Below are positions 1 to 33,517 of a stretch of DNA of 33,517 bases, piece after piece. The position numbers and the translations under genes were made by a program. This stretch comes from a virus, in the IMG/VR virus record IMGVR_UViG_3300032284_001592, positions 1 through 33,517 of that record; one strand, given 5' to 3'. The first letter of the stretch is position 1, and the number at the start of each line of letters is the position of its first letter. The notes beneath the pieces are model-generated. The model was given only the letters and a program-made list of their open reading frames with translations, was not told the DNA's origin and did not search any database.

Positions 1-228
1 AGTAAGGTCTTGTGCGTTACCAACAGCTTGTTGCGCATCGGCCACGTCTGCCTGTTGGGCAATGACATCTTGATTTTGCTGTGCTATTTGTGCATCAATC
101 GCTGTAGTGTCTTGTCCAGTCAAGGCCAGTTGTGCTTTTTGAGCCTGCAGGTTAGTAAGTCTAGCCTGGTCTACTGCTAGTCCTTGTGTTGCAAAGCTCA
201 ATTGATCTGTTGGGCTGAATCCGGCCAT
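1..228 (-). CDS. N-terminus of unknown Gln/Ala-rich coiled-coil protein (partial, cut by window edge)
   Basis: An open frame begins with ATG at 228-226 and stays open for 76 codons to the window edge. The peptide starts MAGFSPTDQLSFATQGLAV and continues as a Gln/Ala/Asp-rich stretch with heptad-like spacing (LTNLQAQKAQLAL, IDAQIAQQNQDVIAQQ), which is probably a coiled coil. A purine-rich AGGGAAA lies about 8-10 nt upstream of the ATG. A minus-strand late-promoter-like octamer lies about 70 nt further upstream, so it is likely a late virion or assembly gene transcribed away from gp55. I do not recognise the family. The missing C-terminus prevents a function call. Confidence 0.6.
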   Translation of the reverse strand, partial: MAGFSPTDQLSFATQGLAVDQARLTNLQAQKAQLALTGQDTTAIDAQIAQQNQDVIAQQADVADAQQAVGNAQDLT

Positions 229-253
229 ATTTTATTTCCCTAAACTAAAAAGT

Positions 254-261
254 CATAAATA
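254..261 (+). promoter_or_regulatory. Late-promoter-like octamer upstream of gp55
   Basis: CATAAATA matches the NATAAATA octamer seen before most late genes here. It is 88 nt from the gp55 start, farther than usual, so its use is uncertain. Confidence 0.35.
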
Positions 262-287
262 GTAATAGTACCACATTACCGATACCA

Positions 288-317
288 TTGCTTATGATAG
301 TATTTATTTGCTACAAT
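288..317 (+). promoter_or_regulatory. Possible sigma70-type promoter for gp55
   Basis: TTGCTT (288-293) and TACAAT (312-317) are separated by 18 nt. The predicted start is about 25 nt before the gp55 ATG. This would suit expression by unmodified host RNA polymerase before the late switch. The match is moderate and made by eye. Confidence 0.3.
301..308 (-). promoter_or_regulatory. Late-promoter-like octamer for the leftward gene
   Basis: On the minus strand this reads AATAAATA, a one-base variant of the T4 late octamer. It is about 73 nt upstream of the leftward ATG at 228. Confidence 0.4.
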
Positions 318-349
318 AAGTGGCAGTTTTATAAAGGACAACTCTGACA

Positions 350-1246
350 ATGAAACATAATTATCTCAACAACAAAGACATTCTCAAGGAGATTCACAAG
401 AGTAAAAACACCTACTGTTGGTACAGCGCACCTGAAGATAACAATTACGATATAATTGTTTCATTGAACCCCAAAGGTACAATAGCTAAGAAAGATGTGC
501 TACAAGGTCGTAAAAATCGTGCAGAACGATTGGCAAAAGTTGCACACGAGCTGGCCACAGCGGATGGTACAAAACGCAAGCTAGACGAATTTGAAATCAA
601 ATACACAAAAATACCTGCTGAGGATGTTGTGTTCCGTGTTATGACCTGGGCACATATCCCAATTGATGATGTAAAGACCAAGAAAGCACAGCTGGCAGAA
701 GAAGAAAATCCCAGTGAAACTGAATACGACGATGATGGTGTTGAACTGATTAAAAGCCAGACCAAGTATGTAAAGGTTAACTTTCCTCCGTTCCAGCACT
801 GGAAAATCAATGAAGAAGGTGAATACTATACCGTAGGCATCAGTCACTGGAAAGGTGATCTAGAAACTGGAGCATACTCTAGAGATCATGGCATGATGAC
901 CAACAAACTGGCACTGATGTTTATGAAACTGTGTGAACGCTATGCCACAAGATCAAACTGGAGAGGATATACCTACAATGACGAAATGCGAAGCCAAGCC
1001 CTGTTACAACTCAGCCAAATTGGACTGCAATTTGACGAGTCAAAATCGCAGAACCCTTTTGCGTATTATACTGCCGCTATCACTAACAGCTTTACTCGTG
1101 TCTTGAACATTGAGAAACGCAATCAAAATCTACGTGACGATATCTTGGAAATGAACAACCTTAATCCAAGCTACACTCGTCAGAATCAAAACAGTGGTAG
1201 CTCCTGGGGTGCGGGTAGTAGCACCGGTGGCACCTACGAAGAGTAG
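350..1246 (+). CDS. 55: Late-transcription sigma factor, gp55-like
   Basis: A 298-aa protein similar to the T4 gp55 family, the phage sigma factor that directs host RNA polymerase to late promoters. The diagnostic part is in the C-terminal half: LALMFMKLCERYATRSNWRGY, then DEMRSQALLQL, then NPFAYYTAAITNSFTRVLN and EKRNQNLRDDILE, the sigma region-2-like core. T4 gp55 is 185 aa. This one has roughly 180 residues before the core, with a Lys-rich start and an acidic stretch (about 120-130), and ends in a Gly/Ser/Asn-rich tail. AAAGGA lies 11 nt upstream of the ATG. It is followed by a hairpin and then gp47. Late octamers recur through the window, which fits this role. Confidence 0.88.
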   Translation: MKHNYLNNKDILKEIHKSKNTYCWYSAPEDNNYDIIVSLNPKGTIAKKDVLQGRKNRAERLAKVAHELATADGTKRKLDEFEIKYTKIPAEDVVFRVMTWAHIPIDDVKTKKAQLAEEENPSETEYDDDGVELIKSQTKYVKVNFPPFQHWKINEEGEYYTVGISHWKGDLETGAYSRDHGMMTNKLALMFMKLCERYATRSNWRGYTYNDEMRSQALLQLSQIGLQFDESKSQNPFAYYTAAITNSFTRVLNIEKRNQNLRDDILEMNNLNPSYTRQNQNSGSSWGAGSSTGGTYEE

Positions 1247-1255
1247 ATTATCAAA

Positions 1256-1281
1256 AGACTTGTGATCACGGTCACAAGTCT
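1256..1281 (+). terminator. Strong hairpin between gp55 and gp47
   Basis: AGACTTGTGA (1256-1265) and TCACAAGTCT (1272-1281) form a perfect 10-bp stem with a 6-nt loop. No T-run follows, so it may be an RNA-stability or processing hairpin rather than an intrinsic terminator. Its left arm overlaps a possible -35 box for gp47. Confidence 0.5.
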
Positions 1282-1288
1282 CTATACT
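1260..1288 (+). promoter_or_regulatory. Possible sigma70-type promoter for gp47/gp46
   Basis: TTGTGA (1260-1265), a 17-nt spacer and TATACT (1283-1288) lie just before gp47. The predicted start is about 2 nt from the gp47 ATG, which would give a nearly leaderless message. No late octamer is present, consistent with earlier expression of the recombination genes. Confidence 0.35.
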
Positions 1289-1296
1289 AGAATTCT

Positions 1297-2313
1297 ATGA
1301 CTAATTTATTCAAGAAGGCCGCGGTCTTCACAGATATACATTTTGGACTAAAATCTAATAGCACACTACACAACGAAGACTGTTTAGCCTTTGTCAAATG
1401 GGCAGTAGACAAGGCTGTTGCTGAAGGATGTGAAACTTGCCTGTTCTTGGGCGACTGGCACAACAACCGTGCGGCCATCAATATTCTCACACTAAACTAC
1501 AGCCTCAAGGCCCTGGAGTACATGAATGACAATTTTGACAATGTTTATTTTATTCCTGGTAATCACGATCTTTATTATCGGGACAAAAGAGATGTTCAAA
1601 GCGTTGAGTGGGCGCGACATCTACCTAACATCCATATTGTCAATGATTGGTTTGACAGTGGTAACGTTGTTATTGCTCCTTGGCTTGTAGGCAACGATCA
1701 CAAGAAGCTGGTTAAGAAAAAAGGCAAGTACTGTTTTGGGCACTTTGAACTGCCTGGTTACTTTATGAATGCCATGGTTCAGATGCCAGACATTGGCGAA
1801 GCCAGGGGCGAAGATCTAGCAGGCTTTGAGCATGTGTTTACTGGACACTTCCATAAGCGACAGACAAACAACAACATCACTTATATTGGCAACTGCTTTC
1901 CTCACAACTATGCAGACGACGGCGACGAAGATCGCGGCATGATGATACTGGAGTGGGACAAAGAGCCAGAATTCCACGCATGGCCCGATCAGCCCACATA
2001 TCGTGTGCTAGGACTTAGTTCTATAGTCACAACTCCTGAGCTGATCTTTAAGCCAAAAATGCATGCTCGTATCAATATTGACATTGATCTCTCTTATGAA
2101 GAAGCAAACTTTATCAAAGAAACCTTTGTTGAAACTTACAAATTACGTGAACTCAGCTTGATTCCACGCAAGGAAGTGACTGTTAACGAAACAGCCACAG
2201 GTGGCGAAATTGTATTTGAAAGCATTGACACAATCGTGCAAAATCAAATAAATGCAATCGACAGCGAGCACTACGACCGCAACCTATTACTAGACATCTA
2301 TAGGAACTGTTAA
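1297..2313 (+). CDS. 47: Recombination endonuclease subunit gp47 (SbcD/Mre11-like phosphoesterase)
   Basis: A 338-aa protein, essentially the length of T4 gp47 (339 aa). The calcineurin-type phosphoesterase motifs appear in order: FTDIHFG with D13 and H15, GDWHNN with D53 and H55, GNHD at 88-91, then GHFE and FTGHFHKR further on. These residues hold two metal ions in the Mre11/SbcD family. With gp46 the protein resects DNA ends for recombination-dependent replication. There is no clear Shine-Dalgarno sequence at the ATG. The stop codon overlaps the gp46 start by one base, so the two are translationally coupled. Confidence 0.93.
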   Translation: MTNLFKKAAVFTDIHFGLKSNSTLHNEDCLAFVKWAVDKAVAEGCETCLFLGDWHNNRAAINILTLNYSLKALEYMNDNFDNVYFIPGNHDLYYRDKRDVQSVEWARHLPNIHIVNDWFDSGNVVIAPWLVGNDHKKLVKKKGKYCFGHFELPGYFMNAMVQMPDIGEARGEDLAGFEHVFTGHFHKRQTNNNITYIGNCFPHNYADDGDEDRGMMILEWDKEPEFHAWPDQPTYRVLGLSSIVTTPELIFKPKMHARINIDIDLSYEEANFIKETFVETYKLRELSLIPRKEVTVNETATGGEIVFESIDTIVQNQINAIDSEHYDRNLLLDIYRNC

Positions 2314-4085
2314 TGTTTTTAATCAAAGATCTGACTGTAAAGAATTTCATGAGCGTGGGCAATGCTACCCAAGCGGTTAAGTTTAACCGCAATGACCTCA
2401 CGCTGGTTCTTGGGCAAAATCTAGATCTTGGGGGTGACGACACAGGCGCACGTAACGGCACAGGCAAGACCACAATCATCAATGCGCTGAGTTATGCGCT
2501 GTATGGTAATGCGTTAACCAATATCCGCAAGGAAAACTTGATTAACAAAACCAATGCCAAGGGCATGATGACCACAATTGAGTTTGAAAAAGACGGCATC
2601 GCCTACAAGATTGAACGTGGGCGTAAGCCCAATGTGCTCAAGTTCTTTGTAAACAACCAAGAGCAGGAAGCAACAGACGAAGCACAAGGCGACAGCAGAG
2701 AAACACAAGCAGAAATAGAACGTCTGTTGGGCATGAGCCACGAGATGTTCAAGCACGTGGTGGCCCTCAATACCTATACAGAGCCTTTCCTCAGTTTAAA
2801 AGCGGCTGATCAACGTACCATGATTGAACAGTTGTTGGGTATCACTCAGCTGAGTGAAAAAGCAGAATCTCTCAAAGAACAAACAAAGCTGGCCAAAGAA
2901 GCAATCACAGCAGAAGAATATCGCATCAAGGCTGTGCAGGATGCTAATGTTCGCATGACTGAACAGATTGAAAATCTTAAACGTCGGCAGAACATGTGGA
3001 TCAAAAAGAAAAACGAAGATCTAGATTCGCTGGCCACTGCCTACGGAGAGCTGGACAAGATTGATATTGAAGCAGAGCTTAATGCACATCACCTGCTGGC
3101 AGAGTACAAGAAAAAGAAACTGGAAATAGATCAACTTAAAAACTACATTGCACAAAACCAGCGTGACGAAGCACGTGAACAACGAGCAATGGAAAAACTC
3201 AAGGCTGAAATTGCCAGCTTAGAAGATCACAAGTGCCATGCATGTGGACAGGATCTACATGATGCTAATCACGAAGACCTGTTGGAGTCAAAACGCAAAG
3301 AGCTACAGGAAACTGCACTCAATGCACTAGCGGCCAATACACAGTATATTGAAAACACAGACAAGTTAAAAGAACTAGGCGAACTGGGCACACGGCCCAC
3401 AACATTCTACGACAAGGAAGCAGATGCATTTGAGCATCGTGCGAGCCTGGGCAATATACTGAGCCAGCTTACTGCTAAACAGGATGAAGCAGATCCGTAT
3501 GCTGAACAGATCGTAGAAATGGAATCTAAGGCAGTTGAAGAAATTGATTACACAGAAATGAATCGCTTGACTCAACTGCGTGATCACCAGGAGTTTTTAT
3601 ACAAACTGCTGACCAACAAGGACTCGTTTGTGCGCAAGCGGGTCATGGATCAGAACTTGAACTATCTGAATCAGCGTCTCAGCTACTACCTAGACGCCAT
3701 TGGCTTGCCGCACACAGTTATCTTCCAAAACGATCTGACTGTTATGATCACTGAACTAGGACGTGACCTAGACTTTGATAATCTATCACGTGGCGAAAGA
3801 AATCGTTTGATACTATCACTGAGCTGGAGTTTCCGCGATGTATGGGAATCACTGTACCAACCAATCAACCTGATGTTTATCGACGAAGTTGTAGACTCTG
3901 GTATGGATTCCAGTGGTGTTGAAGCCGCACTTGCTATTCTTAAGAAAATGGCACGTGACCGTAACAAGAGCGTATGGCTAGTAAGTCACAAAGACGAGCT
4001 GGTTAGCCGCGTGAACAATGTGCTAACTGTAACAAAAGAGAACGGGTTTACCAGTTATGGCACGGATTTAGAGGCAGTAAACTGA
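2313..4085 (+). CDS. 46: Recombination endonuclease subunit gp46 (SbcC/Rad50-like ATPase)
   Basis: A 590-aa SMC-like ATPase; T4 gp46 is 560 aa. The Walker A motif is GARNGTGKTT at 45-54. Long coiled-coil arms flank a zinc-hook CHACGQ with C308 and C311. The ABC signature NLSRGERNR starts at 490, Walker B LMFIDE at 520-525, and the H-loop LVSHKDE follows. All key motifs are intact. It forms the ATPase/tether part of the gp46/47 complex that processes ends for strand invasion. The start ATG overlaps the gp47 stop (TAATG), fitting a 1:1 operon pair. Confidence 0.94.
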   Translation: MFLIKDLTVKNFMSVGNATQAVKFNRNDLTLVLGQNLDLGGDDTGARNGTGKTTIINALSYALYGNALTNIRKENLINKTNAKGMMTTIEFEKDGIAYKIERGRKPNVLKFFVNNQEQEATDEAQGDSRETQAEIERLLGMSHEMFKHVVALNTYTEPFLSLKAADQRTMIEQLLGITQLSEKAESLKEQTKLAKEAITAEEYRIKAVQDANVRMTEQIENLKRRQNMWIKKKNEDLDSLATAYGELDKIDIEAELNAHHLLAEYKKKKLEIDQLKNYIAQNQRDEAREQRAMEKLKAEIASLEDHKCHACGQDLHDANHEDLLESKRKELQETALNALAANTQYIENTDKLKELGELGTRPTTFYDKEADAFEHRASLGNILSQLTAKQDEADPYAEQIVEMESKAVEEIDYTEMNRLTQLRDHQEFLYKLLTNKDSFVRKRVMDQNLNYLNQRLSYYLDAIGLPHTVIFQNDLTVMITELGRDLDFDNLSRGERNRLILSLSWSFRDVWESLYQPINLMFIDEVVDSGMDSSGVEAALAILKKMARDRNKSVWLVSHKDELVSRVNNVLTVTKENGFTSYGTDLEAVN

Positions 4086-4126
4086 AATTTTTACTCCCTA
4101 GAGATTACAGGTAAATTAGTATACAC

Positions 4127-4642
4127 ATGACAAGTCCACAAAAAGCAAAAGGTAACAGTTGGGAACGCAAGGTAGCGGATCATCTTACAGCATTGTACGG
4201 TGAGAAGTTTCTACGAGTACCCGGCTCTGGCGCTTATATTGGGGGCATGAATGTGCATCGCAAAGAGACTCTGCACGAAGCACAGGTCCGTAGTTTCAAA
4301 GGGGATATTGTTCCCGGCGAAAGTTTTCCGCGCCTGAATGCTGAATGCAAAAGTTATAAAGACTTTCCATTTCATCAACTCTTTCAAGGCTCATGCAAGA
4401 TCTTAGAAGAATGGATTTCTCAGTGTATGGATGTCGCTGACGAGGGTGACTTCAATATCATTTTTATGAAATTCAATCGCAAAGGTATGTACATAGCAAT
4501 CCAGGCTCAGCCCAATACATCTTCCTTATTTTTTACAAGACACTTTAATTATGGCTCCGCTCATCATGGTCATTGGTTCATTATGGACTACGATCTATTT
4601 TGGGAACTAAACGCAGACAAGGTCAGAGACCTCTGCAAATAA
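4127..4642 (+). CDS. PD-(D/E)XK nuclease, Holliday-junction-resolvase-like
   Basis: A 171-aa protein with the layout of small Hjc-like resolvases: GNSWERKVADHL with E13, LRVPGSGA (30-36), FKGDI with D60, and AECK with E73 and K75. E13, D60, E73 and K75 fit the catalytic E...D...ExK set of the PD-(D/E)XK fold. In that family the protein cuts branched DNA. It lies 41 nt downstream of gp46, so it may resolve recombination or replication branches before packaging, a task done in T4 by the unrelated endonuclease VII (gp49). No clear Shine-Dalgarno or separate promoter is visible. The fold assignment is fairly firm, but the precise substrate is inferred. Confidence 0.65.
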   Translation: MTSPQKAKGNSWERKVADHLTALYGEKFLRVPGSGAYIGGMNVHRKETLHEAQVRSFKGDIVPGESFPRLNAECKSYKDFPFHQLFQGSCKILEEWISQCMDVADEGDFNIIFMKFNRKGMYIAIQAQPNTSSLFFTRHFNYGSAHHGHWFIMDYDLFWELNADKVRDLCK

Positions 4643-5085
4643 ACAGTTTATAGCTCGCACAGGCCAATTTCGTGTGCCCTAAACCTGGATCTTGGATCAC
4701 AGGGATGGAAAACCTCTTGCTGTAAAGAGTACTCAATCACTATCCTTCACAGGACGACGATCGCGAAATGCCGTGGTTTGATTGTTTGAACAGAATTTAA
4801 AGGCAAAAAGAGTAGAGAAATTCTACAGGTCGTACAGCATGTTAGCGTATGTGTGTGCGATTGCCGTTGTTATAAAGACGCAACTCGAGGTACCGGACAA
4901 CCGCCTCTGTAATTGTTGTAACGCTATGTGGCTATCAGAACTCGGATGAAGCTAACCTTTGCCCTGTGCGGGCAAAGTGTGACCATAGAATCTGGATGAA
5001 ACTTAATTCGCTGAAGCGTATTAATTTTAATGCAGATAATAATATCATTGAGCGACAGCGAAGTGATAGACTAGCGTAGCTAGTC
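4643..5085. ncRNA. Gene-poor 440-nt region with many potential hairpins; candidate structured RNA
   Basis: No frame of 60 codons or more occurs here on either strand. On the + strand several helices can be drawn: GTTTA/TAAAC enclosing GCACA/TGTGC (4646-4684); CTCTT/AAGAG (about 4714-4729); GTAGA/TCTAC (about 4812-4826); GAGG/CCTC (about 4887-4907); CTATGtGG/CCATAG (4923-4988) enclosing the perfect CTTTGCCC/GGGCAAAG hairpin (about 4957-4977); TTCGCTG/CAGCGAA (5007-5013 with 5056-5062); and AGACTAGC/GCTAGTCT (5068-5086). Two imperfect copies of a roughly 28-nt element containing GGATGAARCT are also present. Transcript ends and strand are not known. It does not match tmRNA, RNase P, a tRNA or intron cores that I know. 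Confidence 0.35.
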
Positions 5086-5086
5086 T
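5068..5086. terminator. 8-bp hairpin at the convergent junction
   Basis: AGACTAGC-GTA-GCTAGTCT is a perfect 8-bp stem with a 3-nt loop, touching the stop codon of the leftward small ORF. No good T-run follows on either strand, so intrinsic termination is plausible but unproven. It could also be the last helix of the structured region. Confidence 0.4.
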
Positions 5087-5262
5087 TAAAAGAATGGTAA
5101 CCCTGAATCCTTAGTAGATTTCATGTTGTCTTTGATAATCTCATTGATAATATCTTTTTCAACTTGACCCAACATCATGGCATCCTCATAGGATAGCCCG
5201 CCACGCATCCACCAACTAAAACGCAATGCTTCTTCACGGATGCTTCTTGCCTCCTTCTCCAT
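5086..5262 (-). CDS. Small gp51-like baseplate hub assembly protein (start uncertain)
   Basis: A leftward frame ends at TAA 5088-5086. From the first ATG (5262-5260) it gives 58 aa. Coding-looking sequence extends further upstream: LNDEQIEKLIEN precedes that Met, with CTG at 5298-5296 where an initiator would be expected. The body has FSWWMRGGLSYEDAMMLGQ and ends STKDSGLPFF, reminiscent of the small protein found next to gp26 in marine T4-like phages (gp51, hub assembly); this resemblance is from memory. There is no convincing ribosome site at either start. The frame is -1 relative to gp26 and stays open back to within the gp26 C-terminus. Confidence 0.55.
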   Translation of the reverse strand: MEKEARSIREEALRFSWWMRGGLSYEDAMMLGQVEKDIINEIIKDNMKSTKDSGLPFF

Positions 5263-5300
5263 GTTCTCAATGAGCTTTTCTATCTGCTCATCGTTCAGTC

Positions 5301-6188
5301 TTAGGAGGCGCGAACGAAAAAATTTGCGTAGTCGAAAGTGATCTCCATCTCATACTCAGCACCACAGTGAGTGCATGCTGTGTGCTGTGGAGGAACTGTG
5401 CCTTCACGTGCTATGTCCTGATATGCGGTCTGGATCACTTCGATTGTACGTGCATCAATGTTTTTGTAAAAGTCCAAGATATAGTTCTTTTCACGTACAA
5501 CTGCGGCTTCTGTACCATCTGGATTCATGATAGTGATGAAGTCGGTGCTGTCTGCTAGTACCATGCTGTTCAGGTCCACGATACGTCCCATTTGGGTAAC
5601 AGCTTCGTTTACCTTGTTTTCATCATTGTCTGGCATCTGATCAATGCTCTGAGCTAGTCGCTGTATTTCAAAGTTGGCTTTGTTTGTTTGATTCATGCCA
5701 AAATAGATCAAGGGTTTGAACTTGATCTTGATCGTGTCTAATTCAAATTCCTTGTCAAAGTCTGGTGCTTTGATCCTTTCCAGCATGGTGCGCAGGTCCA
5801 GCGAGTATGTGTTGGCTTCTTCGCATTTTGGACAAGTGCCTTCAAAATCCATGTTATGTCCATAGCTGGCAATGCGCATGGCAATCAGCGTAGCATCCAC
5901 ATCTGGGCTGGGCATTTTCCATGCATCTTTGATTTCTGGAATACAGCTCTGAATAACATCAACCATGCCTTGACCGTTGATCAGCGCATCTGGTGTGCGC
6001 AACAAAATCTCGTCCTTGCTGGTCATTGGATAAACTGCCAGTTCGCCTGTTGCAGACTGTGTTAGTGAATTTCCAGTCCACCACTTGCCTCTGCTGGGCA
6101 GAGTAAAGTAGATTGCAGGCTGTCTAAAGTACTTGCTTAACGGATTGTTCTGTTGAGCTTGGTTTGGTAACCCTTGAAAAGTGGCCAT
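5301..6188 (-). CDS. 26: Baseplate hub subunit gp26-like
   Basis: A 295-aa protein resembling the T4-like baseplate protein gp26 family. Recognisable stretches are LPSRGKWW, YPMTSKDEILLRTPDAL, SCIPEIKD and IAMRIASYGHNM. It contains two CxxC pairs, C119/C122 (CPKC) and C272/C275 (CTHC), which probably bind one zinc. T4 gp26 is 208 aa, so this is the longer environmental type. It should sit in the central hub at the tail tip. A perfect TATAAATA on the minus strand lies 33 nt upstream. The gene diverges from the tape-measure-like gene and is followed by the small gp51-like frame. Confidence 0.8.
   Translation of the reverse strand: MATFQGLPNQAQQNNPLSKYFRQPAIYFTLPSRGKWWTGNSLTQSATGELAVYPMTSKDEILLRTPDALINGQGMVDVIQSCIPEIKDAWKMPSPDVDATLIAMRIASYGHNMDFEGTCPKCEEANTYSLDLRTMLERIKAPDFDKEFELDTIKIKFKPLIYFGMNQTNKANFEIQRLAQSIDQMPDNDENKVNEAVTQMGRIVDLNSMVLADSTDFITIMNPDGTEAAVVREKNYILDFYKNIDARTIEVIQTAYQDIAREGTVPPQHTACTHCGAEYEMEITFDYANFFVRAS
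5316..5322 (-). other. Candidate -1 slippery heptamer at the end of gp26
   Basis: The leftward mRNA reads T TTT TTC in the gp26 frame (Phe290-Phe291), a canonical X XXY YYZ slippery sequence. It lies four codons before the gp26 stop. A -1 slip enters the downstream small ORF with no stop, giving a gp26-small-ORF fusion. A clear downstream pseudoknot was not identified. Confidence 0.35.
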
Positions 6189-6199
6189 TTTTTGATCCC

Positions 6200-6207
6200 C
6201 ATAAATA
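6200..6207 (+). promoter_or_regulatory. Late promoter for the tape-measure-like gene
   Basis: CATAAATA lies 36 nt before the GTG start at 6243. It forms half of a divergent late promoter pair. Confidence 0.65.
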
Positions 6208-6220
6208 ATTGATATACGTT

Positions 6221-6228
6221 TATTTATA
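6221..6228 (-). promoter_or_regulatory. Late promoter for gp26
   Basis: The minus strand reads TATAAATA, an exact T4 late octamer, 33 nt before the gp26 ATG. It lies downstream of, and points across, the oppositely oriented octamer at 6200-6207. Confidence 0.75.
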
Positions 6229-6242
6229 GGTAAAAAACCACT

Positions 6243-9200
6243 GTGTCAAATGAATTAACTCCAGACGAACTGTACCGACTTAAAGAAGCAATAGCTGTGC
6301 TCACAGAGTCAGTATCTCAAGCGGCTGAAAAAATAGCCAAAGAAACTGGTGTAGCTTTTTCTGACCTTACAAGGTCTGTGCAAGCAGGTACAGCCGCACA
6401 GAACAGGGCCAACAGGTCTTCTGAGGTCGCACTTAAAACTGCGGATGAAATACAAAAATCCAAAGAAAAAGAACAGCGAACGTTAAAAGAAGCTGAAGAG
6501 CAACTGGCTAAACTTAACAAAACTTTTAAAAACACACAGGAACAGCAGGGCAAGGTATTTAAAACCGGCGCTATGCTTAACCAGGTATTTGGCACAACAG
6601 GTGCAAGTACAGAAGCTTTCCAGAAACAGGCCAGTCGCATTAGTCAATCATTGAGTAGTGCGCACTATCAGCTGGACCTATTGCAAAAAGCACAGGCCAA
6701 CGGTGAACCAGTCAACACCGAGCACATCAAGACTATACAAAGTCAAATAAAAACACTTAAAAGTCAAGAGTACTCTCTGAAATTCGTCACTGAAGCCAGT
6801 ACTCTGGTTAGAAATGGATTTGGACAACTCGGACAACTGCTAGTAAAACAGTATCAAATTGAAGCACAGTATCAAGGCCAGTACATGCAACTGATGTCGC
6901 AAGGTGCTGACGGGTTCCAGTTACTGGGTGCGGCGCTGAACAAAAACGTTGACATGACCAATGCGTCTAGTCAAGCCATGGCCAACTTTGCTCAGACAGC
7001 AGGTCAGGCCATGCAAAATATGGGCGGCAAGATACTGCCCTTGGTTGGACTTGGATTAAACCTATTAGGACATGCGGCCAGTGCGGCGGCAGATGCGGCC
7101 GCACAGTTGGCCAAGCAGGGTATCGCTATCCTCATGGCAGAAGGTAGCAAACTGATCAAAACATACCAGGAAATGGGCCAGACCGGCATCATATTTGGCA
7201 ATGGTATGCAGGGCATGATTGATGCCACTCACGGAACCAAACTGCGACTGGAAGAAATGGCCGCAGTTGTCAAGAACAACAAAGAAGCATTTGCTGGTGC
7301 CAATATGGGACTTGCTGATGCTACCGCTAAGGTAGGTGCAGTTGCTAGAATACTGGGTAGTGCTACTGGTAATTTTGCCAAGGCAGATAAACAGTTGCTG
7401 GCACTGGGCTACAGCTACGCTGATCAAGCAGACATGGCGGCTGAGACTCTTTCTATGATGAGCAAAAACAAAGCGGAGGCAAAGCCCAGCAATGAAGCAG
7501 TTGCTCAGGCAACCATGGACTATGCAAAGAATCTTTCTATCATGGCTCAGCTCACCGGCGAAGACATGAAGGCCAAGAAGAAAACAGTCCAGGCTGAAAT
7601 GGACAATCTAGCGTTCCAAGGCAAGCTGTCAGAAATGCCAAAGAAACAGGCCGAAGCCCTGCAAAGGAGCATGGAAGGCATGAGCGCGGCACAGCGCAAG
7701 GCAGTACAGGACACAATTTTGTTTGGCGCTGTGCGTGACAAAGACACAGCCATCACTCTATCACAGAACAGAGGCGAACAAAAAAGCGTTAATGAACTAA
7801 TGGCGGCCTATAGAGATGGGTCACTGACTCTAGAAAAAACCAGAAAGATCAATGCGCAGAACGCAGAACTAACCAGAGCAGATGCTCAGAAGAGTGCTAA
7901 GACACTGGGACTAGCGGCCGCGGCAGGTGTACAGTCAGTGCAAGGATCTGCTACACAAACCAACGAAATACTAAAACGTTCTGGACAGATCACAGAAAAA
8001 AACGAAAAGAAAGCCACACAGAGTACAGAAACACTGCAAGAAGGGGCCAAGACAGGCAAAGGCGATAAAACAACTGAAACATTATTACAAGCTCAAGAGC
8101 TAGGTGCAACAGCGGCCAAAACCATGCAAGAAATTGCGGTTAGTAAACTACCACAGTTCTTAGAAGAAATGAAAAAGGCTGTTAACGGACAAATTGCCGC
8201 ACTCAAGGCCGCAGGCATTCCAACCGGCGGTGGCGACAAGTACAGCAAGTTGTTGGAAAAATATCTACCATTGATTCTAGGAGCTCTAATAGCTATACAG
8301 GTCGGCAAAGGAACAATAGACACAGTCAAGTCATTGAAGAGCATGTTCAAAGGCAAGGCCAAAGAAGGTGTTGCTGAGTCAGTACAAAAAAGCGCACCTA
8401 AAGCAATTGAACGTGCAGAACGTGCGGCTAAATTTAAGCCTGAGGAATTACTAGACAAGAATGGAAAGCAACTAAGCGGTGCGGCAATGGATTCTAAACT
8501 TAATAAGTTAGAAAAAGCCGCAGGCGGAGTTGAAAAAGCGGCAGAAAACAGCAAAGGCCTAATGGGCAAGGTCACTGAAAAGTTTTCATCGGCTGTTAAA
8601 GGACCACTTGGTAAGTTAGTCAAAGGTACAGCCATATTAGGCACTGTGTTAAATGTAGGCATGGCGGTCAAAGACGTTGCTGATGCGCAGAAAAATTACG
8701 AAAAAGCCAAGAAGGCTGGCGACAAAGAAGGCATGAAAGAGGCCCGGGCAAAGCAGGGAGAAAGCGTTGGTAGCGCGGCCGGCGGAGTAGCAGGAGCGGC
8801 TCTAGGTACCTTACTTGGTGGCCCAATTGGCACAGCCATTGGTGGGTACCTAGGTGCTGAGCTTGGTGGCATGCTGGGCAAGTATGCAGGCCCTTACTGG
8901 GATATGGCCAGCGCAGGCATAGGCAAAGCATATGATACTATTAAAAACGGCATCACTGGCTTTATGAAAGAGATTCCAAAGTACTTCCAGAGTGCAATGG
9001 CATGGATCACAGGACTACCTGAAAAGATCAAAGAAGGCATGGCTGGTATTGGAAAATGGCTAAAAGAATCAATTAAACAGTTGCCAGCATCACTTAAAGG
9101 TTTATGGAAATCCATCAAAGATGGAGTCATGGGTGTTTTCACTGGTGTTGGAAAAATAAAATGGGGCGATATTTTTAAAGGTATTGGAACTACCTTGATG

Positions 9201-10484
9201 GCCATAGGTACCGCAGTATTTGATTCAGTACTGGCTATTGGAAAAGGTCTATTTGATATATTCACGGAAGTGGGCCCTGTGCTGTGGGATGCTGTTAAAG
9301 ATATCGGCTCGTGGATCTGGGATGGTGTAAAAGATCTGGGCTCAATGATGTGGGATGGCATAAAAGCCATACCGGGTCTCTGGTGGGATGCAGTTAAAGG
9401 TATCAGCTCATGGGTATGGGAAGGCTTGAAAAATATTGCTCCTAAACTCTGGGATGCATTAAAAGACACAGGTGCTAAACTATGGGAAGGTGTTAAAGAC
9501 ATTGGTACCTGGATCTGGGACGGAGTCAAAGACATCGGAAGCAGGCTATGGGACGGAGTCAAAGACATCGGAAGCAGGTTGTGGGACAGTGTTAAAGACA
9601 TTGGTACCTGGATATGGGATGGTGTTAAAAATATCGGAAGCAGACTATTTGACACAGTTAAAAACATAGGCAACTGGATCTGGGACGGAATTAAAAATTC
9701 ACCGGTTGCCAAGCTAGGCGAGTTTGTAATGAGTAGCCTGAGCAAACTTGGTACCTGGGTCTGGGAACAGCTGGGCAGTATTGCAGGCCGTGTGTGGGAT
9801 AGCCTCAAAGGTATTGGCGGCTGGATCTGGGATGCAATCAAGAACTCACCTATTGCCAAACTAGGTACCTGGATTTTTGATGCAATCAAGAATTCACCAG
9901 TGGGTCAACTTGGCTCCTGGATCGGTGACATGGTCATGGCAGGAGTAGGCAAGGTCAAAGAGTGGATGAGCACATTCATGGACTGGATTAAAGAAAAAGC
10001 GCAGAGCTTAATTCCAGACTGGGTCAAGAGCATGATGGGTGATAAGCCTAAGCCTGCTGAAGCACCAAAATCTGCATCTACCACTACACCTGCACCCGCA
10101 CCTGCGGCACCTGCTAAAACAACAGCCACACAGACAACAACAGCAACAGCTAAACCAGTAACAGCCACTCCTGCTCAAGCAACTCCTGCGCCTGTGCAAG
10201 CAGGACCAAAATCTCCTAGTCCAGCACCTGCCGCAACAGCACCGTCTAGATCAGTTCCTGCACCTACAGCGACACCAACTGAGAAACCACTTACTCCTGA
10301 GGAGAAAAAAGATGTTAATGCGGCCATTGCTACTCACACCAAGTACACAAACGATCTGTTAACAGCATTGAAGAATGACATGGGTGCAACAAATAGACAG
10401 ATGATTGCGCAACTAGCACAGCTGGCCAGCTATGCAAGTAATACTGCGGATGCTACTAAAAAGATACAGAAGCAGGGCGCATAG
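6243..10484 (+). CDS. Large tail protein with tandem 11-aa Trp repeats; probable tape measure
   Basis: A 1413-aa protein starting at GTG. Residues 1-200 are helical and Gln/Lys/Glu-rich. Hydrophobic Ala/Gly-rich segments occur near 255-300 and 844-884 (GGPIGTAIGGYLGAELGG, a glycine-zipper pattern). Residues 988-1152 are 11-residue repeats of the type IGSRLWDGVKD, followed by looser WIWDAIKN units. Then comes a Pro/Thr/Ala linker (about 1270-1345) and a helical C-terminus. Periodic aromatic residues, hydrophobic patches and size are typical of tape measure proteins, which set tail length and enter the cell. T4 gp29 (590 aa) is the analogue, and no direct homology was recognised. Its position beside gp26 supports a hub/tail role. 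The ribosome site is weak (AGG 12 nt upstream). Confidence 0.6.
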   Translation: MSNELTPDELYRLKEAIAVLTESVSQAAEKIAKETGVAFSDLTRSVQAGTAAQNRANRSSEVALKTADEIQKSKEKEQRTLKEAEEQLAKLNKTFKNTQEQQGKVFKTGAMLNQVFGTTGASTEAFQKQASRISQSLSSAHYQLDLLQKAQANGEPVNTEHIKTIQSQIKTLKSQEYSLKFVTEASTLVRNGFGQLGQLLVKQYQIEAQYQGQYMQLMSQGADGFQLLGAALNKNVDMTNASSQAMANFAQTAGQAMQNMGGKILPLVGLGLNLLGHAASAAADAAAQLAKQGIAILMAEGSKLIKTYQEMGQTGIIFGNGMQGMIDATHGTKLRLEEMAAVVKNNKEAFAGANMGLADATAKVGAVARILGSATGNFAKADKQLLALGYSYADQADMAAETLSMMSKNKAEAKPSNEAVAQATMDYAKNLSIMAQLTGEDMKAKKKTVQAEMDNLAFQGKLSEMPKKQAEALQRSMEGMSAAQRKAVQDTILFGAVRDKDTAITLSQNRGEQKSVNELMAAYRDGSLTLEKTRKINAQNAELTRADAQKSAKTLGLAAAAGVQSVQGSATQTNEILKRSGQITEKNEKKATQSTETLQEGAKTGKGDKTTETLLQAQELGATAAKTMQEIAVSKLPQFLEEMKKAVNGQIAALKAAGIPTGGGDKYSKLLEKYLPLILGALIAIQVGKGTIDTVKSLKSMFKGKAKEGVAESVQKSAPKAIERAERAAKFKPEELLDKNGKQLSGAAMDSKLNKLEKAAGGVEKAAENSKGLMGKVTEKFSSAVKGPLGKLVKGTAILGTVLNVGMAVKDVADAQKNYEKAKKAGDKEGMKEARAKQGESVGSAAGGVAGAALGTLLGGPIGTAIGGYLGAELGGMLGKYAGPYWDMASAGIGKAYDTIKNGITGFMKEIPKYFQSAMAWITGLPEKIKEGMAGIGKWLKESIKQLPASLKGLWKSIKDGVMGVFTGVGKIKWGDIFKGIGTTLMAIGTAVFDSVLAIGKGLFDIFTEVGPVLWDAVKDIGSWIWDGVKDLGSMMWDGIKAIPGLWWDAVKGISSWVWEGLKNIAPKLWDALKDTGAKLWEGVKDIGTWIWDGVKDIGSRLWDGVKDIGSRLWDSVKDIGTWIWDGVKNIGSRLFDTVKNIGNWIWDGIKNSPVAKLGEFVMSSLSKLGTWVWEQLGSIAGRVWDSLKGIGGWIWDAIKNSPIAKLGTWIFDAIKNSPVGQLGSWIGDMVMAGVGKVKEWMSTFMDWIKEKAQSLIPDWVKSMMGDKPKPAEAPKSASTTTPAPAPAAPAKTTATQTTTATAKPVTATPAQATPAPVQAGPKSPSPAPAATAPSRSVPAPTATPTEKPLTPEEKKDVNAAIATHTKYTNDLLTALKNDMGATNRQMIAQLAQLASYASNTADATKKIQKQGA
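9204..9698 (+). repeat. About 15 tandem 33-bp (11-aa) repeats
   Basis: Fifteen consecutive 11-residue units run without a break from IGTAVFDSVLA to IGNWIWDGIKN. The consensus is I-G-x-x-h-W-D-x-h-K-D/N. DNA copies at 9517-9545 and 9550-9578 are identical over 29 bases, indicating a recent duplication. Flanking units are more diverged. Confidence 0.9.
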
Positions 10485-10485
10485 C

Positions 10486-10493
10486 CTTAAATA
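10486..10493 (+). promoter_or_regulatory. Variant late promoter for gp20
   Basis: CTTAAATA lies 22 nt before the gp20 ATG. The same variant precedes gp23 at a similar distance, which supports function. Confidence 0.45.
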
Positions 10494-10514
10494 TAGCATT
10501 AGAGAGAATATCAC

Positions 10515-12221
10515 ATGTCCTGGAAAAAATATTTTAGAGGAAGTAGTTTACCGCAAAACATCAGTCCGGTCGCGGCCGGATTTCAAAGAAGTATGGATCC
10601 AGGCTATCGCAACTATCAAAGCCAGTTGCCAGAAGTCTATGTTGGGCATCCAAACAGATTAGAACGCTATAACCAGTATGAGCAAATGGACATGGACTCT
10701 GAGGTCAATGCGGCTCTGGATATTATTGCTGAATTCTCTACACAGGTCAACGTTGACAACAACCTGCCTTTTACCATACATTTTCGTAGTAACCCAACTG
10801 ACAATGAAATTAAAATCATTAACGAGCAGTTGGATCAATGGTGCAAACTAAACGAACTAAACAAACGTGCATTCAAGATCTTCCGTAACACCATCAAGTA
10901 CGGCGATCAAGTGTTTATCCGTGACCCAGAAAACTTCAAGCTCATGTGGACAGAAATGAGCAAGGTTACCAAGGTTATTGTTAACGAAAGCAAGGGCAAA
11001 GAGCCAGAACAGTATCTGGTTAAAGATCTAAATCCAAACTTTAAGAACCTAACTGCTACAGCCATTGCGGCCACAGACACCTATATGAATCATCCACAGG
11101 TGGGTGGACCAAATGGCGGGTATGTGCAACCAGCCGCACCCGGTGGCGGCGGTGGCGGAAGCCGTTTCCAGCATGCTCAAAACGAGTATGCGATTGCCGC
11201 AGAACACATTGTACACCTGAGTTTAACAGAAGGTCTGGACGTGTTTTGGCCTTTCGGAAACTCTGTATTAGAGAACATTTTTAAGGTGTTTAAGCAGAAA
11301 GAACTGCTAGAAGACGCTATTATTATCTATCGCGTACAACGTGCTCCAGAGCGCAGAGTATTTAAAATTGACGTAGGAAACATGCCTAGCCATATGGCTA
11401 TGGCGTTTGTAGAGCGTGTAAAGAACGAAATACATCAAAGACGTATTCCTACACAAAGCGGTGGCGGACAAAACATGATGGATGCTACATACAATCCACT
11501 GGCTGTTAACGAAGATTACTTCTTCCCTGTAACAGCAGACGGACGTGGCTCCAGTGTTGAACCATTTCCTGGAGGCCAAAATCTTGGCGAAATTACTGAT
11601 CTACACTTTTTTACTAATAAGTTATTCCGCGGTCTGCGCATACCTAGTTCATATCTGCCAACTGGTTTAGATGACGGTGCGCAAGGCTCGTTTACTGATG
11701 GTAAAGTGGGCACAGCAATGATTCAGGAATGGCGCTTTAACCAGTACTGTATACGACTACAGAAGATGATTGTTGAAACTCTAGACAAGGAGTTCAAGAC
11801 ATTCATGCGCTGGCGCGGTGTAAACATTGACAATCAACTGTTTGATTTGATTTTCAATGAGCCGCAGAACTTTGCATCATATCGTCAAGCTGAAGTAGAT
11901 AGTGCCCGTATCAACACATTTACACAGCTAGAACAGTTTCCATATCTGAGCAAGCGTTTCCTAATGACTCGCTATCTGGGCCTAACAGAAGCTGAAATGT
12001 CAGACAACGAGCGCATGTGGAGCGAAGAGCAGGGCGATGTTGAAAATGCACCAGCTGAAGAAGCAGGATTGCGTAGTGTAGGTGTAAGCCCAGGTGGTAT
12101 GCAAAGCGACTTGGACAACCTAGAAACTCCTCCTGAACCAGGTGCAGAAGGCGGTGATCCAGAAGCCGCGCCCACAGGCGAAGCCCCGGGTGGCGCTAAT
12201 TTAACCACTCCGGGCGTGTAA
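10515..12221 (+). CDS. 20: Portal vertex protein gp20
   Basis: A 568-aa protein; T4 gp20 is 524 aa. Family stretches are LERYNQYEQMDMDSEVNAALDIIAEF, FRNTIKYGDQVFIRD, VEGHIVHLSL-like AAEHIVHLSLTEG, RRVFKIDVGNMP, NPLAVNEDYFFPV, and LPTGLDDGAQGSF. It forms the dodecameric ring through which DNA enters the head and to which the tail joins. A Gly-rich loop (about 200-217) and an acidic Pro/Gly C-terminal tail are phage-specific. A weak purine-rich AGAGAGAA precedes the ATG. It opens the head-gene block. Confidence 0.95.
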   Translation: MSWKKYFRGSSLPQNISPVAAGFQRSMDPGYRNYQSQLPEVYVGHPNRLERYNQYEQMDMDSEVNAALDIIAEFSTQVNVDNNLPFTIHFRSNPTDNEIKIINEQLDQWCKLNELNKRAFKIFRNTIKYGDQVFIRDPENFKLMWTEMSKVTKVIVNESKGKEPEQYLVKDLNPNFKNLTATAIAATDTYMNHPQVGGPNGGYVQPAAPGGGGGGSRFQHAQNEYAIAAEHIVHLSLTEGLDVFWPFGNSVLENIFKVFKQKELLEDAIIIYRVQRAPERRVFKIDVGNMPSHMAMAFVERVKNEIHQRRIPTQSGGGQNMMDATYNPLAVNEDYFFPVTADGRGSSVEPFPGGQNLGEITDLHFFTNKLFRGLRIPSSYLPTGLDDGAQGSFTDGKVGTAMIQEWRFNQYCIRLQKMIVETLDKEFKTFMRWRGVNIDNQLFDLIFNEPQNFASYRQAEVDSARINTFTQLEQFPYLSKRFLMTRYLGLTEAEMSDNERMWSEEQGDVENAPAEEAGLRSVGVSPGGMQSDLDNLETPPEPGAEGGDPEAAPTGEAPGGANLTTPGV

Positions 12222-12233
12222 TATCCAATTGGG

Positions 12234-12241
12234 TATAAATA
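12234..12241 (+). promoter_or_regulatory. Late promoter for the prohead-core operon
   Basis: An exact TATAAATA lies only 8 nt before the ATG at 12249, so the expected transcript would be almost leaderless for that gene. It probably also serves the following core, protease and scaffold genes. Confidence 0.7.
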
Positions 12242-12248
12242 ATACATT

Positions 12249-12500
12249 ATGAATGTATTTGAATTATTTGACCCGTCTCCAGATCACACAGGATACAGCA
12301 CAGAAAAAGATGACAATTCTGTGCTGAAACTCAGTGATCTCCGCAAAACCAGACTCAGCTTAGATCAGATCAATCGCATGAGAGTCATGAATGATGTGCG
12401 TAATCTCGAGCATGAAAAGAAGCTGACCAAGGTATCAAAACAGTATAAAGCCGCCGGTGGCGGTGATGCAATGGGCGGTGGGGCCCCTGCATCAGTTTAA
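12249..12500 (+). CDS. Conserved small protein between portal and prohead core
   Basis: An 83-aa basic, helical protein (DDNSVLKLSDLRKTRLSL, then INRMRVMNDVRNLEHEKKL) with a Gly/Ala tail. A gene of this size and style sits directly after the portal gene in many environmental T4-like phages, where it is usually annotated as hypothetical. T4 has small core genes 67 and 68 in this place, so a role in prohead assembly is likely by position only. No Shine-Dalgarno sequence is visible, and the late octamer is almost adjacent. Confidence 0.75.
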   Translation: MNVFELFDPSPDHTGYSTEKDDNSVLKLSDLRKTRLSLDQINRMRVMNDVRNLEHEKKLTKVSKQYKAAGGGDAMGGGAPASV

Positions 12501-12607
12501 TAACCGTGCTCTTATGATTCAATTTTGAGTCAAAAAACACCGTTATTTCACTCTTTTTTAATATACCCACTAAGTACGTTACAAAGCCCTAATTTAAGGA
12601 GTTCTAA

Positions 12608-12964
12608 ATGAACAAGTATGAAAAATTAATTGAATATATCGTTAATGACGAACAGGATAAAGCCCGTGCGTTGTTCCACGATATTGTGGTAGAAAAAAGC
12701 CGCGGCATCTATGAATCAATGATGGACGACGACAGAGAACATCACGCAGGTGGTGACGAAGTTGAAGAACTAGTTGACGAAGTCAGTGCTGATCACGAAG
12801 GCATGCAAGAGGACGACGAAGAGTTTGCGCTAGACCATGAAGATGGTGAAGGCGAAGCAGGCGGCGAAATCGGCGATGAATTCGGCGGAGAAGAACACGG
12901 TGAAGAGGATCTAGAAGATCGCGTTATGGATCTAGAAGATGCTCTTGACGAATTAAAAGCATAA
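12608..12964 (+). CDS. Acidic prohead core protein, gp67-like (N-terminal part of a split gene?)
   Basis: A 118-aa, extremely acidic protein. ARALFHDIVVEKSRGIYESM near the start is typical of the gp67-like prohead core proteins of environmental T4-like phages, and the rest is Glu/Asp/Gly-rich, ending DLEDALDELKA. A strong AAGGAG precedes the ATG. Core proteins fill the prohead with gp22 and are later destroyed by gp21. The next gene (12977) is in the same frame after TAA and four sense codons. I suspect both are one ancestral gene interrupted by GAA to TAA. Confidence 0.75.
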   Translation: MNKYEKLIEYIVNDEQDKARALFHDIVVEKSRGIYESMMDDDREHHAGGDEVEELVDEVSADHEGMQEDDEEFALDHEDGEGEAGGEIGDEFGGEEHGEEDLEDRVMDLEDALDELKA

Positions 12965-12976
12965 TTTGATGCACTA

Positions 12977-13621
12977 ATGTCAGACGAAGAGCATGAGCCA
13001 GAACACCACGACGGGATCGATGATCCAGAGTTCGGCGGCGAAATGGACGGCATGGGTGACGAAGAAGAAATGGAAGGCATGGGCATGATGGAAGGTAAAC
13101 CTAAAAAAGGTGTAAATCCATTTGCTAAGAAAGATGACAAAGAAGACGACGAAGAAGAGGTTGAAGAATCTCGCAACTATCGTAAGTCTGACGCTGAAAA
13201 ACTACGTGAATACGTGGACAAAGTAGGTGAAGTCTATAGCCAAGAGCCAGCAAAAGGTGAAGGCAAAACTGTTGGTACAGGCGGCGATAACCCAACTGTT
13301 AACAGCAAGTCAATCGTAGCTGGTAAGAACGACATGGGCGGTACAACTGCTAACATCGTAAAAGGTGGAGCAAATCAAAGCCCAGACAATAAAGCAGTTC
13401 CACAGCCAAGCAATGAGTACAGCAAAAAGAAAGGCGAACTAAAAGGCGCAGGTTCTTTCAAGAATGTACCAGGTGGTAACGCAGGCAAAACAGCCTACAA
13501 AGACCAAGCTAGCCGTCAACCTATCAAGAAAGACAGCGAAAGTGGCCAAACAGTAGGTACAGGTAGTTCCGACAAAGCTTCTCTTAACAAGAAGTCTGAA
13601 ATCGGTGGTAAAGTACGTTAA
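12977..13621 (+). CDS. Probable C-terminal part of the prohead core protein
   Basis: A 214-aa protein: an acidic Met/Gly/Glu-rich start (DDPEFGGEMDGMGDEEE), then KGVNPFAKK, KLREYVDKVGEVYSQ, then a Lys/Gly/Asn-rich disordered region with repeated GTGG and SKSIVAGKNDMGG-type motifs. It is in frame with the preceding acidic gene, and the bridge FDAL before the Met continues its DELKA ending naturally. No ribosome site precedes the ATG, so expression would need reinitiation or stop readthrough. It lies 15 nt before gp21, in the prohead core position. Confidence 0.65.
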   Translation: MSDEEHEPEHHDGIDDPEFGGEMDGMGDEEEMEGMGMMEGKPKKGVNPFAKKDDKEDDEEEVEESRNYRKSDAEKLREYVDKVGEVYSQEPAKGEGKTVGTGGDNPTVNSKSIVAGKNDMGGTTANIVKGGANQSPDNKAVPQPSNEYSKKKGELKGAGSFKNVPGGNAGKTAYKDQASRQPIKKDSESGQTVGTGSSDKASLNKKSEIGGKVR

Positions 13622-13636
13622 TAGAGAAACTTAGAT

Positions 13637-14278
13637 ATGGCTTTGTATCTTAAAGAGGCACTTACTTTTGATGCCGCTCGCATGGAAGTTCTCATGGAGG
13701 ATGACCGCGACGGCAAAGGTGGTAAGAATCTCTATATGAAAGGGATATGCATCGAGGGTGGTGTCAAGAATGCCAACCAACGTGTGTATCCTGTTTCTGA
13801 AATAGAAAAAGCAGTTTCATCAATTAACGAACAAATCAAGGGCGGATATTCCGTTCTAGGGGAAGTAGATCACCCAGACGATCTTAAGATTAATTTAGAC
13901 CGCGTGAGCCATATGATCACAGACATGTGGATGGATGGACACTGCGGTTATGGCAAATTAAAAATTCTTCCAACTCCGATGGGCAATCTGGTGAAAACCA
14001 TGTTAGAAAGCGGTGTGAAGTTAGGTGTGAGCAGTCGTGGATCAGGTAATGTAAACGAAGGCTCCGGACAGGTCAGTGATTTTGAAATCATCACTGTGGA
14101 CGTGGTTGCACAACCCTCAGCGCCACATGCGTACCCTAAAGCAATCTATGAAGGTCTTATGAATATGAGACATGGACATTTGGTTTTAGAGAATGCAAAA
14201 GAAGCTGGACAAGACCAGCGTGTGCAAAAGTATTTGAAAGAGCAGGTAACTCGCTTGATCAAAGACTTGAAAATATAG
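13637..14278 (+). CDS. 21: Prohead protease gp21
   Basis: A 213-aa protein, close to T4 gp21 (212 aa). GEVDHPDD carries H79 and GVSSRGSG carries Ser132/Ser133, corresponding to the His and Ser active-site motifs of the herpesvirus-assemblin-like prohead proteases. Other family features are NANQRVYP, VDVVAQPSAPHAYP and the helical C-terminus. It degrades the internal core and trims the capsid protein at sites like (L/I)xE during head maturation. The gene lies between the core proteins and the scaffold, exactly as in T4. Confidence 0.94.
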   Translation: MALYLKEALTFDAARMEVLMEDDRDGKGGKNLYMKGICIEGGVKNANQRVYPVSEIEKAVSSINEQIKGGYSVLGEVDHPDDLKINLDRVSHMITDMWMDGHCGYGKLKILPTPMGNLVKTMLESGVKLGVSSRGSGNVNEGSGQVSDFEIITVDVVAQPSAPHAYPKAIYEGLMNMRHGHLVLENAKEAGQDQRVQKYLKEQVTRLIKDLKI

Positions 14279-14289
14279 GAGAAGGTATA

Positions 14290-15396
14290 ATGTTTGATGC
14301 TATCAAACCATTGTTGGATGCAGGCATTATCAACGAGGACACCAAAGTAGCTATTAACGAAGCATGGGAAGCCAAGCTAAGTGAAGCTAAAGAAGCTGTT
14401 CGCGCTGAATTGCGTGAGGAATTTGCTCAGCGTTATGAGCATGATAAATCTACTATGGTTGAAGCTCTTGACAACATGGTTACCGAGGCTTTGTCTGCGG
14501 AAATTAAAGAATTCCAAGACGAGAAACAAGCTCTAGCAGAAGATCGTGTGAAGTTCCGTACTCACATGCTTGAAAGCGCAGGAAAGTTTGACAACTTCAT
14601 GGTTGCTAAACTATCTGCAGAGATCAAGGAATTGCGCGAAGATCGTAAACAGTATCAAAACTCAATCAAGAGTCTAGAGAAGTTTGTTATCGAAGCCCTT
14701 TCTACAGAGATCAAAGAGTTTGAACAGGATAAGAAAGCAGTTGTTGAAGCTCGTGTACGTCTAGTACGCGAAGGTAAACAAAAACTTGGTCAATTGAAAT
14801 CTGATTTCATCGCCAAGAGCTCACGTCTTGTTAAAGAAGCTATTGCAACCAGCCTAGAGACTGAGTTAACTCAGTTGAAGGAAGACATCCAAACTGCTCG
14901 TGAGAACAATTTTGGTCGTCGTTTGTTTGAAGCATTCGCAGGCGAATTCGCTGTTACTCACCTAAATGAGAACAAAGAAATTGCTAAACTGCAAACTGCT
15001 GTAAAACAAAAAGAGCAACAACTTAAAGAAGCTAAATCAATCATGGAAAGAACATCCATGCTTGTTGAAAGCAAAGAGAAAGAAATTAAAGTTATCAAGG
15101 AATCACAAGATCGTAAGGCTAAACTGAACGCTCTATTGAAACCATTGAACGAAGAGAAAGCTACCATTATGAGTGAGCTTCTCGAAAATGTTCAGACCGA
15201 TCGTCTTCAGTCTGCATTTGAAAAGTATCTACCGGCTGTACTTACAAACGGTCCATCCAAGGCACAGGCAGTTAAATCAGCCATGCTAACAGAAGGTCGT
15301 AAGGAAGTAACTGGAGATAAAACTACTGCTAAGGTCAGCGCATCTGATGATACCACTAACGTGATTGATATCAAGCGTTTAGCAGGGCTTAAATAA
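14290..15396 (+). CDS. 22: Prohead scaffold/core protein gp22
   Basis: A 368-aa, almost entirely helical charged protein; T4 gp22 is 269 aa. It lies between gp21 and gp23 and begins FDAIKPLLDAGIINEDTK, typical of the family. A motif LSxEIKEx recurs at residues 68, 108 and 137, so the extra length partly comes from internal duplication. It nucleates capsid assembly and is then degraded by gp21. A good ribosome site (AGGAGAAGG) precedes the ATG. Confidence 0.9.
   Translation: MFDAIKPLLDAGIINEDTKVAINEAWEAKLSEAKEAVRAELREEFAQRYEHDKSTMVEALDNMVTEALSAEIKEFQDEKQALAEDRVKFRTHMLESAGKFDNFMVAKLSAEIKELREDRKQYQNSIKSLEKFVIEALSTEIKEFEQDKKAVVEARVRLVREGKQKLGQLKSDFIAKSSRLVKEAIATSLETELTQLKEDIQTARENNFGRRLFEAFAGEFAVTHLNENKEIAKLQTAVKQKEQQLKEAKSIMERTSMLVESKEKEIKVIKESQDRKAKLNALLKPLNEEKATIMSELLENVQTDRLQSAFEKYLPAVLTNGPSKAQAVKSAMLTEGRKEVTGDKTTAKVSASDDTTNVIDIKRLAGLK
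15388..15395 (+). promoter_or_regulatory. Variant late promoter for gp23
   Basis: CTTAAATA, identical to the element before gp20, lies 26 nt before the gp23 ATG and overlaps the end of gp22. A private promoter for the abundant capsid protein would match T4 practice. Confidence 0.45.
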
Positions 15397-15420
15397 CCCT
15401 AAACAGGAGAAGGAAAAATT

Positions 15421-16632
15421 ATGACAACCGCACTATTAGAGAGCCGTTGGGGCGAAACCAAAGAAGCCCTGCTAGAAGGCCTACAAGGTTCACGTAGAAC
15501 CTCCATGAGTGTTGTATTAGAAAACACTCGCAAGTACTTGGCAGAAAGTGCTACCTCAGGTGGCACATCAGCAGGTAACGTAGCAACACTTAACCGTGTT
15601 ATTCTACCAGTTATCCGTCGTGTTATGCCAACAGTTATTGCAAACGAAATCGTTGGTATCCAGCCAATGACAGGTCCAGTTGCACAGATCCACACATTGC
15701 GTGTACGTTATGCTGATAGCATGACTGACAGCAGTGGTTATGGTACAAGCACACAATCTGGTGACGAGGCATTGTCTCCGTTCAAGATTGCTGTAGCTTA
15801 CTCTGGTGTTACAGGCTCTTCAGCTGGTAACTTCGGTGGAACAAGCACAACAGGTGGCCCATCTTCAACAGCAACACTTGAAGGTTTGCCAGGTAACCGT
15901 TTGAACGTTCAAATCTTGAAACAAGTTGTAGAAGCGAAAACTCGCAAGCTATCAGCTCGTTGGACATTTGAAGCCGCGCAAGATGCACAATCAATGCACG
16001 GTCTAGACGTTGAAGCAGAAATCATGGCCGCTTTGGCACAAGAGATCACAGTTGAGATCGACCAAGAGATCCTAGGTTCACTACGTTCATTGGCCGCAAC
16101 TGAGTACACATTTGACCAGTCAGCTGTGTCAGGTACAGCTACATTCGTTGGTGACGAACACGCCGCTTTGGCAGTTCTTATCAACCGTGCTAGTAACTTG
16201 ATCGCACAACGCACACGTCGTGGTGCTGGTAACTGGGCAGTTGTATCTAGCGCCGCATTGACAGTATTGCAATCTGCAACTACTTCAGCGTTTGCTCGTA
16301 CAACAGAAGGTACATTTGAAGCTCCTACAAACACCAAGTTTGTTGGTACATTGAATGGCGCAATGCGCATTTATGTTGATAGCTATGCTAGCGACAGCCA
16401 GTCAGTATTGGTTGGATACAAAGGTTCTAGCGAGGCTGATGCGGCCGCGTTCTATTGCCCATACATTCCTCTAATGAGTTCTGGTGTTGTTCTAGATCCA
16501 TCAACATTCGAACCAGTAGTTGGCTTCATGACACGCTATGGATATGTTGAGTTGACAAACACAGCATCATCTCTAGGTAATGCCGCTGATTACTTGAGCG
16601 AAATCGCTGTTGCGAACTTGAGCTTCCAGTAA
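15421..16632 (+). CDS. 23: Major capsid protein gp23
   Basis: A 403-aa protein; T4 gp23 is 521 aa, and short versions are usual in environmental T4-like phages. Family stretches are LNRVILPVIRRVMPTVIANEIVGIQPMTGP, QIHTLRVRYAD, VEAKTRKLSARWTFEAAQD, and LTNTASSLGNAADYLSEIAV near the end. LAE at 40-42 followed by Ser fits the gp21 cleavage rule and would give a mature subunit of about 361 aa. It has a strong ribosome site (AGGAGAAGG). A rho-independent terminator follows at 16675. Confidence 0.95.
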   Translation: MTTALLESRWGETKEALLEGLQGSRRTSMSVVLENTRKYLAESATSGGTSAGNVATLNRVILPVIRRVMPTVIANEIVGIQPMTGPVAQIHTLRVRYADSMTDSSGYGTSTQSGDEALSPFKIAVAYSGVTGSSAGNFGGTSTTGGPSSTATLEGLPGNRLNVQILKQVVEAKTRKLSARWTFEAAQDAQSMHGLDVEAEIMAALAQEITVEIDQEILGSLRSLAATEYTFDQSAVSGTATFVGDEHAALAVLINRASNLIAQRTRRGAGNWAVVSSAALTVLQSATTSAFARTTEGTFEAPTNTKFVGTLNGAMRIYVDSYASDSQSVLVGYKGSSEADAAAFYCPYIPLMSSGVVLDPSTFEPVVGFMTRYGYVELTNTASSLGNAADYLSEIAVANLSFQ

Positions 16633-16674
16633 TATTGGAATAAACTTTTTACCCTCGGGATGGGAAGTTACACT

Positions 16675-16697
16675 AAAGCGCCGCAAGGCGCTTTTTT
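16675..16697 (+). terminator. Rho-independent terminator after gp23
   Basis: AAAGCGCC-GCAA-GGCGC followed by TTTTTT: a GC-rich stem with a 4-nt loop and a T-run, 43 nt after the capsid stop codon. Confidence 0.88.
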
Positions 16698-16708
16698 GTT
16701 GAGCAAAA

Positions 16709-16736
16709 AAATAGCCCAGGGTCAACTGGGCTATTT
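16709..16736. terminator. Second hairpin after gp23, possibly bidirectional
   Basis: AAATAGCCCAG and CTGGGCTATTT form a perfect 11-bp stem with a 6-nt loop, flanked by A-runs and T-runs. It could back up the preceding terminator on either strand. Confidence 0.6.
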
Positions 16737-16821
16737 AAAACTAACAGGAGTATGGAATGCAGTCTGACTTGCACAACATGTATGTATTATATGACGTAGA
16801 AAGGTAGAACACAAGTTTTCT

Positions 16822-16829
16822 GATAAATA
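16822..16829 (+). promoter_or_regulatory. Late promoter for the first virion gene after gp23
   Basis: GATAAATA lies 81 nt before the chosen ATG at 16910. The leader would contain the small hairpin GCGG-TCCCCA-CCGC (16865-16878). Confidence 0.55.
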
Positions 16830-16909
16830 TATTTGTTCATAAGTCATTGTCTCTTAGAGATTTTGCGGTCCCCACCGCGAGGCCTAGAACGCTAACAAGG
16901 AGAAAACAA

Positions 16910-17650
16910 ATGGGACGTCCTATTAAACAGAAGTGGTTAAATCCACAAACATACACATACGGTCAAGGACAAGGCGCCGGTGTGTTAGGTGGTGTTGGTG
17001 GTCAGAAGATTGCCGCAACCTCAGGTAACATTACACTAAACAGCATCACACGTGGCACAGGATATTATGCCGCTAACGTGAGTGCAACTATTGCCGCACC
17101 TGATCTTGATGATGGTGTACGAGCTACTGTAAGCACAGTATATTTGTTTGCTAACGGTGCTGTTAAATCGGTTGGGTTAGGCACAGTGGGTTCTGGATAT
17201 ACAACTACTAATCCAGCAATCACATTCTTTGGTGCTAACTCAGGCGCCGCAAGTGCAACAGCAACATTGGCCAATGCTAACTGGACTCCAGCCATACGTG
17301 GTAATGCCTGGTTCACTGGTACAACAACCGGTGACTATAATGCTGACTTTGTACGTCAGCGTGGTAGCAAGAGTTTTATCATGGCCAATGCCACAGCGGT
17401 TCATCAGACACTCAAACTACAAAGCAATATTGCAACAACCGGTACAGGTTCTAGCTATTCTACACTAGGTCCACAGCATGCTGGGTTTGTAACCATTGGT
17501 GCAGAGTTTGCTGATGGAAGCACATTTGCAATCAGCAAGATCACTGATCGTGTGGTACACAGTTCAACTGGTCAAGTTTACAAGTGGACTTTTGGCACAG
17601 CGGCCAATGTAAGTGCTAGCAACATCACAGTGAAAATTAACAACGTTTAA
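16910..17650 (+). CDS. Virion structural protein with GxGY beta repeats
   Basis: 246 aa from ATG 16910, chosen because AAGGAG lies 7 nt upstream. The in-frame TTG at 16847 has no ribosome site. It begins MGRPIKQKW, a start I associate with small structural proteins of environmental T4-like phages. Two copies of a beta motif occur, ITRGTGYYAANVS and LGTVGSGYTTTNPAITFFG, each followed by an Ala/Thr-rich strand. Then comes ADFVRQRGSKSFIMAN and a C-terminal beta region. It is probably a decoration, neck or tail component. Exact role unknown. Confidence 0.72.
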   Translation: MGRPIKQKWLNPQTYTYGQGQGAGVLGGVGGQKIAATSGNITLNSITRGTGYYAANVSATIAAPDLDDGVRATVSTVYLFANGAVKSVGLGTVGSGYTTTNPAITFFGANSGAASATATLANANWTPAIRGNAWFTGTTTGDYNADFVRQRGSKSFIMANATAVHQTLKLQSNIATTGTGSSYSTLGPQHAGFVTIGAEFADGSTFAISKITDRVVHSSTGQVYKWTFGTAANVSASNITVKINNV

Positions 17651-17671
17651 TCTAAACACTAGGTAAAACAC

Positions 17672-17698
17672 AATGGCTACTTCGGTAGCCATTTGTCT
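17672..17698 (+). terminator. Rho-independent terminator with UUCG loop
   Basis: AATGGCTAC-TTCG-GTAGCCATT is a 9-bp stem capped by a stable UUCG tetraloop and followed by a T-rich tail. Confidence 0.8.
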
Positions 17699-17719
17699 TT
17701 TGTGCTCCACTCAATCTAA

Positions 17720-17727
17720 CATAAATA
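17720..17727 (+). promoter_or_regulatory. Late promoter for the 217-aa fibre-like gene
   Basis: CATAAATA lies 20 nt before the ATG at 17747. Confidence 0.65.
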
Positions 17728-17746
17728 AAGCAAACGGCCTACAACT

Positions 17747-18400
17747 ATGAGTATAATTAAAAATTCTGGCGGACCATACGTCATCCATACAATCAATCTA
17801 ACTGATCCAATTATTTTGGATTCAGGTAATGTGATTGTGAATGGCAATTTGTTTGTCCGTGGTAACACCACAACTATCAGCACCACAAATACCACTTTGT
17901 ACGATAACATCATTGAGCTTAATTCTGGCCTAGTAGGAACAGGACAAGGCCCAACACTGAATGCAGGCATACAGGTCGATCGTGGTACAAGTCCGAACGT
18001 TTCTATTATCTGGAATGAAGGAACGCAGAACTGGACAGTAACTAACAACGGAACAACATTTTATAACATTGTTGCAACCACAACTGGTAATACCAGAGTT
18101 GTTGATGATGCAAGTCCACAGCTGGGTGGAAACTTAAACACAGCCACCTATGCGATTGTTAACAACAACTCAAACAATATCTATATAGATCCAACAGTTG
18201 CACTACAGCTGGATGGTAATTTGCAGATGAAAAAATATGTCGGCGGTGGTACACCTACTTCTGTTAACAATTATGTGCTAATGACAGCATCAAATACCAG
18301 CACTGGTGGAACAGGACTTTTTATCACAACCGACGACGGAATTGTAAACCAAGAATTAATTACAAAATCTAGAGCAGTTGTTTACGCCATTATCTTTTAG
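17747..18400 (+). CDS. Fibre/virion structural protein carrying a shared fibre module
   Basis: A 217-aa beta-rich, Asn/Thr-rich protein. GNLFVRGNTTTISTTNTTLYDNIIELNSG (about residues 35-65), then AGIQVDRG and IIWNEGTQNW, is a module also present in the 1436-aa and last fibre genes. The C-terminal part (LGGNLNTATYAIVNN, DGNLQMKKYVGGG) resembles generic tail-fibre repeats. No signal peptide or enzyme motif is seen. No clear ribosome site precedes the ATG. It starts a three-gene unit with the next two genes. A fibre or tail-tip accessory role is inferred. Confidence 0.68.
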   Translation: MSIIKNSGGPYVIHTINLTDPIILDSGNVIVNGNLFVRGNTTTISTTNTTLYDNIIELNSGLVGTGQGPTLNAGIQVDRGTSPNVSIIWNEGTQNWTVTNNGTTFYNIVATTTGNTRVVDDASPQLGGNLNTATYAIVNNNSNNIYIDPTVALQLDGNLQMKKYVGGGTPTSVNNYVLMTASNTSTGGTGLFITTDDGIVNQELITKSRAVVYAIIF

Positions 18401-18408
18401 GAACCAAC

Positions 18409-18720
18409 ATGTCAATAGCAGGAAATTTACTTCAAAATACAAGCACAACCATTGTGTATACCAGCGCCGGTAATAGTGCTGTGACCACTGCATATCTATG
18501 CAATACCAGTGGATCTGCGGTACAGGCAAACGTATATGCAGTCCCGAGCACAGCCACAGCAAACGTAAAAAATCAAATCTACGCAAACCTAACAGTTGCT
18601 GGCTATGATACCTACGTAATGGAATGGGAAAGATTATTGTTTAACAATGGTGATACTCTACAGATTAAACCAACTGTGGCAAATGCAGTCAGTGTAACAG
18701 TCAGCTTCACAGGAATTTAA
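18409..18720 (+). CDS. Small beta-rich virion protein
   Basis: A 103-aa protein (AYLCNTSGSAVQANVYAVPS, then YDTYVMEWERLLFNNGDTLQIKP), predicted all-beta and compact. Small proteins of this style occur in structural clusters of environmental T4-like phages. It lies 8 nt after the preceding gene with AGGAA as ribosome site and is followed at 1 nt by the next, so the three are co-translated. Function unknown. Confidence 0.65.
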   Translation: MSIAGNLLQNTSTTIVYTSAGNSAVTTAYLCNTSGSAVQANVYAVPSTATANVKNQIYANLTVAGYDTYVMEWERLLFNNGDTLQIKPTVANAVSVTVSFTGI

Positions 18721-18721
18721 T

Positions 18722-19189
18722 ATGGGACGTTTTGCTAGTAATCGTCAGATAAAAGGACAGAGCTATAGTGTACAGCTACCTCAGGCCACGACAGCATTCA
18801 ACTACGGTAACCCAGCAGTGGTTGGTTCTATTAGATTTGTAACAGATACCAACGTGGTACAGTACTACGACGCTACAAACAGCATCTGGCAAACATTTGC
18901 CAAAGTTGGCAATGCAACTATCAAGAAAGACAGCTCACTAACTCCACAAGGTGGCGGAGCAACCCTGTCAACACCAAACAGCGTTCTAACCACATTCACC
19001 ATGTCTGTTGCGTATGCCGCAGGATCAGAATCTCAGGTATTGGTCTTCCTAGGCGGTGTTTATCAAAATCCTGGAGTTGCATACACTTTCAGTGGTAGTG
19101 CTAGTACCACTATCACATTTACATCTGCTCCGCCAACCGGACAAGTCCTGGTAATATTACACAATTTTGCAAGTACTACAACGCCTTAA
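18722..19189 (+). CDS. Small fibre-associated protein sharing modules with the fibres
   Basis: A 155-aa protein beginning MGRFASNRQIKGQSYSVQLP. VVGSIRFVTDTNVVQYYD...W (about 37-60) is a short form of the G-x-x-R-x-N...E-Y-x-G...W motif of the two larger fibres. Residues about 85-150 (VLVFLGGVYQNPGVAYTFSG, ITFTSAPPTGQVLVIL) match a module in both the 654-aa and 1436-aa proteins. It may be a stand-alone fibre tip or adaptor. ATG follows the previous stop by one base, with AGGAA inside the previous gene. Confidence 0.68.
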   Translation: MGRFASNRQIKGQSYSVQLPQATTAFNYGNPAVVGSIRFVTDTNVVQYYDATNSIWQTFAKVGNATIKKDSSLTPQGGGATLSTPNSVLTTFTMSVAYAAGSESQVLVFLGGVYQNPGVAYTFSGSASTTITFTSAPPTGQVLVILHNFASTTTP

Positions 19190-19197
19190 TTGCTATC

Positions 19198-19205
19198 AAT
19201 AAATA
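19198..19205 (+). promoter_or_regulatory. Late promoter for the 654-aa fibre gene
   Basis: AATAAATA lies 20 nt before the ATG at 19225. Confidence 0.55.
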
Positions 19206-19224
19206 AGCAATAGGGAGTGTACTA

Positions 19225-21189
19225 ATGGCAATATCTCGAGTTGAAGGACCCATGCTCCTGACGAATTTAGATCGTCAGGGCGTTGATTTATCCTTCACTA
19301 CAAACCCAGGAACTGGAACACAAACATTGGTGTACATGGATTTCACCAATTTCAAGCTGGGTGTTAATACTGCCACGCTAGCAGAAGTTCTGACAGTAAA
19401 TGGAAACATTGTTGTTAATAACTGGATCAAAAGTCCAAGTGGAACCAATGCCAATATCTATATCATCCCAGACGGCAGTGGTAACGTTACCATCACCAAT
19501 GCTAACATTCGTTCAGGTAGCATCAATGGAACAACAATTGGTGCGACCACAACTGCCAATGCTTTCTTTTCCTACAGCAATGTAACTTCAAAATTCACAG
19601 CAGGACTGATACAGGCAACAAATATTGGTGCTAACTCTATTCCTGTATCCAATGGTGCGGCATTCTTTAGCGATCCTAAACTGCAATGGTTCTCTGCAAA
19701 CAGTACCTTGTTTGCTAACACCCTGATCACAGGAGGAACAGTTGGATACACCAACCTAAACATCACCGGGCAGTTTATCTATAATCCAGGAACAGCCAAC
19801 TATGTTCCTTTCTTCGCGGCAAACAACATGATGATTGTGAGCCCAGGACATCAGTACTTTGCAGGCAACAGCACATTAAGAGCAAATACAATAACCAGTC
19901 CTGGTCTTGCAACAGGTGGAATTCCTTTTGTAACCACAGGAAATACACTGGAAACGGGTAGCGGTCTGCTCTATGATGGCACCAATTTTAGTGTTCCAAC
20001 AGGCACGACCACAATTTCAAAATTGCAATTTGGTGCAACAGCAGACGGCCAAACAATATCAACCACGGTGATTGACGTTCCTCTGTATCTAAGACCGCAA
20101 GGACTTGGCACAGTTGATGTAAGCGGATTCCGTATTACCACACTAGCTGATCCGGTTAACAATACCGATGCGGCAACAAAAGAATATGTTGATGCCAGAA
20201 CTGTGGGCATTGGTGCAAACGTTATTACACAGGGAACAAGCAAGGTCAGTGTATTTGATCAATCCAATGATCCTAATAGCGGACTACCAACTGCTAATAT
20301 TGTGATAGCAGTCAATGGCGGTATTGTTGCACAATTTTTACCATATGCTCCGGCTACTTCTCCGGCACTAACAGGCTATAGTTATTTTGGTGACTGGCAA
20401 ATTTATAATAATACTCTGCAGGCCACCTACGGTGATGCAACCATTATTCCGGCTGGCACTGGTAAAGTTACCTTGCAAGCAACCACAGCAGTTAGTCTAC
20501 CAACGGGCGCAACAGGACAACGTCCGGTATTACCAGCCATCGGTGATTTTAGATTCAACAACGAACTAGGCACTGTAGAATGGTATAACGGTGCAACCTG
20601 GACTCCGGGCGCAAGTTCAACAACCACAGCTAGCCAGGTGTTTACTCCAGATGGCGTTAGCAAGATCTACACCCTATCACAAAATGCATCGAGTTCGTCT
20701 GTGCTAGTCATACTAAACGGTGTGATACAACAGGCTGATGTGGCATACGCAGTAACCGGCGGAACAACACTAACATTCTTGGCAGAAGCACCGCTAACAA
20801 CAGACATTGTAGAAATTAGGTATCTGGCGTCGAATATGATCTATTCGTCGAGCCCAACTTTTATCAATACAGCATTTGCAAATATTGCTACTGCACCTGG
20901 CGGCGGTACTGCACTTGATAGTTTTTACACAACCCAATATGTAGCATCCAGCTATCAGTTTGTGATAAAAAACACAACAACTGGACAGTATCAAATGGGC
21001 ACAGCCTATTTGGTACAAAACGGAATAACAGCCAACGTACAAACAACGATCCAGACCACAGTGGGTACGGCCAACACATTGATCACATGGTCAGCAACAG
21101 ACAGCCTGGGCTATGTGACCCTTAAAGCCACAGCTACTCTAGCAAACACCTACGTGAAACTCAGTAGAACATATTTCAACCAGCTCTAA
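19225..21189 (+). CDS. Tail fibre protein, 654 aa
   Basis: A beta-rich fibre. The N-terminal part (VEGPMLLTNLDRQGVDLSF, then VYMDFTNFKLGVNT) is probably the attachment region, followed by repeated shaft segments (GNIVVNNWIKS, GSGNVTITNANI). ADPVNNTDAATKEYVDART (about 310-330) is the D-A-x-T-K-x-Y-V-D motif common in phage fibres. Distal modules are GQRPVLPAIGDFRFNNELG...W, a VLVILNGVIQQADVAYAV domain, and a C-terminal domain (TALDSFYTTQYVASSYQFVI) shared with the 1436-aa protein. No S74 chaperone domain is seen. GGGAG precedes the ATG. Confidence 0.75.
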   Translation: MAISRVEGPMLLTNLDRQGVDLSFTTNPGTGTQTLVYMDFTNFKLGVNTATLAEVLTVNGNIVVNNWIKSPSGTNANIYIIPDGSGNVTITNANIRSGSINGTTIGATTTANAFFSYSNVTSKFTAGLIQATNIGANSIPVSNGAAFFSDPKLQWFSANSTLFANTLITGGTVGYTNLNITGQFIYNPGTANYVPFFAANNMMIVSPGHQYFAGNSTLRANTITSPGLATGGIPFVTTGNTLETGSGLLYDGTNFSVPTGTTTISKLQFGATADGQTISTTVIDVPLYLRPQGLGTVDVSGFRITTLADPVNNTDAATKEYVDARTVGIGANVITQGTSKVSVFDQSNDPNSGLPTANIVIAVNGGIVAQFLPYAPATSPALTGYSYFGDWQIYNNTLQATYGDATIIPAGTGKVTLQATTAVSLPTGATGQRPVLPAIGDFRFNNELGTVEWYNGATWTPGASSTTTASQVFTPDGVSKIYTLSQNASSSSVLVILNGVIQQADVAYAVTGGTTLTFLAEAPLTTDIVEIRYLASNMIYSSSPTFINTAFANIATAPGGGTALDSFYTTQYVASSYQFVIKNTTTGQYQMGTAYLVQNGITANVQTTIQTTVGTANTLITWSATDSLGYVTLKATATLANTYVKLSRTYFNQL

Positions 21190-21239
21190 TCTGGGTAGTT
21201 TACCTTTTTATGGTGTACAGCCCGGATTACGAGATTTTG

Positions 21240-21247
21240 GCTAAATA
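21240..21247 (+). promoter_or_regulatory. Variant late promoter for the 1436-aa fibre gene
   Basis: GCTAAATA lies 33 nt before the ATG at 21280. It is one of the weaker matches and is supported mainly by position. Confidence 0.35.
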
Positions 21248-21279
21248 GATGTAACACAAGTCTTTCAGGAGCTAGCTAA

Positions 21280-24200
21280 ATGGCTGTTACACGAATTAAT
21301 AATAATCAGATTGCCAATGCAACCATCATTGCCAGTCAAAAGGTTTCCCCAGGAACCATCGTAGATTCTCTATTTGCGGCGAACTTAAACATTAGTTCGA
21401 ATATTACCATCATTGGTAATTTGCAAGTTCAGGGAACTACTTCTACTGTTCAAAGCGTTAACACGCTGATCAACGACCCTATTGTTATTTTTAACAATGG
21501 CTACTCCGGAACACCTGCGTATGACGTGGGTATTTTGGTAAATCGCACATATCCATCATACTACAATGCGGCCTGGGTCTGGCGCGAAGCCAACGTTGGC
21601 TTCGCAGGTGTACTTACTTCTGAACTAGGCTCTACAACAGGCTCTATTAACAACACAACCTATGCTAACCTGATCATTGGTAACACTACCATTGAAGGCT
21701 ATAGTGTAAACTCTGTCAGCCCATCCAGTGGTGCATTTACTGTACACGGTGGTACTGGTATTAGTGCTAACTTGAACGTTGGCGGTACTGGCACAGGATT
21801 CGGACAATCATTTAACTCAGCAATAACAGCAATTAGCAGTAACACTGGTATTGTAAATATTACACAACTGTCAAGCACTCGTCCAGGCTTGATGATCACT
21901 GATACAAACAACAACGGTGCGTTGACTCTACGCACCGGCGCATTTGGCGGACAACTTGCCACATATGGTGGCACAAACAACGACATCTATATCCAGCCAA
22001 ACAGTGGCGCAAGTTTACACTTGGCCGCAGGTAACGGTGCAGTTATTGCCGAGAACGGTATTAACTCAACCAATCCTAACGTTGGTGCTATTGTGATAAC
22101 AGGTTCAGGTGGCATCGGTATTGGTGGTAACCTAAACGTTGGTACAGCTGGTGCATTTGAATTCAGCGCAGGATCAGCACACATTATCCTACAAAGTGCT
22201 CATACCAATGATATCGTAGTTGCTAAACACGTTCTTAAAACCGGTATTGGTGCAAACGTCACTGTGCTCGGTGCAGGCTCTGGTACAACCAGCATTGGTG
22301 TTAATTCAACCTTGCTGGGTTATGGTGCAGGACCAGCCGCAACAGGAACAAACGCAACCTACGTTGGTACACTAGCAGGTAACCTGGCAACAGGAACACA
22401 AAACGCATTCTTTGGCTACAATGCAGGTAGCCTGGTAACCTCAGGCACTAACAACGTGATTGTTGGTAGCTATGACGGTAACGTTATTGCCACACAAAGT
22501 AACCAAGTGGTTATAGCAGACGGTGCAGGCAATCCACGTGTTCGTATTGACAACACAGGCAATACATTTGTTGTCAGTGGTGTAAACAGCACAACAGCCA
22601 ACACAGGTGCATTCACTGTACAAGGTGGTGCGGGCATTGGTGGTAACCTAAACGTAGGTGGCGCGATCGGCCTAGCAAGCGGCCGTTTGATTGTTGATGC
22701 AACACAAACAGGTATTGTTATTGCGGCTAACACAGCAACATCAAGACTTGGAACAGGAACAACAGTAATTGGTCAATTGATCAACAGCACAAGTCCTGCC
22801 GCGATTGGACAAAATTCTACCATTGTTGGTTACAATGCATTTAATACAGGCAACGTAAGCGCAACTGGAATGACCATTGTTGGTGCCAGTGCAGGTGCCG
22901 CGGGCCCAGGACTTAACTCAACCTTCTATGGTTTGAATGCTGGTACACTTACAACTGGTGCATTGAACACACTTATCGGACCCAATGCTGGTAGTGCATT
23001 AACAACAGGCTCAGCAGTCACAGTACTTGGTGCAAACACCATGACTGGTATGAGCACAGTCAACAACTATGTGATGATCAGTGATGGTTCTGGTAACGGA
23101 CGCATCTCAGCTGACAACCAAGGTGTTGTAACAATATATGGTTCAACCAACTCTACTAACCCAGTAAACGGTGGCTTGATCGTACAAGGCGGACTTGGTG
23201 TTGGACTAGACACATTCATGGGCGGTAACCTAACAGTTTCCGGCAACCTAGTAGTACTAGGCATAACAACCACCACAAACAGTAATACAGTAACCATTGA
23301 AGACAGTACCATTGCATTGCACTTCTTTGCTAACCTGGTTCCGCTTAACTTTAACGATGGTAAAGATATTGGTGTTATCACCAACTACTATACCAATACA
23401 GCACAAAAATCATTCTTTGGATGGCAGAACAGTACCAGCAACTTTGTATACATTGACCGTGCAACAGAATCAGCTGGTAATGTAATATCCGGCACCTACG
23501 GTAACGTACAGTTTGGTAGCTTGTGGTTGAGTAACACCACAGCCAGTGGATCACAAACAACAGGCGCATTGGTTGTCAAAGGCGGTATTGGTGCAGGCGC
23601 ACTCAGCTACTTGAATAGCCTGGTTGTAGATAACAACCTAACAGCCAGTGGTGCCGGCGCACAAATCACATTCAGCCCAACTGGTGCAGGATCAATCACA
23701 GTTAATCCAGCAACACAAGGTGTAATGGACAACGTTAAGATTGGTGCAACAACACCGGCCAATGGAACATTTACCAATCTAGTAGTAAGCGGGTCAACTA
23801 CCCCAGCTGGATATAATGCAACATTCAGCGGACTTGGTTTTGTTAATGTAAGCCCAACAGGCACAACAGTTATTAACCCAACTGCAACTGGTAACATGGA
23901 CAACATGTATATCGGTAATACAACTCCACGCCAGGGTAACTTTACATCAGTATCAGTTGTTCAAGATCTGAAACTGAATGCATTTACTAGCAACAGCGCA
24001 TTGTTTGTTTCACAAGGTAACCTGAGTGTAGACCAAAAGAACGAAGCGTTCAACTTCCAGCGTTCAACTGGCAACACATTCGCAACAGTAGCACTGGGCG
24101 TTGGTCATAGCGCACAAGCTGACCTGTTGGTACAAGGTACTGATACTATTAACATCAAGTATCAGATTGATTCATACCTACCACAGAGTTTGACAGCGGC

Positions 24201-25590
24201 CAACACACTGAGTCAGAGTGCAGGACACACAGTCTCTACCACACGTGGTACGCCTACTGCACCATTGATTAACCAAGACGGTGACTTTATTGGTCTATTT
24301 GGTTCTTATGCTTGGTCTGGTGCAACACCACAGTTCTATGACACCGGCTCATTGCGTTTTGTTGTACAAGGTACCACAGGCGCCGCCAGCGGTATTGGTG
24401 GCCAGGCACAGTTGTGGACCAAGCAGGACAACGGTTCAAGCACACTAGCACTTCGTGTTGATGCAAATCAAACAGCAACATTCTATGGACAGGTTGTGGT
24501 TGCAAATACCACAGCAACTACCAATAGTACCACTGGTGCATTGTATGTAACCGGCGGTATGAGTGCAGGCGGTAACATTGTTGTTGCACAAAGCGCAAGA
24601 TTTAACGACACACAAAATGCCAACCGCGACTTCTATGTACGTGGTGGCAACGATGCTACATTGATCTGGGCCAACACAGCACCTGGATATAACACAGTGA
24701 TAGTTGGTAACAGCGCAGTAGCGGCTAACCTTGTGGTTGGTGCCAAGTTGCAGGTTTATTCCACAGATTCTATGTTACCTCCGGTTGGACGTTCAGATCA
24801 AAGACCGGCGAACCCTGTATTGGGCATGTTCCGTTACAACAATATTTTACAAGATATTGAATACTATACAGGAGCAGGCCCAAACAATGGTTGGTATAAC
24901 CCACAGTCGGGTGCTGGTTCAACTGTTGTAAGTGATAACCAATACAATGGTGATGGTACAACAACAACCTTTGTGATGTCACAAGGTGGCACAACCAATT
25001 CAACATTTGTTGCTATCAACGGTGTGACGCAGATTCCAACGCTGGCATACTCTGTGTTCTCGGGCAACACCAGTGTGGTATTCACTGAAGCACCGGCACC
25101 GGGCGACTTGATCGATATTAGAAGTATCAGTATTCCTGCATCAGTAACTGCGATTGCGGCTCCGTTGGGATTTGTATCTGTATACTCACAAAACGATGGT
25201 ACATATTTCACCACTGGTCAGAACTCTGCCAACGTTAGCGTTCGCATAGTCGGTAACACCACAGGTGGTGTGAACTATTATTCAAGTAACACCGCAGTTG
25301 GATCAAGTCCAACAGTGATTGACAGCTTCCCAATCCAGTATGTGCGTAATGCAAAATACCAGATAACGGTATACAATCCAACTGCACCATCTGCCAACTC
25401 GTTTGAAACAAGTGAAGTCATGGTTTTACAAGATGGTACAAACGCTTATCGCACTCAATATGCCAAGGTTTATAACAATGCATCTTTGGGAAGTGTAACA
25501 GCTAGTGTAACCAGTGGCAACGTCTACGTATTCTACTCTGGAGTAAACTCTGGAAACTATGTATATGTACAAGCAAATTACTTTAGTTAA
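21280..25590 (+). CDS. Long tail fibre protein, 1436 aa
   Basis: An elongated fibre made of repeats. Units of the type GGAGIGGNLNVGG occur at about residues 157, 279, 450, 638 and 768. A YadA/trimeric-fibre-like stretch (GTLAGNLATGTQNAFFGYNAG, 357-378; GTNNVIVG after it; a second copy at 540-570) suggests a trimeric beta shaft. A shared ~100-aa module appears twice (about 45-145 and 650-760). The distal end carries DQRPANPVLGMFRYNN...W, an NGV-Q module (about 1220-1285) and the C-terminal domain shared with the 654-aa fibre. It most likely contacts the host surface. Ribosome site is AGGAG. No enzyme motif is seen. Confidence 0.76.
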   Translation: MAVTRINNNQIANATIIASQKVSPGTIVDSLFAANLNISSNITIIGNLQVQGTTSTVQSVNTLINDPIVIFNNGYSGTPAYDVGILVNRTYPSYYNAAWVWREANVGFAGVLTSELGSTTGSINNTTYANLIIGNTTIEGYSVNSVSPSSGAFTVHGGTGISANLNVGGTGTGFGQSFNSAITAISSNTGIVNITQLSSTRPGLMITDTNNNGALTLRTGAFGGQLATYGGTNNDIYIQPNSGASLHLAAGNGAVIAENGINSTNPNVGAIVITGSGGIGIGGNLNVGTAGAFEFSAGSAHIILQSAHTNDIVVAKHVLKTGIGANVTVLGAGSGTTSIGVNSTLLGYGAGPAATGTNATYVGTLAGNLATGTQNAFFGYNAGSLVTSGTNNVIVGSYDGNVIATQSNQVVIADGAGNPRVRIDNTGNTFVVSGVNSTTANTGAFTVQGGAGIGGNLNVGGAIGLASGRLIVDATQTGIVIAANTATSRLGTGTTVIGQLINSTSPAAIGQNSTIVGYNAFNTGNVSATGMTIVGASAGAAGPGLNSTFYGLNAGTLTTGALNTLIGPNAGSALTTGSAVTVLGANTMTGMSTVNNYVMISDGSGNGRISADNQGVVTIYGSTNSTNPVNGGLIVQGGLGVGLDTFMGGNLTVSGNLVVLGITTTTNSNTVTIEDSTIALHFFANLVPLNFNDGKDIGVITNYYTNTAQKSFFGWQNSTSNFVYIDRATESAGNVISGTYGNVQFGSLWLSNTTASGSQTTGALVVKGGIGAGALSYLNSLVVDNNLTASGAGAQITFSPTGAGSITVNPATQGVMDNVKIGATTPANGTFTNLVVSGSTTPAGYNATFSGLGFVNVSPTGTTVINPTATGNMDNMYIGNTTPRQGNFTSVSVVQDLKLNAFTSNSALFVSQGNLSVDQKNEAFNFQRSTGNTFATVALGVGHSAQADLLVQGTDTINIKYQIDSYLPQSLTAANTLSQSAGHTVSTTRGTPTAPLINQDGDFIGLFGSYAWSGATPQFYDTGSLRFVVQGTTGAASGIGGQAQLWTKQDNGSSTLALRVDANQTATFYGQVVVANTTATTNSTTGALYVTGGMSAGGNIVVAQSARFNDTQNANRDFYVRGGNDATLIWANTAPGYNTVIVGNSAVAANLVVGAKLQVYSTDSMLPPVGRSDQRPANPVLGMFRYNNILQDIEYYTGAGPNNGWYNPQSGAGSTVVSDNQYNGDGTTTTFVMSQGGTTNSTFVAINGVTQIPTLAYSVFSGNTSVVFTEAPAPGDLIDIRSISIPASVTAIAAPLGFVSVYSQNDGTYFTTGQNSANVSVRIVGNTTGGVNYYSSNTAVGSSPTVIDSFPIQYVRNAKYQITVYNPTAPSANSFETSEVMVLQDGTNAYRTQYAKVYNNASLGSVTASVTSGNVYVFYSGVNSGNYVYVQANYFS

Positions 25591-25596
25591 TACATA

Positions 25597-25604
25597 GATA
25601 AATA
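25597..25604 (+). promoter_or_regulatory. Late promoter for the 81-aa gene
   Basis: GATAAATA lies 22 nt before the ATG at 25626. Confidence 0.6.
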
Positions 25605-25625
25605 GAACATTAAGGACCAAATAGC

Positions 25626-25871
25626 ATGGCAAATACAAATTTTGAAGTTGACGTAGGGTTAAAGGCTAATGGTGTATTAATCACCACAGCAAATAACACT
25701 ATCACAACCACAGGAAATATTGTTCTGGGCGGATTGTCATTGACAGCCGCAAATAACACTATTACAACCACTGGAAATATTGTTATCAACAATGCATTCC
25801 GAAACACAACGGCAAACTCAATACCAACAACAAGTTATGTTCAAAACATGGCGGTTGTGTTCGGTATATAA
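25626..25871 (+). CDS. Small repeat-containing fibre-like protein
   Basis: An 81-aa protein with two near-identical segments, ANNTITTTGNIVLGG and ANNTITTTGNIVINN, 20 residues apart. The ending NTTANSIPTTSYVQNMAVVFGI recalls the fibre T-x-x-Y-V motif. It has its own late octamer and AAGGA ribosome site, so it is probably expressed. It could be a minimal fibre unit, an adaptor or a remnant of a longer fibre. Confidence 0.65.
   Translation: MANTNFEVDVGLKANGVLITTANNTITTTGNIVLGGLSLTAANNTITTTGNIVINNAFRNTTANSIPTTSYVQNMAVVFGI
25689..25784 (+). repeat. 36-bp direct repeat in the 81-aa gene
   Basis: Copies at 25689-25724 and 25749-25784 match at 34 of 36 positions, with a 60-bp period, indicating a recent in-frame duplication. 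Confidence 0.9.
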
Positions 25872-25879
25872 GAATGCAG

Positions 25880-25887
25880 GATAAATA
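25880..25887 (+). promoter_or_regulatory. Late promoter for the 2087-aa gene
   Basis: GATAAATA lies 26 nt before the ATG at 25913, followed by an AAGG ribosome site. Confidence 0.6.
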
Positions 25888-25912
25888 AGTTTATTAAACA
25901 AGGTAGATAAAA

Positions 25913-28900
25913 ATGGCAAGAAAGTCGCTTTATAATTATATTTTCACTCCAGGTCTAACCACCGCTGGAACTGTTATCGTCCCAGACCCATACAAATTGG
26001 GCGACATCTTGATGATAACCAACGTTACTCGTAACACCGTAATCTACAACTTTGCAGATCCAACTCGCGGCGGCACATTAACATATACAAACAGTCCGAA
26101 CGTTACAGCCACTTCGCCAGCTGGTACTAACCTATCAGCCGGGCAGGCCATTTTTAGTAATCTTAACAACGGATATACAACGATCAACCTGACATTTGAT
26201 ACACAAACAGCAGGCCATGCCGCAACTGATGTGTTACAAATCTATGTTGAGTCCATGGAACTAAGAGTTCGACCATACGACTTTGGTGTTGATGCAGTTG
26301 AGCGTATGAAGATCGCGGCTCCCCAGAGCTTGATTGATGCTGACTTTGAGTACGGACTACAATCTACCAAGTGGGTACAGTATTCAAATGTTAACGACAT
26401 GCCAATGGGCTTTGAGCAACCAGGTACAGACCTATACCCAGGTATTGGTAGCTATGCTACATTCCTGGGCGGTGCCGGTGCGGCAAGCACCTGGATTAGC
26501 AGTACAGCGCAGACAAACATTTTACTACAGAATCAAGGATATGATGGTGGTGGCCAATTCTCACAAAATGGCCCACGTGCCTGGACCAATGAATATGCAT
26601 TGGTTATTGCACAAGGACAAGCAGGCCAAGCAAACTGCGCGGCAGGCACAACATACATCACAAACGTATTGCCAATTCAGCCAGCAACCGGTGGCGCATT
26701 GCAACGTTCGTTCACAGTTGCTAACACAGCCGCCTGGTCACCAGGTGACATCTTGGCAGTGGTTGAAATGCCAGGTGAAGGTATACAAGCCGGTGCCACA
26801 ACAGGATCAGCAGTGGTTGCTCAAGTTCTTACCACATCTCTAACAGCAGGTGTAACTGCACTTGCGGCCAACAACACAGCTATTGCGGCCAATGCTATCA
26901 TCATGGCACAAACCAGCCAATTTGGTGTGTGGGAAGCCATGCAGGTATCGGCTGGTGGCGGTTCAGCCGCTTTGACAGTTATTCGTAACCTATGGGGTAC
27001 AAACAGCGGTAATGCAAGTATTCCAGTTGGCGGATTGATTCGCCAACTGTCAGGTAATACCACATCATTCTATTCCAATGCCAACGTTGAGACCATGCGT
27101 CTAGACAGCATTGACAGCGACTCACAATTCACAGTCACACGTTCATGGTTCAACGTTAACGCCAGCCCAACATTTGGTGCTAACTCCATTGTGTTTAAAG
27201 TTAACCACAGAGTAAACCAACAGGGTGTTACTCCTCTGGATGCAGGCAACATTGAAATTGTTCGTGGAAGCGTAGTTAACCCTGTTAACTTGAGCGGTAA
27301 CCCAGGTCAAGTTATTGCACGTGGTCAACTGGGCACAACACCATTGAGCAATGCCGGTCCTGGATCATTGTTTATTCCTTTGACAGGTATCTTCCACACA
27401 GGTAATGTCAGCGTACCAAGCGTAACAGCATACATTCCAAGCCATGGTATAGCACAGTTTGCCAACGCTAACATTGCCAACTGCTTTGTTAGCACCATTG
27501 GTCTAAGCCAGGCAATTACGGTTAGTAACGTTGAAGGAGTGTATGTAAACACCATCAACGATCGTGACTATATTAAATATTATCCAAAGATTGGCGCTAA
27601 CCAGTTGCCAGGATATCAGATCAACATCAATGATGCGCAGACAGTGGTACGTCGTGGCGGTTTATATAATGGTGCTAACCTTGTGGTTGCCAACGTGACT
27701 TCAAACGTTGGCTCGCCAAGTTTAATGACAATTACCACAGTTTGGCCACATGGATTGCTTCCAGGTGCCGCGATTCAGGTTAGTATGCAAACCAGTGCCG
27801 GTCTGATCGATGCTCCTAGTGGACAGTTTATTATTACATCAGTTCCGACAACAACTTCATTGACCTATATTGCCAAGGCAAATATTGCAGTCAACACAGC
27901 AGGCCTGACAGGCTTGGTTGCTAACGTAACACCGTTTGCACAAGGTCTAGTAAAACACCGTCCAATTGACGGTGGTAACAACATTGGTACCAACACGCCA
28001 GCTCATGGATATGAGATGACACGTCAGACCAAGAAATATTTCCGTTATCAATCTGGCAAAGGCACAATGTTCACGACTGGTACACAGTTTAATCCTGTGT
28101 TCACCTTGGCTAACATTGTGGCAAATGCAACATCGATTCCTGCATTGATCACAATTACAACAGAAAACGAACACGGTTTGCAGGCCAATGCCAACGTTCA
28201 GATCTATGGCGTAACAACCACCGGTTATAACGGTAACTACCTAGTTGCCAACGTAGGCGGAAACAACAACTTTAGCGTGATTGCAACTTCTGTTGCACCT
28301 GCCGCACTAGTTCCAACCTGGGGATATACCCCATCGGTCTCTGGAAGCAGTTATCAAAACGTCAACTACCCACGTGTGGTAATACAAAAATGGCATGGTA
28401 GCAAAATCCGTGCAGGTATTTTTGATGATAAAGACGGTGTATTCATGGAATACGACGGTAACCAGCTGTTTGCAGTCAAGCGTAACAGCACACAAGATCT
28501 AGCTGGTCGTATCAGTATTGCTGTTAACAGCAAGTATGTGGTTGGCGATGTAAGCACACGTTTCCAAGACCAATTGATCGCAGGCGATCAAATTGTTATT
28601 CGTGGTATGGTACATACTGTTAGTCGTATAGTGGATCAGAATCACTTGTACGTAACTCCAGTATATCGTGGAACAATCAACGCACAAGATGTGCGCACAA
28701 CAACAATCAAAGAAGAGCGCACTCCGCAAAAATTCTTTAACATGGACCGTGCTGATGGCACAGGCCCAAGTGGTTATGTGATAAACTTGACCAAGATGCA
28801 GATGATTGGTATCCAGTTCACCTGGTATGGTGCTGGATTCGTTGACTACATGGTACGCTCAATCGACGGCCGCATGATTATCATGCATCGTAGCAAAGGT

Positions 28901-31900
28901 AACAACACCAATGACGAAGCCTACATGCGTACAGGTAACTTGCCAGCACGTTACCAGGCATCTAACAAAGGTCCACGCACATGGACCAGTTATACAATCG
29001 TTCCGGGCGCAACAGAAATTCGTTTGTACGATCCGAGCGAGTTTCCAAATGCAACAGCAACAAGCCAAACAATTACCCTGGCGATTGACAATGAATTGAT
29101 CAGCTACAACGGTGGTCCATGGGCCAACGGTAACGTTACTGGACTAGTTCGTGGTGCTAGCATCAATGCATTTGAACTAGGTTCAAACATTGCAAAATAT
29201 TCAGGATCTAATGCAGGCACTACCTGGATTGGTGATGGATTGGTTAACACCGTCAACGGACCATGGGCGGCATCATGCTTTGCTCCTGCTCCTACACTAC
29301 TAGCTGGTGTAGCCGGTGGTAACCCAGGTCTGTTTGTAGCGGTCGCAGGTTATGCAAACGGTACAACCAGTGCTCAAACAGCATACAGCTATGACGGTGT
29401 TAACTGGCAAGCTGGTCCAGCATTGCCAAGCTCAAGTGCATGGTTCAACGTCCAGTATGGTAATATCAACGGCACTGACTACTGGGTAGCAATCAGCCAG
29501 ACGTCTGGTACAGTTGGCGCATGGACCAGCAACCCAATTTCAGGAACCTGGACAGCAGTAACAATGCCATCTACGCAGAACTGGACAGGACTGGCATTTG
29601 GCTACGATAACAACAACGTTGCACGTTTTGTTGCAACAGGCGGCGGTGGTCAAGGTGGTGCCGCAACCACAACAGGAACAGCATACAGTTCGGGTACAAA
29701 CGGTGCTCCGACTGCGTTCACCACTGGTGGTACAGTACCTTCAGGACAGTACGTAAGTGTGGCATTTGGTCGCACATCAGGTACAGTGGCCGCAGGTCAA
29801 GCAACTCCAATCAACAACAATTACTTTGTTGCAGTTAACCAAACAGCAGGCACAGGTGCCATAATATATTCATCCAATGGTGGTGTAACATGGGCGGCCG
29901 CAACTATCACCAGCCAAGGCTTCAGTAGCATCGCATTTGGTAACAACACCTGGATTGCAGTTTCTGGTGCTATGGGCTCAAATGGTGCAAGTGGTGCAAA
30001 CTTCCAATGGATCCAGGGTAACCCAACAGGTACATGGACACAGACAGTAACAATATTATCAACCACATGGCGTAACATCACTTATAACCCATACGGCGCA
30101 GGCACAGCAGGTCAGTTCTGGGCGGTAAGTGATACTGTTGGTGCTCCGGCAATGTATACCACTAACCTGGCATCAGTAACAGCAACAGGCCCAGTGGCAC
30201 CAACCTGGGCTATTGCATACGCACCAAGCACAGGTCATCAGTACCAAACTGTGGTAGCTGGTCAAGGTTCAGTAGCAACAATAGCCAACGTTCTTTATCA
30301 GTCAGCGATCAATACCACTGGTGCTCAAAGCATATACGGCGGCATCAGCGGTAACTTAATGGCCGCAGGGTTACCAAACCAAATTGGTAACTGGGGCAAT
30401 GCCACAGCATACGGCGACGGTCTAATTGTTTCTATGCAGTACAATGCTGGTAACGTTGCAGTCAGCTTCAACGGTGGACGTCAATGGGCCAATACAGCAA
30501 CAGGTACAACTGGAGTTGCGGCGCTGGTTGGCGGACAGGTACAGCCATGGACAGGTATCGCATACGCACCAAGCATTGGCCTAGGTGGACAAGGTCGCTT
30601 TGTTGCAATCGCTGGTAACACAGCAGGCGCAAGCCAAACAGGCTGGCAAGATGCGGCAACAATTATCTCAACACCAATGGCGTCATGGAACACAGGTGGT
30701 GTATTACCGAGTGTAACATACTGGCAAGATATCACATATATCAACGGTGCATTTGTAACCATTGCAAACTCTGCAACACCTACATCTGCATACAGCTCAA
30801 CAGGTGGCCAATCATGGACAGCAGTTTCAACAGGCTTGACAGGTAGTAGCTACTCTGCACTGGCCAGTGGATATTTCCCAACACAGGCCAACTCTTATGT
30901 GGTTGTTGCAACAAGTGCTACCCAAGGGCAGGCAGTTGCAGTTGCTAACGTTCAAGTGGTCAACGGCGTAAGCACACTAAGTAGCTGGCAGTATTTTGTA
31001 ACCGGCATGCCAACTGGCGATACATGGACCAGCGTAGCATTCGGCCAAAACACCAGCGTGTCACCAGTGGTTCCAACATTTGTTGCGATTGCAGGTAACA
31101 CCAGTGCAACAGGTGGTCAGCGTACAGCATACTCCACTAACGGTACAACATGGACAGCAGGTGGTAACTTACCAAGCGCAGGTTACTGGAAGAAAGTTGC
31201 ATATGGTGCAAACGGTGTTTGGGTAGCTATACAGCAGAGTACAACCGCAGGCACAGCATCAACAAACGCGGCCTACTCAACCAATGCAGGCGTTACATGG
31301 ACAGCGGCAACACTGCCAGTAACTGACTATTGGAACAACGTGGTATATGCCAGAGAGTTCAACCAGTTTGTTGCAGTATCCGGTGGTGGACAAGTGTTCC
31401 AGGCCGCAGGCGGCGGCAACGTTGCAATCAGTGCAAGCACAGGCGGATTAGGCGCTGTTCACTCAGCCAACACAGGTGTACGTGTGGTAAGTGTTACAGC
31501 AAGTCCAGACTTGAATCACTGGGGTAGTGCGATTATCATGGACGGTGGTTTCACAACAGACCGTACCTATACATTCACATACAACGCTACTAACTTCATT
31601 GTAACACCAGTAGCAGTACCGCAAACAGCGTTCATGATGCGTCTTGCACCAACATTGAGTTCTGGTATCTCAGGCGAAGTAGGTGTTAAAGATCTACTAA
31701 ACCGTGCGCAGGTGCTGTTGACCAGCATGTATGTTAACGTTAACAATGCCGCATCACGTTTCCTAGTACAAGGTATTTTGAACCCAAGTAACATCCTGCT
31801 AGCCAACTGGAAGCCGTTGAATACAGGTACAACATACTTACAACCAAGCTTCTCGCAATTCGTTGCTAACACTGGTTTTGGTACATCGGCCGCACAGATT

Positions 31901-32176
31901 CAATTCTTAGGTCAGCCTAATGCGGCATCAGGACAAGTTGCTAATGCGGCAACAGGTGGCGAGCAGTTGTTTAGTATTCCAGTTACACAAACCAACTCCG
32001 GATTCTTGGATTTGAGTTTGATCAAGGAAATTACTTCCATGGTGTTGCCAGGTACTGGATCATATCCAAATGGTAACGAAGTACTAGCAATTAACTTTAT
32101 TCCGGTTAACCCACAAACAGTTAACTTGAATGCCAACGTTGACGTTCAGTTAACATATACAGAATCACAAGCATAA
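25913..32176 (+). CDS. Giant virion structural protein with inserted Asp-box repeat domain
   Basis: A 2087-aa protein. The N-terminal part (MARKSLYNYIFTPGLTTAG; RVRPYDFGVDAVERMK at about 118; SLIDADFEYGLQSTKW at about 140) and the C-terminal part (AFMMRLAPTLSSGISG at about 1905; LLNRAQVLL) resemble a very large structural protein common in marine T4-like phages. The middle includes repeats such as ITTENEHGLQANANVQIYG and ITTVWPHGLLPGAAIQVSM. Between about 1110 and 1830 lies a series of 50-58 aa units with Asp-boxes (YSTNAGVTW, YSSNGGVTW). It may be part of a baseplate, whisker or large side fibre. No glycosidase catalytic residues could be assigned. It is closed by a terminator at 32196. Confidence 0.78.
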   Translation: MARKSLYNYIFTPGLTTAGTVIVPDPYKLGDILMITNVTRNTVIYNFADPTRGGTLTYTNSPNVTATSPAGTNLSAGQAIFSNLNNGYTTINLTFDTQTAGHAATDVLQIYVESMELRVRPYDFGVDAVERMKIAAPQSLIDADFEYGLQSTKWVQYSNVNDMPMGFEQPGTDLYPGIGSYATFLGGAGAASTWISSTAQTNILLQNQGYDGGGQFSQNGPRAWTNEYALVIAQGQAGQANCAAGTTYITNVLPIQPATGGALQRSFTVANTAAWSPGDILAVVEMPGEGIQAGATTGSAVVAQVLTTSLTAGVTALAANNTAIAANAIIMAQTSQFGVWEAMQVSAGGGSAALTVIRNLWGTNSGNASIPVGGLIRQLSGNTTSFYSNANVETMRLDSIDSDSQFTVTRSWFNVNASPTFGANSIVFKVNHRVNQQGVTPLDAGNIEIVRGSVVNPVNLSGNPGQVIARGQLGTTPLSNAGPGSLFIPLTGIFHTGNVSVPSVTAYIPSHGIAQFANANIANCFVSTIGLSQAITVSNVEGVYVNTINDRDYIKYYPKIGANQLPGYQININDAQTVVRRGGLYNGANLVVANVTSNVGSPSLMTITTVWPHGLLPGAAIQVSMQTSAGLIDAPSGQFIITSVPTTTSLTYIAKANIAVNTAGLTGLVANVTPFAQGLVKHRPIDGGNNIGTNTPAHGYEMTRQTKKYFRYQSGKGTMFTTGTQFNPVFTLANIVANATSIPALITITTENEHGLQANANVQIYGVTTTGYNGNYLVANVGGNNNFSVIATSVAPAALVPTWGYTPSVSGSSYQNVNYPRVVIQKWHGSKIRAGIFDDKDGVFMEYDGNQLFAVKRNSTQDLAGRISIAVNSKYVVGDVSTRFQDQLIAGDQIVIRGMVHTVSRIVDQNHLYVTPVYRGTINAQDVRTTTIKEERTPQKFFNMDRADGTGPSGYVINLTKMQMIGIQFTWYGAGFVDYMVRSIDGRMIIMHRSKGNNTNDEAYMRTGNLPARYQASNKGPRTWTSYTIVPGATEIRLYDPSEFPNATATSQTITLAIDNELISYNGGPWANGNVTGLVRGASINAFELGSNIAKYSGSNAGTTWIGDGLVNTVNGPWAASCFAPAPTLLAGVAGGNPGLFVAVAGYANGTTSAQTAYSYDGVNWQAGPALPSSSAWFNVQYGNINGTDYWVAISQTSGTVGAWTSNPISGTWTAVTMPSTQNWTGLAFGYDNNNVARFVATGGGGQGGAATTTGTAYSSGTNGAPTAFTTGGTVPSGQYVSVAFGRTSGTVAAGQATPINNNYFVAVNQTAGTGAIIYSSNGGVTWAAATITSQGFSSIAFGNNTWIAVSGAMGSNGASGANFQWIQGNPTGTWTQTVTILSTTWRNITYNPYGAGTAGQFWAVSDTVGAPAMYTTNLASVTATGPVAPTWAIAYAPSTGHQYQTVVAGQGSVATIANVLYQSAINTTGAQSIYGGISGNLMAAGLPNQIGNWGNATAYGDGLIVSMQYNAGNVAVSFNGGRQWANTATGTTGVAALVGGQVQPWTGIAYAPSIGLGGQGRFVAIAGNTAGASQTGWQDAATIISTPMASWNTGGVLPSVTYWQDITYINGAFVTIANSATPTSAYSSTGGQSWTAVSTGLTGSSYSALASGYFPTQANSYVVVATSATQGQAVAVANVQVVNGVSTLSSWQYFVTGMPTGDTWTSVAFGQNTSVSPVVPTFVAIAGNTSATGGQRTAYSTNGTTWTAGGNLPSAGYWKKVAYGANGVWVAIQQSTTAGTASTNAAYSTNAGVTWTAATLPVTDYWNNVVYAREFNQFVAVSGGGQVFQAAGGGNVAISASTGGLGAVHSANTGVRVVSVTASPDLNHWGSAIIMDGGFTTDRTYTFTYNATNFIVTPVAVPQTAFMMRLAPTLSSGISGEVGVKDLLNRAQVLLTSMYVNVNNAASRFLVQGILNPSNILLANWKPLNTGTTYLQPSFSQFVANTGFGTSAAQIQFLGQPNAASGQVANAATGGEQLFSIPVTQTNSGFLDLSLIKEITSMVLPGTGSYPNGNEVLAINFIPVNPQTVNLNANVDVQLTYTESQA
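29370..31390 (+). repeat. About a dozen Asp-box (BNR/sialidase-type) repeats
   Basis: Clear S-x-(D/N)-G-x-x-W boxes begin at residues 1159 (SYDGVNW), 1320, 1518, 1628, 1741 and 1789 of the 2087-aa protein. More degenerate copies occur between them. Each is preceded by a W-x-x-(V/I)-A-(F/Y)-G and F-V-A-(I/V) strand pattern. This predicts one or more beta-propellers. Confidence 0.75.
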
Positions 32177-32195
32177 CACTTGTTTTACTGTACCA

Positions 32196-32219
32196 AAAAG
32201 GGCCTCCGGGCCCTTTTTT
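32196..32219 (+). terminator. Rho-independent terminator after the 2087-aa gene
   Basis: AAAAGGGCC-TCCG-GGCCCTTTTTT: a perfect GC stem extended by A/T pairs with a T-run, about 20 nt after the stop codon. Confidence 0.9.
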
Positions 32220-32235
32220 GTTATTTGTTTGATCC

Positions 32236-32243
32236 CATAAATA
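32236..32243 (+). promoter_or_regulatory. Late promoter for the last fibre gene
   Basis: CATAAATA lies 23 nt before the ATG at 32266. Confidence 0.65.
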
Positions 32244-32265
32244 CATTAAATCCACGGAATAGACA

Positions 32266-33517
32266 ATGGCATTAACCAGACCAAAATATAGTAGTATTGT
32301 TGATACAGATTACAAGCAGAGTGTTAGGGTAATTACAACCACAAACATCACTCTTGCTGGCGGCGCACCTAGTACCTACGACGGTGTGACATTCTCCGCA
32401 GGAGATCGTGTTCTTGTTAATGCACAAAGCACAAGCAGTCAAAACGGTATCTATGTCGTACAAACACTAGGCTCCGGATCAAATGGTACATGGATACGCT
32501 CACCTGATTCAAACCTAAGTGCTTATGTAACAGCTGGCATGCGCACCTTTATTGGAGAAGGCACATACGCAGGCACAGAATACAGACTGGTTACTCCAGA
32601 TCCAATCACGCTGGACAGCACAAGTCTAAGTTTTCAATCCACTGCGGCCACAGTAAGTGGCACAAGCAAAGCAGTACAGTTTAACAATGCAGGCTTTATT
32701 GCAGGTGCGGCCAATCTAGTCTACGACAACATAACAGGCAACGTATCAATTGCAACAACTACAGCAACCGTAAGCGACAGCACTGGTGCACTGGTTGTTA
32801 AAGGCGGAGTTGGTGTTGCTGGCAATGTGTATGCCACTGGTAGACTGACCGTTGGCGGGGTTACTACATTCAATAGCAACGTGGTTATTGTTGGTAACTT
32901 GACCACACTGGGCAACACATTTATTACCAATAGCACTGACCTGAGTATTCAAGACAGTATCATTAACCTGCACAGTCCTGCAGATCTCACACCTCTTGTT
33001 ACCAATGATGGACTAGATATTGGTATCAAGTTCCACTACTACGACACCGCAGATAGCCATGCGTTCATTGGACGAGCGAATGATTCGGGTTATCTAGAAT
33101 GGTATGATAAAGGTAACGATGTTGCTGGCGTATTCACTGGCACATCTTACGGTACAATCAAAACTGGCAATATACTGTTAACTGGCAATACCTATCGTGG
33201 CACCAGTACCATCGGGTCGGCTATACCAACACATGCCATTGCCTATACCACACAAAGCGCAACACCTCCTGCCAGTCCACAAACTGGTGACCAATGGTAT
33301 GATACCTCCACAGATACACTATACGAATGGGTAACAGATGGTACCAGCAGTTTTTGGGTTGATAAACTAAGCCAACCAGTTGCAATCAGTTTTGCAAGTC
33401 AATCAACTGCGCCCACTGGAGCCAAAAGCGGCGACCAATGGTACGATACCTCCACAGACACACTCTACACCTATATCTATGATGGACTTAGCTACAACTG
33501 GGTAGACTTCTCTAGCA
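32266..33517 (+). CDS. Tail fibre protein (partial, runs off the window)
   Basis: 417 complete codons are present with no stop. Residues about 25-125 (TYDGVTFSAGDRVLVNAQ, SQNGIYVVQTLG, GTWIRSPDSN, LDSTSLSFQ) form a domain widespread in phage tail fibres. It is followed by GALVVKGGVGVAGNVYATG and the shared fibre module (VVIVGNLTTLGNTFI, DLSIQDSIINLHS, GLDIGIKFHYYD) matching the 1436-aa protein. The end has two copies of GDQWYDTSTDTLY, 48 residues apart. It is preceded by its own terminator-promoter junction. It is likely a receptor-contact fibre. The C-terminus is unknown. Confidence 0.75.
   Translation, partial: MALTRPKYSSIVDTDYKQSVRVITTTNITLAGGAPSTYDGVTFSAGDRVLVNAQSTSSQNGIYVVQTLGSGSNGTWIRSPDSNLSAYVTAGMRTFIGEGTYAGTEYRLVTPDPITLDSTSLSFQSTAATVSGTSKAVQFNNAGFIAGAANLVYDNITGNVSIATTTATVSDSTGALVVKGGVGVAGNVYATGRLTVGGVTTFNSNVVIVGNLTTLGNTFITNSTDLSIQDSIINLHSPADLTPLVTNDGLDIGIKFHYYDTADSHAFIGRANDSGYLEWYDKGNDVAGVFTGTSYGTIKTGNILLTGNTYRGTSTIGSAIPTHAIAYTTQSATPPASPQTGDQWYDTSTDTLYEWVTDGTSSFWVDKLSQPVAISFASQSTAPTGAKSGDQWYDTSTDTLYTYIYDGLSYNWVDFSS
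33286..33468 (+). repeat. Duplicated GDQWYDT fibre unit
   Basis: Near-identical 39-nt copies at 33286-33324 and 33430-33468, a 144-bp period, encode GDQWYDTSTDTLY followed by a W-containing end. More copies may lie beyond the window. Confidence 0.85.

Follow-up and report, generated by a model that had tools for sequence, protein, structure and literature searches.

A pseudoknotted RNA that opens with the Polynucleobacter-1 domain lies at a convergent gene junction in phages

Polynucleobacter-1 was named in a 2010 survey, in which the motif was regarded as 'probably' an RNA and 'probably' cis-regulatory (PMC2864571). Two large RNAs of phages and prophages, GOLLD and ROOL, are of unknown function and form multimeric cages, and within GOLLD the 3′ region is conserved and the 5′ region variable (PMC12286853). 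In phage ICP1 and in PLE satellites the most abundant transcripts are RNAs devoid of open reading frames (PMC7567579). In this study, a structured RNA was analysed in a window of 33,517 nt, i.e. the whole stretch of DNA under analysis (positions 1 to 33,517 of IMG/VR virus record IMGVR_UViG_3300032284_001592), and compared with these systems.

The element fills the gap between the stop codon of a nuclease gene and that of a convergent small ORF, and this gap is almost certainly a real structured RNA gene (Table 1). A search of the whole window against all Rfam families gave a sole match, RF01718 (Polynucleobacter-1), which covers the first 136 nt with 112 bits and an E-value of 2.8e-25, the gathering score (cut-off) of the family being 37 bits. 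Nothing else credible was present between 4400 and 5400 down to E = 10, and the remaining ~300 nt of the element lie outside every Rfam family. Neither RNase P, self-splicing introns nor the GOLLD and ROOL covariance models gave an Rfam match, and ARAGORN found no tRNA or tmRNA gene in the window, which is part of a genome. An earlier note, made from the letters of this DNA, had proposed a new structured phage RNA between convergent genes, dissimilar to tmRNA, tRNA, RNase P and intron cores, and had suggested a search with Rfam covariance models. The structured RNA is borne out by covariation and by the same junction in relatives, and the listed RNAs are indeed missing; the novelty, in turn, does not extend to the 5′ third, which is the RF01718 domain that the reader of the letters had overlooked. 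That third is what was already known, and the rest is undescribed by Rfam. The ~300 nt located 3′ of the RF01718 domain belong to the same RNA as that domain. The RNA is not a new kind: it strongly extends a known family and gives it a new interpretation, and the element is probably the full-length form of Polynucleobacter-1, a stand-alone noncoding RNA of ~440 nt in large T4-like phages.

Table 1. Coordinates of the RNA element, its structural parts and the neighbouring genes in the window.
Feature	Position	Strand	Evidence or remark
gp46-like recombination nuclease subunit	2313-4085	+	Pfam AAA_23, 3.8e-8
PDDEXK/RusA-like nuclease, directly 5′ of the RNA	4127-4642	+	PF24608, 1.1e-25; phrog_244, 2.2e-17
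Full-length structured RNA element	4643-5086	+	57-sequence alignment A1, covariation, shared position in relatives
5′ domain, Rfam RF01718 Polynucleobacter-1	4652-4787	+	model positions 1-141 (all)
Pseudoknot PK0	4652-4654 with loop 4663-4665	+	94% of cells paired; two pairs changed on both sides
Hairpin P1	4657-4661/4673-4677	+	99.6% paired; double changes in all 5 pairs
Stem P4	4734-4739/4779-4784	+	encloses hairpin 4759-4764/4773-4778
Hairpin P5	4812-4816/4822-4826	+	double changes in five pairs
Long hairpin P6	4828-4840/4849-4862	+	12 pairs, double changes in all
Pseudoknot PK2	P6 loop 4843-4848 with 4921-4926	+	97.4% paired; double changes in all 6 pairs
Pseudoknot PK1	4866-4870 with loop ACAAC 4897-4901	+	99.3% paired
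Core hairpin P7/P8 with GAGGTACCGGACAACCGCCTC	4880-4919	+	signature common to two viral classes
Twin heptamer copy 1, GGATGAA after CTC	4944-4950	+	same as copy 2 in relatives
Hairpin P9, CTTTGCCC/GGGCAAAG	4957-4964/4970-4977	+	93.7% paired
Twin heptamer copy 2, GGATGAA after TCT	4994-5000	+	same-letter covariation with copy 1
Hairpin P10, GAGCGN(n)AGCGA loop	5043-5067	+	conserved helices in A1
3′ terminal hairpin P11	5068-5086	+	8 pairs, double changes in all
58-aa convergent ORF	5086-5262	-	conserved beside gp26; tblastn in nearly all relatives
gp26-like baseplate hub protein	5301-6188	-	PF12322, 8.3e-17; phrog_150, 4.3e-24

The fold was evaluated in alignment A1, comprising 57 non-redundant viral elements of class A (full-length and similar to that of the window) with a mean identity of 61%. 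Covariation was scored with a script of our own in the style of R-scape (not R-scape itself), using the G statistic with average-product correction, and the null consisted of alignments simulated along a FastTree tree, each branch receiving as many substitutions as observed. This analysis revealed 20 column pairs at E<0.05 over the tree-based null, 17 of which are canonical and spread from 4653 to 5083. The named structure has 102 pairs, with 94.4% of the cells in A1 paired and changes on both sides in 65 pairs. Its covariation score is 0.407, as compared with 0.161 +/- 0.004 after shuffling and 0.05-0.08 (at most 0.081) with slid partners; the latter comparison is partly circular, the structure having been derived from A1, whereas the tree null is independent of the structure. 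The number of G-U cells in A1 (418) greatly exceeds that of A-C cells (103), and therefore the + strand RNA is the selected strand. This strand also folds better than all 100 of its dinucleotide shuffles (z -2.94). Several helices of the single-sequence minimum-energy fold are not kept in relatives and comparative evidence was used instead; the fold is established by covariation and not by folding energy. The + strand RNA fold is under evolutionary constraint and includes at least three pseudoknots.

Significant covariation was found in several of the individual parts: pair 4738/4780 of P4 (E=1.3e-5), pair 4847/4922 of PK2 (E=0.045), 4881-4884/4915-4918 in the P7/P8 core (E down to 2.2e-5) and P11 (E down to 1.6e-5). 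Pseudoknot PK1 is nearly invariant within class A, and its pair changes together in other classes; PK0 is missing from the structure line printed by Rfam. Covariation among relatives at the same junction is what the earlier note had recommended looking for, and both the score and the 17 canonical pairs provide it. Its drawn helices fared unequally: CTTTGCCC/GGGCAAAG is conserved as P9, but CTATGtGG/CCATAG and the long-range TTCGCTG/CAGCGAA are unsupported in relatives. Its statement that the gap holds no credible gene was correct, as a 55-aa ORF inside the element is open in only 7 of the 57 relatives, the length difference relative to the window breaks its frame in 38 of them, and none of the 57 shares a conserved reading frame in the element.

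Profile searches yielded 164 viral loci with the element, i.e. 74 of class A and 90 of class B, the latter matching mainly the 3′ half. A covariance model (R1) built from 4862-5001 of class A, with an RNAalifold structure of only 16 pairs, detects class B with E-values down to 1e-16 (including L030, L004, L007, L016, L024, L033 and L063), and RF01718 did not exceed the cut-off in those of the listed loci that were scanned. Since class B shares the core, and RF01718 does not match its scanned members, the 3′ core is common and the 5′ domain exchangeable. In other phages, apparently different structured RNAs occupy the same locus, one set being L042-like (L042:5510-5993, L049 and L053) and another L055-like (L055:5555-6036, L062, L066 and L070); the RNAs of L042, L055 and L066 have no Rfam match.

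In nearly all relatives, the RNA has the gp46/nuclease genes on one side and the convergent gp26 region on the other; the genes further upstream in the window encode a gp55-like late sigma factor, a gp47/SbcD-like protein and the gp46-like protein. Relatives of the PDDEXK nuclease are encoded by 75 IMG/VR loci, and in most of these the nuclease gene is separated from the convergent small ORF by ~400-500 nt, including loci whose proteins are only 50-60% identical. The small ORF is located downstream and on the opposite strand in 129 of the 164 viral loci, and was not found in 33 within the locus DNA searched. Its 58-aa product in the window has no family match in Pfam or phrog, and weak relatives were noticed in Sinorhizobium phage Phosso and Agrobacterium phage Atu_ph07. 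In many relatives, inserted genes lie between the RNA and one of its neighbours (the small ORF or gp46), and the RNA ends are unchanged. Among 64 class-A loci, the gene directly upstream encodes a SegE-type GIY-YIG protein (PF19835, 2.6e-32) in 44 cases and the PDDEXK nuclease in 15. These two nucleases belong to unrelated families, so the RNA does not serve any single gene as leader or tail, and its position is conserved independently of any particular upstream gene. Contigs bearing RF01718 reach 345 kb and, therefore, very large phages are among the carriers. No cultured phage carrying the element was matched at the DNA level. The PDDEXK protein also occurs in cultured jumbo phages, and its cultured relatives in Phosso, SCTP-2, PA5oct and Atu_ph07 have, judged by gene order, no equivalent gap. 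Exact TATAAATA boxes, which resemble T4 late promoters, were observed elsewhere in the window, at 6221-6228 (- strand) and 12234-12241 (+ strand), just 5′ of the gp26-like gene and of an ORF starting at 12249, respectively.

The RNA is also present in bacteria. RF01718 exceeded the cut-off in 6 of 398 Burkholderiaceae genomes, in 3 of 399 genomes of the order and in 13 of 151 genomes (about 9%) of one Burkholderiaceae genus; all carrier genomes are 1.6-2.6 Mb in size and some have two RNA copies. The order of motifs is as in viruses (5′ domain, GGAG...ACCGCC, CTC-heptamer-hairpin-TCT-heptamer, GAGCG...AGCG and a final hairpin), and the viral profile aligns to several bacterial copies over positions about 40-449 with 20-37 bits; R1, the model of the viral 3′ core, fails to match them. 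The case for kinship over the full length comes from the 5′ domain, the motif order and these weak profile hits, and the middle parts of the bacterial and viral RNAs are probably related. Scanning bacterial genomes with a DNA pattern of the core returned for the most part chance matches in GC-rich genomes and does not count towards the evidence.

In Burkholderiaceae, the RNA is part of a recurrent cassette (loci L343-L356) that consists of a gene for a DUF6641 protein, the RNA, variable small genes, a gene for a 188-aa tyrosine recombinase (PF00589, 1.3e-24), two unknowns, a gene for a clamp-loader-like ATPase (phrog_168, 1.8e-22) and, usually, one for a 424-aa integrase-like protein. The RNA is a unit of its own here: some 200 nt of noncoding DNA precede it, and the genes that follow it vary. 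The gene content of the cassette resembles that of an integrative island, perhaps a phage satellite, and the occurrence of the RNA inside integrase-bearing islands raises a possible link with such satellites. No credible match to a defence family was found in the variable cargo. Acquisition of the island ATPase from these phages was considered and is unsupported, the best identities being about 27-30%.

These contexts argue against the published cis-regulatory label of Polynucleobacter-1. The downstream gene is convergent in most viral loci and variable in bacteria, which speaks against a leader or other cis-regulatory role, as does the replacement of the upstream nuclease by an unrelated one with the junction kept. 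A role in a 3′ UTR is possible, and the RNA would then be a cis-acting element of the nuclease operon, serving at the convergent junction as a giant terminator, a stability element or an insulator. In favour of this, the upstream stop codon and the start of the RNA are at most about 10 nt apart in the window and most relatives, the RNA finishes with a strong hairpin and separates convergent operons, and the survey of 2010 gave the family its 'probably' cis-regulatory mark (PMC2864571). However, three pseudoknots and 102 conserved pairs are far beyond a terminator, the upstream gene comes from two unrelated nuclease families, inserted genes split the RNA from either neighbour, and the bacterial RNA has noncoding DNA before it and changing genes behind it, all of which makes a 3′ UTR element an unlikely explanation. 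We consider it improbable that the RNA partners the adjacent endonuclease in a homing unit or in a nuclease module that is guided by, or associated with, RNA: an endonuclease of the PDDEXK or SegE-type GIY-YIG kind is encoded directly upstream in 59 of 64 loci, but the two are unrelated, gene order shows no such element in the cultured jumbo phages that have the PDDEXK protein, integrases take the place of these nucleases in the bacterial islands, and no variable guide region was seen.

Within the stand-alone RNA, the preferred reading, two heptamers 50 nt apart change in concert. The copies are identical to each other in 56 of the 57 class-A elements, across eight heptamer variants, and in about 60 of 75 class-B elements; identical twins made of other heptamers (e.g. 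AACAAAA, AGCGAAA and AGAGAAA) likewise occur in 11 of 14 bacterial islands. Same-letter covariation exceeds the tree null at 4950/5000 (E=3.5e-5) and at 4944/4994 (E=0.03), and no third RNA column of A1 covaries with the heptamers above this null. Given the concerted change and the lack of a third covarying column, the simplest inference is that one partner outside the RNA reads both copies; alternatively, the two copies may touch each other directly, or identity may be required at the DNA level. A role as a CsrA sponge, suggested by the GGA motifs, was dropped, as GGA is often absent from the heptamer.

The earlier note had left room for an element acting as DNA (a packaging, replication or recombination site would be of this kind), whose repeats would merely resemble RNA structure. 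The concerted heptamers are reminiscent of the identity demanded between two recombination sites, and the bacterial copies are near tyrosine recombinases; nevertheless, the excess of G-U over A-C cells and the covarying pseudoknots indicate that what is selected is a single-stranded RNA from one strand, and a DNA element is disfavoured to the point of being very unlikely. Decayed remains of a known gene, named in the same note as an outcome that would count against its proposal, or a chance fold would suit the missing Rfam match in two-thirds of the element, and are practically ruled out by covariation far above the shuffled, slid and tree-based controls and by ORF frames that are not conserved.

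For the stand-alone RNA a role in trans is proposed, to which we give even chances. The RNA would arise as the 3′ end of a transcript spanning 55, 47, 46 and the nuclease gene, or by initiation at a promoter located in the latter gene, would be trimmed to the P1-P11 unit and would act in trans as an architectural RNA, the folded core of which presents two identical heptamers as paired binding sites for one outside partner. The candidate partner could be a protein, a different RNA or a second copy of the same RNA, and changes in it would force both heptamers to change together. A role of this sort has been proposed for the GOLLD and ROOL RNAs. Upstream of the RNA, neither promoters nor T4-late-like boxes occur beyond chance; the hairpin at 5068-5086 is followed by too few T for an intrinsic terminator (there is no U-run), and a single terminator hit inside the element is at chance level. 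With no promoter beyond chance and no U-run at the 3′ hairpin, the RNA ends are guessed from conservation. A broader and rather doubtful possibility is that these RNAs constitute a new superfamily, similar in kind to GOLLD and ROOL, of large phage RNAs with an architectural role, a conserved, pseudoknotted 3′ core and swappable 5′ domains, which would also reside in integrative islands of Burkholderiaceae (possibly phage satellites) and whose partner specificity would be set by the twin heptamers evolving in concert.

The Polynucleobacter-1 RNA is three times its recorded length and seems not to be cis-regulatory; in the collections searched, most copies are viral, which places a little-studied RNA family mainly in large bacterial viruses. 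It adds to the few large and elaborate phage RNAs known, and the question of function is made testable by well over 100 viral examples, a carrier bacterial genus and twin heptamers that predict an external partner.

The same domain that defines Polynucleobacter-1 opens the RNA in both Burkholderiaceae chromosomes and large phages; the difference is that the RNA described here runs ~300 nt further, with covarying helices and pseudoknots of its own, and is widespread in viral contigs. The association of the family with Burkholderiales and fresh water is matched, as far as taxon goes, by the Burkholderiaceae genomes and viral metagenome contigs found here. GOLLD and ROOL appear to be the nearest functional analogues, and by the Rfam test the RNA is a member of neither. 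It has about half the length of GOLLD, which is often located near tRNA genes, whereas no tRNA gene is present in this window (only part of the genome). With ROOL it shares being a large phage or prophage RNA with several pseudoknots (PMC12286853), but it differs in sequence, in length (440 nt as opposed to the 659 nt of the solved ROOL) and in having no tRNA island in the window. ICP1 and PLE, likened by description only, offer a comparable case, in which a lytic phage has an abundant RNA devoid of ORFs and its satellite islands have a second one; the location is different, and the PLE transcript is homologous to leaders in antisense orientation.
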